From Archangiaceae bacterium (GTDB lineage: Bacteria > Myxococcota > Myxococcia > Myxococcales > Myxococcaceae), in assembly GCA_016879935.1 (NCBI GenBank), contig JAACJQ010000378.1:1-64000 (forward strand): a stretch of DNA of 64,000 bases. The letters are read 5' to 3'. A model generated the notes under the pieces. The model ran no database searches, was not told where the DNA came from, and saw nothing but the letters and a program-made list of their open reading frames with translations. Shown here one piece after another: positions 1 through 64,000 of the stretch. Both the position numbers and the translations under genes were made by a program. Position 1 is the stretch's first letter. Each line of letters starts with the position of its first letter.

Positions 1-336
1 CACCTGCACCGGCCTGCCCGCGAGCACGAACGCGTCGATGCGAAACGCGCGACACCAGTACGGCAAGACGTTCAGCCAGCCACCCACCACCAGCAGCCAC
101 GCCACCCACGACCGCGCGGCGCCCGGCCACTGCGTCATCACCAACACCGCGCCCAACTGCATGAAGGCCAGCATCAACCAGTCGAGGTGCACCGAGAGCA
201 GCGCCTTCTGATCGAAGTGCGGCGCGAGCCGCTTCGCCCAGGGTTGTCGGGGGATCAACATCGCGAAGCCGAGCAGACTCGACACGAGGACCTGCAGCGC
301 AGCGTTTCCGGTGAGCAGGCGGAGCGGTTCGTTCAT
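1..336 (-). CDS. Small polytopic membrane protein, N-terminal part (runs off window)
   Basis: The frame opens at an ATG at 336 and stays open for 112 codons to the window edge, so only the N-terminal part is visible. Three strongly hydrophobic stretches are seen at about residues 14-31, 51-72 and 82-97, with the motif HLDWLML at the start of the second one. The pattern of short four-helix membrane proteins with a His near a helix start loosely recalls the styrene-oxide isomerase/hydroxylaminobenzene mutase family, but this is a guess from hydropathy and one motif. It is divergent from the AraC-type regulator that begins 49 bases away, so it could be that regulator's target. Confidence 0.5.
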   Translation of the reverse strand, partial: MNEPLRLLTGNAALQVLVSSLLGFAMLIPRQPWAKRLAPHFDQKALLSVHLDWLMLAFMQLGAVLVMTQWPGAARSWVAWLLVVGGWLNVLPYWCRAFRIDAFVLAGRPVQV

Positions 337-385
337 GCGCGCGATGTCGCATCGCGACTGGGCGCGGCGCTTGTAGATTCCTGTC

Positions 386-1090
386 GTGGGCGCACTGCTG
401 GTGTTGGACTCGGGTCGGGCGCTGTTCGTGAGCGAGCTCGGCGCGCTCACGCCCCATCAAGCCGCCGCCGATGCGCTGCTGGTGGGGCTCGAAGGCGCAT
501 TCACCATCGAGCGCGACGGCCAGCGCGAGACGACCGAGCTCTGCGTCGTGCCCGCGAGAACCGAACACGCGCTCGACTTTCATGGGCGGCGCATGGCGTG
601 TCTGTACTTCGAGCCGGGCACCCGCGCGCCACGGAGGCTCGAGCTGAACGAGCTCCGAACGAGGCTCGACGTCGTCGTGCACGACGCGAGCGAGTCGGCC
701 TGGAGCAGGTTGCTCGAAGACACTGGCTTCGAAGCGTGTGATCCCGTCGATCCCCGAGCGGCCCAGGTGGCTCGCGCGCTCGCCCGGTCGCCAGACGAGA
801 ACGTGCCCGCCGAGTCGCTCGCGCAGCAGGTGGGGCTGTCGGGGTCGCGGCTCGAGCATCTCTTCACCCGCAGCTACGGGGTGCCGCTGCGAGCGTGGCG
901 GAGCTGGTGGCGAATGCGGCTGGCAGCCGAGCGACTGCTCGAGGGCCGAACGCTCACCGAGGCGGCCCACGCCGCCGGGTTTCACGACTCGGCGCACTTC
1001 AGCAACACGTTCAGGCAGACCTTCGGCCTGTCGCCTTCGCTCGTCTTCGGGCCGTCGCTCGAGGGCCGGCTGATCGGCTCAGTGCCGTGA
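386..1090 (+). CDS. AraC-family transcriptional regulator
   Basis: Predicted DNA-binding regulator of 234 residues starting at GTG. The C-terminal half (about residues 130-225) carries the double helix-turn-helix typical of AraC/XylS proteins: an ESLAQQVGLSGSRLEHLF first helix pair and a second one ending AAGFHDSAHFSNTFRQTFGLSP, the family signature. The N-terminal 120 residues look like a cupin-type sensor (FTIERDGQRE, VVPARTEHAL) with no recognisable ligand motif. It is divergent from the membrane gene at 1-336, a usual arrangement for a local regulator. Its stop codon abuts the stop of the convergent gene within the palindrome TGATCA at 1088-1093. The family call is firm; the ligand and targets are unknown. 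Confidence 0.85.
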   Translation: MGALLVLDSGRALFVSELGALTPHQAAADALLVGLEGAFTIERDGQRETTELCVVPARTEHALDFHGRRMACLYFEPGTRAPRRLELNELRTRLDVVVHDASESAWSRLLEDTGFEACDPVDPRAAQVARALARSPDENVPAESLAQQVGLSGSRLEHLFTRSYGVPLRAWRSWWRMRLAAERLLEGRTLTEAAHAAGFHDSAHFSNTFRQTFGLSPSLVFGPSLEGRLIGSVP

Positions 1091-2575
1091 TCAGTCGGCG
1101 GGGAGCAGGATCACCAGCTTGCGACCGTTGCCGGCGGCGTCGCTCGCGAGCTTGACGAGCTGTTCGGGCCTCAGCGTCGGCTCGACGCGCACGTGCACCT
1201 CGTCGCGCAGATCCTGCTCGTCGACCATCGGCATCGCCTCGAACGCCTTGCCGTCGACCATCAGGCTGTCGCCCTTCACGGTGCCAGCTTCGCAGTGCTG
1301 CTCGCAGGGTGCGTCGGCGGGAAGGAACCCGACCGGAACGGCGCTCCAGCGCACCTGCAGGAGCGGCGCGAGTCCACCGATCTCTCCTGCGACCTTGAGC
1401 GGAGCGTGTTCGTGTTCACCGGTGAGCACGACGCCGGTCGCGTGCGCCTGGTTCGCTGCGGCGATGAACTGCCAGAGGGCCTCGGCGCTGGCCTTCGGGC
1501 CGATGCCAACTGCAAGCTCGACGGGCGCCTTCTCGTCGTAGGCGTAGTCACGGCGGCTGCGCACCTGCGACGCCGTCTCGTCGAGCAGCGCGTCGGTGTC
1601 GACGACGCGATCCTCTTCACAGTCACGAATCTCGGCGCCCTTCAGACACCACTGGGGATCGCGACCGGCGTAGCCCTTGAAATCGATGAGGCCATAGCTC
1701 GGAGAGATCGCCCCCAACGCGGCGGTCTTCTGGTTCGCGAAGGCCCTCGCGCCCGCGTGCGCTCCCAGACCGACGAGACCTCCGAAGCCGAGCAGTGGCA
1801 TCAGCACCGCGAGCCGCGGAGCCTCCTTCAGAGAGACTGCTCCCGCCGCGATGATCACCACGAGCAGCCCCAGCAACCCGAGGAACGGGAGATTGAAGCG
1901 CGAGAGTTCGTCACTGCCCATCTCGAGAATGCGGCCGCGATCGAGCGGGCTCACGTGGGCCACGGCCTTGAACAGGCTCATCAGATCCGACAGGCGGAGC
2001 AGCGACGTCACCGACAACATCGCGAGCACGAGGAACGTGCCGCCCGAGAAGGCGAGCAGCTTTCGCGCGACGCCCGTCTGAACGACGACGCCGAACAGAC
2101 AGCCCAGCGCCAGGCTCGCGAGCAGACCCGCCGCGCCCGCCATGCCGAACGCGCTCGTGGTGAGCGACTCTGCCGTCGCCCCCGCCATGATCGTCGCACG
2201 ATCTGCCGGAGACGCATGCACCACCGCCGCCGCAGCGCCCGACATGCCGTTCATGAAGCCGAGCGCGCCGACCGCGGTGATCAGCGCTCCGAGCGGTGCG
2301 TTCGCGAGCACCGCGGCCGAGCCACGCTGAACGCCGAAGAACATGAGCGCGGCGCTCACCATCGCGACGACGCCGCCCGTGAGCACCACCGCGTACATGA
2401 ACCAGCCGCCCTCGGCCCACGCCTGCGCGAGGTTGCCGAACAGGCCCATGTCACCACCGCCACCGACGGAGAACGCGAACAAGGCGAATGCGACAGGCCC
2501 GCCCATGAAGGGTGTGAGCGCGGCGGTGATGGCGGCCCCAGTGGGACGCTTCTCGGTCGGCGAAGGGTCGGTCAT
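1091..2575 (-). CDS. Multi-spanning membrane protein with ExbD/TolR-like C-terminal domain, paralogue of the upstream gene
   Basis: 494 residues with about six or seven hydrophobic segments in the first 280 residues, followed by a soluble C-terminal part. The last 35 residues (VHVRVEPTLRPEQLVKLASDA then NGRKLVILLPAD) have the beta-alpha-beta rhythm of the periplasmic ExbD/TolR domain. Six cysteines lie in the soluble part, among them CLKGAEIRDC and CEQHC, suggesting disulfides outside the cytoplasm. The gene lies 46 bases downstream of a protein of the same layout (2622-3926) whose last residues align by eye in the same way. I do not recognise a named family. A proton-motive-force or membrane-sensor role is only an inference from the ExbD-like tail. 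Confidence 0.6.
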   Translation of the reverse strand: MTDPSPTEKRPTGAAITAALTPFMGGPVAFALFAFSVGGGGDMGLFGNLAQAWAEGGWFMYAVVLTGGVVAMVSAALMFFGVQRGSAAVLANAPLGALITAVGALGFMNGMSGAAAAVVHASPADRATIMAGATAESLTTSAFGMAGAAGLLASLALGCLFGVVVQTGVARKLLAFSGGTFLVLAMLSVTSLLRLSDLMSLFKAVAHVSPLDRGRILEMGSDELSRFNLPFLGLLGLLVVIIAAGAVSLKEAPRLAVLMPLLGFGGLVGLGAHAGARAFANQKTAALGAISPSYGLIDFKGYAGRDPQWCLKGAEIRDCEEDRVVDTDALLDETASQVRSRRDYAYDEKAPVELAVGIGPKASAEALWQFIAAANQAHATGVVLTGEHEHAPLKVAGEIGGLAPLLQVRWSAVPVGFLPADAPCEQHCEAGTVKGDSLMVDGKAFEAMPMVDEQDLRDEVHVRVEPTLRPEQLVKLASDAAGNGRKLVILLPAD

Positions 2576-2621
2576 GCGAGGGACTTTCGGCGAACCGAAG
2601 GCCGATGCCAGCGAGATCGTC

Positions 2622-3926
2622 TCAGGGGTCGACGCGAACCTGAAGCCACCTGCCCTCGCGATTTGCTCCGACTGCTGCGGCGATCAGTGTGTCGAGGCGC
2701 ACCGTCTGCGACAGGGGAAGTGCGTCAGCGTTGTCGGTGATGGAGATCCGCACGGCGCGATACGAACGACGGAGCCGCTCGAGCAGCGGCCTGATCTCGT
2801 TCGCCGACCTCGAGACGTCGACCTCGTGAAGACCGATCAGGTCCACCTCGACGACATCGAGCCGTCGCGCGATCTGCAGGAGCGTCAGCAACTCGTCCAT
2901 GCTTGCGCCCGGAGCAAGACCCACGCGCCAGGCCTCACCTTGGGTCGGAGTCACGAGCGAGCTGTACCGCTCGAGGGCGTCGAAGTTCGTCGCGAGCGGG
3001 AGCGGAGTGCCCGAGTTCGCCACCACGACCCCGCGCGGGCCGAGAACGAGCTGCGGGCCCTCCGATGCTGCGCCATCGAGCGCCAGCAGCGTCGCGGGAA
3101 CCTCGGCAGGCAGAGGGCCCTTCGCGATCGCTGCGGCACTCGACGCGGTGAGGGAGAGCGAACCTGCGGGAAACGCCGCGGCCGGTCCAAGCAACGCCAG
3201 CATGACCGCATGCCTGGGCTCGGACCGCAGGGCGATCACGCCGAACACGACGAACGCGAGGACGACCAGGGTCGCCACTGGCGTGAAGGAAAGCCGAAGG
3301 CCGGTCGTTTCGACTGCAATGATGTCGACGAAGAGCCCGCTTGCTCCCGAGTGAAGCCCGCGCTTGAGCGCATCGTTGAGCAGCAAGAGGCGAGCACTCG
3401 CGAGCGCCCCTCCGACGGCCCCCACCAGCGACACCAACCCCGCGAAACGCGCTGCCTTCCACCCAGCTGCGAACTGGGCGCCCGCAGCAGCGAACAACAG
3501 CGCCGTAGCCAGCGACAGTCCGGCGCCGAGCACCACCAACCCTTCTTTCGTCACCGCGAGCGTGAACTGAGCAAGGTCGATTGAGCTGATCATGGGAAAG
3601 CCGCCCAGGTGCACCCGCGTCGAGCGCACGCCCATGATCGCGCCAGTGATCACCACGACTCCCGCCAGCGGAGCCAAACCAAGCGATGCAACCGTCGCAC
3701 GCTGCGCGCCGATGAAAGCGAGCACGGCGCTCGCGACGCATGCCACGAATCCCACGCCCGCGATCAGCGACAATGCGAAGGCGTTGTCGTGCCACACGAC
3801 GGTGATCGTGCGATCGAGCCGGTGATCATCGCTCACGAACACGGCGTACGCGGCCACCGCGATCGGAAACGCGACGAATGGCAGCGCGGCTCCGACGAAC
3901 ACCCGCGCGCGTGGAGCCTCGTTCAC
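2622..3926 (-). CDS. Multi-spanning membrane protein with ExbD/TolR-like C-terminal domain
   Basis: 434 residues if translation starts at the GTG at 3926, which forms a GTGA overlap with the stop of the upstream lipoprotein gene. An in-frame start further upstream would add a low-complexity Arg-rich stretch and is less likely. There are about seven hydrophobic segments over residues 8-265, then a soluble domain. The C-terminus (TVRLDTLIAAAVGANREGRW) matches the tail of the next gene, 1091-2575, in position and pattern, so the two are probably diverged duplicates. No catalytic motif is visible. It sits in a leftward cluster with two lipoproteins (3923-4714, 4752-5723), which suggests an envelope function. 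Confidence 0.6.
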   Translation of the reverse strand: MNEAPRARVFVGAALPFVAFPIAVAAYAVFVSDDHRLDRTITVVWHDNAFALSLIAGVGFVACVASAVLAFIGAQRATVASLGLAPLAGVVVITGAIMGVRSTRVHLGGFPMISSIDLAQFTLAVTKEGLVVLGAGLSLATALLFAAAGAQFAAGWKAARFAGLVSLVGAVGGALASARLLLLNDALKRGLHSGASGLFVDIIAVETTGLRLSFTPVATLVVLAFVVFGVIALRSEPRHAVMLALLGPAAAFPAGSLSLTASSAAAIAKGPLPAEVPATLLALDGAASEGPQLVLGPRGVVVANSGTPLPLATNFDALERYSSLVTPTQGEAWRVGLAPGASMDELLTLLQIARRLDVVEVDLIGLHEVDVSRSANEIRPLLERLRRSYRAVRISITDNADALPLSQTVRLDTLIAAAVGANREGRWLQVRVDP

Positions 3927-4714
3927 TTCGCGAACGCAGCTGCGATGCCGGCGAGATCGTCTCCGCCCACGAAGTCGACGCCCGCCGCCTTCGCCGCCTT
4001 CCAATACGCCGGTGTCTCGGGGCTTCCGTACAAGCGCACCTGACGGCCGAGCTGATGCGCTCCGTTCACCAGGTTCTCGAGCTGCTTCTGCTGCGTCGGT
4101 GGAATCGTGCCTTCACCGTTCCACTGCATGAACGCGTAGTAGTTCAGCGCGTAGGCACCCCACTTGTTGTCCGACGGTGGGTCCATCGGTGAGTACGAGT
4201 TGCTGTCGCGCGCGTACGGCCTCGGAGCGGCTCGAGCGACCAGCGCCTTCTTGCCCGCGTCGTCTCCCGTGAGAATGACCGTCACCTGCCCCGACTGCGC
4301 CGGTCCATCGTCCATGAAGCGCGTGAGCACTGGGTACTCGGCCAATTGCGTGGCGATGAGATCGAGCAGCTTCGGATCACCCTGCTTCAGATCGAGCCAG
4401 AGAAAGAACGGCCTCGGCAGCGTACCCATGCGGGCCTTCGCCGCGAGCGGGTCGAGGTAGAGCGCCTTGAGCGACCCCTTGAACGGAGCGCCGTTGTGCG
4501 AGACGCCGATGTCGTTGCCGTCGAGCCACACATCGGCTTCGACGCTCTCGAAGTTCTGATCGAGCGCATCGAGCAGCGGCCTGGGGTGCTCGTAGTCGTT
4601 GTGGGCGTGTTTGAAGCTGAGCGTCGCGGGCCGGCCCGAGTCAGGCACCGGCACGTCGGGCAACACAGGCGGACAACCACAGAGGAGCAGCACCAGCGGG
4701 AGCGCGCGGTTCAC
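3923..4714 (-). CDS. Lipoprotein of the PI-PLC/GDPD-like (Aim6-type) superfamily
   Basis: 263 residues with a short signal sequence and a lipobox-like LCGC, so Cys14 would carry the lipid. The mature part begins KHAHNDYEHPRPLLDAL and continues VEADVWLDG and VSHNG. This HNDYEH...VEADV...H pattern is typical of phosphatidylinositol-phospholipase-C-like and glycerophosphodiester-phosphodiesterase-like proteins, with His38, Glu59, Asp61 and His73 as likely active-site residues. The C-terminus (VDFVGGDDLAGI) fits the last strand of a TIM barrel. The likely role is phosphodiester hydrolysis at the envelope; the substrate is not shown by sequence. It overlaps the next gene by 4 nt and follows the esterase gene by 37 nt. 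Confidence 0.75.
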   Translation of the reverse strand: MNRALPLVLLLCGCPPVLPDVPVPDSGRPATLSFKHAHNDYEHPRPLLDALDQNFESVEADVWLDGNDIGVSHNGAPFKGSLKALYLDPLAAKARMGTLPRPFFLWLDLKQGDPKLLDLIATQLAEYPVLTRFMDDGPAQSGQVTVILTGDDAGKKALVARAAPRPYARDSNSYSPMDPPSDNKWGAYALNYYAFMQWNGEGTIPPTQQKQLENLVNGAHQLGRQVRLYGSPETPAYWKAAKAAGVDFVGGDDLAGIAAAFAK

Positions 4715-4751
4715 GCGCCGAACCTTGCCTCAACGGACTGCCTCCGTCTCG

Positions 4752-5723
4752 TCAGGGCTTGGGGTGAGCCGACAAGAAGCGCCACACCGCGCCAGTGAAG
4801 GCCGTCTGCGAGAACGAGGGAATGTGCGTGCCGTTCTCGATCGTCCACAGCTCGACGTCGCCGCGCTGACACCCCGAGTAGCGCTCCACCTTCGTCTCGT
4901 CGCCCGCGAGGTTCGTCACGAGATCGAGGCGGCCGGTCTCGGTCAGCGTCATGCCGCAGCCATTCCGCGTCGCCCACGCACGCTGGGTCTCGGCAGCTCC
5001 GGGAAACGCGACGCCTTGAAAGTCTCCGCCCGTGAACGTCACCGTCTCGTCTGCGGTGCCGTGCAGCTGGGCGACCGCAACGGGCGACGTCGGCTGGCAG
5101 CGCGTCACGTCTTTGAAGGCGACTCCCGCGAAGCTCACGATCGCAGCGATGCGGCTCGAGGCGTCACACGCCATGCGATGGGCCATGAAGCCGCCGTTCG
5201 AGTGACCGACGAGGAAGATGCGCTTCGGGTCGACGCGCTGCTTCGCCTGCACGTCGTCGATGATCGCGTTCAGGTACGCGACGTCGTCGACCGGCACCGA
5301 GAGGAAGTTGCAGCACGCATCGGAGGCGTTCCAGAAGCGCTTGCCGCTCGCGTCGGTCGTGCCGTCGGGCAGCGCGAGCAGGAAGTTCGAACGGTCAGCC
5401 TCGGCCGAGAGCCCGAAGTAGCCGTTCTGAATCGCGCCAGAGGCTCCGTACCCGTGGAGCAGAATGACGAGCGGCAGGCTGGCAGTCGCCGAAGCGCCCG
5501 TCGGAACACGCAGCACGTACGGGCGCGCCGCGATCAGCGAAGTGCCAGCGTCCAGCACCTGCCCTGCGTCGACGGGCGTCGAACCCGCATCCATCTCGGT
5601 GATCGTTCCCGAGTCGACGGTCTGCATCGGCATCGAGCCAGCGTCGAACACCACCATCGCCGACGGCATCGGCGCCGAACACCCGACCAACAGCAGCACC
5701 ACCGTCGAACCGAGAACGCGCAT
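4752..5723 (-). CDS. LpqC/PHB-depolymerase-type esterase lipoprotein
   Basis: 323 residues with signal peptide and lipobox LVGC (Cys15), then a linker rich in Asp-Ala-Gly that is common in myxobacterial lipoproteins. The alpha/beta-hydrolase domain shows the oxyanion region LLHGYG (His90-Gly91), the nucleophile elbow GHSNGG (Ser175), a probable acid in HGTADE (Asp225) and the catalytic His in ENGTHIP (His299). This layout matches the polyhydroxybutyrate-depolymerase/feruloyl-esterase (LpqC) family. Two adjacent Cys in DACCNF may form disulfides. It is probably the first gene of the leftward cluster that continues to 1091. Substrate unknown. Confidence 0.85.
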   Translation of the reverse strand: MRVLGSTVVLLLVGCSAPMPSAMVVFDAGSMPMQTVDSGTITEMDAGSTPVDAGQVLDAGTSLIAARPYVLRVPTGASATASLPLVILLHGYGASGAIQNGYFGLSAEADRSNFLLALPDGTTDASGKRFWNASDACCNFLSVPVDDVAYLNAIIDDVQAKQRVDPKRIFLVGHSNGGFMAHRMACDASSRIAAIVSFAGVAFKDVTRCQPTSPVAVAQLHGTADETVTFTGGDFQGVAFPGAAETQRAWATRNGCGMTLTETGRLDLVTNLAGDETKVERYSGCQRGDVELWTIENGTHIPSFSQTAFTGAVWRFLSAHPKP

Positions 5724-5797
5724 GAACAGGGCTCCTCAAACACCGTGCCGCCCGGCCCGGGAAATCGGCCGCCCCACCTACCGCGAAGCCCACTTCA

Positions 5798-5813
5798 GAA
5801 ACAAGACTGTTTC
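5798..5813. repeat. Perfect 6-bp inverted repeat in the 5724-6015 intergenic region
   Basis: GAAACA-AGAC-TGTTTC is a perfect palindrome with a 4-base centre in an otherwise GC-rich spacer between the divergent esterase and Clp genes. It lies about 75 bases upstream of the esterase start. It could be an operator for a dimeric repressor. The remaining 290-base spacer shows only the promoter-like pair at 5951-5979. Confidence 0.35.
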
Positions 5814-5950
5814 CCAACTACCACCATGAGCGACCTCGCGGGCCGATGAGCCGCCTCCGCGTTCATCCTGAAGAATCGCGGCGTTGCCGATTGACGCACC
5901 CTGACACGAGCCCGTCTCCGACAGCCCTGTGCCGACCTGTAGCAGAAAAT

Positions 5951-5979
5951 TTGAGGCGGCGATCCCGACGCACTACACC
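5951..5979 (+). promoter_or_regulatory. Candidate sigma-70-type promoter of the Clp ATPase gene
   Basis: TTGAGG (5951-5956) and TACACC (5974-5979) are separated by exactly 17 bases, in a locally AT-richer patch. Transcription would begin near 5986, leaving a leader of about 30 bases before the ATG at 6016, which has GGGAG about 10 bases upstream. The match is moderate only. Confidence 0.4.
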
Positions 5980-6015
5980 TCTCGACTGCCGCACTCTGCC
6001 GGGAGCCTCACACCC

Positions 6016-8496
<2,481 letters not shown>

Positions 8497-8520
8497 CGAG
8501 GGCGGTCCAGGGAGGCGGCG

Positions 8521-9384
8521 ATGGGGGTGCGCGTGAAGAAGCAGCGGAAGCAGAAGACGCCGCGGGTGCTCATCGTCGGCTTCGGCCGCGTCGGTGGTGC
8601 GCTCGCGAAGGGCCTCACGAAGGCGAAGTGGGACGTCGCGGTGCTGCCACGCTCGCAAGACTCGGTGCGCCGGGCGGCGTTGTCTGGGTACCGCCTCGCC
8701 GATCACGACGATCTGCGCGCGGCGAACCTGTGCCTGCTCGCGGTGCCCGATGCGCAGGTGCAGAACGCGGCCGAGCTGGTGCTGGAAGATCTCGGCCCCG
8801 GCACCCCGCTCGTGCACCTCTCGGGAGCCCTCACGCTCACCGCCTTCGGCCAGACGGTCATCGACACGAAGCGACCGCTGGGGTCGCTCCACCCGCTCGC
8901 GGCGATCTCCGACCCGGCTGATCCCCTGCAGGGGCACACGGCGGCGCTCGCGGCGACGTCTCCCGAGCTGCTGGCGATGCTCGAACGCCTCGCCGCCACG
9001 CTCGGCATGAAGACGATCGAGGTGCCCGAGACGGGGCGCGCGGCCTACCACGCAGGCGCGGTGCTGAGCGCCGGGCTGCTGGTGTCGCTCGCCGATGGAG
9101 CGGTCGCCGCCCTGCAGCACGCGGGGCTCGATCGGGAGCAGTCGCTCGAGGCGATGCTGCCCTTGATGAACTCGGCGCTGCGAGGGCTGGCGACGCGCGG
9201 TTTCGCGAAGGGCCTCACGGGCCCGGTCGTGCGCGGAGACGTCGGCGTCGTGCAGGCCCACCTCGACTCGTTGCCGGCCGAGCTCGGCAGCATCTATCGC
9301 CTGCTCTCGCGCCGCACGCTGGCCCTCGTGGGTGAGAGCCTGCCCGCAGAAACGAAGCTGGCGCTCCAGCGAATACTCGCCTGA
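8521..9384 (+). CDS. Rossmann-fold protein with DUF2520 domain (putative NADP-dependent oxidoreductase)
   Basis: 287 residues; AGGGAGG lies just upstream of the ATG. After a basic tail comes a dinucleotide-binding strand-turn-helix VLIVGFGRVGGALAKGL (residues about 16-32), then LAVPDAQV and GSLHPLAAI, typical of the family with an N-terminal Rossmann-like domain and a C-terminal helical DUF2520 domain, a relative of ketopantoate/pyrroline-carboxylate-type reductases. The second half (AAYHAGAVLSAGLLVSLADG, then a GLTGPVVRGDVGVV segment) fits the dimerising helical domain. The substrate is not known for this family. It lies 24 bases after the Clp gene on the same strand. Confidence 0.8.
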   Translation: MGVRVKKQRKQKTPRVLIVGFGRVGGALAKGLTKAKWDVAVLPRSQDSVRRAALSGYRLADHDDLRAANLCLLAVPDAQVQNAAELVLEDLGPGTPLVHLSGALTLTAFGQTVIDTKRPLGSLHPLAAISDPADPLQGHTAALAATSPELLAMLERLAATLGMKTIEVPETGRAAYHAGAVLSAGLLVSLADGAVAALQHAGLDREQSLEAMLPLMNSALRGLATRGFAKGLTGPVVRGDVGVVQAHLDSLPAELGSIYRLLSRRTLALVGESLPAETKLALQRILA

Positions 9385-9424
9385 AGCGCCAGCCAGGTCC
9401 TTCGAAGCTTCAGCTCACCTCACG

Positions 9425-11731
9425 TCACGGCGCTTCGTAGCGAATGACGAGCCGCGCTCCCGCGGTGGTGTTCTGGAACGAGGCGTTGTCGATCGCGCCA
9501 GCCGACACGGCGTCGTTCGAGAAGCGCAGACGCCAGCGCACGTTGCCCGGAATCGCCTGGGCCAGCGCCAACCGCACCTGCCCCGCCACCTGCGCCGACT
9601 TGAGCCCGAACGACGGGTCGGACGAGAGCACCGTCGCGTTGATGTTGCCGAACGTGGCCGAGATCGCCGCAGCCGAGTAGTCGGTGGCGTCGATCGACAA
9701 GCCCATGTTCACGACCTCGGAGACGACGTCACCGAGCGCGGTGGAGCCGTAGGGCGTTCCGTTCACGCCGGTCTGCTCGAACGTCAACGTCGCGCTGTTC
9801 ACGCAGTAGAGGTTCGACGGCAGCACCGAGAGATCGAACGTCGCGTGGCCGCGGCTGCGCACGGTGGTGTTGAACTCGCCGACGCGAATGGCGACGTTGC
9901 TCGCCACCGTCTGCTGGCCCGAGACCGCGGCCGAGAGAATGCGGCCCGACGCCGTGTTGTTGATGAAGATGGTGCGGGTGATCTCGCGCATCGTCGTGAA
10001 GTTGTAGAGCACGTTGGTGATGTTGTTGCCCTGCAGGTCTTTCGCAGTCGTCGAGGCGTCACCGAGCCGCACCGTGTAGGTGGTGTTGAAGGCCAGCGTG
10101 GTGCGCGGCGAGAACGTGAGCACCGTGCCAGCAGCGTTGAGCGAGACCGTGCCAGCCACGGGCGTCGAGCCATCGAGCAGCGTGAAGGCAGCGGCCGTGG
10201 TGACCGGGTCGACGGGCGAGCTGAAGGTGAGCTGCACGGTGGTGTCGAGGCGGAAGAACGAGATGTCGCAGCCCGACCTCGTCGCGACTCCGGTGGCGCT
10301 GGTGTTCGGGCTGCGTCCCGTCACCGTGGCGGCCGTGAGATCGCTGCCGGTGCCGGTGGTGAACGAGCGCGAGACCGAGGCCATCGGGTTGCCCGCCACG
10401 TCGGTGGGCGCGGTCATGAACGACAGGTTGTAGGCGGTGCTCGCCGTCCACGTGGTGGTGGGCGAGAAGCGCACGACCCGGTTCTGGTTCGACCAGGTGT
10501 ACGTGCCGGGGCGCACGCTGCCGTGGAAGCGCAGGCCCGACTCGACGGTCGTGGTGTTCATCGCCTCGCTGAACGTCATCACCACCGACGAGTTGGTCGG
10601 CACGGCTGTCGCGGAGTCGGCCGGCAAGATGCTCACGAGCGTGGGCGGCGTGGTGTCGGGCGGCGAGGCCGTGGTGAACGAGAACGGGAACGGCATGGCC
10701 ATCGCGTTGCCCGCGACGTCGGTCGCCTCGACGGTGACGTTGTACGTCGTCGAAGCCTGGAAGGTGGCGACGCCGCCGTCATCGAACGAGGGCATCGACC
10801 AGGTCGCGATGCGGTTGCCCATCGTCATCGTCGGCGTGCCGAGATCGAACGGCGCGTTGAGGGTGGTGACGATGGTGGAAGGCGCCACGGGCTCACTGAA
10901 GGTGGCCGAGATGGTGAGGCCCGCGACGGTGACGTTGGTGGCGTTGTTCGCCGGCGTGGTCGCCGTCACCGTCGGCGGCGTGGTGTCGACGACGGCGAGC
11001 GTCGTGAAGCCGAACATCGTGGGTGAGGCGAGCGCGTTGTTGGCGAGGTCGCGCGCGACGACGCTCACGGTGTAGGTGGCGCCGGGGTTCAGCGGAGCCG
11101 CCGTCGTCACCGAGGCGCTGGCGTTGTTGTTCGAGAAGCTGGGCGTACCGAGCAGGGCCGTGCTGGGCGCGAAGGTCGCCATGAAGCTGGCCGTGTCGAT
11201 GGGCTCGCTGAAGTCGATGGTGACCGTGATGCCCGCGTCGGTACCGCCGGGCACGTTCGAGGCCCCAGCCTGAGGCGTCGTCGAGAGAATCGAGGGAGGC
11301 GTCACGTCGGCGCCCGAGCCGCCAGCCGAACCGCCACCGGCCGAGCCGCCCGCGTCACCACCGCCAGCGCTCCCGCCCGCGTCGCCACCGCCCGCGCCAC
11401 CTGCCGTCGCCGAGCCGCCTGCCGTCGAGCCGCCCGCCGTGGCCGATCCTCCGGCCGTCGTGGAGCCGCCGCCCGTGCCCGAGGAGCCTCCGCCAGTCGA
11501 GCTCATGGTGACGCACGAGCCTGCGGTGCAGGTCTGGTTCACCGAGCACGAGGTGCAGGAGCCGCCGCTCTTGCCGCAGGCCGAGGTCGACTGGCCCATC
11601 TGACACATGCCCGAGGCGTCACAGCAGCCCGTAGGACAGGTGCTTGCGGAGCACGCTGCTGGCTGCGTTCCACAGGCGACCGAGAAGACTGCCAGACCCG
11701 ACACTGCCACCCACAGGAGGATCGTTCGCAT
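9425..11731 (-). CDS. Large surface lipoprotein with tandem Ig-like (Big_5) domains
   Basis: 768 residues. The signal peptide ends in VACG (lipid Cys20), followed by a Cys-rich module of ten Cys between residues 27 and 73 (including CPTGCCDASGMC) and a long Gly/Ser/Ala linker to about residue 145. Then come four repeats of about 105 residues that open with TPP...PA.. and contain TFSEP or TFSSP and a closing FTT, the pattern of bacterial Ig-like Big_5 domains. The C-terminal 170 residues (GHATFDLSVLP, then RWRLRFSND and ARLVIRYEAP) resemble DNRLRE-like beta domains of surface proteins. It probably acts as an outer-surface adhesin or scaffold. Its end faces the convergent DUF2520 gene. Confidence 0.8.
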   Translation of the reverse strand: MRTILLWVAVSGLAVFSVACGTQPAACSASTCPTGCCDASGMCQMGQSTSACGKSGGSCTSCSVNQTCTAGSCVTMSSTGGGSSGTGGGSTTAGGSATAGGSTAGGSATAGGAGGGDAGGSAGGGDAGGSAGGGSAGGSGADVTPPSILSTTPQAGASNVPGGTDAGITVTIDFSEPIDTASFMATFAPSTALLGTPSFSNNNASASVTTAAPLNPGATYTVSVVARDLANNALASPTMFGFTTLAVVDTTPPTVTATTPANNATNVTVAGLTISATFSEPVAPSTIVTTLNAPFDLGTPTMTMGNRIATWSMPSFDDGGVATFQASTTYNVTVEATDVAGNAMAMPFPFSFTTASPPDTTPPTLVSILPADSATAVPTNSSVVMTFSEAMNTTTVESGLRFHGSVRPGTYTWSNQNRVVRFSPTTTWTASTAYNLSFMTAPTDVAGNPMASVSRSFTTGTGSDLTAATVTGRSPNTSATGVATRSGCDISFFRLDTTVQLTFSSPVDPVTTAAAFTLLDGSTPVAGTVSLNAAGTVLTFSPRTTLAFNTTYTVRLGDASTTAKDLQGNNITNVLYNFTTMREITRTIFINNTASGRILSAAVSGQQTVASNVAIRVGEFNTTVRSRGHATFDLSVLPSNLYCVNSATLTFEQTGVNGTPYGSTALGDVVSEVVNMGLSIDATDYSAAAISATFGNINATVLSSDPSFGLKSAQVAGQVRLALAQAIPGNVRWRLRFSNDAVSAGAIDNASFQNTTAGARLVIRYEAP

Positions 11732-11770
11732 GACCGCGGAACATGCTTCCCACGGGGCGACGACTCAAGG

Positions 11771-11809
11771 CTCGCGTGACGTCATTCCCACGCGAGTGCG
11801 ACTCGCACT
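11771..11809 (-). terminator. Two adjacent hairpins after the helicase gene (possible terminator or processing site)
   Basis: CTCGCGTG (11771-11778) pairs with CACGCGAG (11789-11796) around a 10-base loop. AGTGCG (11795-11800) pairs with CGCACT (11804-11809) around a 3-base loop, ending at the stop codon of the helicase gene. No T-run follows on the minus strand, so intrinsic termination is uncertain; a 3'-end stabilising role is possible. Confidence 0.35.
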
Positions 11810-13182
11810 TACCGCCCCTTGGGCCGCCCGCTGAAGAGCACCTTGCCGCTGCCGCCACCGGGTGCATGGCCTGACGAGCTGCGCGTTCCGCCACCGCCGC
11901 CGCCGCCACCACCACGACCCTGCGATCGAGCCCCCCGGCGCTGCTGCCGAGGCGAGCGCGGGCCACCGGGCTGGCCACCATGCGGCCGGTTCTCCTGGCG
12001 AACGGCGTGACCCGGCTGGTTGCGAAACGAGGCGTCTTTCGCGACGGCCTGCTTAAAGCCTTCCGACTCGCGCGGAATCGGGCGACGCGGGACTGGCCCG
12101 CGAATGAGGCGCTCGATGTCTTTGAGGAGCGGCATCTCTTCGGGCGAGCAGAAGGCCGAGGCGTGGCCCGTGGCCGAGGCGCGCGCGGTGCGGCCGACGC
12201 GGTGCACGTAGTCTTCGGGAACGTGGGGGAGATCGAAGTTCACCACGTGCCCGATCTCGGCGACGTCGATGCCACGCGCAGCGATGTCGGTGGCGACGAG
12301 CACGCGGTAGCGGCCCGACTTGAAGCCCTCGAGCGCCTGCTGCCGCTGGTTCTGCGAGCGGTTCGCGTGAATGCGCTCGACCGTGTACCCGTTGCGCGCG
12401 ATCGACCTGGCCAGCACGTCGGCGCGGCGCTTGGTGCGCGTGAAGACGAGCGTGCTCTCTTCGCCCTCCGACAGGAGCGCCATCAGCAGGTGCGCCTTCT
12501 CGTTCTGGCCGACCTCGTACACGCACTGCGTGGCGTTCTTCGCGGTGGTGCCCGAGCGGCTCACCTCGACGCGCACGGGATCTTTGCTGTGCGTCTTCGC
12601 GAACTGGGCGACCTCTCCGGCCATGGTGGCCGAGAAGAGCAGCGTCTGACGGGCCTTCGGCAGCCGCGCGAGAATCTTGTCGAGCTGCGGCTTGAAGCCC
12701 ATGTCGAGCATGCGATCGGCCTCGTCGAGCACGAGGATCTCGACCTTCGTGAGGCTCGCGTAGCCCTCGTTGAGGTGATCGATGAGGCGGCCGGGCGTCG
12801 CGATGACGAGGTTGGCCGTCTTGAGCGCTTCGATCTGCGCGCCCATGCCGACGCCGCCGATGAGGGTGGCGACCTTCACGTGGTGCGGGCGGCCGAAGTC
12901 GTGTGCGTGTTCGGCGATCTGCAGGGCGAGTTCACGCGTCGGAGCCAGCACCAGGCCCGTGATGCCGTGTTTGCCGCGCAGGCGCTCCACCATCGGGAGC
13001 ATGAAGGCGGCAGTCTTGCCGGTGCCGGTGGCGGCGCAGCCGATGACGTCACGGCCCGCGAGGCCAGGCGGAATCGTCTGCTGCTGAATCGGGGTGGGCT
13101 GCGTGTAGCCCTTGGTGGCCAGCGCCTGAAGCGACAGGGCGTGCAGGCCGAGCGTCGTAAAACCAGTCGAGGAGTCGTTCAC
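11809..13182 (-). CDS. rhlE: DEAD-box ATP-dependent RNA helicase, RhlE type
   Basis: 457 residues with all core motifs in order: a Q motif (TPIQQQTIPPGLAGRD), motif I AATGTGKT, Ia PTRELALQ, GG, Ib TPGR, motif II DEAD (VLDEADRMLDMGF), motif III SAT, motif V ATDIAARGIDV and motif VI HRVGRTAR. The C-terminal 90 residues are basic, Gly- and Arg-rich and disordered (RGGGGGGGG), as in RhlE proteins. The role is unwinding RNA duplexes, probably in ribosome assembly or RNA decay at low temperature. It is transcribed away from nhaA. Confidence 0.9.
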   Translation of the reverse strand: MNDSSTGFTTLGLHALSLQALATKGYTQPTPIQQQTIPPGLAGRDVIGCAATGTGKTAAFMLPMVERLRGKHGITGLVLAPTRELALQIAEHAHDFGRPHHVKVATLIGGVGMGAQIEALKTANLVIATPGRLIDHLNEGYASLTKVEILVLDEADRMLDMGFKPQLDKILARLPKARQTLLFSATMAGEVAQFAKTHSKDPVRVEVSRSGTTAKNATQCVYEVGQNEKAHLLMALLSEGEESTLVFTRTKRRADVLARSIARNGYTVERIHANRSQNQRQQALEGFKSGRYRVLVATDIAARGIDVAEIGHVVNFDLPHVPEDYVHRVGRTARASATGHASAFCSPEEMPLLKDIERLIRGPVPRRPIPRESEGFKQAVAKDASFRNQPGHAVRQENRPHGGQPGGPRSPRQQRRGARSQGRGGGGGGGGGTRSSSGHAPGGGSGKVLFSGRPKGR

Positions 13183-13317
13183 TCGCGGGCCCTTACCCCG
13201 CAGGGAGATCCTGTCCAGCCCGGTGGGTCAACCGGTTGAAAGCACGCGCTGAAATGGCGATTCCGCTCGGCCGTTCTCCGCCAGGTCTGTATGGAGCGAC
13301 AGACAGCAGCGTCTGGG

Positions 13318-13382
13318 TGCGGCTCGTAGCCGCAGGTCACCGGGTGGTCGGGCCGCCACCTGCCGGGAGTTCCGGCAGGGAG
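13318..13382 (+). promoter_or_regulatory. Structured leader of nhaA, candidate cation riboswitch
   Basis: Three pairings are visible in the 70 bases before the NhaA start: TGCGGCT/AGCCGCA (13318-13324 with 13328-13334), GGTGG/CCACC (13343-13347 with 13356-13360), and a perfect 8-bp stem CCTGCCGG/CCGGCAGG (13359-13366 with 13372-13379) with loop GAGTT. The last two share bases 13359-13360, so they can compete. The 3' arm of the last stem overlaps the ribosome-binding site GGGAG (13378-13382), four bases before ATG 13387. nhaA-associated RNA motifs (nhaA-I, nhaA-II) are known and have been reported as lithium-responsive riboswitches. Whether this leader belongs to one is an inference from position and shape. 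Confidence 0.5.
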
Positions 13383-13386
13383 CGAC

Positions 13387-14781
13387 ATGTCGACCTCACC
13401 TCTTCCACCCGAAGCCTGGGCCCCGCTCATGCGCGCAGCCCGCCTCGCGACGCGGCCCCTCGAGCGCTTCCTTCGCATCGAGGCGGCGAGCGGCATTCTG
13501 CTGCTCATGGCCGCCGCCCTCGCGCTCGGCTGGGCGAACTCGCCGTGGTCCGAGGCGTACGGGCACCTCTGGCACACCCCGGTCGGGCTCCGGTTCGGCG
13601 ACTTTGCGATCGAGCGGAGCCTCGAGTGGATCGTCAACGACGGCCTGATGGTGATCTTCTTCTTCGTCGTCGGGCTCGAGATTCGCCGCGAGCTTCACCA
13701 CGGAGAGTTGTCGGAGCTGCGACGGGCGGCGCTCCCGCTGGCGGCCGCGCTCGGCGGCATGATCGTGCCCGCGCTCATGTACCTGGGCTTCGCGGGAGCA
13801 CCGGCCACGCGCTCGGGCTGGGGCGTACCGATGGCGACCGACATCGCAGTCGCCGTCGGCATTCTCACCCTGCTCGGCTCCCGCGTTCCGCCCGCGCTGC
13901 GAGTGCTGCTGCTCGCGCTCGCGGTGATCGACGACCTCGGCGCCATCGTCGTCATCGCCCTCTTCTATTCCGAGGGGTTGTCGGCGGCGGGGCTCGGCGT
14001 GGCGGCGGGCGGCCTCGGCGTCATCTTCGTCATGCAGTGGCTCGGCGTACGCGTGAAGGCGGCGTACGTCGTTCCCGGCGTGGTGGTCTGGGCGGGCATC
14101 GCGACGGCGGGCGTTCACCCGACGATCGCGGGCGTCATCATCGGGCTCATCACGCCGGTGCAGGCCTGGCTCGGGCCGACGGGCTTCGTCGACGACATGC
14201 GCCAGGAGCTCGCCCAGCTCGAACGTTCGCGCCCCCAGACACTGTCGCAGCACGAGCTGGCGCAGACGCTCCGGCACGTCGCGGTCGCACGTCGTGAGGC
14301 GATGTCTCCGGCCGAGAGCCTCATCGAGCTGCTGCACCCGTGGGTCGCGTTCGGGATCATGCCGCTCTTCGCGCTGGCCAACGCAGGCGTGGTGGTGGCG
14401 GGCGGGCCGCTCGACGAGTCGGCGTGGCGGGTGATGACCGGAGCTGCCGTCGGCCTCGTCGTGGGCAAGCCCATCGGGGTGCTGTTGGCATGCGCGCTCA
14501 CCCTTCGGCTCGGGCTCGCCGCGTTGCCTGCAGGCCTCTCGAAGCGCCACCTCGTCGTGCTGGGCGCGGTGGCAGGCGTCGGCTTCACCATGTCGCTCTT
14601 CATCGCGCAGCTGGCCTTCGTCGACCCGCTGCTGCTGGGGCCGGCGAAGCTGGGCATTCTCTGCGCGAGCGGCGTGGCCTCGGTGCTGGCGCTGATTCTC
14701 GGTCGGGCGCTGTTGCCACGGACGTCGATGGTGACCGCAGCAGCGACCGCCGACGAAGCCGAGAGCTCGACCTCGAAGTGA
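13387..14781 (+). CDS. nhaA: Na+/H+ antiporter NhaA
   Basis: 464 residues, about 12 membrane segments, close to but somewhat longer than the E. coli protein because of N- and C-terminal tails. The transport core is clear: MATDIAVAVGIL with Asp152 and AVIDDLGAI with Asp182-Asp183, matching the paired aspartates that bind Na+/Li+ and protons. Also visible are IVNDGLMVIFFFVVGLEI, GVHPTIAGVIIGL and GFTMSLFI. It exchanges internal Na+ or Li+ for external protons at the inner membrane. It starts the rightward operon with the exchanger at 14795 (13-nt gap) and the cytochrome-like gene at 15757. The structured leader just upstream may control translation. Confidence 0.95.
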   Translation: MSTSPLPPEAWAPLMRAARLATRPLERFLRIEAASGILLLMAAALALGWANSPWSEAYGHLWHTPVGLRFGDFAIERSLEWIVNDGLMVIFFFVVGLEIRRELHHGELSELRRAALPLAAALGGMIVPALMYLGFAGAPATRSGWGVPMATDIAVAVGILTLLGSRVPPALRVLLLALAVIDDLGAIVVIALFYSEGLSAAGLGVAAGGLGVIFVMQWLGVRVKAAYVVPGVVVWAGIATAGVHPTIAGVIIGLITPVQAWLGPTGFVDDMRQELAQLERSRPQTLSQHELAQTLRHVAVARREAMSPAESLIELLHPWVAFGIMPLFALANAGVVVAGGPLDESAWRVMTGAAVGLVVGKPIGVLLACALTLRLGLAALPAGLSKRHLVVLGAVAGVGFTMSLFIAQLAFVDPLLLGPAKLGILCASGVASVLALILGRALLPRTSMVTAAATADEAESSTSK

Positions 14782-14794
14782 ACTGGGGAAACCG

Positions 14795-15760
14795 ATGAAC
14801 CTGATGATGCTGTTGGGAGGCGGAGTCCTCCTCTACTTCGGAGCGGAGTGGCTGGTCGGTGGCTCGTCGGGCCTGGCGCGCGCGCTGGGAGTGCCGCAGC
14901 TGCTCATCGGGCTGACGGTGGTCGCGTATGGAACCTCGGCGCCGGAGATCGTCGTCGGCGTGAAGGCCAGCCTCGCCGGCTCTGGAGCCATCGCCCTCGG
15001 CAACGTCGTCGGCAGCAACATCGCCAACCTCGGCCTCATTCTCGGGCTCACCACCCTGCTCAAGCCGGCGCGAGTCGATGGGGCGCTGAGCCGGCGCGAG
15101 GTGCCGGTGCTCGTGCTCTCGACGCTCGCGATTCCCCTCGTGCTGTTCGACGGCGTGGTGAGCCGCATCGAAGGCGCAGCGCTCGTGGTGGTGGCGCTCG
15201 CCTACAGCGGGCGGATGGTGAGGTCCGCGCGCCGGTCGATGAAGCGAACGATGGCGGGCGTCGACGAGATGCAGACCGCGGCCGATCTCGCCGGAGCACC
15301 CGCTCCTGGGAGCCGCCTGCGCATGGGGCTCACGGCGGTGGTGGGCCTCGCGTTCCTGGTGATCGGAGGAAGTCTCTTCGTCGATGGCGCCGTTGGCCTC
15401 GCGACGTCGTTCGGTATCTCTCAGCGAATCATCGGGCTCACCATCGTCGCCGTCGGAACCTCGCTGCCCGAGCTGGCGACGAGCCTCATCGCCGCGTTCC
15501 GGGGGCACTCCGACATCGCCGTCGGCAACGTCGTGGGGTCGAACATCTTCAACGCACTGCTGTGCCTGGGAGCCGCGGCGCTCATCGCTCCGGTGCAGGC
15601 ACCGTTCGCGTCAGTGCAGTTCGATCTCGTCGCGCTGGTGGTGCTGACGCTGTTCGGAGCCGTCTCCATGCGGGGCCCGCGCCTCATCACGCGCCTCGAG
15701 GGCGGGCTGCTCGTCACGGCCTACGTCGCCTTCCTCATCGCATTGAGCCGGCCCGAGTGA
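14795..15760 (+). CDS. Calcium/sodium:cation antiporter, CaCA family (YrbG type)
   Basis: 321 residues, about ten membrane helices in two inverted halves, each with the alpha-repeat motifs of the cation/Ca2+ exchanger superfamily: GTSAPEIVVGVKA with GNVVGSNIANLGLILG in the first half, and GTSLPELATSLIAAF with GNVVGSNIFNALL in the second. Glu and Asn in these motifs line the ion site. It probably extrudes Ca2+ or Na+ in exchange for another cation. It follows nhaA by 13 nt and overlaps the next gene by 4 nt (GTGA), so the three genes are probably one cation-homeostasis transcript. Confidence 0.9.
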   Translation: MNLMMLLGGGVLLYFGAEWLVGGSSGLARALGVPQLLIGLTVVAYGTSAPEIVVGVKASLAGSGAIALGNVVGSNIANLGLILGLTTLLKPARVDGALSRREVPVLVLSTLAIPLVLFDGVVSRIEGAALVVVALAYSGRMVRSARRSMKRTMAGVDEMQTAADLAGAPAPGSRLRMGLTAVVGLAFLVIGGSLFVDGAVGLATSFGISQRIIGLTIVAVGTSLPELATSLIAAFRGHSDIAVGNVVGSNIFNALLCLGAAALIAPVQAPFASVQFDLVALVVLTLFGAVSMRGPRLITRLEGGLLVTAYVAFLIALSRPE

Positions 15761-16161
15761 AGGTGCTGGGTGTGACGGTCTGCTCGTCGCTGCTGATCGC
15801 GTTCGCGCGGGAGAAGCCGATCGAGCCAACGCCGCGAAGCCTCGCTGGCATGAACGAACACCTGATGACGCTTCAGACGCTCGTCGCTGCCGTTGCTGCC
15901 GACGATGCCGAGGCCGTCGTGCGCGCGGCGCAGTCGCTGGCGGAACCGAGCCACGAGGCGTTGGTGCTCAACCACATCGGGGCGACCGTTCCTCCTGCCC
16001 AGCCCTTTCCGACCACCCGGCTGCTCGACGCCGCGCACCGACGAGACCGGCACAGGGTCGCAGCACAGCTTGTGGAAACGAGCGAGGTCTGCGCCCGCTG
16101 CCACGCTCCGTGGAAACCAGCCTTGATGCGGGCCCAGCCGATCGGCCTGGAGGCGCGATGA
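15757..16161 (+). CDS. Class II cytochrome c-like periplasmic protein (cytochrome c'/c556 type)
   Basis: 134 residues from a GTG that overlaps the exchanger stop (GTGA). A short signal sequence (VTVCSSLLIAFA) is followed by a helical domain with MNEHLMTLQTLVAAV near its start and a single haem-attachment motif CARCH (Cys112, Cys115, His116) near the C-terminus. A Met near the N-terminus plus CxxCH near the C-terminus is the layout of four-helix-bundle class II cytochromes. It would be exported and haem-loaded in the periplasm. No oxidase or reductase is adjacent; its company is two cation antiporters. Confidence 0.6.
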   Translation: MKVLGVTVCSSLLIAFAREKPIEPTPRSLAGMNEHLMTLQTLVAAVAADDAEAVVRAAQSLAEPSHEALVLNHIGATVPPAQPFPTTRLLDAAHRRDRHRVAAQLVETSEVCARCHAPWKPALMRAQPIGLEAR

Positions 16162-16274
16162 GCCATCCGACGACCGAGCAAGTTCGCCGTCGAGGAGGAA
16201 ACCAGCCTCGGTCACCGCCGTCGCGCTCGGCCGTGAGACTGGCGCCCCGTCAGCCGCTGCGCTGCCTGCCTCCC

Positions 16275-16307
16275 GTGCAATCTGCAACGGTCGTCTTGCA
16301 CCGTCGC
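16275..16307. promoter_or_regulatory. Candidate upstream activator sites of the kinase gene
   Basis: GCAACGGT (16284-16291) and ACCGTCGC (16300-16307, one mismatch to its inverse) flank 8 bases. A second inverted pair GTGCAA (16275-16280)/TTGCAC (16296-16301) is centred two helical turns apart. The 8-mer GCAACGGT recurs upstream of the adaptor gene at 19744. Position just upstream of a sigma-54 element fits binding by the NtrC-type regulator encoded in the operon. Confidence 0.4.
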
Positions 16308-16319
16308 CCCTTGCGGCGC

Positions 16320-16335
16320 TGGCGACTCGTTTGCA
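16320..16335 (+). promoter_or_regulatory. Sigma-54 (-24/-12) promoter of the kinase-regulator operon
   Basis: TGGCGACTCGTTTGCA has GG at 16321-16322 and GC at 16333-16334, exactly 10 bases apart, with the TGGC...TTGCA context of RpoN promoters. Transcription would begin near 16346, only about three bases before the ATG at 16349. The operon encodes a sigma-54 activator, which supports the call. Confidence 0.55.
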
Positions 16336-16348
16336 CAGGGCCGACGGC

Positions 16349-18391
16349 ATGAGACGTCTCTCCACTGGCCTGCTGGTGAGCGTGACAGCGCTCCTGGTGG
16401 GGCTGATCGGCTCGGTCTTCATGGTCGCCGCGCTCGTGCGCAACGATCGCCAGACCCTCGTGCAGGCCCTCGGTGCAGAGCGCGCCTTCGAACTCGAGCG
16501 TGAAGCCCGCGTCGTGGGCGATGGGCTGACCGACGTGGCCGAAGACGTGCGTTTCGCCGGCGAGATGCTGGGCGAAGGCGGCGGGCCCGAGGCGCGTGAG
16601 CAGGAGCTGCGAGCGCTGCTGCGCGCGGTGGGCAAGTACAAAGCGATCGTCGCCTTCGATGCCGCCGGCGCGGAGGTGCTGCGGCTCGTCGACCCGCGCT
16701 TCCCCGATCTCGGCCGCGCCGACTTCGCGAAGGCCGCGCGCGAGGCGTTGTCGAAGCCCGGCGTCGTTCTGGTGTCTGCGCCGCTCGACGACCGTGGCAT
16801 GCTGCGCACCTTCGCCACGGGCTACGACGACGAAGCGGGCCGCCTCAAGGGCGCGGTGGTGTTGCTGATCGACGTCTCTCCCCTCGTCACGCAGCTCGCC
16901 GTGCTGGGGAAAGGGCCGCTGCTGCTGATCGGGCCCCACGGCCTGCCCCTGGCGCCGTCTGACGCGAACCTCGCGGCGCTGTTCCGCTCACCTTCCGCGG
17001 CGCCCGAAGAGCTCAAGGAGCCGCTGGCTCACCTCGCCCACGGTGACACCGGCTGGAGCCTGGTGCGCGGGCCGACGGCGGCGGCCGTGGGGCTGCCCGA
17101 CGCCGAGGCGATCTTCAGCTACGCCGCGATTCCCGTCGCGGGCGGCTCGAACTGGGCGATCGGTTCGTTGAGCTCGGCCCAGCTCGGAGGATCGACGGAG
17201 CGCAGCCTGGTGACACGCTTGACCCTGCTCGTCGCGGTGCTCGCCGCGCTCTTCGCGGCCGTCGGCGCCGCGTTGGTGGTGGCCCGCCGTCGCACCGCCG
17301 AGCTCGACGAGAGCCTCCGCCACTCCGAAGCGCTCACCCGCACCCGCGACGTCATGCGCCACGTGCTCGACGGTATGCCTGCGGCCGTGGTGGCGGTTGC
17401 GCCCGATCTCACGATCACCTTCGTCAACCGCGCGCTCGCCCGCCGGGTGCCGTCGATTCGTGAAGGCGCTGCGCTCGAAGGCGTCTGGAGCGACGCCGAG
17501 CCTCGCACCCGCGAGCGGCTCTCGGGCCTGGTCGCCGAGGCGCACACGAGCGGGACCCCACGCCAGCTCGTCGCCGAGCCGCTGCACTTCGGAGGGCTCG
17601 AAGGCTCGTTCTCGATCTCCGCCATTCCCGTGCCGCGGCCCGAGATCGGCCTGGGCCTGCTGCTGGTGCTCGACGACGTCACCGAGCTGCGCGCCCTCGA
17701 AGCCCAGCTCCTGCGGGCCGAGAAGCTGTCGACGGTCGGCGCCCTGGCGGCCGGCTTCGCCCACGAGATCGGAACGCCGCTCGCCGTCGTGCGGGGCCGC
17801 GCCGAATACCTGCGAAAGAACCTCGGCAGCGAACACGAAGGGGCCCCCGGGCTGAGCACGATCATCGAGCAGATCGACCTCGTCAGCCGCATCGTGCGCC
17901 AGCTGCTCGACTTCTCCCGCGATCAACCCGCGCTCACGCAGCCCCTGGGCGCGCGCACGGTGGTCGAGGCGGTTCGGCTGTTGCTCGATCTCGAAGCCCA
18001 GCGCCGCAACGTCTCGCTCGTGCTCCAGCCCGGCGACGAGGTCGTGGTCTCGGCCGACCCCGATCAGCTGCAGCAGGTGCTCGTCAACCTCGTCATGAAC
18101 GCGTTCGACGCCTCGAAGCCGGGTCAGGCGATCGAACTGTCGGTCGTGCGCCGCGCCGATCACGCCGAGTTCGAGGTGACCGATCATGGCGATGGCCTCG
18201 ACGAGCAGGCGCAGCGCCGCATGTTCGACCCGTTCTGGACGACGAAGAAGCGAGGCCAGGGCACCGGTCTCGGGCTGACCGTGGTTGCGCAGATCGTTCG
18301 AAGTCACCATGGAACCGTGCGGGTGCGCAGCGCGCCAGGCGCAGGCACCTCGTTGATCGTCAGCTGGCCGCTGGCCGTGGAGTCGCGATGA
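16349..18391 (+). CDS. NtrB/ZraS-type membrane sensor histidine kinase
   Basis: 680 residues. A TM helix at about 8-30 and another at about 291-313 flank a 260-residue extracytoplasmic sensor domain. Then comes a PAS-like region (MPAAVVAVAPDLTITFVNRALA), a HisKA dimerisation domain with phosphoacceptor His472 in AAGFAHEIGTPLAVV, and a HATPase domain with N box NLVMNAFDAS, G1 DHGDGLDE and G2 GTGLGLT. The HEIGTPL form of the H box is typical of NtrB-like kinases that pair with sigma-54 activators. It shares an ATGA overlap with the response regulator. The signal is probably periplasmic but is not shown by sequence. A sigma-54 element lies directly upstream. Confidence 0.9.
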   Translation: MRRLSTGLLVSVTALLVGLIGSVFMVAALVRNDRQTLVQALGAERAFELEREARVVGDGLTDVAEDVRFAGEMLGEGGGPEAREQELRALLRAVGKYKAIVAFDAAGAEVLRLVDPRFPDLGRADFAKAAREALSKPGVVLVSAPLDDRGMLRTFATGYDDEAGRLKGAVVLLIDVSPLVTQLAVLGKGPLLLIGPHGLPLAPSDANLAALFRSPSAAPEELKEPLAHLAHGDTGWSLVRGPTAAAVGLPDAEAIFSYAAIPVAGGSNWAIGSLSSAQLGGSTERSLVTRLTLLVAVLAALFAAVGAALVVARRRTAELDESLRHSEALTRTRDVMRHVLDGMPAAVVAVAPDLTITFVNRALARRVPSIREGAALEGVWSDAEPRTRERLSGLVAEAHTSGTPRQLVAEPLHFGGLEGSFSISAIPVPRPEIGLGLLLVLDDVTELRALEAQLLRAEKLSTVGALAAGFAHEIGTPLAVVRGRAEYLRKNLGSEHEGAPGLSTIIEQIDLVSRIVRQLLDFSRDQPALTQPLGARTVVEAVRLLLDLEAQRRNVSLVLQPGDEVVVSADPDQLQQVLVNLVMNAFDASKPGQAIELSVVRRADHAEFEVTDHGDGLDEQAQRRMFDPFWTTKKRGQGTGLGLTVVAQIVRSHHGTVRVRSAPGAGTSLIVSWPLAVESR

Positions 18392-19743
18392 AGAAGCAGA
18401 AGGTGATGGTGGTCGACGATCACCCCGAGATGGGGCTGCTGCTGGCCGACCCGCTGCGTGACGCGGACTACGAGGTGTCGTTGTGCAACGGTGGCGCGCA
18501 GGCGATCGCGGCGCTCTCTGCGGCTCCGCCCGATCTCGTGCTCACCGATCTGCGCATGAAAGACGTCGACGGCTTCGACGTGCTCGCGGCGGCCAGCCGC
18601 ATCTCGCCGCCCGTGCCCGTGCTGGTGATGACCGCGTTCGGCGGCGTGGAGTCGGCCGTGGAGGCGATCAAACGTGGGGCCGCGCACTACTTCACCAAGC
18701 CCTTCGCCATCGACGAGGTGCTCGTCTTCGTTCGCCGCGCGCTCGACGAAGCGACCGTTCGGGCCGAGCACCGCGAGTTCAAACACCGCCTCGGGCTCCA
18801 CCGCCTCGTCGGGCAGAGCCACACGATGCGGGCGCTCGAGCGCGCCCTGCCCCGTCTCGCGAACAGCGATGCGTCGGTGCTCATTCGTGGCGAGAGCGGC
18901 ACGGGCAAGGAGTTGGTCGCGCGCAGCATTCACGAGCTCAGTCCGCGTTCGTCGCAGGCCTTCGTCGCGGTGAACTGCAGCGCGATTCCAGAGCACCTGC
19001 TCGAGAGCGAGCTCTTCGGCCACGCCCGGGGCGCCTTCACCGGAGCCGCCCAGGCCCGCCGCGGGCTCTTCGCGGAGGCCGATGGCGGCACCCTGTTTCT
19101 CGACGAGATCGGAGACATGCCGGTCGAGCTGCAGTCGCGGCTGCTCCGCGTGTTGCAAGACGGCGTGGTGCGCCCGGTCGGCGCCGATCAGTCGCGACCC
19201 ACGAACGTGCGGGTGATCGCGGCCACCCACCAGAACCTCGAGGAACGCATCGCGAGCAACCAGTTCCGAGGAGATCTCTTCTATCGGCTCAACGTGTTGC
19301 GAGTGCAGGTGCCGGCGCTGCGGGAGCGCCTCGAAGACGTGCCGCTGCTGGTCGCCACGTTCCTCGCCGAGGTGCGCAGCCGCGCGCCACGAACCGTCGT
19401 GGAGCGCTTCTCGACGCCGGCCATGCACGCCCTGCAGCAGCGCACCTGGCCCGGGAACGTGCGCGAGCTGCAGAACCTCGTCGAGCGCGTTGCGGTGCTC
19501 GTCGACAAGCCCACCGTCGAGCTCGAAGACATTGAGCCCGATCTGCCGGCGAAGCTCGACGACGGCCTCAACCTGCAGACGGCGGTCGCGCGCCGGCTCA
19601 CGCTGCGGCAGGTGGAGCAGGACTACATCGCGGCGGTCGTGAAGGCCTGCGGCGGCAACAAGACGCACGCCGCCGAGATCCTCGGCATCGACGTCTCCAC
19701 GATTCACCGTCGCGGCCGGCGCACCGGAGCCGATGACGAGTGA
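18388..19743 (+). CDS. NtrC-family sigma-54-dependent response regulator
   Basis: 451 residues. The receiver domain has the acidic pair Asp10-Asp11, phosphoacceptor Asp54 (VLTDLRM) and Lys in FTKPF. The AAA+ domain has Walker A GESGTGKE (168-175), the sigma-54-contacting loop GAFTGA (215-220), Walker B GGTLFLDEIGDM and the arginine region RGDLFYRLNV. The C-terminal Fis-type HTH is NKTHAAEILGIDVSTIHRRG. GAFTGA is intact, so it should activate sigma-54 promoters. Coupled to the kinase by ATGA. Likely targets are the kinase operon itself (16320) and the adaptor gene (19812), both with -24/-12 elements. Confidence 0.93.
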   Translation: MKKQKVMVVDDHPEMGLLLADPLRDADYEVSLCNGGAQAIAALSAAPPDLVLTDLRMKDVDGFDVLAAASRISPPVPVLVMTAFGGVESAVEAIKRGAAHYFTKPFAIDEVLVFVRRALDEATVRAEHREFKHRLGLHRLVGQSHTMRALERALPRLANSDASVLIRGESGTGKELVARSIHELSPRSSQAFVAVNCSAIPEHLLESELFGHARGAFTGAAQARRGLFAEADGGTLFLDEIGDMPVELQSRLLRVLQDGVVRPVGADQSRPTNVRVIAATHQNLEERIASNQFRGDLFYRLNVLRVQVPALRERLEDVPLLVATFLAEVRSRAPRTVVERFSTPAMHALQQRTWPGNVRELQNLVERVAVLVDKPTVELEDIEPDLPAKLDDGLNLQTAVARRLTLRQVEQDYIAAVVKACGGNKTHAAEILGIDVSTIHRRGRRTGADDE

Positions 19744-19769
19744 TGCAACGGTGAGCCCAGCGACCGTTG
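19744..19769. promoter_or_regulatory. Perfect 8-bp inverted repeat, candidate activator site of the adaptor gene
   Basis: GCAACGGT (19744-19751) and ACCGTTGC (19762-19769) are perfect inverses separated by 10 bases. They begin directly after the stop codon of the NtrC-like gene and lie about 57 bases upstream of a sigma-54 element. The left arm is identical to 16284-16291 upstream of the kinase gene. A transcription-terminator hairpin is an alternative, but no T-run follows. Confidence 0.5.
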
Positions 19770-19811
19770 CGAAATGCGCGAGTCAGCCGGGAATCGCGGC
19801 GGGGCAAGGGT

Positions 19812-19827
19812 TGGCAGGCGGCTTGCT
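19812..19827 (+). promoter_or_regulatory. Sigma-54 (-24/-12) promoter of the adaptor gene
   Basis: TGGCAGGCGGCTTGCT has GG at 19813-19814 and GC at 19825-19826 with exactly 10 bases between, very close to the RpoN consensus TGGCAC-N5-TTGC. The predicted start near 19838 is two bases before the ATG at 19840, the same near-leaderless geometry as at the kinase gene. Confidence 0.65.
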
Positions 19828-19839
19828 GAGCCGCGGAGC

Positions 19840-20901
19840 ATGCTGCGAACGCGTCGGCCGCCGTCGTCACTGAGCGTGGTGCTGTGGGTGGGCGTGGTGA
19901 CGTGGAACGCGATGGCCTGCCTCGACGAGGTGCCGGTCGCGCGCGTTCACGTCTCCCCCGCCGCGCCGATTCGAGTCGAGCTCTCGGAGCTGCGCCGGCC
20001 GCTGCTCGAGCGGCACTGGCCCGGAACGGTTCAGGTCGAGCCCGCCCTCAGCACGCGTATCGACGCGCCCATCGCTGGAGCCGTGGCGCAGGTGCTCGTG
20101 CGTTCTGGCGAGCGGGTGACGCCAGGCCAGAAGCTGTTCTCGGTTCGCGGACCGAGCGCACACACGCTGCAGGCGCGGGCGGCATCGGCACGGGCCCGGC
20201 TCGCGGTCGCGACCACCGAGCTGCGGCGCGCCGAGAGTCTGTTCGAGCACCGGGCGACGACGGCGCAGGCCATCGAGCGGGCGCGCGCCAGCTGCCGGCA
20301 GCTCGAGCTCGAGCGCGCCGCCGCCGATGCTGCGGTGCGCGCAATCGGCGCCCTCGACGAGTCGGGGCTGGCGTGGGCGCGCAGCACGATCGAAGGCACG
20401 GTGATCGAACTCTCGGCCCGGGCCGGGCAGCAGGTCGACCCGCGAAACGATCGCGCGCTCGTTCGGGTGGCCGATCTGAGCGCCGTGAGAATTGCCGTCG
20501 ACGTGCCCCAGCACCTGGCCGCTGCGTTTCCCCAGACGCTGGCCACGGCGACGGCTCCATGCGGAACGGTTCGACTGGGAGCGCCGCAGGTGAGCGAGTG
20601 GGTCGATGCGCGAAAGGGCACGGTGACGCTGTGGTACCCCGCGAAGAACGCCGACCGCTGTCTGCGCGTGAATGCGTTCATCGACGTCACACCTGATGTC
20701 GATGGCGAGGTGACGGTCGTGCGAACCGAGGCGCTGGCTCGCGAGGGAGATCAGCACTTCCTCACGCTCGAAAGCGGTGAAGTCGTTCCGGTAACGACCG
20801 GTGTGTCACTCGATGGGTTGACCGAGGTGCAGCTCGAACCCGGCACGCGATATCGCCTCGACCCGTCCGAGCATGTGAGCCCGAGGCTCTCGCGCCGTTG
20901 A
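19840..20901 (+). CDS. RND-type periplasmic adaptor lipoprotein (CusB/CzcB-like)
   Basis: 353 residues from the ATG at 19840. A basic N-terminus and hydrophobic segment end in lipobox-like AMAC (Cys27). The order of parts is that of membrane-fusion proteins: a lipoyl-like half IDAPIAGAVAQVLVRSGERVTPGQKLFSV, an Ala/Arg/Glu-rich alpha-hairpin (about residues 113-170), the second lipoyl half (STIEGTVIELSARAGQQVDP), a beta-barrel and a membrane-proximal domain. Such adaptors bridge an inner-membrane pump and an outer-membrane channel. No pump or TolC-like gene is nearby, so the partner must be elsewhere or the protein works differently. Probably controlled by the upstream two-component system. 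Confidence 0.8.
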   Translation: MLRTRRPPSSLSVVLWVGVVTWNAMACLDEVPVARVHVSPAAPIRVELSELRRPLLERHWPGTVQVEPALSTRIDAPIAGAVAQVLVRSGERVTPGQKLFSVRGPSAHTLQARAASARARLAVATTELRRAESLFEHRATTAQAIERARASCRQLELERAAADAAVRAIGALDESGLAWARSTIEGTVIELSARAGQQVDPRNDRALVRVADLSAVRIAVDVPQHLAAAFPQTLATATAPCGTVRLGAPQVSEWVDARKGTVTLWYPAKNADRCLRVNAFIDVTPDVDGEVTVVRTEALAREGDQHFLTLESGEVVPVTTGVSLDGLTEVQLEPGTRYRLDPSEHVSPRLSRR

Positions 20902-21016
20902 CCTCGAACACAGCTTGCCTGCCCGATCGCATCGCGCAGTTCGCATTCTCAACTCCAGGAATTGCCCTCTCATTCATGCAAGTGACGACGACCTGAAGCC
21001 ATGGTCGGAATCGCGC

Positions 21017-21376
21017 ATGCGCTCACTGCTCGTCGTGGTTCTGCTGTTCAGCTGCGGTCGTACGCCAGCAGACGTCGACGCGACCGAGGGAGCGGTCGAC
21101 GCAGGTGCCGCGGTGAACACGGCTCCAGTGCGCTGCTGGCCGACCGACACCAACACCAGCTACCGACTCTCGTGCAGTCCACAGTCCGAGCTGTGCGTGA
21201 ACGACTACGCAGGGCTGTCGTCGTTCCCCAAGCCGAACTCGTGCCAGCCGCTGGTGCCCGCGTGCGTCACCGACAGAACGTGCGAGTGCGTGCTGGCGCA
21301 CTTTCATTGCGGCAATTCGACGACCTGCTCGGTCTCGCCGACTGGTGTGCTTCGGGTCGTCTGTCGGCCTGACTGA
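21017..21376 (+). CDS. Small Cys-rich lipoprotein
   Basis: 119 residues from the ATG at 21017, chosen because the signal sequence MRSLLVVVLLFSC with lipobox LFSC starts there; an upstream extension would bury it. The mature part has about ten Cys (CWPTDTNTSYRLSC, CTDRTCEC-like spacing, CGNSTTC), pointing to disulfide-bonded structure outside the cytoplasm. No family recognised. It follows the adaptor gene by about 115 bases on the same strand and could share its transcript. Confidence 0.65.
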   Translation: MRSLLVVVLLFSCGRTPADVDATEGAVDAGAAVNTAPVRCWPTDTNTSYRLSCSPQSELCVNDYAGLSSFPKPNSCQPLVPACVTDRTCECVLAHFHCGNSTTCSVSPTGVLRVVCRPD

Positions 21377-21407
21377 TCACGCTTCAACCGCGAACTCCCG
21401 TGTCTCG

Positions 21408-22355
21408 CTACTCGATGACACCGGCCCGCAGGTGGCCAGCGAGACCACCATCAGCGTTGAGCCCCTCGCACCGCATGGAGCCGAGTCGATCGAACCGCTC
21501 GCGAAAGCACCTGCCGCGCGGCCATAGCTCCGTTGGCGGAAGGCCCCACCGGTCCACGCCGCAGCTGAAGACGGCGCCGACCTCGTCGTAGCGCTCCACG
21601 GGAAGATCGGAGCCCACGCACCGCACACGCGAATCGCCCACAGGTACCTGTCGCGGAGCGCGCGTCTCTTCGCAGAAGACCCGCTGATCGATGGGCACGC
21701 GGCAGGTGCGCTCCGAGAGTTCCCTGCAGCGCGTCGACACCACGCGAGCGCCACCGCAGAACGAGGGTCGATCGCGTCGACGATCGAGCGAGATCACCTC
21801 GACCCCGCCGTCCATCACCCAGACGAACGAGTCGCCGTTCGGCCTGGTGGCGCCCCACCCGCCCGAGGCACGAACACCTTCGATGCAGTCGACGCCCGCG
21901 TCCCCCATGCAAATGACATGGCCCTCCTCTGCGAAGGCGAGCTCGGCGAACGCCATGCGCAGCGAACAGGGGCTGCACTCCTGCTCGTTCACCGTCCAAC
22001 CCGAGACACCCGTTCGGGGCGCGCGAGCGAGCAGCGCGATCAGGGTCTCGCGTGAGACGCTGGTGGTGCTCCAGTCGAGCGGCACCAGCAACCACTCGGG
22101 CAGATCGAACTCGCCAGACTCGAGCGCCCGCCAGCGCGCGATCTCGTCGCCGTCAGCGAAGAAGAGTAGCGCGCGGCCCGGAACTCCGTGCTTCGTAGCT
22201 CGAGGCGGCTGCCCCTTCAGCGACGCCTTCACGACGAGCTGACCGTCGGCAGCAACCTCAGCCTCGACGATCGTGTCAGCCCTCGCGACCAGCGCCTCGA
22301 CCGGCTCCCAGACGGGCCACCACCCAAGGCACGCTGCGAGGATGATCGACGGCAA
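21408..22355 (-). CDS. Secreted Cys-rich hypothetical protein
   Basis: 315 residues read from a TTG at 22355, three bases after the stop of the upstream gene; the start is uncertain. The first 15 residues are hydrophobic (SIILAACLGWWPVW) and could be a signal sequence. The N-terminal 60 residues (RADTIVEAEVAADGQLVVKASLKG) look like a small beta domain. From residue 125 on there are about fifteen Cys (ECSPCSLRMAF, CMGDAGVDCIEG), suggesting an extracytoplasmic, disulfide-rich protein. No family recognised. Confidence 0.6.
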   Translation of the reverse strand: MPSIILAACLGWWPVWEPVEALVARADTIVEAEVAADGQLVVKASLKGQPPRATKHGVPGRALLFFADGDEIARWRALESGEFDLPEWLLVPLDWSTTSVSRETLIALLARAPRTGVSGWTVNEQECSPCSLRMAFAELAFAEEGHVICMGDAGVDCIEGVRASGGWGATRPNGDSFVWVMDGGVEVISLDRRRDRPSFCGGARVVSTRCRELSERTCRVPIDQRVFCEETRAPRQVPVGDSRVRCVGSDLPVERYDEVGAVFSCGVDRWGLPPTELWPRGRCFRERFDRLGSMRCEGLNADGGLAGHLRAGVIE

Positions 22356-22358
22356 CCG

Positions 22359-23021
22359 CTACTCGGCGTTCCAATCGGAAGCGGGGAGGATCTTCCACCC
22401 CGTGTCGACCTTGCCCGCGCGGAAACGCACCACGCGAATCGGCCACTCCCGCGGCGTCTTCGCAGCGCCTTCCTTGCTCAGCACGACCCAGCGGTGCACC
22501 TCGATGGAGTACTTGCCCGAGCCGCCGGCCTTCGCCACCACCGCGCGCATCGGGTTCTTCGGGTGCCAGTAGACCTCTTTACCGACGCGCATCACGTACG
22601 AGAGCACCGGGTGCGCCTTCGTGAACGCCGCGGCCTTCTCACGCGTGGGGCCGAGCAGCTTCGTCGCGTCGGCCTGCGAGACCTCGGTCATCTTCAGATC
22701 GTCTCCGACCTGATCCATGCCCATGAGCTTCGTCAGCGCCGAGCGGCCGGCCTTGTCGAGATCGTTCATCGACTGCACCGCGTGCACGAGATCGGCCTCT
22801 TCCTTCTTCACCGGGTCTTTCGACTTGAACTCCCAGTTGTCGAGGCTGAAGAGCTGCGCGTTCATCGTGACCCCGCCGAGGAGCAGATCTTTGCCCGCCT
22901 CGTCGCCCGCGCCCGTCAGCGCGTTGAGGTAGGTCTCAGCCACCTTCTTCGCGTCAGCGTCGTCCTGCGCAGCAGCCACACCAGCGAACAGCGCCACACC
23001 CAGGGTCAGCAATCGGGACAT
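22359..23021 (-). CDS. Secreted hypothetical protein
   Basis: 220 residues from the ATG at 23021, where a clear signal peptide MSRLLTLGVALFAGVAAAQ with an AAA-Q cleavage site begins. The mature part is a mixed alpha/beta domain (KKVAETYLNALTGAGDEAGKD, then VHRWVVLSKEG and GWKILPASDWNAE) whose layout of an N-terminal helix and C-terminal strands resembles SnoaL/NTF2-like or DUF4878-like periplasmic proteins. That resemblance is weak. It is divergent from the HtrA gene that begins 75 bases away. Confidence 0.65.
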   Translation of the reverse strand: MSRLLTLGVALFAGVAAAQDDADAKKVAETYLNALTGAGDEAGKDLLLGGVTMNAQLFSLDNWEFKSKDPVKKEEADLVHAVQSMNDLDKAGRSALTKLMGMDQVGDDLKMTEVSQADATKLLGPTREKAAAFTKAHPVLSYVMRVGKEVYWHPKNPMRAVVAKAGGSGKYSIEVHRWVVLSKEGAAKTPREWPIRVVRFRAGKVDTGWKILPASDWNAE

Positions 23022-23096
23022 GGGTGACGGTTGTAGCACCGCCACGGGAATGTCGGAGCCCCTTGCGGAGTTGCGCCGACTGCGTATTTCCAGCCC

Positions 23097-24383
23097 ATGA
23101 TCCACGCGCTCGTCGCCACCCTCGCCCTCGTCTCTGGTGATCTCGCCAGCCGCCGCAGCCCCGTGGTGCAGGTGGTCGAACAGGTCTCTCCGGCGGTCGT
23201 CTATGTCGGCACCGTGCAGGTCGTGGAGCGCAGCTTCCGCTCGCGCTCACTCTTCGACGACATGTTCTACGGCCCCAGCGAGGAGCGGCGCGCCGTCGAG
23301 GGCCTCGGCTCGGGCGTGATCGTCGACGCCTCGGGCATCGTCATCACCAACGATCACGTCATTCGTGGAGCCTCCGAGGTGCACGTGGTGCTCGCCGACG
23401 GCCGGCAGCTCGACGCCGAGGTGATCGGCGCAGACGCAGACGCCGATCTCGCCGTCTTGAAGATCGTCGGCAAGGGGCCCTTCCCCACCGCGAAGCTCGG
23501 CACCTCGTCCGACCTCATGATCGGCGAGACCACCATCGCCATCGGCAGCCCGCTCGGCCTCAAGAAGACCGTCACGGTGGGCGTCGTCTCGGCGCTCGGC
23601 CGAACGATTCGGAACGAGGGCCGCACCTTCAACGACTTCATTCAGACCGACGCGTCGATCAACCCGGGCAACTCGGGCGGCCCGTTGCTCAACATCGACG
23701 GCGAGATCATCGGCATCAACAGCGCGATCATCGCGAGCGCGCAGAACATCGGCTTCGCGATCCCCGCCGACAAGGTGCGCCGCATCGTCACCGAGCTCAC
23801 CCAGTTCGGCAAAGTGCGGCCCGCGTGGGTCGGCATCGACGTGCAGGCGCTCACGCCCGAGCTCGGCCGGCAGCTGGGGTGGGATCGTACGTACGGCGCG
23901 GTCGTCACCAACGTCGAGGCGGGCAGCCCGTCCGAGAAGGCGGCGCTCCAGCGCGGAGACATCGTCACGCAGGTCGGCACCACCCAGGTCGAAGACGCCG
24001 ATGACTTTCAGAGCCGCGTACGAGGGTTCACGGCGAAGTCGCCGATTCGCGTGCAGCTCTTCCGCGGCGGAAACGTGCTCGAGACGATCATCACGCCGGT
24101 CGAGTTCCCGGCCGAGCTCGTCGACTCCACCGTGTGGGAGCGCCTCGGCGTTCGGCTCAAGCCGATGGCGAACGTGGGCATGGTGATCGGCGCGGTGCGG
24201 CCGGGCTCGGTCTCGGCCCAGGTCGGTCTGCGCGCCGGAGACGTCATTCGCAAGGTGAACAACCGCGCGGTGCTGAACGCGAACGAGTACCGAGAAGCTG
24301 TGATTCAGGCCCGCGGCACCCGGAGCGTGCTGTTGCTCGTCGTGCGCGGGCAACGCGGCTACTACCTGACGCTCCCCTTCTGA
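23097..24383 (+). CDS. HtrA/Deg-type periplasmic serine protease with two PDZ-like domains
   Basis: 428 residues with a short N-terminal hydrophobic stretch that probably directs export. The trypsin-like domain shows the triad His87 (ITNDHVI), Asp117 (ADLAVLKI) and Ser193 (INPGNSGGPL). A first PDZ domain follows at about residues 240-335 (GAVVTNVEAGSPSEKAAL) and a shorter PDZ-like second at about 345-428 (VRPGSVSAQVGLRAGDVIRKVNN). Its likely role is degradation or refolding of damaged envelope proteins. It stands alone, divergent from a secreted protein gene. Confidence 0.9.
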   Translation: MIHALVATLALVSGDLASRRSPVVQVVEQVSPAVVYVGTVQVVERSFRSRSLFDDMFYGPSEERRAVEGLGSGVIVDASGIVITNDHVIRGASEVHVVLADGRQLDAEVIGADADADLAVLKIVGKGPFPTAKLGTSSDLMIGETTIAIGSPLGLKKTVTVGVVSALGRTIRNEGRTFNDFIQTDASINPGNSGGPLLNIDGEIIGINSAIIASAQNIGFAIPADKVRRIVTELTQFGKVRPAWVGIDVQALTPELGRQLGWDRTYGAVVTNVEAGSPSEKAALQRGDIVTQVGTTQVEDADDFQSRVRGFTAKSPIRVQLFRGGNVLETIITPVEFPAELVDSTVWERLGVRLKPMANVGMVIGAVRPGSVSAQVGLRAGDVIRKVNNRAVLNANEYREAVIQARGTRSVLLLVVRGQRGYYLTLPF

Positions 24384-24387
24384 TGGC

Positions 24388-25356
24388 TCAGTGACTCGCC
24401 CAGAAGAAGGCGATGTCACCGCTTGGGCGAATGAGCAGATGCCCAGCGCCGATGTCACCCAGGTTCACGTCGAACGGCTGGTTGCACTCGAGCTGAAACA
24501 GCTGGCGGGTGAACGACAACGAGCACTCCTGCACGAACGTGGGAAAGCCGCCGAGCTTGTGCACGTTGCGCGCGGCCTTGCCTGAGGCCTTCGCCCAGGA
24601 GCGCCAGGTCGACACGCCGTCATCCTCCGCGCCCCGCAGCAGCACCTCGGTCACCTCACAGGCTTCGTGCTCGAGCTCCGCCCCGAGCGACTCGTCGAGC
24701 TCGGGAGGAAGCTCCTCGAACCGAGTCCACCCGATGATGTTGGTGCGCTGACCTCGACCCGCCGGCCCATCACGCAGCGCTCCAGCCGGAGCGTGTCTTC
24801 GTGCGAGCCACCCATCGAAGATACAGGCGGCGCTCGTCGCCTCCTCGTTCGACCACGACTCGCAGGTGAAGAGCTGCACGAGTTCCTTCGCGCGCAAGGC
24901 CTTGTCGGGCAGCCGTGAACGATCGAGCTCGAGCACCGCGTGGAGCGGTCGTTTGCACGACGGGCAGGCGGGCCAGCTCTCGTGCGGCAGCAACGTCATC
25001 GGCCCACGAACGCGCCCGTGCACGTCGACGCCCTCCCCGAAGGTCGGCGCCCAGGCTGGAGCCACCAGCGCCTCGAACTTCTTTCGCCAGGCTGCCGCCT
25101 TTCGGTCGACGTCGGAGTGCGGATCGTCGGCGACCGGAGCCAGGGCGCTGCTCTCGACGTAGCCCTTCTTCAGCACCTTGCGCACCTCGGCCTCGATGAA
25201 GGCGTCGCGTTCTCCGACTGACGTGAAGCTGCGGTTGCGCGCTCGGCCGCTCGCGCCCCACACCCCAGACGAGATCTCGACCTCGCCGGCCTCCCACGAC
25301 ACGTCCCAGAAGCGCTTCTTCCCTGCCTCCTCGATGACGAAGGTGCGCGTCGGCAT
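24388..25356 (-). CDS. WGR-domain protein with a DUF1963-like C-terminus
   Basis: 322 residues from the ATG at 25356; a GTG seven codons upstream is possible. The first 75 residues carry a WGR domain (KKRFWDVSWEAGEVEISSGV, WGASGRA, VLKKGYVES), a module found in PARP-like and poly-nucleotide-associated proteins. The middle has a CPSCKRPL pair that could be half of a zinc site, and the last 130 residues (LGGFPTFVQ, FQLECNQPFDVNLGDIGAG) resemble DUF1963/YwqG-type domains. Function unknown. It is divergent from the pseudokinase gene (66 bases apart). Confidence 0.7.
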   Translation of the reverse strand: MPTRTFVIEEAGKKRFWDVSWEAGEVEISSGVWGASGRARNRSFTSVGERDAFIEAEVRKVLKKGYVESSALAPVADDPHSDVDRKAAAWRKKFEALVAPAWAPTFGEGVDVHGRVRGPMTLLPHESWPACPSCKRPLHAVLELDRSRLPDKALRAKELVQLFTCESWSNEEATSAACIFDGWLARRHAPAGALRDGPAGRGQRTNIIGWTRFEELPPELDESLGAELEHEACEVTEVLLRGAEDDGVSTWRSWAKASGKAARNVHKLGGFPTFVQECSLSFTRQLFQLECNQPFDVNLGDIGAGHLLIRPSGDIAFFWASH

Positions 25357-25422
25357 GCGCTGACTCTGGCTCAACACGACGTGATTGTTGACCTGAGACC
25401 GTCACCGCCTACGGTCGGAACC

Positions 25423-27309
25423 ATGCGGCCTGTCCGGTACCAGGTACTTGGGCCACTGCATGCGGGGGAAGGGTCTCGCGCGCAGCTGGGTCTCGCCGTC
25501 TTCGAAGACGGGCGGGCCGATCCGTGCGTGGTCGTCTTCGTGCCCGACGAGGCCGAGAAAGACGGCACCCTGCTCGCGAAGATTCGCCGCGAGACCGAGC
25601 ACGCCGCCCAGCTCGATCACCCCAACATCGTGACCGTGTTCGGGTTCGCCGATCTCGAGCAGAAGCACGCCCGCGTCGTGGAGTTCGCCGACGGTGAGTC
25701 GCTGCGCCGGGTGCTGAACCTGGCGAAGACCGTTCCTCCGCGCATCGCGACCCGCATCATCATCGACGCGTGCACCGGCGTTCACTACGCGCACCTCGCG
25801 GGCAACGACGACGGCACCGCGCTCGTGCACGGAGACGTTCGCCCCGAGACCCTGCTCATCTCGTTCGCGGGCATCACCAAGGTGACCGGCTACGGCGCCC
25901 TCGCCTTCGCGCCGAGGGAGATCGGTGGCCAGCGCGTGAAGGGCCGCCGCGTTCACTCCTCGCCCGAGCAGATCATCGGCGGGCGTGACGCCATCACCAT
26001 TCCGAGCGACGTCTACCTGCTGGGCCTCTCGTTCTACGAGCTGCTCACCGGCGTCGTGCCGTGGGCCGATCAGGGCGAAGGGTTCGATCAGGCCGTGCTG
26101 GCCTACCCACTGCCGCCCGCGACGCCGGGCGCGATTCCCGACGCGCTGTGGCCGATCATCGAGAAGGCCTGCCAGAAGAAGGCTTCGCAGCGCTTCGCCA
26201 CGCCGCTCGCCATGCGCGAGGCCATCGAGGCCGCGGTCGGCTCGGACATCGCGACCGTCGAAGAGCTCTCGAAGTTTCTCGACTCGCTCTTCCCCGGCAA
26301 CGGTGAGATTCGCGCCGAGCGCAAGCGCACCATCGACGCCGGCATCGCCGAGTTCGCGCGTAAGCAGTGGGCCAAGCGCGACACCAAGCAGATCCCCGTC
26401 GTGCAGGTGCCGGTGTCGGGGCCGCAGCCGGTGGTGCACGCCTCGGGCCCCTACGAGCCGATCGACCCCGTCTCGGAGCCCGTACGCGCGATTCCGCCAC
26501 CGCCGCCGCCGCCGTCCGGGGCGTATGCCGCCCTGCCGCCGAAGCCGAAGCCACCTCCGCCCGCAAAGCCCCCACCGCAGGCCCCGCGCCCCGTCGAGCC
26601 CGATGATGATGACGAGCCCCGGCGCGAGAGTTCGTCGATGCCGTGGGTGATCTTCCTGCTCGTGATCGTGGTCGCCGCCAGCGGCTACTTCGCCTGGTCG
26701 CGCGCCAACGCTCCGTTCGAGCCCGCCCGCCAGGATCCCATCGTCGACGCCGACCCAACGCCCGTGCGAACCCTCGAGGTCGATGCCGGAGCACCCGCGC
26801 CCGTCACGGCCGTCGATGCGGGTGAAGACGCGGGGGCCCAGCCCATCGACGCCGGCGTGGTTGCGCCTCCGCCGCCCGTCGATGCCGGCCCTGCCCTGCC
26901 GGCTGAGCTCGCGGTCACCATCGACGCCAACCCGAACGTCGAGCTGTCGATCGACGGCACCGTCGTCGGAAGAACGCCCTGGAGCGGCTCGTTGGCCATG
27001 GGGCCGCACAAGCTCAAGCTCGAGAACAAAGACCTGCTGATCAACTCGGGGCGAACGATCACCGTTCAAGGCGATCAAGCGATCACCCAGACGTACACGT
27101 TCACGAAGGGCGCCGTGGCCGTGACCGCGCCCGCGGGTGCGACGATCTTCATCGACGGCAAGAAGCAGGGCGTCGCCCCGCTGCCCGGCGAGCTGCAGAT
27201 CTACGAGGGCTTCCACCGCATTCTCGTGAAGGTCGGCCAGGCCCAGTGGACCGAGACGTTCACCCTCTTCGAAGGCCAGCGGGTGAACTTCAACGTCGAG
27301 CTCGAATGA
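25423..27309 (+). CDS. Predicted membrane pseudokinase (Ser/Thr kinase fold) with two PEGA domains
   Basis: 628 residues from the ATG at 25423. The N-terminal 300 residues have the Hanks-kinase layout (ETEHAAQLDHPNIVTVFGF, HGDVRPETLL, SPEQIIGG, SDVYLLGLSFYELLTG), but key residues are missing. Strand 3 reads CVVVFV with no ATP-binding Lys (residues 35-40), the catalytic loop is HGDVRPE with Arg140 for Lys, and DFG is replaced by GYG (156-158). It therefore probably binds partners or nucleotides without catalysis. A Pro-rich linker leads to one TM helix (about 407-427), a DAG-rich stretch and two PEGA domains (about 500-628) outside the membrane. It overlaps the next gene by ATGA. Confidence 0.8.
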   Translation: MRPVRYQVLGPLHAGEGSRAQLGLAVFEDGRADPCVVVFVPDEAEKDGTLLAKIRRETEHAAQLDHPNIVTVFGFADLEQKHARVVEFADGESLRRVLNLAKTVPPRIATRIIIDACTGVHYAHLAGNDDGTALVHGDVRPETLLISFAGITKVTGYGALAFAPREIGGQRVKGRRVHSSPEQIIGGRDAITIPSDVYLLGLSFYELLTGVVPWADQGEGFDQAVLAYPLPPATPGAIPDALWPIIEKACQKKASQRFATPLAMREAIEAAVGSDIATVEELSKFLDSLFPGNGEIRAERKRTIDAGIAEFARKQWAKRDTKQIPVVQVPVSGPQPVVHASGPYEPIDPVSEPVRAIPPPPPPPSGAYAALPPKPKPPPPAKPPPQAPRPVEPDDDDEPRRESSSMPWVIFLLVIVVAASGYFAWSRANAPFEPARQDPIVDADPTPVRTLEVDAGAPAPVTAVDAGEDAGAQPIDAGVVAPPPPVDAGPALPAELAVTIDANPNVELSIDGTVVGRTPWSGSLAMGPHKLKLENKDLLINSGRTITVQGDQAITQTYTFTKGAVAVTAPAGATIFIDGKKQGVAPLPGELQIYEGFHRILVKVGQAQWTETFTLFEGQRVNFNVELE

Positions 27310-27746
27310 TCTCGACCCTGCTCCTCCAGGTCGCCCTGGCGGCGCCCCTGTCGACCGAGCAGATGGCACGCGCCGAGCCGCAGACGCTCACCGCCGAGCT
27401 CAAACGCGTCGACGAGGCTTTGCTCAAGGTGCAACCAGTACCGGCAGGGCAGGTCTTCTCGAAGGCGGGCGAACGCGGTGGCATCTTCCTCGCGGTCGGC
27501 ATGATCCCCGGGTTGGCGGTGGGCCTGCTGCTCTCGAGCGGCGGCAGCATCGGCACCAACGACAAGCTCGCCGTGGCCCTCGGAACGCCGGTGCTGGTCG
27601 CCGCAGGTGTCGGCCTCGTCGCCTTCATCGGCTCGTTGCTCGAGTACGTCTTCGTCGAAGGCCCCGAGCGAACCTCGGAGCGGGAGCGCCTCACCGCGTA
27701 TCGCCTCGAGCTGCAGCGTCGGCTCTCGCCATCAGCCGCGCCTTGA
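27306..27746 (+). CDS. Small membrane protein coupled to the pseudokinase
   Basis: 146 residues from an ATG that overlaps the pseudokinase stop (ATGA). A hydrophobic N-terminus (MISTLLLQVALAAPL) looks like a signal sequence. Two further hydrophobic segments (about 60-78 and 90-110) follow a short helical region TLTAELKRVDEALLKVQ. The C-terminus is charged. No family recognised. The coupling suggests it is a partner of the pseudokinase. Its last 56 bases overlap the convergent RNA ligase gene. Confidence 0.65.
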   Translation: MISTLLLQVALAAPLSTEQMARAEPQTLTAELKRVDEALLKVQPVPAGQVFSKAGERGGIFLAVGMIPGLAVGLLLSSGGSIGTNDKLAVALGTPVLVAAGVGLVAFIGSLLEYVFVEGPERTSERERLTAYRLELQRRLSPSAAP

Positions 27747-28605
27747 GCGTCTCTTCGTCTGCCCCGAGCCGGGCGAAGCTGTGGGGAAACGCGAGCGCGA
27801 GGTCGAGCAGCACGTCGAACACGACCTCCTCCCGAAGCGCGGCGACGTCGGTGCCGACCTTCGATCTCGCGCTGGCGAGCCGCCCGGGCGTGAAGCAGCG
27901 CTGCGCGTGCTCCCAGAGCGACTCGAGCCCAAGCCCTCCCACGTCGTGAAACGGCGCCGACTCGTCGAAGCGGCCCTCGCTGAACTCGGCGATCTTTCGC
28001 TTCAACGGCGCAGGGTCGTTCACGCTCCGAGCGGCCAGCGGCTTGATCACCAGCCCTTCGGCGACGTTGTCGGTGAGCGGCGGCAAGCCGAGCGCGGCTG
28101 GAATTCGAGTGGGAGCGCGGGTGGGCAGCGCCTCGAGGTCGGCGAGGGTGCCCCTGGCGATGAACGGAACGCGCAGCACGCCAGCGGCAGCTGCGAGGCG
28201 ATCGACCGCCTCGTGCGCGAGAAACGAGGTGCCCACGCGAACGTCGAAGAGCGCCCAGTGAAGCTGTGGTGAGTACCAGACGCCGGTCTGCACGGCCTGA
28301 AGGCCGGGAATCGGGGCGACCTCGGGGTGCGGGTAGGCGCCGCCGAAGAGCTCTCCGTAGAGAATCGCGTCTTCGCCGAGTGCCGCGCGAATGGTCAGCG
28401 CCGACTCGGTGAGTGACGCGCGCAACAGCTGCCAGCCGAAGAACGGCTCATCGTCGGCCAGCCACGCCTTGCGCTTCCCAAACCGCACCGCCCTGCCCGC
28501 CTCGATGACGAGCTGGGCGCCGTGCACCTTCTCGGAGGCAATCGACGCCCCGACGACGGTGCCGCCGGGCCGGGTACCGATTCGGGGGAAGGAGGGAAAG
28601 CCCAT
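27691..28605 (-). CDS. RNA ligase, T4 Rnl2-like
   Basis: 304 residues. Nucleotidyltransferase motif I is EKVHGAQ with nucleophile Lys26, the form characteristic of Rnl2-type RNA ligases and their relatives. Motif III is YGELFGG (Glu85), motif IV EGLVIKP (183-189) and motif V KRK (202-204). A C-terminal helical domain of about 80 residues follows, as in Rnl2. It should seal 3'-OH/5'-phosphate RNA ends using ATP through a covalent Lys-AMP. No polynucleotide kinase, Hen1 or RtcB is nearby. It is downstream of DUF4259-like and DUF1835-like genes. Confidence 0.8.
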   Translation of the reverse strand: MGFPSFPRIGTRPGGTVVGASIASEKVHGAQLVIEAGRAVRFGKRKAWLADDEPFFGWQLLRASLTESALTIRAALGEDAILYGELFGGAYPHPEVAPIPGLQAVQTGVWYSPQLHWALFDVRVGTSFLAHEAVDRLAAAAGVLRVPFIARGTLADLEALPTRAPTRIPAALGLPPLTDNVAEGLVIKPLAARSVNDPAPLKRKIAEFSEGRFDESAPFHDVGGLGLESLWEHAQRCFTPGRLASARSKVGTDVAALREEVVFDVLLDLALAFPHSFARLGADEETLKARLMARADAAARGDTR

Positions 28606-28638
28606 TCGCCCCCGACGGCGCGATCACCTCGAGCTGAC

Positions 28639-29259
28639 TTACCGCTTGGCCTTGATGAGCGTGAAGAGCGGGCGCACGCGGGGCGCGAAGGCCTTGAAGA
28701 AGTCGCCTTCGGCGCCCTCCATCATGCGGTCGAAGCCGGCCAGCCACGCGTCGGCGCGCGCCGGAGCCACGAAGATGCCGATGCGCGTGAACGAGAGCAG
28801 CACGCCCAGCGCCGCCAGCTTGTTCTTGTAGAGCGCCTCGGGCTTGGGGCTGCCAGCGAAGAACTTGTCGAGCAGCACCGAGAGCTCTTCAGCGCGGTTC
28901 TCGATCACGCCCTTCACCTCGGGCAGCTCGAACAACGGCGCCACGAAGTAGCCATCACACGTCGAGCCCAGAATCGCGGTGTGCTCGGCGGGCCGGCTGT
29001 TGCGGCGGGCGTACTCGGTGGGGCGCTGGGCGAGGCCCACGAGCTCCTGGAAGAGGGGCTTGGGCAGCTTGATGAGCTCGGCCGACTTGCGCTCGATGCC
29101 CTTGGCGAACGCCTTCGCGTCAGCCTGGCCGAACCACAGCCGCAGACCCCACGAGGCGAGCAACGGCATCGTCTCCTTCGCGGGAGAGATCTTCACCAAC
29201 GTGCCAACCACGTCGACCGTCGCATCGTTGTCCCACAGCCCGCTGCCCCAGGTACTCAT
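28639..29259 (-). CDS. DUF4259-like protein
   Basis: 206 residues from the ATG at 29259, which has AGGAAAGAG just upstream. It begins MSTWGSGLWDNDATVDVV, close to the MGxWGxGxFDND opening of DUF4259 proteins. The rest is helical, with no catalytic motif seen. It lies 33 bases upstream of the RNA ligase gene and 25 bases downstream of the DUF1835-like gene, so the three may be co-transcribed. Function unknown. Confidence 0.65.
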   Translation of the reverse strand: MSTWGSGLWDNDATVDVVGTLVKISPAKETMPLLASWGLRLWFGQADAKAFAKGIERKSAELIKLPKPLFQELVGLAQRPTEYARRNSRPAEHTAILGSTCDGYFVAPLFELPEVKGVIENRAEELSVLLDKFFAGSPKPEALYKNKLAALGVLLSFTRIGIFVAPARADAWLAGFDRMMEGAEGDFFKAFAPRVRPLFTLIKAKR

Positions 29260-29284
29260 CGTTCCAATCTCTTTCCTGCGCCCA

Positions 29285-30199
29285 TCAGGGACGCCACCTG
29301 CGTGATGAAGCCGTTCCGTACGGCCCAAAGCCGCCGACCTCGAGAGGAGGGAGTTGCTCGAGAGACTCGCTCCCTCGACGCAGCAACGCCCTGCCCTCGT
29401 TCGTCAGGCGGTACATGTAGCGCCGATACGGGTGGCCGTCGTGTTCCGTGACGTTTTGCTGTTCGACCGCCCGGATTCCCGCCCAGCGCGCCCAGGTCTG
29501 CAGACGCTCGTCGAACAGCCAGTCGCCCCAGAGCATCGCGTGCTCGTGGTGGCCCAGGGCCGTCAGGAGCACGTCGTGGGTCGTTGCGCTGGAACGGGTG
29601 GGGAGCGCCTCGAGGATGCGCCTGTCGAAGGTGCTGGGCATGAACCGGCCTCGGCGCTCGCGTGGCCAGAAGTCGGTCAGGCCGGTTGGGAGGGCGCCCA
29701 GCCAACCGTCCCGCGCAGGCCACGTCGGGAACCGCACGGGTCTGGGCACTTGCCCCGTCCACCAGCGGCTCCAGTTCCGGGCGAGCGCCTTGCGCTGTGC
29801 CTGGGGGAGTTCGCGCAGCCGCGGCGCTCGAGCGATCACCTCTTCGCGCACGAACGCGTACGCCAGCCACTCCAGGCGAGAGGTGCGATCCTCCATCGGG
29901 ACCACGGCGATCGCCCGCGCTGACGCGAAGGCACTGCAGACCCACCAGAGGTGAAAGCGAGCCCACGCTCCGGAGCCGGCCCAGAAGACGACGGACTGCT
30001 CTGCCGGCGGTTGGGGCAAAGACATCGGCCACGGCGGCGGGCGGTGTTCCATCGGCCACGAACGAACCCCCAGCGCGGCCAGACACGTTGGTCCGATGTG
30101 CAGGGCCCCTGCCCAGCGCTCGGGCAGTCTCAGTTGCTCCGGCGGAGGCCCGATTCGCACCGCGTCGATGACCGGCCAGGACGACGACCGGAACTTCAT
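29285..30199 (-). CDS. Divergent DUF1835-family protein
   Basis: 304 residues. Short patches match what I recall of DUF1835 proteins: an N-terminal LHIG, SVVFWAGSGAWARFHLWWV, then RRILEALPTRSS and a C-terminal LTNEGRALLRRG with EVGGFGPYG. The similarity is spread over the whole length but weak at any one site. The ATG at 30199 overlaps the stop of the upstream gene by one base (TGATG), so it is coupled to it. No catalytic residues can be named. Confidence 0.5.
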   Translation of the reverse strand: MKFRSSSWPVIDAVRIGPPPEQLRLPERWAGALHIGPTCLAALGVRSWPMEHRPPPWPMSLPQPPAEQSVVFWAGSGAWARFHLWWVCSAFASARAIAVVPMEDRTSRLEWLAYAFVREEVIARAPRLRELPQAQRKALARNWSRWWTGQVPRPVRFPTWPARDGWLGALPTGLTDFWPRERRGRFMPSTFDRRILEALPTRSSATTHDVLLTALGHHEHAMLWGDWLFDERLQTWARWAGIRAVEQQNVTEHDGHPYRRYMYRLTNEGRALLRRGSESLEQLPPLEVGGFGPYGTASSRRWRP

Positions 30200-31395
30200 C
30201 AGCCCGCTCGCGCCGCCTGACGTGCCTTGATGAGGGTGTCGTAGCTGCGCGACACCCCCTGGCTCACGATCAGCAGCTCTCCGATGTCGGGCGGCGTCAT
30301 CTGATCGGGCCCGTTGTCGACGTAGAGAATGTGCACCGGCTTGCCGCGCACGAGCAGCGGCATCATCACTGCCGTCGTCGGGTAGCCGCCGCCGAGCATC
30401 TTGTAGAAGACCGCCATACCCGGCGTGCGCTTCATGGGCCCGATGAAGTGACTGCGCAGATCGCGCACCATCTTCACCGAGTTGTCCTCCTTCAACGACA
30501 GGCCGATGCGCTGCACGCCCTGCTGGGTGACGCCCTTGCCGATGCCTTGCCAGCCCGTGACGAGATCGCCGCGAACCGAGAGCAGCAGCGCGCGCTTGAA
30601 CTTGCCCTTCGCGAACCGCAGCACCGTGCGGGCGATGTCTTCGCGGTCCTGGCTGGCCTGCAGCAGCTTCTGGGCTTCGGCGAAGTTGACGGCGGGCAGC
30701 TCGGGCTTCGGCACCACGAGCGGTGGTGGCGGCTTCACCAGCGCAGGCAGCTGCTCGGTCGGAGCCTCGATGATCTCGCCGCCGATCACCGGCACTTCGT
30801 CCTCGATGACCGCCCCTTCGAGCACCTCTTCTTCGACCGCCGAGGCCTGCGCGTAGAGCGACGCGAAGTCACCCTCGTTGATGAGGTCGTCGACCTCGGC
30901 GAGCTTCGGATCGCCGGCGTTCTGGGCCTTCGTCGGCCGCAGGGTGTTCATGTCGATCGGCCGCATGGGCCGAAACGCCTTCGCGTACTTCCGCAACAGC
31001 TGCGTCATGCGGAACTCGGGGATCACCACCTGCACCACGCGCTTGCCCGACTTGAACCCGAGCGCGTCGATGGCCGCGAGCTGCTGCTTGGGGTGCATGA
31101 TCGCGAGCGTCAGCTTCGTCGCGTCGACGCGCATCGGCATCACGTCTTTGTCGTCGTAGAAGGCGAGCTCGGTCACGGCGATCGCCGCGGGGTCGGGCAC
31201 CATCTCGCCCGACGCGAAGGGAATATTGTGCTGGCGGCCCAACACGCGGGCGAGATCGGCCTCCTTCACGAAGCCGAGCTCGACGAGGTTGGTGCCGAGG
31301 CGGCCGCCGTAGACGACCTGCGTCTCGAGCCCCTCCTCGAGCTGCGCCTGGGTGATGAGCTTCTCTTCCAACAGCAGGCTTCCAAGTCGTGGCAC
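30199..31395 (-). CDS. T2SSE_N-domain protein with GAF-like C-terminus (no ATPase domain)
   Basis: 398 residues from a GTG at 31395, chosen because the family opens PRLGSLLLEEKLITQAQLEEGL; 18 codons upstream remain open. Residues 1-140 match the N-terminal domain of type II secretion/type IV pilus ATPases (GRLGTNLVELGFVKEADLARVL, AIMHPKQQLAAIDAL), but the Walker ATPase that normally follows is absent. Instead there is an acidic/Pro linker and a GAF-like domain (about 250-395: FKRALLLSVRGDLVTGWQGIG, GKPVHILYVDNGP). It may be a regulator or adaptor of motility or secretion machinery, or a c-di-GMP-type sensor; this is inference. Confidence 0.7.
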   Translation of the reverse strand: MPRLGSLLLEEKLITQAQLEEGLETQVVYGGRLGTNLVELGFVKEADLARVLGRQHNIPFASGEMVPDPAAIAVTELAFYDDKDVMPMRVDATKLTLAIMHPKQQLAAIDALGFKSGKRVVQVVIPEFRMTQLLRKYAKAFRPMRPIDMNTLRPTKAQNAGDPKLAEVDDLINEGDFASLYAQASAVEEEVLEGAVIEDEVPVIGGEIIEAPTEQLPALVKPPPPLVVPKPELPAVNFAEAQKLLQASQDREDIARTVLRFAKGKFKRALLLSVRGDLVTGWQGIGKGVTQQGVQRIGLSLKEDNSVKMVRDLRSHFIGPMKRTPGMAVFYKMLGGGYPTTAVMMPLLVRGKPVHILYVDNGPDQMTPPDIGELLIVSQGVSRSYDTLIKARQAARAG

Positions 31396-31457
31396 GGCGC
31401 GGAAGATACACCCGACGTCACGCTTGTGCGGAGGCGATCGGAGATCCACGCTGCGTC

Positions 31458-32162
31458 ATGCCCCGTTGGGTCGAACGATCACGTCCGCTGACTGGTGATG
31501 AGCGTCATCAACTCGAGCTCTGCCGAACCGTCGGCCGGGAGTTGATGACCGGGGAGCCGCCCACGATGGTGCCGCTGCTGCTGATGTTCGGCACCGATCG
31601 GGTGCACCCCGAGCACGTGATCGCCCTCCCCGATGCCGAGGCGGCGCCACGAACGCCGACGGCGCAGCACCTGAAAGAGCGCCTGCCGCGAACGTGGGCC
31701 CTGCTTCGTGCAGGCGAACACGAGGGCAAGCAGGGCCTGCTCGTCGATCTCGGCGATCGGCAGACGGCGTTCGTCGTGCTGCTGGTGGGCGACGCAGAGC
31801 CGATCCTCCTCGATCAGCTGGTGAGTCCGCTGCGCATCGACCCCACCGACGCCGAACTCGACGCCATCGACGACGTGGTGACGCGGGCGAAGGAGTTGCC
31901 GCCGGGCACCGTGCTCGCCATCGACGACGCGACTGGGCGCGAGACCCGCTTCGAGCCGAAGGCCGACACGCGCTCCCTGGGCCACCTGATGGACGAGGTG
32001 CAGCACACCCTGATGGAGAGCGCGACGCACTTTCGTCTCTGCGGCGTCGGCGAACGGGGCGATCTGCTCGCGGGCGTCACCTCCGCAGGCCGCACCTGCA
32101 CGTTCACGGTACGCGGCGGCGAGAAGGTGCTGCTCCATGCCCCTTCCCTCGGGGAAGACTGA
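31458..32162 (+). CDS. Hypothetical protein
   Basis: 234 residues from the ATG at 31458. Soluble, no signal peptide or membrane segment, rich in Glu/Asp and Leu, mixed alpha/beta by eye (LMFGTDRVHPEHVIALPDAEAA, QTAFVVLLVGDAEPILLDQLV, TFTVRGGEKVLLHA). No motif recognised. It is divergent from the T2SSE_N gene (62 bases) and precedes the coiled-coil gene by 80 bases on the same strand. Confidence 0.55.
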   Translation: MPRWVERSRPLTGDERHQLELCRTVGRELMTGEPPTMVPLLLMFGTDRVHPEHVIALPDAEAAPRTPTAQHLKERLPRTWALLRAGEHEGKQGLLVDLGDRQTAFVVLLVGDAEPILLDQLVSPLRIDPTDAELDAIDDVVTRAKELPPGTVLAIDDATGRETRFEPKADTRSLGHLMDEVQHTLMESATHFRLCGVGERGDLLAGVTSAGRTCTFTVRGGEKVLLHAPSLGED

Positions 32163-32242
32163 CCGCGGGGCTTGCAGGCGAGCCGTGGTGGCAGCTAATG
32201 GCCCACCCGCCGTCCCACCCAGTACCCGTCGAGGAAATACGC

Positions 32243-33256
32243 ATGTCATTGATCGTCATCACCGTCCTCCTGGCCATCGCGCTGATCGCCAGTCTGGCCT
32301 TCAACATGGGCTTCTTCGGAGCGAAGGCCGCTCCCGCGAAGTCGAGCTCCAACGAGGCCGCGCCCCGCAACGACCGTCGTGACGACGACAGCGCCGCCCG
32401 CGCCAGCAAGCTCGAGAGCGAGCTCGACAAGAAGAAGAAGGAGCTCGACGAGGTGAAGAAGGCGCAGTCCGAGCTGAAGGACGAGCTCAAGGCCGCGAAG
32501 AAGAAGCTCTTCGACCAGCGCGAGACCGAGAAGGCCGGAGACGATCTCGTCAAGGCCCGCGCCGAGGTCGAGCGCCAGGCGTCGATTCAGCTCGAGTCGA
32601 CCCGTCAGGAGCTCTCGAACGCCCTCGCCGAGGTGCAGCGCCTGAAGAACGAGGCCGATCAGCGCGGGAAGAAGCGCGCCGAGCAGCCGAAGCCCGCAGA
32701 GGCCGTCGAGGCGAAGGCTGAAGAGAAGCGTGAGCCGCCTCCGCCCGTGCAGCGCGTGATTCGCGAGCTGTCCGAGGCCGAGAAGGAGAAGATGAACCGC
32801 CTCGAGCAGCAGTCGGCCCAGGACAAGAAGAAGGCGATCGAGCTGGCCGCCGAGCTCCGCAACGTGAAGGCCCGCATCGAGCGCGAGAAGCGTGAAGCCC
32901 GCCGCGTGTACGAAGAAGGCAAGCTCGCCCGCGACAAGTTCCGCGCCGTCGAGATTCGCCTGAACCGCACCCTGCTCGAGAGCGATCTGCTCAAGCGCGC
33001 CATCTCTGACCTCGAGAAGAAGACCGGCACCAAGGCCGAGAAGGTCACCCTCACCGCCGAAGAGCTCGCGGCCAGCGATCAGACGATGCGCGAGAAGCAC
33101 AACGCCGAAGACAAGGCGTCGGAAGAGGCGATGGCCAAGCTCGAGGCCGCCGAGGCCACCAACCTCGAGGCGCCGGCTGCCGATGCCGCGACCGCGACCG
33201 GCCCCGTGACGCCGTCGACCGAGACGCCCGCGCCGACCACCACGCCGACGGCGTGA
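32243..33256 (+). CDS. Membrane-anchored coiled-coil protein
   Basis: 337 residues with GAGGAAAT seven bases before the ATG. One N-terminal TM helix (SLIVITVLLAIALIASLAF, residues 2-20) is followed by about 250 residues of heptad-like charged sequence rich in Glu, Lys and Ala, broken by a Pro-rich hinge near residue 165 (EEKREPPPPVQR). The tail is Ala/Thr/Pro-rich. It resembles scaffold or signalling adaptors rather than an enzyme. It overlaps the diadenylate-cyclase-like gene by GTGA, which suggests a functional pair. Composition is like the neighbours, unlike the next gene. Confidence 0.75.
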   Translation: MSLIVITVLLAIALIASLAFNMGFFGAKAAPAKSSSNEAAPRNDRRDDDSAARASKLESELDKKKKELDEVKKAQSELKDELKAAKKKLFDQRETEKAGDDLVKARAEVERQASIQLESTRQELSNALAEVQRLKNEADQRGKKRAEQPKPAEAVEAKAEEKREPPPPVQRVIRELSEAEKEKMNRLEQQSAQDKKKAIELAAELRNVKARIEREKREARRVYEEGKLARDKFRAVEIRLNRTLLESDLLKRAISDLEKKTGTKAEKVTLTAEELAASDQTMREKHNAEDKASEEAMAKLEAAEATNLEAPAADAATATGPVTPSTETPAPTTTPTA

Positions 33257-34302
33257 TTGCCGACCTTGAAGCAACGCTTGCGCAGGTGAGGAATCACCTC
33301 GGAGAGGCGTTGCCCTCCCAAATCACCGAGCAACAGGCGCTTCGCGATTTGGTGACAGTGGGGTTTTGGAGTTCGCTGGAGCGATACGAGGGCCGGTCGA
33401 CCCAAGGTCGGCTGCTCGTTTCCCCCAGCGGATTTGATCGCGCGTCGGTCCCACTCGCCAACCTCAACGCACCGCTCCCGCTCACTCCAGAGTTGGTGAA
33501 GAAGCTGAGTGCAGCCTCTCGCGAACGAGGCGCAAGCATCCTCGTAGACCGCCTAGGTGAAACTTGGATGGCGCGGGGATTGGGCTTTCCGAGCGTGCAG
33601 TATGGACTCTGGGTTTCGTGGAGCAGACCGGGAGTGATTCGGCTGGGCTATTTCAAGTCGGCATTGGCCGTTGTTCATGAAGGAACGGCTTTCTTCTTGG
33701 GTGAAGAGAGCATGTTCCCCGTCACAGAAATCGCGGAGCGGCTGGGTCCCAAGAAGAACGATTTCCAAACTGCACAGGCGATTCGCCAGGTGCTGACAGA
33801 AATGAGGACTGGCCACGGCGGAACTCTTCTCGTCTTGCCGAACAGAAGCTACGCGAAGGACGCCTTTTCGGAATCGTTCCTAAGCGGACCTCAAGGCGAC
33901 CAGCTTGAGTTATTGGCGAATCAACTCGCGATGCGAGTCGGCGGGGTAAACACGCCGGTAGTCACTGTCGCACTTGCGCATCTTGCAAATCACGATGGCG
34001 CGTTGGTGATTACCAAGGGGCTGGGTCTGGTATCAGCGGGATCGAAGATCGCGGTCGAAGATTCGCCACCGACCGTTCTTCAGATGATCCCGACCAATCC
34101 CGTCCAGAAAAAACTGGTTCCTCCAGCTGAACTGGGTGGCACTCGCCATCAGTCTGCATGTCGCTTCGTGTGGAAGTACCGGGAAGCGGTTGCATTCGTC
34201 GTGTCGAGCGACGGACCAGTCACCGTGATGCACTTCGATGGGGAGCAGGTTGTGGCGACCAAGCACTTCGAATGGCTGCTCGACTCAGAAACGGTCACCT
34301 AG
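33253..34302 (+). CDS. Diadenylate-cyclase-like (DisA_N/DAC) protein with N-terminal sensor domain
   Basis: 349 residues from a GTG overlapping the upstream stop. The C-terminal half has the marks of the DAC domain that makes c-di-AMP from two ATP: GHGGTLLVLP (187-196), DGA (248-250) and GTRHQSA (296-302), corresponding to the DGA and GTRHR motifs of DisA/CdaA. The third residue of RHR is Gln here, and DGA-to-RH spacing is about 20 residues longer than in DisA. The N-terminal 180 residues resemble the DACNV-type probable sensor domain known before some DAC domains. The gene is visibly AT-richer than its neighbours. Activity is plausible but not certain. Confidence 0.7.
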   Translation: MIADLEATLAQVRNHLGEALPSQITEQQALRDLVTVGFWSSLERYEGRSTQGRLLVSPSGFDRASVPLANLNAPLPLTPELVKKLSAASRERGASILVDRLGETWMARGLGFPSVQYGLWVSWSRPGVIRLGYFKSALAVVHEGTAFFLGEESMFPVTEIAERLGPKKNDFQTAQAIRQVLTEMRTGHGGTLLVLPNRSYAKDAFSESFLSGPQGDQLELLANQLAMRVGGVNTPVVTVALAHLANHDGALVITKGLGLVSAGSKIAVEDSPPTVLQMIPTNPVQKKLVPPAELGGTRHQSACRFVWKYREAVAFVVSSDGPVTVMHFDGEQVVATKHFEWLLDSETVT

Positions 34303-34610
34303 CGGCGCAAGGACTCGACGAACCCCAGGCCGGTCTCGAGCGCCGCCAACCGCTGGGCGGAGAGCGCGCCGACTCGGACGCCCAGTCGAGCGAGCGGAAC
34401 CGTGAGCGCGTGCGCGACGATCACGCTCTGCTTCGGCAAGCCTCCCTCACCTGCCTCGAGCAACACGTTCCCCGGCGCTTTGGCCCGGTGCAGGTTCGAG
34501 GTCACCATCGCCACGATCGCGGTCGCCTCGTCGAGTGCGATCACCACGTGAGGGTGCGAGATGTCAGGCGCCTCGGCGACGAGCCAGACGACGTCTCCCC
34601 GCTGAATCAC
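34299..34610 (-). CDS. PemK/MazF-like protein
   Basis: 103 residues from a GTG that overlaps the TlpA-like stop (GTGA). It begins IQRGDVVWL and continues ALDEATAIVAMVTSNL, APGNVLLEAGEGGLPKQSVIV and ends in IG-like RVGALSAQRLAALE, the order of strands and motifs in PemK/MazF endoribonucleases. No antitoxin-like gene of the usual kind (AbrB/RHH) is adjacent; upstream are thioredoxin, Fur and HEAT-like genes. It may be a toxin with a distant antitoxin or a domesticated member. Its TAG stop shares the palindrome CTAG with the convergent DAC-like gene. Confidence 0.7.
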   Translation of the reverse strand: MIQRGDVVWLVAEAPDISHPHVVIALDEATAIVAMVTSNLHRAKAPGNVLLEAGEGGLPKQSVIVAHALTVPLARLGVRVGALSAQRLAALETGLGFVESLRR

Positions 34611-35104
34611 TTCGCCTCGACCGCTTCGCGCACTTTGCGCTCGAGCTCCGAGGGCGACACGATGCCGCTGTACGCCGCGATCACCTGGCCCGATCGATCG
34701 AACAACACCCGGGCCGGCAGTTCGCGAATCGGCCCGAACGGCGTCTGGCCACTGCGCAGGCGATCGTCTCCGACCAGCACCGGGTAGCGCAGCTTGTACT
34801 CTTCGGCGAACGGCTCGAGCATTCGCCGCCCGTCGAGATCCATTCCCACCAGCACCTGCTTGAAGCCCTTCGACCCGAAGTCGCGCTCGAGCTTGTCGAG
34901 CGTGGCGAGATCGGTGAGGCACGGGAAACACCAGGTCGCGATGAAGGTGACCAGCACCACGTTGCCGTTGAGCGCCGCGCGATCGAACCAGACGGTGCCG
35001 ACCACGTCTTGCGGCAGCGTTCCGACGAAGACGTCACGATGAGGCAGGCCAGTGCCGGTGTGCGCGCAGCCAGAGAGCAACAGCAGCAGCGCCCAGCGCT
35101 TCAC
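34607..35104 (-). CDS. TlpA-like thioredoxin-fold lipoprotein
   Basis: 165 residues from a GTG at 35104 that overlaps the Fur stop (GTGA). Signal sequence KRWALLLLLSGC with lipobox, then a thioredoxin fold with the redox motif WCFPC in VTFIATWCFPCLTDLATLDKL and the cis-Pro segment RELPARVLFDRSG. Such proteins act as thiol-disulfide reductants or peroxidase-like proteins at the envelope. Its place between fur and a MazF-like gene is unusual. Substrate unknown. Confidence 0.85.
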   Translation of the reverse strand: MKRWALLLLLSGCAHTGTGLPHRDVFVGTLPQDVVGTVWFDRAALNGNVVLVTFIATWCFPCLTDLATLDKLERDFGSKGFKQVLVGMDLDGRRMLEPFAEEYKLRYPVLVGDDRLRSGQTPFGPIRELPARVLFDRSGQVIAAYSGIVSPSELERKVREAVEAK

Positions 35105-35565
35105 ACCTGCCCCGAGTCGACCGCCTTCTGGCAGTTCCGGCACAGGCCGTAGAGCTCCATCTTGTGGGAGGTCACGCGAAACCCGTGCTTCTTCGCGACG
35201 AGATCCTGCAGCTGCTCGATGCGATCGTTCTCGAACTCGATGATCGTTCCACAGCGGGTGCAGATCAGGTGATCGTGGTGTTCACGCCCAATCGCGGGCT
35301 CGTACCGCGTCTGGCCGTCTCCGAAGTTCTGCGCATGCGCCAACCCGCTCTCGGCGAGCAGCTTCATCGTTCGGTACACCGTCGCGACCGAGACGCGCCG
35401 ATCGTGCTCACGCACGCGAGCCCACAGCTGCTCGACCGAGAAGTGGCCATCGAGTTGGAAGAAGGTCTCGAGGATCAGGTGACGCTGGCGCGTCGACTTG
35501 AGCCCCTTCTCCTTCATGAAGCGCTCGATGATGGCCTGCCGTCCAGCGCGGTCCGGCATCGTCAT
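35101..35565 (-). CDS. Fur-family metal/peroxide-responsive regulator
   Basis: 154 residues from the ATG at 35565 (ATGA overlap with the upstream gene). The winged helix (STRQRHLILETFFQLDGHFSVEQLWARV, VSVATVYRTMKLL) is followed by the Fur dimerisation domain with HHDHLICTRCG and a C-terminal CRNC. The two CxxC pairs form the structural zinc site, and HHDH belongs to the regulatory metal site. Sequence alone does not separate Fur, Zur and PerR. It is the second gene of a four-gene operon in which every junction is a 4-nt overlap. Confidence 0.9.
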   Translation of the reverse strand: MTMPDRAGRQAIIERFMKEKGLKSTRQRHLILETFFQLDGHFSVEQLWARVREHDRRVSVATVYRTMKLLAESGLAHAQNFGDGQTRYEPAIGREHHDHLICTRCGTIIEFENDRIEQLQDLVAKKHGFRVTSHKMELYGLCRNCQKAVDSGQV

Positions 35566-36119
35566 GGGAAGCGTTCCTTCCACTTCGCGCGCTCGGTCCC
35601 GAGATCGGTTCCGCCGTTGAGCCGAACCAGCGCAGCGTGCGCCGAGCCACGAACCACCTCGGAGGGATCGTCGAGCAGGTCGACCAGCTTCGGGGCGTCG
35701 GCGGTCGACTGCCGGTAGCCGATGACCTCGGCGGCCAGCGCACGAACCCGGGTGTCGCGATCGGAGAGCAGCGTCGACGGGGTCAGCACCTCGGCTGGCG
35801 CCACCACCTGCGGCAACAGCAGCAGCATGAAGAACATCGCCGCGACGCCGATCTGCGAGAACGCCTTGAAGGCCGAGTACCGCTTGGCCGCGACCAGCGA
35901 CAACCGGTAGGCCGCGAAACCGATCGCGAAGGCGAGAAACGCCCACGGAGCCACCCGACTGACCGGCTCCGGTGCGTTCGACGTGCGCTGGGCCCAGAAC
36001 GCCAGCAGGGCAGACCCCACCAGCAGCGCATAGAGAATCAGCGGCAGAATGGGCCGAACCTTCATGCCAGCGACGTTGGGTTCTTCGCTGGTCGGTGGTG
36101 TGAGCGGTTGAGCGTTCAT
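35562..36119 (-). CDS. Membrane protein with HEAT-like repeats, first gene of fur operon
   Basis: 185 residues from the ATG at 36119 (AAGGTG upstream). Three hydrophobic segments (about 22-40, 55-72 and 85-105) precede a cytoplasmic or periplasmic C-terminal part with HEAT-like helices: SDRDTRVRALAAEVIGYRQ and LLDDPSEVVRGSAHAALVRL. No family recognised. It overlaps the Fur gene by ATGA and may be an adaptor or sensor for the operon. Confidence 0.6.
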   Translation of the reverse strand: MNAQPLTPPTSEEPNVAGMKVRPILPLILYALLVGSALLAFWAQRTSNAPEPVSRVAPWAFLAFAIGFAAYRLSLVAAKRYSAFKAFSQIGVAAMFFMLLLLPQVVAPAEVLTPSTLLSDRDTRVRALAAEVIGYRQSTADAPKLVDLLDDPSEVVRGSAHAALVRLNGGTDLGTERAKWKERFP

Positions 36120-36169
36120 TGACACCTTGTGGTGGAGGCTTATAGCCACCCGCGAACCAAAGGGCAGGC

Positions 36170-37339
36170 ATGAGTGGCTGGAAACGAAAGCGGCACCCGG
36201 ACGATGTACCGACGCCAATCGCCGTGGCGGTGGCTGATTTTTGTCGACGGGCCAAGGCGCCCGCCTCTCCGGCGATCGTCCGCGAGGCGCTCGCGCTGCT
36301 GACCGACGAGCAGGACGCGCGGGTTCGCAGCATCACCGACGCCGAACCGAAGGCGATTCCCCTCGGGCCGTTCGCGGTCGTCGATCTCGTGAAGGGCACG
36401 CCGGTGAGCACCGCCGCCGAGCGTCAGAGCTCGGGCTATTACGAGATGGCGCGCGTCGCCGCGGAACACGATGACGTGGTCGAGGAGCCGTCGGGGCCTG
36501 TGAAAGCAGCCCCCGCTCCGAGGCCGTCTGCGCCGAAACGCGCCGCGAAGGAGCCCCGCGAGCGGAAGGTTCGTCTCAGCGTCGCCGAGCGCATCGCGCC
36601 GAAGAAGCGGGTGCCCGGCCAGCAACTGGCGCGGCCCCGCCCACAGCAGCCCCTCCCCGGCACCGCGTTTCTTCCGAAGCGGAACCTGCCCGCCCCGCGT
36701 GGCCGGTACACGCGGCTCGACTCGTCACGCAGCACCTACGAGGCGTTGCTCAAGGTCGAGTCGAGAGACGCGCTCACCGCGATCGTCGAGCAGTCGGCCA
36801 CGCGGTTCCACGTCTTCCAGACGCTCGAGACGGGCTATTCCGGGCGGGCGGGCGCGCCGCTCACCATCGCCGACGTCGAAGGCGCCCTCACCCGCCACGG
36901 CCTGCTCGACGTCATCGCGAAGAAAGAGCGCGAGAAGATTCTCGCGGCCCTCACCGAAGCCCGCGGCTCCGCGCCCATCGCGGCCAAAGAACTCGGCATC
37001 AAGATCGGTGAGATCGACGCTCTCGTTCAAGACCTGCGCCTCAAGCGCGAAGCCGCCCAGATCAAGGAGCGCTTCGTTCGTGAAGCGCTCGACCCGGCCA
37101 ACCTCTCGCTGCGCCTCACCCTGCTCGGCCGCCAGCGCTACCTGGCCGATCTCCAGATGGAGAAGCGCTTCACCGATGCCTTGACCCGCGACGTGACGAA
37201 GCTGCTCGACGACTCCGCCGAGGCGGCCACCACCGTGCACGAGCTGGTCATGCTCACCGCGAAGAAACACGCCCTGGTGCCCGACTTGTTGAACCGCGCG
37301 GTCGACCGTCTGGGTCTCACGCGCCGCTACACGAGGTAA
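36170..37339 (+). CDS. Hypothetical protein with Fis-like C-terminal HTH
   Basis: 389 residues, rich in Lys/Arg in the N-terminal half with a disordered Pro/Ala/Lys-rich middle (about 110-175). A helix-turn-helix-like segment (SAPIAAKELGIKIGEIDALV) lies near residue 270. The C-terminal 120 residues are helical. Soluble, no enzyme motif. It is divergent from the fur operon by 50 bases and followed 8 bases later by the FmdB-like gene. Probably nucleic-acid-binding; weak call. Confidence 0.55.
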   Translation: MSGWKRKRHPDDVPTPIAVAVADFCRRAKAPASPAIVREALALLTDEQDARVRSITDAEPKAIPLGPFAVVDLVKGTPVSTAAERQSSGYYEMARVAAEHDDVVEEPSGPVKAAPAPRPSAPKRAAKEPRERKVRLSVAERIAPKKRVPGQQLARPRPQQPLPGTAFLPKRNLPAPRGRYTRLDSSRSTYEALLKVESRDALTAIVEQSATRFHVFQTLETGYSGRAGAPLTIADVEGALTRHGLLDVIAKKEREKILAALTEARGSAPIAAKELGIKIGEIDALVQDLRLKREAAQIKERFVREALDPANLSLRLTLLGRQRYLADLQMEKRFTDALTRDVTKLLDDSAEAATTVHELVMLTAKKHALVPDLLNRAVDRLGLTRRYTR

Positions 37340-37347
37340 CTCCCGCC

Positions 37348-37716
37348 ATGCCCATCTACGAATACCGATGCCAGAAGTGCGGTCACGATCTCGAGGTCAT
37401 GCAGAAGATCTCTGACCCTGCCCCGGTGAAGTGCCCGTCATGCGGCGCTGACAACAGCTTCGAGCGGCTCGTCAGCCGAACCAGTTTTCAGTTGAAGGGC
37501 GGCGGCTGGTACTCCGATCTCTACTCGTCGAAGAAGGACGGGAGCGGCGGCGGTGGCTCATCGTCGTCCTCGTCTTCGTCCTCCTCCTCGAGCGCTTCGA
37601 CGTCGACCGCGGCGGCGCCCGCGTCAGGCACGTCGGGCAGCTCCACTGGCAGCGGTTCGTCCGGTGGTTCATCGGGCAGCGGTGGGTCGACGCCTCCTGC
37701 CTCGAGCGCGGCGTGA
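37348..37716 (+). CDS. FmdB-family zinc-ribbon protein with Ser/Gly-rich tail
   Basis: 122 residues. The first 45 residues are a classic FmdB zinc ribbon: MPIYEYRCQKCGHDLEVMQK with a second pair CPSCGAD. The last 60 residues are a low-complexity Ser/Gly/Ala tail with a run of more than ten serines. FmdB-type proteins bind zinc and have been linked to regulation, but their general role is open. It overlaps the next gene by GTGA. Confidence 0.85.
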   Translation: MPIYEYRCQKCGHDLEVMQKISDPAPVKCPSCGADNSFERLVSRTSFQLKGGGWYSDLYSSKKDGSGGGGSSSSSSSSSSSSASTSTAAAPASGTSGSSTGSGSSGGSSGSGGSTPPASSAA

Positions 37717-38414
37717 AACCGCTGCTCCCCGGCGTGTTGGCGTTGCTCGGCGCGTGCGCGACGTCGCAGGTCTTCGTCCCGCCCGATCAGGCGTCGGCGC
37801 TCCAGCGCTCGTACACGGGCGAAGAGCGCTTCATGCGCATCGCCTTCTACGGCACGCCGTTCTTCGGTGACTCGACGAAGAAGCTGCTCTCGCCCGTCAG
37901 CCCCGATCAGCTGCGCCTGCTCAACAACCCCGACGGGTCGGCCGTCAGCCCCGGCCCTTCGGAGCGCGTCTTCGCGCCCGGCACGCCCGTTCGCATTCTG
38001 AAGGTGGAGTTCCCGACCGCCTACGCGATGAGCGAGCGCGTGCTGTACACGCCCCGCACCCTCGCCTGGGTGTACCTCGACGTCGCCGGAGCCGCGAAGC
38101 AGAGCCCGCCGTACGTGCTGGTGCTTCGCCCCGGCCTCAAAGACGAGAACGAAGTGAAGACCGAGGTCGATCGCTACCTTTCGAAGGACGATCCCAAGCC
38201 GATGCTCGAGGCCTTCAGCGAGGCAGTGCGCGCGGCCATCGGCGAGAAGAAGGCGATCGTCGACATGCCGGCCGACGCCCTCGAGATGGCGTGGGGCTAC
38301 CCCGAACGGAAGAAGTTCGAGCTCGACGGCAACGTGAAGCAGGAGACCTGGAGCTACGCCGACGGCAAGCGCCTGGCCGTTCTGCGCGACGGCCGTGTGA
38401 CGCTGCTGAAGTGA
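37713..38414 (+). CDS. Lipoprotein of unknown function
   Basis: 233 residues from a GTG overlapping the FmdB stop. Signal sequence MKPLLPGVLALLGAC with lipobox LGAC (Cys15). The mature part is mixed alpha/beta (GTPVRILKVEFPTAYAMSER, YVLVLRPG) and ends with short beta strands (QETWSYADGKRLAVL, GRVTLLK), a pattern of SmpA/BamE-like domains in bacterial lipoproteins. The resemblance is only at the level of strand spacing. No family named. Confidence 0.65.
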   Translation: MKPLLPGVLALLGACATSQVFVPPDQASALQRSYTGEERFMRIAFYGTPFFGDSTKKLLSPVSPDQLRLLNNPDGSAVSPGPSERVFAPGTPVRILKVEFPTAYAMSERVLYTPRTLAWVYLDVAGAAKQSPPYVLVLRPGLKDENEVKTEVDRYLSKDDPKPMLEAFSEAVRAAIGEKKAIVDMPADALEMAWGYPERKKFELDGNVKQETWSYADGKRLAVLRDGRVTLLK

Positions 38415-38422
38415 CTGAGGAG

Positions 38423-38496
38423 CACGCCCGGCGGGACTCGAACCCACGACCCCCGGCTTAGAAGGCCGGTGCTCTATCCAGCTGAGCTACGGGCGC
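38423..38496 (-). tRNA. tRNA-Arg(TCT)
   Basis: 74 nt on the minus strand without encoded CCA. Acceptor GCGCCCG pairs with CGGGCGT (one G-U), D arm GCTC/GAGC, anticodon stem CCGGC/GCCGG with loop CTTCTAA (anticodon TCT), T arm GTGGG-TTCGAGT-CCCGC. It reads AGA/AGG codons, rare in this high-GC DNA. Confidence 0.93.
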
Positions 38497-38521
38497 TTAC
38501 CTGCTGAACCAGAACTTCGAG

Positions 38522-38595
38522 TCGGGGTGGCCGGATTCGAACCGACGACCTTCTGCGCCCAAGGCAGACGCGCTACCAGACTGCGCTACACCCCG
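38522..38595 (-). tRNA. tRNA-Pro(TGG)
   Basis: 74 nt on the minus strand. Acceptor CGGGGTG pairs with CACCCCG, discriminator A, D arm GCGC/GCGC-type, anticodon stem TCTGC/GCAGA with loop CTTGGGC (anticodon TGG), T arm with GGTTCGAATCC. It lies 25 bases upstream of tRNA-Arg on the same strand, probably co-transcribed. Confidence 0.93.
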
Positions 38596-38769
38596 TGATG
38601 TGGGCGGGCCTTCTGGCCCACCTGCCCGTGACGCGCAAGCATTGGAATCGCTGACCTGACTGTCATCAACGTCAGTCGTCGCGGGGACTTGTGTGAGACG
38701 CCGTCTTTGACCAAGTTCGCAAAAGCATGCGTTGTGGCCGGGCCGGCCCTCTTGCAACGTACGCTGGTG

Positions 38770-40416
38770 ATGCCGATGCCCCTGCCTCGAGTTGCTGGAG
38801 CGGTGCTCGTTCTGGCCGTGCTGTGTGGCTGTCCGAAGCCCGTCGATCCACCTCCGGTCGAAGAGATTCCGCCACCGATGGCGGAGTGTGACGGCGTGGC
38901 CGATCGCGTGCCCATGCGGCTGCTCACGCGCGCGGAGTACGACTACACGATCGCCGACCTGCTCGGTGACGACACCAACCCCTCGAAGGACTTCCCGCGC
39001 GAGCCGATCGTTCATGGCTTCGACAACGACGCGAAGTCGCTGATCGTCAACGACGAGAACGTGACGCGGTACCTCGAGTCGGCCGAGAAGATCGCCGCGG
39101 GCGTGATGGCCACCCGCAAGAGCCGCGTGGTGCCGTGTCAGACCACCGACTCGGCGTGCGCCGACGCCTTCATCACCACGACCGGGAGACGCCTCTTCCG
39201 CCGCACCCTCACCGTCGAGGAGCGCGCTTCGTTCAAGGTGTTCTTCAATCAGGTGCAGGGTTCGCAGGGCGCCACGTTCGACACCGCCGTCGAGTGGACG
39301 CTCCAGGTGATGCTGCAGTCTCCCCAGTTCTTGTACCGGTTCGAAGAAGGCGCCGTGCCGCCCAGCAAGTGGGACATGCGCACGCCGCTCCTCGGGCCCG
39401 AGCTCGCGTCACGACTCTCGTACCTGCTGTGGGCCTCAGCGCCCGACGACGCGCTGCTCGACGCTGCCGAGAACGGAACGCTCGCTGACCCGGCCGTGCT
39501 CGAGGCGCAGGCGCGCCGCATGGTGGCCGACCCCAAGGCGATGCGCGGCCGCATGCGCTTCCTCTCGTTGTGGCTGCGCACCGAAGACATTCCGCGGCTC
39601 AGCAAAGATCCCGCGAACTACCCGGGCTTCACGCCTCAGCTCGCCGCCGCCTGGGAGCAGTCGCTCAACCTGTTCCTGCGCGACATCATGACGAACGAGG
39701 GCACGCTCAAGGCGCTGCTGACCAGCGACCGCCTGTACGTGAACAACCTCATGGAGAACTACGCAAACCGCAGCGGCCTCAACGCCGACTTCACGGCCGT
39801 GTCGATGCCGCCGTCGCAGCGGCTGGGTCTGCTCACGCAGCCAGGTCTGCTCGCGCGGCTCGCCTCGCCCGATCAGTCCTCCCCCATTCGCCGCGGGATC
39901 TTCGTGCTCGACAAGGTGATGTGTCAGCCGCCTCCCCCGCCGCCCGTGGGCTTCAACCCGGTCGCGCCCGCTCCGAACACGGGCCAGACCACGCGTGAGC
40001 GCTTCAAGCAGCACTCGGCCGATCCGAACTGTTCGGGCTGCCACACCCTGATCGATCCCGTCGGGTTCGGCTTCGAGAACTACGACGCCGTTGGCGCCTA
40101 CCGCACCACGGAGAACGGCCACACCATCGACGCGAAGGGCCAGGTCTTCTCGAAGACCGACGACACGCTCTCGGGGCCCTTCGACGGCATCGTCGAGCTC
40201 TCCCGCAAGCTGTCGCAGTCGAGGCAGGTGCACGACTGCGTGGCCGCCGAATGGATGCGCTTCGGCATGGGCCGCGGCTTGATGGCCGGTGACGCGTGCA
40301 GCCTCAAGCAGGTGCAGGACAAGTTCATGACGTCGCAGGGCCGGTTCGACGACTTGCTGGTGGCCATCATCATGAGTGACACGTTCCGCACGCGTCCGGC
40401 GGGGGTTGCGCGATGA
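38770..40416 (+). CDS. DUF1587/1595/1592/1588/1585-type lipoprotein
   Basis: 548 residues from the ATG at 38770; an in-frame start upstream would bury the signal sequence. Signal and lipobox LCGC, then the tandem DUF order: N-terminal MRLLTRAEYDYTIADLLGDD (DUF1587-like), GRRLFRRTLTVEE (DUF1595), ASRLSYLLWASAPDDALLDAAE (DUF1592), RRGIFVLDKVMCQPPPPPP with DPNCSGCHTLIDPVGFGFENYDAVG (DUF1588, one CxxCH), and a C-terminal DUF1585-like part. In Planctomycetes and Myxococcota these sit beside DUF1552 genes, as here (ATGA overlap). The CxxCH suggests a haem c site. The pathway is unknown. Confidence 0.9.
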   Translation: MPMPLPRVAGAVLVLAVLCGCPKPVDPPPVEEIPPPMAECDGVADRVPMRLLTRAEYDYTIADLLGDDTNPSKDFPREPIVHGFDNDAKSLIVNDENVTRYLESAEKIAAGVMATRKSRVVPCQTTDSACADAFITTTGRRLFRRTLTVEERASFKVFFNQVQGSQGATFDTAVEWTLQVMLQSPQFLYRFEEGAVPPSKWDMRTPLLGPELASRLSYLLWASAPDDALLDAAENGTLADPAVLEAQARRMVADPKAMRGRMRFLSLWLRTEDIPRLSKDPANYPGFTPQLAAAWEQSLNLFLRDIMTNEGTLKALLTSDRLYVNNLMENYANRSGLNADFTAVSMPPSQRLGLLTQPGLLARLASPDQSSPIRRGIFVLDKVMCQPPPPPPVGFNPVAPAPNTGQTTRERFKQHSADPNCSGCHTLIDPVGFGFENYDAVGAYRTTENGHTIDAKGQVFSKTDDTLSGPFDGIVELSRKLSQSRQVHDCVAAEWMRFGMGRGLMAGDACSLKQVQDKFMTSQGRFDDLLVAIIMSDTFRTRPAGVAR

Positions 40417-41720
40417 AGCGCCTCAACCGACGCACCGTTCTCAAGGGCGCTGGCGGCATTCTCGTCGCCCTGCCCTTGCTGCCCGACGAGGCGCGCGCCG
40501 ACGGTGGCGCCGTGCCCAAGCGCTTCATCGGCTCGTACGTGCCCAACGGCGTCTTCACGCCGCAGTGGTTCCCGACTGCGGGCGCCAACGAGCAGACGTT
40601 CACGCTCGGGGCGATTCACCAGCCGCTCGCGCCCTACAAGGACAAGTGCCTGTTCGTGCAGGGCATCGACATGAACGTGGCCATTCAAGGCACGGGCGAG
40701 ATGCACCAGCGCGGCCTTGGAGCGCTGCTCACCGGCGCGAAGCTGAACAGCGGCACCTTCATCGGCAACGACGGCAGCTCGGCCGGCTGGGCGAAGGGCA
40801 AGTCGATCGATCAAGAGCTCGTCGCGATGATCGGCCAGACGTCGGTGCCCAGCCTGCAGCTCGGCGTCAACGCCCAGGAGCGCGATGTCTCGGGCGTGAT
40901 GAGCTACGGCGGCGACGCGCAGCCGCTGCTCCCGCAGAACGACCCCGCGGTCACCTTCCGCAACCTGTTCTCGGGCACGACCGGTGGCCCGATGCTCGAC
41001 GAGGTGCAGAAGCGGCGGAAGTCGGTGCTCGACGCGGTGCTCGATCAGATCGCCGTCGTGAAGCGCCGCATGGGCACCGTCGATCAGGCTCGCCTCGACG
41101 CGCACTTCACCAAGGTGCGTGAGCTCGAGACGCGCGTGACGGCGCTCCCACCCGGGGCGTGCCCGACGCCGATGGCGCCTGGCGCGATCGACCCGCTCCA
41201 GGAAGCGAAGATGCCCGAGGTCGCGAAGCTCCAGCTCGATCTGCTGCTGCTCGCGTTCCAGTGCGATCTCACCCGCGTGGCGACGATCATGTGGAGCGAC
41301 GCGAAGAACCACCGCGGCATGTCGTTCCTCGGCATCAACTCGTCGATTCACAACATCACGCACTACGGCGACGGAGACATGGGCCGCCTGAAGCTGATCG
41401 ATCGTGATCGATGGCAGATGCAGCAGTTCGCCTACATTCTCGAGGGCCTCAAGAACATCACCGACCCGAACGGCACCACGCTGCTCGACAACACGCTCGT
41501 GTTCCAGGGCAGTGACGTGTCGCGCGGCAACGTGCACTCGCACGACGACATGCCGCACCTGCTCGCTGGTGGCGCGGGTGGTTGGCAGATGGGCCGGTTC
41601 GTGAGGTTCGGCGCCCAGCAGCACAATAACCTGCTCGTCTCGATTCTGCGGGCGTTCGGTGGCCAGCACACGACGTGGGGCGATCCCGCGTTCTGCACTG
41701 GCGCGCTGCGCGGCCTCTGA
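40413..41720 (+). CDS. DUF1552 family protein, exported
   Basis: 435 residues, ATGA overlap with the upstream gene. The N-terminus MKRLNRRTVLKGAGGILVALPLL has twin-arginine character (NRRTVLKG), so Tat export is likely. Conserved-looking blocks include RFIGSYVPNGVFTPQWFPT, SSIHNITHYG and LVFQGSDVSRGNVHSHDDMPHLLAGGAGG, the last typical of the alkaline-phosphatase-like DUF1552/DUF1501 superfamily. It works with the DUF1592-type protein in an unknown periplasmic process. Confidence 0.9.
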   Translation: MKRLNRRTVLKGAGGILVALPLLPDEARADGGAVPKRFIGSYVPNGVFTPQWFPTAGANEQTFTLGAIHQPLAPYKDKCLFVQGIDMNVAIQGTGEMHQRGLGALLTGAKLNSGTFIGNDGSSAGWAKGKSIDQELVAMIGQTSVPSLQLGVNAQERDVSGVMSYGGDAQPLLPQNDPAVTFRNLFSGTTGGPMLDEVQKRRKSVLDAVLDQIAVVKRRMGTVDQARLDAHFTKVRELETRVTALPPGACPTPMAPGAIDPLQEAKMPEVAKLQLDLLLLAFQCDLTRVATIMWSDAKNHRGMSFLGINSSIHNITHYGDGDMGRLKLIDRDRWQMQQFAYILEGLKNITDPNGTTLLDNTLVFQGSDVSRGNVHSHDDMPHLLAGGAGGWQMGRFVRFGAQQHNNLLVSILRAFGGQHTTWGDPAFCTGALRGL

Positions 41721-41765
41721 CGATTCAGGACGAGGGTGTCTCGACCCGCGCGTTCTGTCGCGCGA

Positions 41766-44700
41766 TCAGGATCGCCGGCGACGGAGCCACGGCACGAGCC
41801 CCAGCACCATGAAGAGCTCGGCGGTCGAGGTGCAGCCGCAGCCCGAGCCTCCGCGAATGGAGCCTGTTCCGCCGCTCCCACCGTCGGCCGAGGACGTCGT
41901 TCCAGCATCGGTCCCTGCGTCGACGACGACGGTTCCTGCGTCGGGCTCGTCGATCGGCTGGTACCGCACGCCGTCGCTGAGCACCTCGGACGAGGCACCT
42001 GACGCGCCACGCGCACGCACCGCGAAGACGTACCGGGCGCCCGGGCGCAGCATGCTCGCGTAGTCGACGCGAGTGACGTCAGCGCCGACGGGAATGAAGG
42101 GGTTACCGGGCACGGTCGGATGGCGCGTGAGCGGGGTCCCGCCAGACGTGAGCAGCGCCCACTCGTACCCCGTGGCGTTCGGCACCGCGTCCCACTCGGC
42201 CGTCAACACGCCGGGCGTCGTCGACTCGTCGATGTCGCCAGCGTCGGGGCGGCGGCGATCGATCTCCCGCACTTCACGCGGCGGCGGGAAACGCTGCGGC
42301 CCGATGCCGTAGAGAAACCCGTCGGCCGCCGTGACCAGCAGCTCCTGCTTTCCATCGCCGTCGAGGTCGCCGGTGACGGCCTCTCCGACCGGCGCGCGCA
42401 GATTCAAGGCCCACAGCAGCGGTGTGCCCGTGGCGCAGGCGTCGAGCGCGTACAGGAACCCATCGGTGCTGCCGACGATAATCGCCGACTGCCCCGGCCA
42501 GAGCGTCTCCAGCGCCGTCGCGTTGCCCAGCGAGCCTGCGACGACGCCCGCATCGGCGATCTCCGCCTCGCTCGAGAACTTCTGACCGCGCGCGAGCACC
42601 ACGTGCGCTCGTTCGACCCCCGTCTGCGCGTCGATCAACACCAGCTCGGGAGACTGGAAGCCCGCGTTCGCGATCACGAGCCCGGTGGGGCACGAGAGCG
42701 TGGCGGCGAAGGACGAATAGAAGCGCTGCGGCAGGGTCACGCTCCAGGTGGCGGGCGTCGTCATCGCAGGCGGCGTCGCCAACGCCACGCCCTCGAGCGC
42801 GTGGTAGCAGGCCGCGCCCACCGTGGTGATCGGCCCGGCCTTGCCGCGCACCACCACTGGCATGATCGAGTGCGTGGCGATCGTCGAGCCATACAGCCGA
42901 CCGTCGGTTCCGCCGTGCAGCCACAACGACCCACGCAGGCTCGCGATCACGTCATCGGCGCCATCGCCGTCGAGGTCGTCGATCGAGACGTAGCCCTGCC
43001 CGCTTCCGGCGGTGATCATCGGCGTGCTCGACCACGAGAGCCCGCTGGAGCCGACCACCACCGCACGCCCATCGCCCGTGCTCGAGTTGAACTGGGTGAG
43101 CGCGAAACGAACGCCGGCGTCGCTGAACATCGGAACGGGGTCGGACGCAGCGGCCCAGTTCGGCTGGCCAGGAATTCGAAACTGGTCGACCAGCTCGGGT
43201 GAACGGCCGACCAGCACGTCACCTTCGAGCGCCACGAGCAGCTCGCGCGTGCCGTTGCCATCGAGATCGAGCGCCACGGGAAACGTCGCGCCCGGCCAGC
43301 TCCACACTTCGGTTGGCTCGCTGACGAGGCTCGCCATGCGCGCGTCGAGGCGCTTGAGCCGGCCCACCGAGTCACGAACGATGATCTCGTCGGCTCCCGC
43401 ATCGAAGCGCGCGGTGATGGGAGTGTGCCCCAGCCCGCGCGGCCCTGAATACGCGCCGCCGGTACGAATGCCGGGCTGCGGCAGCTCTCCATCGGAGAAG
43501 TTGATCGGCTGCAGCTCGGGGTTGATGGCCACGAGGTACCCGTCGGAGCGGGCGAAGAGCAGGCCTTCTGCCGCTCCTGAGATGTTGCGGTGCGCCGAGA
43601 CGCCGCGCAGCCCGACGCCCGCAGGAATCGGCAACGAGTGGACGACGGCCGGCATCGCGCCCAGAGACCACAGCTCGAGGGTCTGATTCCGGAAGAGCAC
43701 GAGCCCACGAGCGCTTCCGATGGGCAGCGTCGCCCACTGAATGCCGGTGTTCACCGCACGACGAGAGACCCGATCCATCATCGTGAGCACCTGCCCAGCG
43801 GGGAGCGCGAAGGCCGGGCTCGGAAACGCCGCCGAGAGACTCGTGAAGCGATACCCGCGAATGCCGCTCGACCCGCTCGTCACCAACGTCGGGCGTTCGG
43901 TCGCCGAGAGCTGCAGCACCGCCACGAGCTGTTCGTCGTCGACGCGCGACTTCACCATGCCAGTCATCACGTCGAACACGTACGAGCTGGTGCGCCCGCC
44001 TTCGACGAAGGTCGAGATCACCTCGGGCGTGCCATCGCCATCGAGATCGCTGCTCAGCCGAAGGGGAAACGTGTGCCGATCGGTCGCGAGATCGGCCACT
44101 CCGCGCTTCCACTCGAGCTTCAGCCGATCTGCCACGGCCCGGGAGCGATCGAACGTCATCACGAAGAGCGCGCGGGAGTTGATCGTCGCGTCGTACGAGT
44201 TGTTCGTCGCCGCGACGACGGCCTTTCGACCGCCGCTGAGCGGAGCGAGTTCCGTGCGCATCACGCCGTACGGAATCGGAAAGCCGATGTCGTAGCCCGG
44301 GTCGGTCGCGCCAGACGCGAGCGCAGCGCCGGTTCGACCGTCGTACGCGTACACGCGGCGAATCGCGAAGGTGAGCACCTCGGGCTGGCCGTCGCCGTCG
44401 AGGTCGGCCACCACGTCGGCAGCGCCGCAGTAGTACTCGCGGTTCACGGGCAGCTCCCAGAGTCTGCGGCTGCCGTCGTCGATCTCGGGGCCGAAGCCGT
44501 TCGCGAAGTGCCAGGCCATCGCGCGGGGTCTTCCGTTCACGCTGCCGCAGGCGTTGTCGGCCGCGTAGAGATCGTCGACGCCATCACCATCGAGATCGGC
44601 GAGGCGAACCGCGCCGACGATGGTGCCGAAGGTGCCTGGTGCCATGCGCCACCGCAGCGCCCCGGTACGAACGTCGAAGATGCCGAGAAACGCATTTTCG

Positions 44701-45053
44701 CCCGTGACGACGAGCTCCTTCGCGCCGTCGTTGTTCAGATCGGCGACGTGAACGATGGTCGAGACCGCGAGCGGAGGCGTCTCCCACACCACCGTGTCAT
44801 CGGGCCGCTTCGCCACGAGCTTGCCGCCCGCGATCAACACCACCTCGGCGGAGCCATCACCCTCGAGATCGATCGCGACCTGCTGCTCTCCGCCCAGCTC
44901 ACCGCCCAGGTACCGCCTCCAGGTGACCGCCGGCGTGCGCAGGTCAGCCGGTTCGCTCGTCACGGCAGTCCGTCGATTGTCACGCCGCGCCATGGGCCAG
45001 TCGGCGAAGGCGGCGCTGCTGACGAGAACGAGGGCGACGAGGACAGAACGCAT
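41766..45053 (-). CDS. Giant FG-GAP/VCBS beta-propeller surface protein with MYXO-CTERM tail
   Basis: 1,095 residues from the ATG at 45053, where a signal peptide MRSVLVALVLVSSAAFA begins. At least seven Ca-binding FG-GAP motifs are seen (DLNNDGAKELVV, DLDGDGVDDLYA, DLDGDGQPEVL, DLDGDGTPEVI, DLDGNGTRELLVA, DLDGDGADDVIA, DLDGDGKQELLV) within a long beta-propeller region. A fibronectin-III-like part (EWDAVPNATGYEWAL) follows. The C-terminus is a MYXO-CTERM signal: GSGCGC, hydrophobic helix, LRRRRS. Such signals direct processing and outer-surface anchoring in myxobacteria. It is convergent with the DUF1552 gene. Confidence 0.9.
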   Translation of the reverse strand: MRSVLVALVLVSSAAFADWPMARRDNRRTAVTSEPADLRTPAVTWRRYLGGELGGEQQVAIDLEGDGSAEVVLIAGGKLVAKRPDDTVVWETPPLAVSTIVHVADLNNDGAKELVVTGENAFLGIFDVRTGALRWRMAPGTFGTIVGAVRLADLDGDGVDDLYAADNACGSVNGRPRAMAWHFANGFGPEIDDGSRRLWELPVNREYYCGAADVVADLDGDGQPEVLTFAIRRVYAYDGRTGAALASGATDPGYDIGFPIPYGVMRTELAPLSGGRKAVVAATNNSYDATINSRALFVMTFDRSRAVADRLKLEWKRGVADLATDRHTFPLRLSSDLDGDGTPEVISTFVEGGRTSSYVFDVMTGMVKSRVDDEQLVAVLQLSATERPTLVTSGSSGIRGYRFTSLSAAFPSPAFALPAGQVLTMMDRVSRRAVNTGIQWATLPIGSARGLVLFRNQTLELWSLGAMPAVVHSLPIPAGVGLRGVSAHRNISGAAEGLLFARSDGYLVAINPELQPINFSDGELPQPGIRTGGAYSGPRGLGHTPITARFDAGADEIIVRDSVGRLKRLDARMASLVSEPTEVWSWPGATFPVALDLDGNGTRELLVALEGDVLVGRSPELVDQFRIPGQPNWAAASDPVPMFSDAGVRFALTQFNSSTGDGRAVVVGSSGLSWSSTPMITAGSGQGYVSIDDLDGDGADDVIASLRGSLWLHGGTDGRLYGSTIATHSIMPVVVRGKAGPITTVGAACYHALEGVALATPPAMTTPATWSVTLPQRFYSSFAATLSCPTGLVIANAGFQSPELVLIDAQTGVERAHVVLARGQKFSSEAEIADAGVVAGSLGNATALETLWPGQSAIIVGSTDGFLYALDACATGTPLLWALNLRAPVGEAVTGDLDGDGKQELLVTAADGFLYGIGPQRFPPPREVREIDRRRPDAGDIDESTTPGVLTAEWDAVPNATGYEWALLTSGGTPLTRHPTVPGNPFIPVGADVTRVDYASMLRPGARYVFAVRARGASGASSEVLSDGVRYQPIDEPDAGTVVVDAGTDAGTTSSADGGSGGTGSIRGGSGCGCTSTAELFMVLGLVPWLRRRRS

Positions 45054-45201
45054 GACGGCAGAACACCGGAGCCCCGGCCCCTGCGCAACCGCCTCAGTTC
45101 GCACCAACCTGCGATGAACAAGGCACACCACGCCTGAGGCCGGTGCTGTCGATGCAGGCGTGACACTCGACGCGGGCGTGCGGCGCACCTGCCGCAGCCC
45201 C

Positions 45202-45840
45202 TCAGTACGCGACGTAGGCCGGCCGCGTGCGCTCGTTCCACTTGCGAATCGACGGCCGCTGCCAGTTCGCCTCGACGTACGCCTTCACCTTCTTCGGCAG
45301 CAGATCGCCGTTCGCGTTCAGCCGCTGCAGCATCATCGCGAGATCGGCATCGGCAAGGCACCACTGCGGGAACAACGTCGTGCGGTCGTCGCGAATCAGC
45401 CGATCGCACGCTGCCAACAGCCGCGCCGCCGCCTTCTGCCCCGCGAGCGACAGCGGCTTCGTCGTGTGCTCGTACCAGACGGTGTACGTCGAGCGCTCCT
45501 CGCGAATCGGCATCAGATCGCTGCGCACCCACGCCATCACTTCGCGACAGATCGCGCGCTCCTTCAGATCTTCGGGGAACAGCCGCGGGTATTTCGGGAA
45601 CGGGAACGTCTCGGCGAGGTACTCGGCGATCGCCTGCGACTCCGCGAGCCAGAAGTCACCGTGCTGCAGCGCCGGAATTCGGCCGGTGTGCGCCTGGTAC
45701 GTCGCGATCTGGTGTTCCTTCTTCGGCAGCGAGACCTCTTTCACCGTGTACGGCAGGCCCTTCTCTTCGAGCGCGACGAAGGCCGAGAGGGCGTAGGGCG
45801 AGATCCAGTGGGTGTCGACGTAGAGGGTCAGGGAGTCCAT
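45202..45840 (-). CDS. yfcF: Glutathione S-transferase, YfcF type
   Basis: 212 residues. The thioredoxin-like N-terminal domain begins LYVDTHWISPYALSAFVALEEKG and carries the glutathione-contact segment GRIPALQHGDFWLAESQAIAEYL. The helical C-terminal domain contains AWVRSDLMPIREERST, which matches E. coli YfcF almost word for word, and WCLADADLAMMLQRLN. YfcF acts as a glutathione transferase/peroxidase-like enzyme in oxidative stress. It stands between two unrelated leftward genes. Confidence 0.9.
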   Translation of the reverse strand: MDSLTLYVDTHWISPYALSAFVALEEKGLPYTVKEVSLPKKEHQIATYQAHTGRIPALQHGDFWLAESQAIAEYLAETFPFPKYPRLFPEDLKERAICREVMAWVRSDLMPIREERSTYTVWYEHTTKPLSLAGQKAAARLLAACDRLIRDDRTTLFPQWCLADADLAMMLQRLNANGDLLPKKVKAYVEANWQRPSIRKWNERTRPAYVAY

Positions 45841-45873
45841 GGGCGCGCACCTTCGTGAGCGCGGCCTGCGACG

Positions 45874-47235
45874 TCAAGGCTCCCAGCTGCCCAGCCACGC
45901 CAGGTAGGCCTCGTGAAGCAATGCCCCCGTCAGGAAGACGAACGTGCGGCCGCTGCCGACGATGCGATCGCCCGACGAGAGCGCACCGTCGTGGTGCCGA
46001 CCGATGCCGGCCCAGCCGTTCCCCAACGGGCGAAGCGGCAGCCCCCACGAGAAGTCCTTGCGGCTGCGTGACAGCGGCAGCACGGCGCCGGTCTCGAGAT
46101 CGATCAGCAGCGCGTCGTGCTCTTCCGACGCCCAGCGTGCGTTGCCGAAGGGCAGCTCCCGAACGGACTGCCCGCCGATCCAGGTGCCGCCGAGCACGAA
46201 GCGCGTCGAGGAGTACTTGCGCAACAGCTCGCGCAGCTCATGGGCGCGCCCGGTCAGCCGGGTGCCCTCGAAGTCGATCGTCTTCCACCCGCTCGCGACC
46301 AGCACGTCGACGAGGGGGCCGAGCGGGCCGAGAGGCTCGGCGAGGTGCAGGCGAATCGTGTGGGCCTTCGGTGGCCGGTTCTTCAACGCCATGAGCGAGG
46401 CCGACGGCACGGCGGCGCTGAACTCGAGGCCCACCACACGCAGCGTCTTCGGCAACACCGCAAGCACGCCCTCGAGCCGCGAAGCCGATTCGGTGCCGTT
46501 GCACTGCAACGTCAGCCGCGAGGTGGCGCCGAACTGGGGCCCGGCGAACGCGCGCGCCAGGCGAATGCTCTCGGAGGCGTCACGCGGCCCCAGCCAGATG
46601 CTGCACGAGACGACGTAGCCGCACTTCCAGACGAGGTGATCGTTGCGCAGATCGCCAAGCCGGTGCCGCTGCCGTCGAATCGCCGCGTAGTCACCGATCA
46701 GGTCGGGGTCGTTGGTGCCGTGCTGCAGCTTCAGCTCGTAGGCCGCCATCAACGCGTGCGGGGCCTCGTGCTCGATCAGCCAGTCGCCGAGCACGTGCCA
46801 GCGCGCTTCGTCCCATGGGGCCTCTGCCACGGCGTCGAGCAGCTCGGGGGGTTCGGTCTCGGTCTGCGGGCTGGCCTGCTCGATGACCTGAAACACGAGC
46901 GAGGCCGACAACGCGATGCGATCGCCGAGCACGAGGTCGATCGACCCCGCGCCCCGCATCGGGTCACCGTTGACGAGAATGGTCCCGGTGTGGCCGAAGT
47001 GCGTCAGTGTCCACGAGCTGTCTTCGACGGTGAAGCCGCAGTTCTTCCGGCCGCCCCAGCCATCGGCGCAGAAGCCCTCCCAGGCCCAGGGCTCGACCCG
47101 CACGACGATCTCGCAGGTCTGATCGATGCCGATGCTGAACCGGCCGCCGTTGCAGGCATAGGAGCGGCCTCCGCCGGGAAACTCGACGGAGACGCCCGAC
47201 GGAGCCGAGATGAGCGTCAGCGCGAGACCCGACAC
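45874..47235 (-). CDS. FHA-domain protein with TIGR02996-like helical repeat
   Basis: 453 residues from a GTG. Residues 1-115 form a forkhead-associated domain ([37 protein letters not shown]), though the usual Ser/His of the phosphothreonine site are not in their standard form. Residues 130-185 ([28 protein letters not shown]) match the TIGR02996-type repeat common in myxobacteria. The next 180 residues are LRR-like or alpha/beta. The last 70 ([35 protein letters not shown]) look like a second, degenerate FHA-like sandwich. Probably a phosphopeptide-recognition adaptor. Confidence 0.7.
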
Positions 47236-47261
47236 GTCTGACTTCGTACCGCGTCAGCAGG

Positions 47262-49187
47262 TCAGACGTCGATCTCGTCGACGTCGCCCGCGCGCTCCAT
47301 GATGAAGTTGAACCGCGCCGAGACGTCGCGCCCCATCAGCTCGTTGATCGTCTTGTCCGTCTCGAGCTCGTCGTCGACCGACACCTTCAGCGCGATGCGC
47401 TTCTTCGTGTCGAGCGTCGTCTCTTTCAGCTCGTCGGCCGTCATCTCGCCGAGGCCCTTGAAGCGCATGATGTTGGGCTTCGCGTTGCCCTTCACCTTCT
47501 CTTTGATGATGCGGTCGCGGTGCTCTTCGTCGAGCGCCCAGTACGTCTCTTTGCCGATGTCGACGCGGTAGAGCGGCGGCTGGGCGATGTACACGTGGCC
47601 GCCTTTGATGAGCGGGCGCATGTGCCGGTAGAAGAACGTGAGGAGCAACGTGGAGATGTGCTGGCCGTCGGCGTCGGCGTCCATCAGCAGGAAGATCTTG
47701 CCGTAGCGCAGGCGCGAGAGATCGATCGCGTTGCCCAGGCCGCAGCCGAGCGCGCTCGCGATGTCCTGCAGCTCCTTGTTCGACGACACCTTCTCGCCCG
47801 AGGCCTGCTCGGCGTTGAGCACCTTGCCGCGCAACGGAAGAATCGCCTGCGTCTTGCGATCGCGCCCCTGCTTGGCGGTGCCGCCTGCGGAGTCACCTTC
47901 GACGATGAACAGCTCGCTCTCGCCCGGGTCGGCCGACGCACAGTCGGAGAGCTTGCCGGGAAGGCTCGTGCGGTTGACGGGGCCCTTGCGCGAGACGGCC
48001 AGGCTCGCCGCACGTGACGCTTCTCGCGCCCGCGCCGCGAGAATGATGCGCGCGATGATCGCCTCGGCGATCGTCTTGTTGTCGTTGAGCCACTTCTCGA
48101 CGGCGGGCCGCACCACGTTGTCGACCTGGCCCTGCACCTCGGGGTTGTTGAGGCGCTCCTTGGTCTGGCCCTGGAACTGCGGCTCGACGACGTAGGCCGA
48201 GATGATGCACAGCATGCCCTCACGAATGTCTTCGGCGGTGAGGGTCACGCCCTTCGGCGTCAGATCGTGCGTCTCGATGTAGTTGCGCACGGCCTTGACG
48301 ACGCCCGACTTGAGCCCGTTCTCGTGCGTTCCGCCGCTCTTCGTCGGAATGCCGTTGACGTAGCTCTTCACGTACTCGTCGGTGGCCTCCGTCCACACCA
48401 GGGCGAGCTCGAGCCGAATGCCGTTCACGTGCGCCTTGTAGAAGGGCTGCGTGCCGGCGGGCACCATCGCCTTCTGGCGCTCGGTGACGAGCTTCTCGAT
48501 GTACTCGGCGATGCCACCGTCGTGTTTGTAGGTGGCCTCGACCTTCGGCGACTGGGTCTCGTCGATGAAGACGACCTCCATGCCCTTGTGCAGGTAGCTC
48601 TTGGCCTCGAGGCGCTCCCGAATCGTCTCGGCGTCGAACTTGAGCTTGGGCCCGAAGATCTCGGCGTCGGGCGTGAAGGTGATCGTCGTGCCGGTGCCGC
48701 GCACGTTGGCGCCGGCCTTGAGCTTCGTCTTCGGCACGCCGCGCGCGTAGGTCTGCTCGTGCAGCTTGCCGTCGCGCTTGATCTTCACCTCGAACTCGCT
48801 CGAGAGCGCGTTCACCACCGAGCTGCCGACGCCGTGCAGACCGCCGGAGTGCTCGTAGTTGCCCGCCTTGAACTTTCCGCCCGAGTGGAGCGTGGTGAGA
48901 ATCACCTCGACCGCGGGCTTCTTGTACTTGGGCATGATCGACACGGGAATGCCGCGGCCGTCGTCGGTCACCGTGACGCTCTGCCCGCCCTTGTGAATCG
49001 TCACCTCGACGCGGCTGGCGTGGCCGTTCATCACCTCGTCGACCGAGTTGTCGACGATCTCCCAGAGGAGGTGGTGGTAGCCCTCGAGGCCCGTACCGCC
49101 GATGTACATGCCGGGGCGCGTGCGCACCGGCTGCAACCCTTCGAGCACTTCGATTTCGTCAGCGTCGTACTTGCGGTTGGCAGCCAT
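47262..49187 (-). CDS. parE: DNA topoisomerase IV subunit B
   Basis: 641 residues. GHKL ATPase motifs [21 protein letters not shown] and [15 protein letters not shown] are followed by a transducer domain and TOPRIM motifs [15 protein letters not shown] and DADADGQHI, with the C-terminal GLGEM. Length and lack of the GyrB insertion, plus linkage to a partner without a GyrA box, favour ParE over GyrB. With ParC it decatenates and relaxes daughter chromosomes using ATP. The parC stop lies 3 bases before its start. Confidence 0.9.
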
Positions 49188-49190
49188 CGA

Positions 49191-51584
<2,394 letters not shown>

Positions 51585-51641
51585 CGTCTTTCCCGTGCCT
51601 TATTCCGCGTGTTCCGCGTGCTACAGGACTGTGTCGGCGGG

Positions 51642-51669
51642 ACTGTACCCATCGGCGATCGCGACACAA
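51642..51669 (-). promoter_or_regulatory. Candidate sigma-70-type promoter of parC-parE
   Basis: On the minus strand TTGTGT (51669-51664) and TACAGT (51647-51642) are 16 bases apart in the 197-base divergent region before parC. Transcription would start near 51635, about 50 bases upstream of the parC start. The match is weak; nothing else in this spacer stands out. Confidence 0.3.
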
Positions 51670-51781
51670 GAAAATGACTGCACGCGCGTGTAGGCCCGTG
51701 TCGTTTTCTTGACGAGCACGGCAGGCACGATCGTCCGTTCGTCGGACGTGCGTTCCCACTGCACTCGGCTAGTCTCGCGCC

Positions 51782-53014
51782 GTGCTCTCACTCCTGCTCG
51801 TCGTTCTCGCCGCGCCCGCCAAGGGTGGCGCAGCGGCTTCTGCGTCGTCACTCCCCAACCGCGCCGCCCTCTTCGTCGTCGCGAAAGAGACTGGCGAGAC
51901 CAGCGCCGCCAAGGTCGAGGTCGAGCTGCGCAAGGCCCTCGAGGAGCGCTCCGTCGGCCTCACCGATCTCGAGTCGCTCTTCCCCGTCGATCTGCCGGCG
52001 AACAAAGGCGCGACGCTGCTGAAAGAAGGCACCGAGGCGGTCGACAACCTCGACTTCGACGCGGCCAACGCGAAGTTCACCGAAGCGATGGCGTTCTACG
52101 GGCAGAACCCCGCGCTCGCCGATGCGCGTGAGGTCGCGACCGTTCACCTTCACCTCGCGAACATCGCGCTGCAGACCGGCGGCAAGCCCGGCCAGAAGGC
52201 GGCGCTCGAGAACGTGTCGAAGGCGCTCGTGCTCTTCCCCGCCATCGAGCTCGACCCGAAGTACTTCGGCCCCGACGTGAAGAAGCTCGCCGACAAGGCG
52301 CTGATCGATCTGAACAAGGGCACGAAGGCGCAGCTGACGATCGCCTCGCAGCCGCTCGGAGCCGAAGTGCTCTTCCGTGGCGCCACGCTCGGCACCACCC
52401 CGCTGTCGGAGGCCCCCGTCGTTCCCGCCGGCCGTCACCTCGTCACCGTGAAGCACCCCGGGTTCAAGCCTGCTGGCGCCTTCGTCAACGTCACCAAAGA
52501 GGGCGGGCAGGTCACGCTCGAGCTCAGCGAAGCCGAGGGCTACGCCGAGGCCCGCCGCTCGATGAACGGCCTCGTGCCTGCCAACCTCGCCAAGGGAGTT
52601 CCGCGCGAGGCGCGACAGGTGGCCGAGACGATGAAGTCGCGCTTTCTCATCGTCACCGAGGTCGCTCCGGGCGGCGACGGCGCCCTCGAGGTGTGGGACG
52701 TCGAGACCAAGAGCCGCCTCAAAGACGTCTCGCTCCCAACCGATGGGAACTTCGGGCCCGTCGTCGACAAGGTGAAGGCCTTCCTCGCGAATCCGTCACC
52801 TGTGGCCGTGGCGAAGACCGAGACCCAGGTGACGACGACGGTGGAACCCGACTCGGGTGACTCGGTGTTGTCGAAGTGGTGGTTCTGGGCGGCGGTGGGA
52901 GGCGTGGTGGTGGTGGGCGCCGCGGCAACGACGGTCGGCGTCGTCGCGTCACAACCTCAGCGGCCGGCGGCGGCGCAGACGCCTTCGTTCAACCCCATCT
53001 TGTTCCCGCTGTAA
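51782..53014 (+). CDS. PEGA-domain membrane protein
   Basis: 410 residues from a GTG. Signal-like N-terminus LSLLLVVLAAPAKG, a helical TPR-like middle (GATLLKEGTEAVDNLDFDAANAKF), a PEGA domain at about 180-250 (AQLTIASQPLGAEVLFRGATLGTTPLSEAPVVPAGRHLVTV), and a C-terminal TM helix at about 365-390 (WWFWAAVGGVVVVGAAATTVGVVA). PEGA domains occur on extracytoplasmic surfaces. It precedes a related PEGA gene by 17 bases, so the two form an operon, divergent from parC. Confidence 0.75.
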   Translation: MLSLLLVVLAAPAKGGAAASASSLPNRAALFVVAKETGETSAAKVEVELRKALEERSVGLTDLESLFPVDLPANKGATLLKEGTEAVDNLDFDAANAKFTEAMAFYGQNPALADAREVATVHLHLANIALQTGGKPGQKAALENVSKALVLFPAIELDPKYFGPDVKKLADKALIDLNKGTKAQLTIASQPLGAEVLFRGATLGTTPLSEAPVVPAGRHLVTVKHPGFKPAGAFVNVTKEGGQVTLELSEAEGYAEARRSMNGLVPANLAKGVPREARQVAETMKSRFLIVTEVAPGGDGALEVWDVETKSRLKDVSLPTDGNFGPVVDKVKAFLANPSPVAVAKTETQVTTTVEPDSGDSVLSKWWFWAAVGGVVVVGAAATTVGVVASQPQRPAAAQTPSFNPILFPL

Positions 53015-53031
53015 CGACGTCCAAGGCTCCC

Positions 53032-54252
53032 ATGCGCGCGTCCCCCGCTCTGCTGTGCGCTCTCGTCGCGAACTTCGCGTTCGCCGCTCCTCCGCCCTCC
53101 GAGAAGCGCATCGCCGCGCTCGTCATTCCGCTCGACAAGGGCGCCGAGGCCCAGACGCTCAAGCTCGAGAACTTCGTCGACGAGGCCTTGAACGAGTACC
53201 AGGGCTTCACGGTGAAGACGTCTGACGATCTGTTCGGCGTGCTGCCCGACGAAGACGCCGCGGCGAGCCTCAAGCGCGCGCAGACCGGGTTCGCCGAGTC
53301 GAAGATCGATTTCGACAACCGCCAGTACGAGCCGGCCGAGCGCAAGCTGCGCGCGACGCTCAAGGAGTTCGACAAGGCCGTCGCCGCGATGAAGAACTGC
53401 GGCAACCTCTGTGAAGCGTGGGCGATGTATGGCGCGGTGCTGCAGGCGCGCGGCGACGTCGAAGAGGCGAAGCTGGCGGTGCTCAACCTGCTCGCGCTCG
53501 CGCCCGCGTACGAGATCGATCGCAAGAAGTTCCCCCAGGACTTCCTCTCGCTGAAGGCGCAGGTCGCCACCAGCCGCAACGCGCAGCTGCGCGGCAACAT
53601 CGCGGTGAAGACGAAGCCGGCCGGCGCGCGCGTGTTCTTGAACGGCGAGTTCCAGGGCTTCTCTCCCATCACGCTGCAGACGCTGCCCATCGGCAAGACG
53701 ATGTTGCGCGTCGACAAGCCCGGCTTCCGCCAGGTCGGCACCATGGTCGAGGTGACGCCCGACGAGACCGAGTTCTCGCCCGAGCTCGTCGCCTCGTCTG
53801 GCTTCAAGGCGTTCGACGCGCTGATGGATCGGCTCTCGGCCGAAGCGGTGAAAGACAAGGGCGGCAGCACCATGGGCAGCGTCGCGAAGACGCTCGGGCT
53901 CGACCGCGGCATCATCACCATCGTCAAGGAGCTCGAGAGCGGCGGCACCGAGGTCACGATCGGCTACTTCGACCTCAAGTCCGGCAAGCGCCTGGCCATC
54001 AAGCGCGCCACCATGCAGGGCGACGAGTTCGGTCAGATGAAGAGCGAAGTGCAGCGCATGGTGACGTGGGTCATCAACAACGGCGACGGTGGAGGCGGCG
54101 ACAAGGTGACGCGCTCATCTGACCCGCTCGACAACCGCGGCGGCACCGAAGACTGGAACTCGGAAGATCGCGGCGGCCGCACCCAGCAGCGCGACAAGAA
54201 GAAGAAGGGCAACGACCCGCTCGACGGCGTGAACGGCACCGAAGACTGGTGA
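53032..54252 (+). CDS. Secreted PEGA-domain protein with repeated C-terminal motif
   Basis: 406 residues from the ATG at 53032 with a clear signal peptide (MRASPALLCALVANFAFA). A helical TPR-like region with Cys pair (CGNLCEAWAMYG) is followed by a PEGA domain at about 190-260 (GNIAVKTKPAGARVFLNGEFQGFSPITL). The C-terminal 55 residues are charged and contain two copies of DPLD...GTEDW, one of them the final 12 residues. It shares layout with the preceding gene and probably arose by duplication. Function unknown. Confidence 0.75.
   Translation: MRASPALLCALVANFAFAAPPPSEKRIAALVIPLDKGAEAQTLKLENFVDEALNEYQGFTVKTSDDLFGVLPDEDAAASLKRAQTGFAESKIDFDNRQYEPAERKLRATLKEFDKAVAAMKNCGNLCEAWAMYGAVLQARGDVEEAKLAVLNLLALAPAYEIDRKKFPQDFLSLKAQVATSRNAQLRGNIAVKTKPAGARVFLNGEFQGFSPITLQTLPIGKTMLRVDKPGFRQVGTMVEVTPDETEFSPELVASSGFKAFDALMDRLSAEAVKDKGGSTMGSVAKTLGLDRGIITIVKELESGGTEVTIGYFDLKSGKRLAIKRATMQGDEFGQMKSEVQRMVTWVINNGDGGGGDKVTRSSDPLDNRGGTEDWNSEDRGGRTQQRDKKKKGNDPLDGVNGTEDW
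54121..54249 (+). repeat. Two 36-nt copies encoding DPLDxxxGTEDW
   Basis: 54121-54156 and 54214-54249 encode 12-residue units that agree at nine positions (D-P-L-D, then G-T-E-D-W). The second copy ends at the stop codon. They are separated by a charged Arg/Lys-rich stretch. Confidence 0.7.
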
Positions 54253-54263
54253 CGGCCTGAGGA

Positions 54264-54623
54264 ATGCACTGCGCGTTTCGCATGCGCGTGCTCCTCGTTC
54301 TGATGTTCTCCCTCGCAGGCTGCAGGCTCAGCGATGCTGGGCTGCCCTGTTCGGCGTCGACGCCCTGCCCCAGCGGGGCAACGTGCGATCTGACGCTTGC
54401 GGGGGGCACCTGCACCTTCCCCTGCCCGAACCCAGTGATCGGCGTGACCTGCGGTGGTCCTGACGTCTTCGACGCCACGTGCGCCGCGTATGACGGCCGC
54501 CTGCTCTGCGCGCAGAACTGCACCCAGTTCGTGACGTGCCGTGCGGGGCTCACCTGTCGTGAGTTCGATGGAGGCGTGGTGAAGGCGGATGCAGGCGGGT
54601 TCTTCGGCGGCTGTCTGCCCTGA
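54264..54623 (+). CDS. Small Cys-rich lipoprotein
   Basis: 119 residues from the ATG at 54264, or 113 from the ATG at 54282, where the signal sequence MRVLLVLMFSLAGC with lipobox LAGC begins; AGGA sits directly before the first ATG, which is too close, so the second start is attractive. The mature part has eleven Cys (CSASTPCPSGATCD, CTFPCP, CAQNCTQFVTC), an EGF-like or disulfide-knot pattern frequent in myxobacterial lipoproteins. No family named. Confidence 0.65.
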   Translation: MHCAFRMRVLLVLMFSLAGCRLSDAGLPCSASTPCPSGATCDLTLAGGTCTFPCPNPVIGVTCGGPDVFDATCAAYDGRLLCAQNCTQFVTCRAGLTCREFDGGVVKADAGGFFGGCLP

Positions 54624-54686
54624 CCGCGACGACGCTGCCATGGCAGGCGGGTCGCGAATGGCCCCCGGATTCCGCTATGAGGCCGC

Positions 54687-57158
54687 ATGTCCAAACGGCT
54701 GCTGCTGGTCGCGGTGCTGCTCGGTGGTCAGGCCTATGCCCAGACCGTCAACCTGGCGAACGGCGATCCCTCGCGTGGCGTGACACTGCTGCCCGACTCG
54801 CTGGCCTTCGCGGATGAGTCGACCGCGCTGACGTACAACCCGGCAGGCCTGGGCCGCGTGGGCCCGTGGAACCTCATCTACGTGCACGAGCGCAGTCAGA
54901 CCCGATCGCTCGTCGGCAACGCGCTCTTCGGCGCGGGGAGCATGGGCGATCTCTTCGCCCTGGGCGCAGGCGTCAACGCCATCACGGGCGCCGGCAACCT
55001 CACGAAGCTGTCGCTCGGCACCTCGTTCGGCCCACAAGCGTTCTCGGGCGGCGCGTCGCTGAACTGGCTCGTGAACGGCGACACGAAGGGCATGTTCGTG
55101 CTCGACCTCGGCCTGCAGTCACGGCCGGTGCGCTGGCTCGCGTTCGGAGCCACGGTGCGCAACGTCAACGCCCCCACCAACGGGGCCGGGCTGATGCTGC
55201 CTCGCGAGTGGGGCCTTGGCGTCGGCCTGAGACCTTTCGAAGAGGTCGTCACGCTCGGCGTCGACTGGTACTTCCCCGAGCAGCGCCTCGTCGAGACCAG
55301 CCGTCTTCAGTACACGGCCAAAGCCACGATCGTGCGCGGGCTGCGCGTGTCGGCGGGCGTGAGTCACGGCTTCGTTCCGCAGACGCCGCTCGCCTTTCAC
55401 GCCGGCCTCGGCATCGATCTCGAGAACGTCGGCTACACGCAGGGCTTCGGCACCTCGGGGGGCAACTTCGACTTCCAGTTCATGGGGCGGGTCTCGGCGG
55501 GCAAGTACGGCTCGATCGTTCCCGCGAAGAAGCTGGCGGTGATCAGCATCGGCGACATCGGCTCCGAAGGCGGGTCGACGATCGGCTCCCTGCTCGGCGT
55601 CGCGGCTGAAGATCGCTACGTGCGGTTCCTGCGCTTCCTCGATCGCGCTGCGCACGACCCCGAGCTCGCCGCCGTGCTCATCAAGATCGAAGGCGCGGGC
55701 GTGGGTCTGGCGCGCGCCGATGAAGTGCGGGCCGGCATCGAGCGGCTGCGCGCGGCCGGCAAGAAGGTCTACGCGTACATTCTGGGCATCGGCGACGCCG
55801 AGTACCTGATGGCTTCTGCCTGCGACGTGATCTTCTCGGCGGGAGAGGCGATGTACATGGTCGACGGCGTGCGCTCGTCGATCACCTACTACGGCGGCGC
55901 GGCCGAGCAGCTCGGCATCAGCGTCGATGTGGCGCGCGTCGGTGCGTACAAGTCGTTCCCCGATCAGTTCACCCGCAAGGACATGAGCGACGAGCAGCGG
56001 GAGACGCTCAACGCGTTCCTCGACACGGCCGATTCGTTGCTCACCGAGCGCGTGACCAGTCGCCGGGGCATGAGCGCCGAGGCGTGGAAGGCGGGGCTCG
56101 ACGAAGGCCTCAAGCCACCGCGGCGTGCGGTCGAGCTGAAGCAGATCGACGCCGTCGTCACGCCGCAGCAACTCGACGAGCGGCTCAAGGCGGAGCTGCC
56201 CGAGGTGAAGGCCACGAAGTCGTACCGGCCCTTCGACTTCCGCGACGTGCGCTGGGGCAGCCGACGAAAGATCGCCGTCGTGCCGGTGCTCGGCAGCATC
56301 AGCGGCGGCCGCAATCAGTCGTCTCCGATCGGGGGCGCGATCTCGGGCGCCGAGAGCTTCATCGAGGCCCTCGGCGAAGCCGCGCAGGACCCCGACGTGA
56401 AGGCGATCGTGCTTCGCGTCGACTCGGGCGGCGGTGACGGGCTGGCCTCCGACCTCATGTACCGCGCGGTGCTCGAGGCGAAGAAGAAGAAGCCGGTGGT
56501 CGCCTCGATGGGTGATGCCGCTGCGTCAGGCGGCTACTACGTCGCGATGGGCGCCGACGAGATCTGGGCGAACCCCACGACGCTCACCGGCAGCATCGGG
56601 GTCTTCTACGCGAAGCCCGCCATCAAGAACCTCGCGAACAAGTACGGCGTCACGCAGGAGTCGATCACCCGCAGCAAGCTCGCTGGCGTCGCCGACTTCT
56701 TCGACCCGTGGACCGAAGAGCAGCGCGTCGCGACCCAGAAGTGGATCGACGACTTCTACGACACCTTCATCACCGAGGTGGCCGCGAGCCGGAAGCTGAA
56801 GAAGGAGGACGTCGATCTCGTCGCGCGCGGGCGCGTGTGGAGCGGCCGTGACGCCAAAGCGAGGGGGCTCGTCGACTCGCTGGGCGGCCTCATGGAGGCG
56901 GTGCACTCGGCCAAGGTGAAGGGCGGCATCGACGAGAAGGACGACGACTTTCAGCTCGTGATCGTCCAGTCGTCGGGCTCGTTGCTCGGGTCGTTGATCG
57001 GCGTCGCTGCTCCGTCGGTGCTCGAGCAGCCGCTGCCAGCGCCCTCTCCGATTCCCGCCGCGCTCGACCCGCTCGTGAAACAGCTCGGCCCCTACAGCTG
57101 GCTCTTCGGGCCGCCCGCAGTGCAAGCCCGCCTCGAGTACGACATTCAGCTGCGTTGA
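54687..57158 (+). CDS. Fusion of an outer-membrane beta-barrel-like domain with SppA signal-peptide peptidase
   Basis: 823 residues. After a signal peptide (MSKRLLLVAVLLGGQAYAQ) the first 270 residues resemble a PorV/FadL-like barrel (DESTALTYNPAGLGRVGPW, many alternating strands). Residues 285-790 are a 67K-type SppA with both halves: the catalytic Lys422 in VGAYKSFPDQFTRKDM and the nucleophile Ser614 in DAAASGGYYVAMGADE, and TGSIGVF. SppA normally degrades cleaved signal peptides at the inner membrane. The added barrel-like domain is unusual and would place it at the cell surface or in the periplasm. Coupled by TTGA to the next gene. Confidence 0.82.
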   Translation: MSKRLLLVAVLLGGQAYAQTVNLANGDPSRGVTLLPDSLAFADESTALTYNPAGLGRVGPWNLIYVHERSQTRSLVGNALFGAGSMGDLFALGAGVNAITGAGNLTKLSLGTSFGPQAFSGGASLNWLVNGDTKGMFVLDLGLQSRPVRWLAFGATVRNVNAPTNGAGLMLPREWGLGVGLRPFEEVVTLGVDWYFPEQRLVETSRLQYTAKATIVRGLRVSAGVSHGFVPQTPLAFHAGLGIDLENVGYTQGFGTSGGNFDFQFMGRVSAGKYGSIVPAKKLAVISIGDIGSEGGSTIGSLLGVAAEDRYVRFLRFLDRAAHDPELAAVLIKIEGAGVGLARADEVRAGIERLRAAGKKVYAYILGIGDAEYLMASACDVIFSAGEAMYMVDGVRSSITYYGGAAEQLGISVDVARVGAYKSFPDQFTRKDMSDEQRETLNAFLDTADSLLTERVTSRRGMSAEAWKAGLDEGLKPPRRAVELKQIDAVVTPQQLDERLKAELPEVKATKSYRPFDFRDVRWGSRRKIAVVPVLGSISGGRNQSSPIGGAISGAESFIEALGEAAQDPDVKAIVLRVDSGGGDGLASDLMYRAVLEAKKKKPVVASMGDAAASGGYYVAMGADEIWANPTTLTGSIGVFYAKPAIKNLANKYGVTQESITRSKLAGVADFFDPWTEEQRVATQKWIDDFYDTFITEVAASRKLKKEDVDLVARGRVWSGRDAKARGLVDSLGGLMEAVHSAKVKGGIDEKDDDFQLVIVQSSGSLLGSLIGVAAPSVLEQPLPAPSPIPAALDPLVKQLGPYSWLFGPPAVQARLEYDIQLR

Positions 57159-58642
57159 GTGACCTCGTTCTCTGCACGCTGAACGCGCGGTACCAACACA
57201 CGGCCTTCGGGCTGCGCTGCCTTCGCGCGAACCTGGGTGCGCTGCGCGAGCGCTCCGAACTGCTCGAGTTCGATCTCTCGGTTCGACCCGCCGACGTGGT
57301 GGAGCGGCTTCTCACGAAGAAGCCGCGCGTCGTCGGCTTCGGGGTCTACGTCTGGAACGTCACGCTCATCGCCGAGATCGTCGAGCTGCTCGCCACGATC
57401 GCTCCCTCGATCTTCATCGTGGTCGGCGGCCCCGAGGTGAGCCACGAGCTCGATGATCAGCCGTGGACCCGCTTCGCCCACGCGATCGTGCAGGGAGAAG
57501 GCGAACACGCATTCAAGACGATCTGTGAGCAGGTGCTCGCGGGTGAGCGGCCGCCGAATCGCGTGGTGACCTCTCGCCCACCGCCCATCGAAACGCTCGA
57601 GCTGCCCTACGACGAGTACACCGACGACGATCTGCGCCATCGGGTGCTGTACGTCGAAGCCTCGCGCGGCTGCCCGTATTCGTGCGAGTTCTGCTTGTCG
57701 GCGCTCGACGAGAAGGTGCGCAACTTTCCCCTCGAGCCGTTCCTCTCGGCGATGCAGCGGCTGCTCGATCGCGGCGCCAGGCACTTCAAGTTCGTCGACC
57801 GCACCTTCAACCTGAAGCTCGATGTCTCGACGCGCATTCTCGAGTTCTTCCTCGGCCAGAAGCGTGACGATCTGTTTCTGCACTTCGAGATGGTGCCCGA
57901 CAGGTTCCCGCTCGAGCTGCGCGCGCTGGTGAGCCGCTTTCCGAAAGGCACGCTGCAGTTCGAGGTCGGCATTCAGACGTTCGACCCGGCTGTCTCGCAG
58001 CGCATCTCGCGACGGCAGGATCTCGCGCGGCTCGAAGACAACCTGCGCTTCCTGCACGGAGCCGACGTTCACGTGCACGCCGATCTGATCGCGGGCCTTC
58101 CTGGAGAAGACCTCCGCACCTTCGCGGCCGGCTTCGATCGCCTCGTCGCGCTCGCGCCCTCCGAGATCCAGCTCGGCATCTTGAAGCGGCTGCGTGGCGC
58201 TCCCATCTCGCGGCACACGAACGCGTTCGGCATGGTCTACGCCTCACGGCCTCCGTACGAGGTGCTGCAGACGAACGCGCTCTCGTTCGACGAACTGCAG
58301 TCACTCAAGCGCTTCGCAAAGACGTGGGACCTGGTCGCCAACAGCGGCAACTTCGTCGAGACGACTCCCCTGCTCCTCTCGAGGGGCACGACGCCGTTCG
58401 AGGCGTTCTCACGCTTCACCGCATGGCTGTTCGAGCGCGAGGGCAAGACCTCGGGCCTGTCGCTGCTCAGGCTCGCCGAGCTGCTCGTCACCTTCCTCGA
58501 CGGGCATGGGCATGACGCGCGTCAGACCGTGCTGCGCGACTACCAGCGTGGCGGCCGTCACGAGGTTCCCGGCTTCCTGAGCAGCGACCGCCCACACAAA
58601 CAGGCCCGCTTCGGCCTGCGCCAGGCCCGGCACCGCAGCTGA
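57155..58642 (+). CDS. B12-binding-type radical SAM protein (DUF4080 class)
   Basis: 495 residues read from a TTG that overlaps the SppA stop; no better start is near. The N-terminal part is a cobalamin-binding-like Rossmann domain (VVGFGVYVWNV, FIVVGGPEVSHE). The radical SAM domain carries the iron-sulfur motif CPYSCEFC (Cys173, Cys177, Cys180), with GIQTFDP and ADLIAGLPGEDL in the barrel. A DUF4080-like tail follows. The B12-binding His motif is not obvious. Substrate unknown; it could methylate or modify a small molecule. Confidence 0.85.
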   Translation: MSDLVLCTLNARYQHTAFGLRCLRANLGALRERSELLEFDLSVRPADVVERLLTKKPRVVGFGVYVWNVTLIAEIVELLATIAPSIFIVVGGPEVSHELDDQPWTRFAHAIVQGEGEHAFKTICEQVLAGERPPNRVVTSRPPPIETLELPYDEYTDDDLRHRVLYVEASRGCPYSCEFCLSALDEKVRNFPLEPFLSAMQRLLDRGARHFKFVDRTFNLKLDVSTRILEFFLGQKRDDLFLHFEMVPDRFPLELRALVSRFPKGTLQFEVGIQTFDPAVSQRISRRQDLARLEDNLRFLHGADVHVHADLIAGLPGEDLRTFAAGFDRLVALAPSEIQLGILKRLRGAPISRHTNAFGMVYASRPPYEVLQTNALSFDELQSLKRFAKTWDLVANSGNFVETTPLLLSRGTTPFEAFSRFTAWLFEREGKTSGLSLLRLAELLVTFLDGHGHDARQTVLRDYQRGGRHEVPGFLSSDRPHKQARFGLRQARHRS

Positions 58643-58847
58643 CACAACCACGTGCGTCGGCCGCGGGGGCCTGCTACACCTCGTTCGTCACCTCGATAGG
58701 CCCGGTCAGTCGAACGGTCCCGATGTGATTCAGGGTCGCATCGATAGGTGGCCTCACGGCGACGTGCTCCACCCGGTGGTCTCGACCCTGCCCCACCACG
58801 ACGCAGGACACGCTCTGGCGGCACTCGCCCGAGCGCGCAAACGCCTC

Positions 58848-60395
58848 ATGAGCGACGAACACGACGAGCTGCCGAACGACCCGACGGATCCCACGCCCCC
58901 GACGCCCCCTGCCAACGATGGCGGTGGAGACGATGGTGGTGGTGACGACGACGGAGGCGATGACGGCCCCGATGACGGTCCCGACGAAGGTGGAGCCGAA
59001 GGTGCACCTCAGGCAGGTGGCCAGCCGGGTCAACCCGGTCAGCCGGGCCAGCCCGGGCAACCCGGTCAAGGCAAGCGCCGCCGCCGTCGCCGTCGTCGCA
59101 AGGGCAACCCCGTCTTCTTCACCGAAGACGGCCAGGCCTTCCGCAAGGTGATTCAGCCCGACGGCCAGGTGGTGAACATCTTCCTCACCGCGCAAGAGCT
59201 CGAGCAGTACAAGCAGCGCGTCGCGCAGCAGCAGGCCACCCAGCAGCAGCAGACGCAGATGCGCGTCGCGCAGCAGTCGGGTCAGCCCGTGCAGGTGCCC
59301 ACGCAGATCGTCGAAGGCGTGCTCGACACCGAGGTGAAGGGCCAGAACGCGATGCTGCGTTCACTCAAGCGCAACCTGCTCCCCGGGCCCGACGACGCCG
59401 AGATTCCCAAGAACCTCGTGCAGAAGCTCCGCCTGCGCGCGGGCCAGTACCTGACGGCGAAGGCGCAGATGAAGGGCCTCAAGGGCACCATCGTCAGCGT
59501 CGAGACCGTCGACGGCGTGCCGATGGACAAGGCCACGCGCGCGCCGCACTTCAACGATCTGACCTCGGTCGACCCCGTCGAGCGGCTCAAGCTCGAGCAC
59601 CAGCACAACGAGATGCTGACCCGCGTGCTCGATCTGATCGCGCCCCTCGGCAAGGGGCAGCGCGCGTTGATCACCGCGCCTCCCAAGACGGGCAAGACGA
59701 TCATGCTGCAGAAGATCGCGCAGGCGATTCTGCAGAACCACCCCGAGTGTCACGTGATGGTGCTGCTCATCGACGAGCGGCCCGAAGAAGTCACCGACAT
59801 GCGGCGCAACATCAAGGCCGAGGTGCTCGCTTCGTCGAGCGATCAATCGCCAGCGAACCACCTGAAGGTCGCCGAGCTCGCCATGGAGCGTGCGCGCCGC
59901 CTCGTCGAGAACGGAAAGGACGTGGTGGTGCTGCTCGACTCGATCACCCGCCTCGCCCGCGCGTTCAACAAAGAGGTCGACTCGTCGGGCCGCACGATGT
60001 CGGGCGGTGTCGACTCCCGCGCCCTCGAGCGCCCCAAGCGCATGTTCGGCGCCGCACGCGCGACCGAAGAAGGCGGCACGCTCACCATCATCGGCACCGC
60101 GCTCATCGACACCGGCAGCCGAATGGACGAGGTGATCTTCGAAGAGTTCAAGGGCACCGGTAACAGCGAGATCGTGCTCGACCGTCTGCTGGCCGAGAAG
60201 CGCATCTGGCCGGCCATCAACATTCCCCAGTCGGGTACGCGCAAGGAAGAGAAGCTGTTCGCCTTCAAGGAGTACGAGAAGGTGAAGAAGCTGCGGCAGA
60301 TGCTCTTCTCGGTGAAGCCCGTCGAGGCGATGGAAGCGCTCATCAAGCGCCTTGGCCGCTACACGTACAACGACGAGTTCCTCGAAGAGCTGTAG
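58848..60395 (+). CDS. rho: Transcription termination factor Rho with long disordered N-terminus
   Basis: 515 residues from the ATG at 58848; the preceding 205 bases hold only non-coding sequence. Residues 1-57 are acidic and Pro/Gly-rich, followed by five GQP units, an Arg/Lys run (about 77-87) and a Gln-rich stretch. From about residue 170 the RNA-binding and ATPase domains are standard: EGVLDTEVKG, Walker A APPKTGKT (277-284), Walker B VVVLLDSITRLARAFN, Q loop VDSRALERPKRMFGAARA and arginine finger region. The hexamer releases stalled transcripts. Confidence 0.95.
   Translation: MSDEHDELPNDPTDPTPPTPPANDGGGDDGGGDDDGGDDGPDDGPDEGGAEGAPQAGGQPGQPGQPGQPGQPGQGKRRRRRRRRKGNPVFFTEDGQAFRKVIQPDGQVVNIFLTAQELEQYKQRVAQQQATQQQQTQMRVAQQSGQPVQVPTQIVEGVLDTEVKGQNAMLRSLKRNLLPGPDDAEIPKNLVQKLRLRAGQYLTAKAQMKGLKGTIVSVETVDGVPMDKATRAPHFNDLTSVDPVERLKLEHQHNEMLTRVLDLIAPLGKGQRALITAPPKTGKTIMLQKIAQAILQNHPECHVMVLLIDERPEEVTDMRRNIKAEVLASSSDQSPANHLKVAELAMERARRLVENGKDVVVLLDSITRLARAFNKEVDSSGRTMSGGVDSRALERPKRMFGAARATEEGGTLTIIGTALIDTGSRMDEVIFEEFKGTGNSEIVLDRLLAEKRIWPAINIPQSGTRKEEKLFAFKEYEKVKKLRQMLFSVKPVEAMEALIKRLGRYTYNDEFLEEL
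59019..59072 (+). repeat. GQP tripeptide repeat in rho
   Basis: Five tandem Gly-Gln-Pro codon units plus a final GQG, encoded with several different synonymous codons, so the repeat is conserved at protein rather than DNA level. Confidence 0.8.
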
Positions 60396-60450
60396 CCCGA
60401 AAAACCGGTCGCCGTGACGGGGAGCGGGCCCTAAGCTCGTCTCCTCGTCG

Positions 60451-60720
60451 ATGAGCCTCGGATCTGGCCGTTGTCACTACCACCCTGATCGCGCCGGCCT
60501 CGGCATCTGCGTCGAGTGCCGCAACGTGATCTGCGTCGAGTGCACGACGCAGTTCGAGGGCATCAACCGATGCGCCACGTGCCTCGGGAAACGCCTCGCG
60601 AAAGCGCGTCAGTTGATCGCGCGAAACGACTGGTCGGTCGGCAACGTGCTCCTCGCGGCGATGTGTGTCGTGGTGGTCTTCGGCGGTCTCTACGGGCTCG
60701 CGGCCCTGCTGGCGAGATGA
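60451..60720 (+). CDS. Small zinc-ribbon/B-box-type membrane protein
   Basis: 89 residues. The N-terminus holds a zinc-binding cluster CHYHPDRAGLGICVECRNVICVEC followed by CATC, resembling the B-box-type zinc finger fused to rhomboid-like or DUF-type membrane proteins in many bacteria. One TM helix (LLAAMCVVVVFGGLYGLAALLA) ends the protein. It is followed 3 bases later by the DUF4129 gene, and so is probably the first gene of that cluster. Confidence 0.7.
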   Translation: MSLGSGRCHYHPDRAGLGICVECRNVICVECTTQFEGINRCATCLGKRLAKARQLIARNDWSVGNVLLAAMCVVVVFGGLYGLAALLAR

Positions 60721-60723
60721 CCG

Positions 60724-62556
60724 ATGGCCGTCGACGCCCTTCAGCTCAGACCCCGCTCGACCCTCGCGCTCTATGACTCGGCGCTGCGTGCCGCCGCGGG
60801 CTCGTCGGGCATCTGGGTGCTGACGTTGCCGGCCTCTGCCGCGCTCATCTTCACGTTCTTCTCGGCCGCCGAAGCGGTGTCTCGGCACAAGCCGCTCTTC
60901 TGGCCAATGGTCGGACTGACCGCGGCGTGGATCTTTCGCAGCCTCATGCAGGGCGCGGCGAGCCACTTCCTCGAACAGCAGATCCTCTCGCAGACCGAAC
61001 CGACCGCGCGCGGGAGCTTCATCGCGGCGCTGAAACGCGCTCCCGGCCTCATCGTCGCGGCCACGATTCAGCTCGTCGTCGACACGTTGCTGGCCACGCT
61101 CACGCTCGGCATCGGGTTCTTCTTCGTCGGCGCCCATCAGGCGATCTTCGCCGCGGCGATGCGTGGTGAAGGCAGCGCGCTGGGCCTCTACGGCACGGCG
61201 TCGAAGCTCCTCGGAGCCGCCCGCCACACCGCGCCGTTCCTGCGCTTCTGCAACGTCGTTCAGCTGATCTTCGTCGTGAACCTGCACATGGGCACGGCGT
61301 TCCTGATGGTGATCGGGCAGCAGCTGTTCGCGCTCGACTTGAACTTCGTCGCCCGCTTCACCTCGCTCGACACCGGGGTGTGGGTGGCGACCCTGTTCGT
61401 CGTCGCCTTCACGATGCTCGAGCCGGTGCGCGTCGCGGCGGGCGTGCTGCTGCTGATCGACGGTCGCGTTCGCCAGGAGGGCCTCGATCTCGTCGCGCAG
61501 GTCGAGCAGCTCCCCCGTCGAAAGAAGCCCAAAGCCCCCATCGTCGCGGCGCTGAGCGCGCTGGTGCTGGCCATGCCCGCCTTCGCCCAGACCTCGGTCG
61601 AGCCGAGCGGAGTCCGTCAGCGCGTCGAGCGATTGATGGACGAGTGCGAGATGTCGTCGCGCGTCTCGAAGGAGCAGCTCGAGAGCCTCGATGGCGTGCA
61701 GGAGCGCGATCACTCAGCCCTCTCCCGCTTCGTCAGCCGCGTCGAGCGCCGCGCCTACGACGATCAGGACTGTGATGCCGCCGAAGACGATCTGCGCGAA
61801 GGCCTGAAGGAGCTCAAAGCCGCCCGCGCCCTCGAGAGCGCCACCGCCGCGCAGAAGGCCCGCGACGACGCCCAGCAGATCCTCTCTCGCCCCGAGTTCC
61901 AGGCCGTCGAGAAGAAGAAGCCCGACGAGGTGAAGCCCGACGAGAAAGACGAGCCCCCCAGCGAGTTCTGGAAGTGGGTTCAGAAGATGCTCAAGCGCTT
62001 CTTCGAATGGCTGCTCGAACGTGACGGCAAAGAGACCGTTCGAACCCCCGCCTTCGGCGGTGAGATGGCGGGCGCGAACCTCGTCATGATCGTGATCGTG
62101 GTGGCGCTGGTCGGCTTGCTGGTGTTCCTGCTGCTCCAGTTCCGCAACAAGAACCAGGAGGTCGAGGCCGAGGGCGAGCAGTCGTCGTTCGGAGAAGAGG
62201 CGCTCTCGAGCGACCCGATGAGTGCGCTGTCGAAGCGGCCCGAGACGTGGGCGGGCCTCGCCGACGAGCTCGCCGCGAAGGGCGAATTCCGCGAAGCAAT
62301 TCGTCACCTCTATCTTGCGCTGCTTTCGCACCTGCATCGCGCGGGCGTCATCGACTACGACCCGACGCGCTCGAACTGGGACTATCTCTTCGGCTTCAAG
62401 GGCCAGGGGCAGTCGAAGTCGGCCTTTCGCGAGCTGACCCGCCGCTTCGACTTCGCCTGGTACGGCAACGTCGACGTGACCGAGGCCGCCTACCAGACGT
62501 TCCGCACCATCGTGCAGCCCTTGCTCACGACGGCGGAGGCGCCCACGAATGCGTGA
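60724..62556 (+). CDS. Membrane protein with C-terminal DUF4129 domain
   Basis: 610 residues. About six TM helices in the first 260 residues, then a long extracytoplasmic helical region, a further TM helix at about 448-470 (NLVMIVIVVALVGLLVFLLLQF) and a C-terminal DUF4129-like domain (EFREAIRHLYLALLSHLHRAGVI, then SNWDYLF and FRELTRRFDFAWYG). In many bacteria DUF4129 proteins form operons with MoxR ATPases, DUF58 and DUF4350-type proteins, as here. The N-terminal TM part is an extra compared with short family members. Confidence 0.8.
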   Translation: MAVDALQLRPRSTLALYDSALRAAAGSSGIWVLTLPASAALIFTFFSAAEAVSRHKPLFWPMVGLTAAWIFRSLMQGAASHFLEQQILSQTEPTARGSFIAALKRAPGLIVAATIQLVVDTLLATLTLGIGFFFVGAHQAIFAAAMRGEGSALGLYGTASKLLGAARHTAPFLRFCNVVQLIFVVNLHMGTAFLMVIGQQLFALDLNFVARFTSLDTGVWVATLFVVAFTMLEPVRVAAGVLLLIDGRVRQEGLDLVAQVEQLPRRKKPKAPIVAALSALVLAMPAFAQTSVEPSGVRQRVERLMDECEMSSRVSKEQLESLDGVQERDHSALSRFVSRVERRAYDDQDCDAAEDDLREGLKELKAARALESATAAQKARDDAQQILSRPEFQAVEKKKPDEVKPDEKDEPPSEFWKWVQKMLKRFFEWLLERDGKETVRTPAFGGEMAGANLVMIVIVVALVGLLVFLLLQFRNKNQEVEAEGEQSSFGEEALSSDPMSALSKRPETWAGLADELAAKGEFREAIRHLYLALLSHLHRAGVIDYDPTRSNWDYLFGFKGQGQSKSAFRELTRRFDFAWYGNVDVTEAAYQTFRTIVQPLLTTAEAPTNA

Positions 62557-63841
62557 TCGCTTCCCGCTGCTCTTCATCTCGGGCCTCGTGGTGCTGGGTG
62601 CGTTCGGCTCCTTCGTGATGTCGGGCGCCAAGCGCGGCTCGTTCGCCGATCGCCTCTCCACCTACCGCTCCGAACCGACGGGAGCCCGCGCGCTCTACCT
62701 GTTACTCAACGAGGCCGGCCTTCCCGCCGAGCGCTGGCAGCAGGACTTCGAGGTGATCGATCGGGGCACCACGCTCGTGCTGCTCGGCACCTCGTTCCGC
62801 GACGAGACCGACAAGAAGAGCAAGAACCCCGGCTCGGCCGACGCCGGCTTCTCGTGGGACGACGGCGAAGAGCTGACCGACGAAGAGCGAGAAGAGTTCA
62901 AGGAGCGCGGCATGAACGCGTTCCGCAGCCCGTCCGTCACCTCCGACGAGTCGAAGAAGCTGCTCGAGCACATTCGCAACGGCGGCACCGTCATCTACGC
63001 CCCGTGGGACAAGGACGAGAACGACCTGCTCACCGCGGTCGACGTGTACCTGGAGCGTGCCGAGAACCGGAAGGAGATCTCCACGCTCGTGCCTGCGCAG
63101 CCGTCTCGCTTCACCGTCGGCGTCGAGCGGCTCGAGGCCCGGGTTCGCGTGTGGCTCGATCTGCCGCCCGGTGCCGTCGCGCTGCTCGTCGACGAGGGCG
63201 CCGAGAAGACCGTGGTCGGGCTCGTTCCCTATGGGCAGGGCCGGCTCATCGTCGTCGGAGCGCCCGAGCTCGCGATGAACCAGGCGCTCACCCGCGCAGA
63301 CAACGCGCTCTTCTGGCGCGCCATGGGCAGGGCGCTCGCGAACGGGCCCATCGCCTTCGACGAGTTCCACCACGGCTTCACGGGAGATCGTTCGATCGCC
63401 GAGTTCGCCGCCCGCTACGGCCTTCAGTTTGCGGCCGCCCAACTGCTCCTCGGCGTGATGCTGTGGGCCGCGTCGCTCAAACGTTTCGGTCGGCCGAAGC
63501 CGCCGCCCGACGCCGTGCGCATCGGCGCCACCGACGCGCTCTTCGCAACGAGCCGTCTCTATCGCGAAGGCAAACACTTCGCGCACGCGGCTGCTGCCAT
63601 CGCCAAAGAGCTCTCGGCCGAATACGCGCGCAAAGCCGGAATGCCCGCACGCGCTGAGCCCTCCGAGATCTCCGCCGCGCTCGATCTGCGTGGCCGCAAG
63701 GATCTCGCCACTGCCCTGCTCGACGTCACCCGCGCCGCGAACGCCGCCGACAGTGACGCCAGCGTCGAGACCGTTGCCCGGCTCGCCGCCCTCGCCCGCT
63801 TGAAGCTCGACGCCTCACCGAAGAAAGGCCGCACCGCATGA
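62549..63841 (+). CDS. DUF4350-type membrane protein
   Basis: 430 residues, starting 8 bases before the end of the DUF4129 gene. N-terminal TM helix (FPLLFISGLVVLGAFGSFVM), then a DUF4350-like domain (SFADRLSTYRSEPTGARALYLLLNEAG, GGTVIYAPWD, GRLIVVGAPE), a second TM helix (LQFAAAQLLLGVMLWAASL) and a helical C-terminal part. It is part of the MoxR gene cluster, overlaps the next gene by ATGA, and its role is not known. It may sense or stabilise the complex the MoxR ATPase remodels. Confidence 0.8.
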   Translation: MRDRFPLLFISGLVVLGAFGSFVMSGAKRGSFADRLSTYRSEPTGARALYLLLNEAGLPAERWQQDFEVIDRGTTLVLLGTSFRDETDKKSKNPGSADAGFSWDDGEELTDEEREEFKERGMNAFRSPSVTSDESKKLLEHIRNGGTVIYAPWDKDENDLLTAVDVYLERAENRKEISTLVPAQPSRFTVGVERLEARVRVWLDLPPGAVALLVDEGAEKTVVGLVPYGQGRLIVVGAPELAMNQALTRADNALFWRAMGRALANGPIAFDEFHHGFTGDRSIAEFAARYGLQFAAAQLLLGVMLWAASLKRFGRPKPPPDAVRIGATDALFATSRLYREGKHFAHAAAAIAKELSAEYARKAGMPARAEPSEISAALDLRGRKDLATALLDVTRAANAADSDASVETVARLAALARLKLDASPKKGRTA

Positions 63842-64000
63842 CCCCGACTGGTGGTCCCATCGCTCCCCCGCCTGCTGCACCGACGCCCGGCTCGCAGGCC
63901 GTGAACATCGCGCACCACGTTCGTGAGGCCGCGCTCGCCGAGGTCCGCAAAGCCGTCGTCGGCCAGGACGAAGCCCTCGAGCTCATGCTCTGCGGCCTCA
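63838..64000 (+). CDS. MoxR-type AAA+ ATPase, N-terminal part (runs off window)
   Basis: The first 54 codons are present from an ATG that overlaps the upstream stop (ATGA). A Pro/Ala-rich tail is followed by REAALAEVRKAVVGQDEALELML, the start of the MoxR AAA+ domain (VVGQ motif). The remaining ATPase motifs lie outside the window. The order DUF4129-DUF4350-MoxR supports the call. Confidence 0.8.
   Translation, partial: MTPTGGPIAPPPAAPTPGSQAVNIAHHVREAALAEVRKAVVGQDEALELMLCGL

Follow-up and report, generated by a model that had tools for sequence, protein, structure and literature searches.

A divergent DACNV-DAC gene in a myxobacterial genome, predicted to encode a diadenylate cyclase and probably acquired horizontally

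An open reading frame in the genome of an Archangiaceae bacterium carries motifs of cyclic di-AMP (c-di-AMP) synthases behind an additional N-terminal domain and overlaps a gene encoding a membrane coiled-coil protein, raising the question of whether it represents a distinct branch of second-messenger signaling coupled to that protein, as was originally suggested, or a further member of a cyclase class that is already known. The window analyzed here is the whole 64,000-nucleotide stretch of contig JAACJQ010000378.1 in which the locus lies, and both reading frames, their overlap, and the HGGTLLVLP, DGA, and GTRHQSA motifs are present in it as had been claimed (Table 1). Specifically, the cyclase-like frame opens with a GTG start that sits on the stop of the coiled-coil gene, the overlap reading GTGA, and the confidence of the AF2 model from its first residue onward fits this start. 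Another species of the genus (genome G003) carries a homolog with 45% identity in the equivalent position, where it likewise overlaps the coiled-coil gene by GTGA and is followed by a convergent PemK-like gene; the two cyclase genes differ at 41, 38, and 66% of first, second, and third codon positions, respectively, a pattern indicative of purifying selection. On the strength of this homolog and of the codon-position pattern, comparison of the sequences identifies the cyclase frame as a genuine gene. The encoded protein contains no membrane helix.

Table 1. Coordinates of the cyclase gene, its domains and motifs, and its immediate neighbors in the window.
Feature	Coordinates	Strand	Evidence
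DACNV-DAC protein, 349 aa	33253..34302	+	ORF; Pfam; AF2 mean pLDDT 84.3, model confident from its first residue
DACNV domain, residues 1-155	33253..33717	+	PF21751, 33.7 bits; domain-alone model pLDDT 89; annotated as probable sensor
DAC catalytic domain (predicted), residues 160-349	33730..34299	+	PF02457, 24.7 bits; hhalign probability 96.6%, E 6.8e-10; Z 13.3 to TmDisA 4yxm
HGGTLLVLP, residues 188-196	33814..33840	+	H188 22/23, G189 23/23, G190 22/23
DGA motif, residues 248-250, position of the catalytic Asp	33994..34002	+	D248 and A250 23/23; G249 is Asn in 6
GTRHQSA, residues 296-302, RH(R) motif with Gln in third place	34138..34158	+	G296 and R298 23/23; H299 22/23; position 300 variable
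SSDG, residues 318-321	34204..34215	+	S318, D320, and G321 23/23
TM coiled-coil protein, 337 aa	32243..33256	+	75-81% identity in the six other genus members; ancestral neighbor, not dedicated partner
PemK/MazF-like gene	34299..34610	-	PF02452, 42.6 bits (cut-off 23.1); convergent with the DAC gene, overlaps its last 4 bases

The profile search that had been proposed for the N-terminus proved positive: in Pfam, residues 24-102 exceed the DACNV cut-off of 27 bits, while the match of residues 184-327 to the DAC family falls just under its cut-off, also 27 bits. Among 23 relatives, 21 match the DACNV family and 16 the DAC family. Searches of the window protein with NCBIfam and PADLOC gave no match above cut-off, the model for the DS-2 anti-phage DAC (NF053872) leaving a sub-threshold trace at the GTRHQSA region (E 0.048, 12 bits against a cut-off of 630), and a search of the PDB with the single sequence returned a chance match only. 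Comparison of profiles and of predicted folds was more informative. The profile of the C-terminal domain of the DACNV-DAC family matches that of canonical DACs in hhalign, and the AF2 model of the window protein, built with a 23-row alignment of DACNV-DAC proteins as input (pTM 0.82), finds nothing but DACs above Z 4 in VIA-align, with DisA at 13.3, CdaS at 12.9, and CdaA at about 12. The fit to TmDisA extends over 131 residues with an rmsd of 2.7, and the best structural matches include c-di-AMP-bound DisA. In the same alignment, from which all conservation counts given here derive and which is too divergent for a pattern scan, G189, D248, A250, G296, R298, S318, D320, and G321 do not vary, and H188 and H299 each occur in 22 of the 23 proteins. 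By profile-profile comparison and predicted fold, the C-terminal half of the protein is a DAC domain. The full RHR motif is absent, RHQ standing in its place, which bears upon activity and not upon the domain assignment, since the latter derives from fold and profile. The protein belongs to the DACNV-DAC class, in the sense of a DACNV domain above cut-off followed by a DAC domain, with cyclase activity predicted. The original view of a c-di-AMP-synthase-like protein with an extra N-terminal domain is thereby upheld, while the portion of it that read RHQ and the spacing as signs of a distinct branch is not.

Specifically, the distance between the DGA aspartate and the RH arginine is 50 residues in the window protein, compared with 33 in DacA/DisA of Mycobacterium tuberculosis (D72, R105; PMC3328451) and 32 in CdaA of Bacillus subtilis (D171, R203; PMC8573169). 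A DGA-RH spacing of 48-53 is, however, found in 22 of the 23 DACNV-DAC proteins, and the third residue of the RHx motif varies across them (Arg in 14, Gln in four, Asn in two, and Ala, Thr, and Lys in one each). Both traits thus occur class-wide, and neither marks a new branch that would stand apart from DisA and CdaA. A deep sub-branch does exist: in the tree the window protein joins the G003 copy (100/98) and then the relative in genome G092 (98/93), long branches leaving the last join unsure. This grouping is well supported in the sequence tree and is defined by overall sequence, not by RHQ or spacing. The G092 relative carries RIQ in place of RHQ, from which it may be that part of the sub-branch is decaying.

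DACNV-DAC proteins, which combine PF21751 with PF02457 and are annotated as "putative sensor domain DACNV-containing protein," were reportedly defined by Galperin in 2023. The window protein shares with this class the domain order, the HGG, D-G/N-A, G-x-R-H, and S-x-D-G motifs, and the long DGA-RH spacing, but differs in that it and the G003 copy lie on a divergent sub-branch whose N-terminus is shorter; against the DACNV profile, the G003 copy scores only 13.4 bits. As judged from sequence, the gene belongs to a known, uncharacterized cyclase class, of which it is a further member placed on this sub-branch. With DisA (3c1y, 4yxm) the protein shares the DAC fold, whereas DisA has no DACNV domain before the DAC domain and, in M. 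tuberculosis, the shorter spacing noted above (PMC3328451). Similarly, the fold is that of CdaA and CdaS (Z of about 12-13), but the window protein lacks transmembrane helices and DACNV replaces the N-terminus of CdaA or CdaS. The DAC of the DS-2 system (NF053872; PMC13092281) resembles DACNV-DACs in that four of the 23 match its model, the best at 1.3e-7, while the window protein itself leaves only the trace described and its genome encodes no SMODS cyclase. Lastly, the DacZ-like cyclase of the host also possesses a DAC domain whose third motif residue is not Arg, but differs in its N-terminal DACZ_N/DacZ_P domain (near cut-off) and in the strong DAC match found in 39 of 40 relatives, as opposed to the patchy occurrence of the DACNV-DAC gene. 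In the papers searched, no experimental work on a DACNV-DAC was found.

Analysis of the N-terminal domain suggests where it may have come from. When the DACNV domain was modeled alone, its closest matches were CdaS 2fb5 (Z 9.1, rmsd 3.1, 108 residues) and Mycobacterium smegmatis DisA (Z 8.4), and the best 39 entries were all DACs, the next entry reaching Z 2.3; a weak FBPase likeness of the N-terminal half seen in the full model (Z 3.6) was gone. Foldseek likewise placed DACs in its top four positions with weak E values of 0.004-0.09, DacM, DisA, and CdaM ranking first. When the two halves are stacked by order of elements, a pairing that is our own reading of models and alignments because the programs report aligned ranges only, the DACNV helix-"EEG"-strand lies opposite the DAC helix-"HGG"-strand, "KLA...T.L.V.P..L.I.GLA" opposite "LTAVDGAVLL...L.VLGFG", and the last DACNV hairpin opposite "VSQDGP"; in this arrangement DACNV has lost the catalytic Asp to replacement and has no counterpart of the Arg-His helix. 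An internal hhalign comparison of DACNV with DAC scored 19.1, a value matched by one of 200 column shuffles and none of 200 block shuffles, though at a probability of just 1-2%, and DACNV matched independent canonical DACs weakly and in a different register. Evenly poised on these models is the reading that DACNV is a degenerate DAC domain, which would make every class member a fusion of a pseudo-cyclase with a cyclase, the dead copy regulating the live one or serving as its partner; shared ancestry of the two domains, taken by itself, lies between evenly balanced and likely. A literature search for degenerate or tandem DAC domains, the coverage of which did not include the class-defining work of Galperin, returned nothing relevant. 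If the reading is true, a worn-down enzyme copy serving as the sensor half would point to a new way of controlling such cyclases, and viewing DACNV-DACs as mobile accessory cyclases with a possibly dead-copy sensor leads to the direct questions of whether the tandem makes c-di-AMP and whether the dead half switches the cyclase.

By analogy with DisA and CdaA, two molecules would pair head-to-head via their DAC domains, each of which would bind ATP and a divalent metal and so yield c-di-AMP. The DACNV domain could control the cyclase either by keeping the DAC domain in or out of productive pairing or by taking a nucleotide as allosteric ligand, and the c-di-AMP formed would add to a pool probably made by the conserved DacZ-like cyclase and removed by a PgpH-like phosphodiesterase. 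Such a pool is plausible in this host. Its genome encodes the second, DacZ-like DAC (74-76 bits; locus L001 on G000:C146), a DAC of similar score is present in 39 of 40 relatives, and a PgpH-like 7TMR-HDED gene (118.8 bits; locus L119, G000:C215:33608-34453) is a candidate c-di-AMP phosphodiesterase. Searches of the host genome for a c-di-AMP riboswitch, a PstA-type receptor, and a GdpP-type phosphodiesterase found none, and the nearby c-di-AMP receptor whose presence the original prediction had proposed to look for was not recognized among the neighboring genes tested.

While the window protein is a probable c-di-AMP maker as predicted from its sequence, it is conceivable, if unlikely, that its DAC domain is catalytically dead and has been turned into a nucleotide-binding receptor or sensor. 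The presence of RHQ and not RHR, the RIQ of the G092 relative, and the weak DAC score are consistent with such a loss, as is the finding that replacement of the whole RHR motif by AAA abolishes the activity of M. tuberculosis DacA (PMC3328451) and of CdaS (PMC4568413). These experiments, however, replaced all three residues and thus do not address the third residue alone. It is only at this third place that the motif varies, the full or near-full conservation of D248, G296, R298, H299, S318, D320, and G321 arguing against a dead enzyme together with the purifying selection acting on the cyclase gene; moreover, the conserved DacZ-like protein of the host itself reads RHA (GARHAAA), so a non-Arg third residue alone is no sign of inactivity. 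The same variable residue, along with an S-x-D-G after the RH helix where CdaA has an S-E-E type sequence, could be taken to indicate that a diverged active site makes another product, either a linear dinucleotide or a cyclic one other than c-di-AMP. This is highly improbable given that the residues around the Asp and the Arg-His match those of c-di-AMP synthases and that the best structural matches include DisA with c-di-AMP, nothing direct pointing to another product. Synthesis of c-di-AMP is the activity predicted here.

The coupling to the neighboring gene that had been proposed fares less well, for the overlap is real but incidental. The coiled-coil protein, for which Pfam returned no family above cut-off, has a single N-terminal hydrophobic helix and many charged residues, and its gene is present in all seven members of the genus whereas the cyclase is present in two (the host and G003). 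In the five others (G001, G002, G004, G005, and G006) the same flanks, namely the coiled-coil gene on one side and the thioredoxin-like and Fur genes on the other, are joined without a DAC gene, and the coiled-coil gene occurs in all other genomes of the same family tested, many of them without the cyclase. The notion of a conserved coiled-coil/DAC unit was consequently rejected. That the two genes nonetheless form one dedicated membrane-signaling module, as the retention of the translational overlap in two species despite 45% cyclase identity might imply, is very unlikely, since other DACNV-DAC genes examined do not lie beside this coiled-coil gene and the cyclase and coiled-coil genes are unlike in composition and in rate of change. 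Between the window and G003, identities are 81% for the coiled-coil protein, 79% for the thioredoxin-like protein, 86% for Fur, and 56% for the PemK-like protein. The GTGA overlap probably couples cyclase translation to that of the coiled-coil gene, but such coupling is a matter of expression and no evidence of a joint pathway.

Several observations together suggest that the cyclase is probably a horizontally acquired accessory gene of the DACNV-DAC class: its composition is foreign, five members of the genus show a DAC-free gap at the same place, and relatives of the gene neighbor mobile elements. With regard to composition, GC3 of the cyclase gene is 0.646 compared with 0.880 +/- 0.033 for the 44 called genes of the window, a contrast somewhat overstated because the gene caller favors typical genes, and in 15 of 21 relatives the DAC gene lies at least 0.10 below its neighbors. 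A foreign composition is not universal, the G003 cyclase being host-like at 0.884, and the window and G003 copies could equally stem from two separate gains or from a single insertion after which one allele was replaced. With regard to distribution, 34 of the 195 genomes sampled from the phylum contain DACNV, DACNV-DACs range across myxobacteria and extend to Bacteroidota, and scans of genome collections with the window protein returned the same-genus homolog only. One copy (genome G118, L102 7630-8913) resides within a prophage head module between portal/Mu-F-like genes and an XkdF-type protease/adenine-methylase gene, and other copies have a serine recombinase (L104) or IS transposases (L097, L108) nearby. 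No close relative of the window protein was found on plasmids or viral contigs, and a related DACNV-DAC used as query retrieved a Hymenobacter plasmid only, with nothing in phages or viral contigs.

Patchy, mobile occurrence of this kind suggests, as a lead, a conditional and not a housekeeping role, possibly in conflict with phage. In the DS-2 system, encoded beside a CBASS, a DAC is needed for phage defense (PMC13092281), which makes orphan DACNV-DACs worth testing in defense. The host genome contains no SMODS cyclase, and neither a CBASS part nor a known defense gene was found among the neighbors tested or in the window, so that a role in phage conflict is a lead only.

Additional features were observed around these genes. 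Upstream of the coiled-coil gene, the six other members of the genus carry an Hsp70 gene that is absent from the window, where positions 31389-32243 hold an unknown frame of 205 aa. The PemK/MazF-like gene overlaps the end of the thioredoxin-like gene, with no antitoxin gene seen beside it; within the genus it is limited to the host, G003, and G005, and it diverges faster than its neighbors (53-56% identity as compared with about 79%). Elsewhere, one genome has a DACNV-DAC gene and an AHH-nuclease gene side by side in the same orientation (L110 5723-8483), the RIQ relative of G092 is followed by a DUF6901 gene (L109 7664-8734), and on the Hymenobacter plasmid (NZ_CP094535.1, L114 3062-6588) a patatin-Omp85 fusion gene directly precedes the DACNV-DAC gene, a possible cyclase/phospholipase pair. 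Finally, the minus strand of the window encodes an RNA-ligase-family protein (27691-28605; PF09414, 54.2 bits) and an MshEN-domain protein (30199-31449; 36 bits), MshEN domains being known c-di-GMP receptors (PMC5013675).
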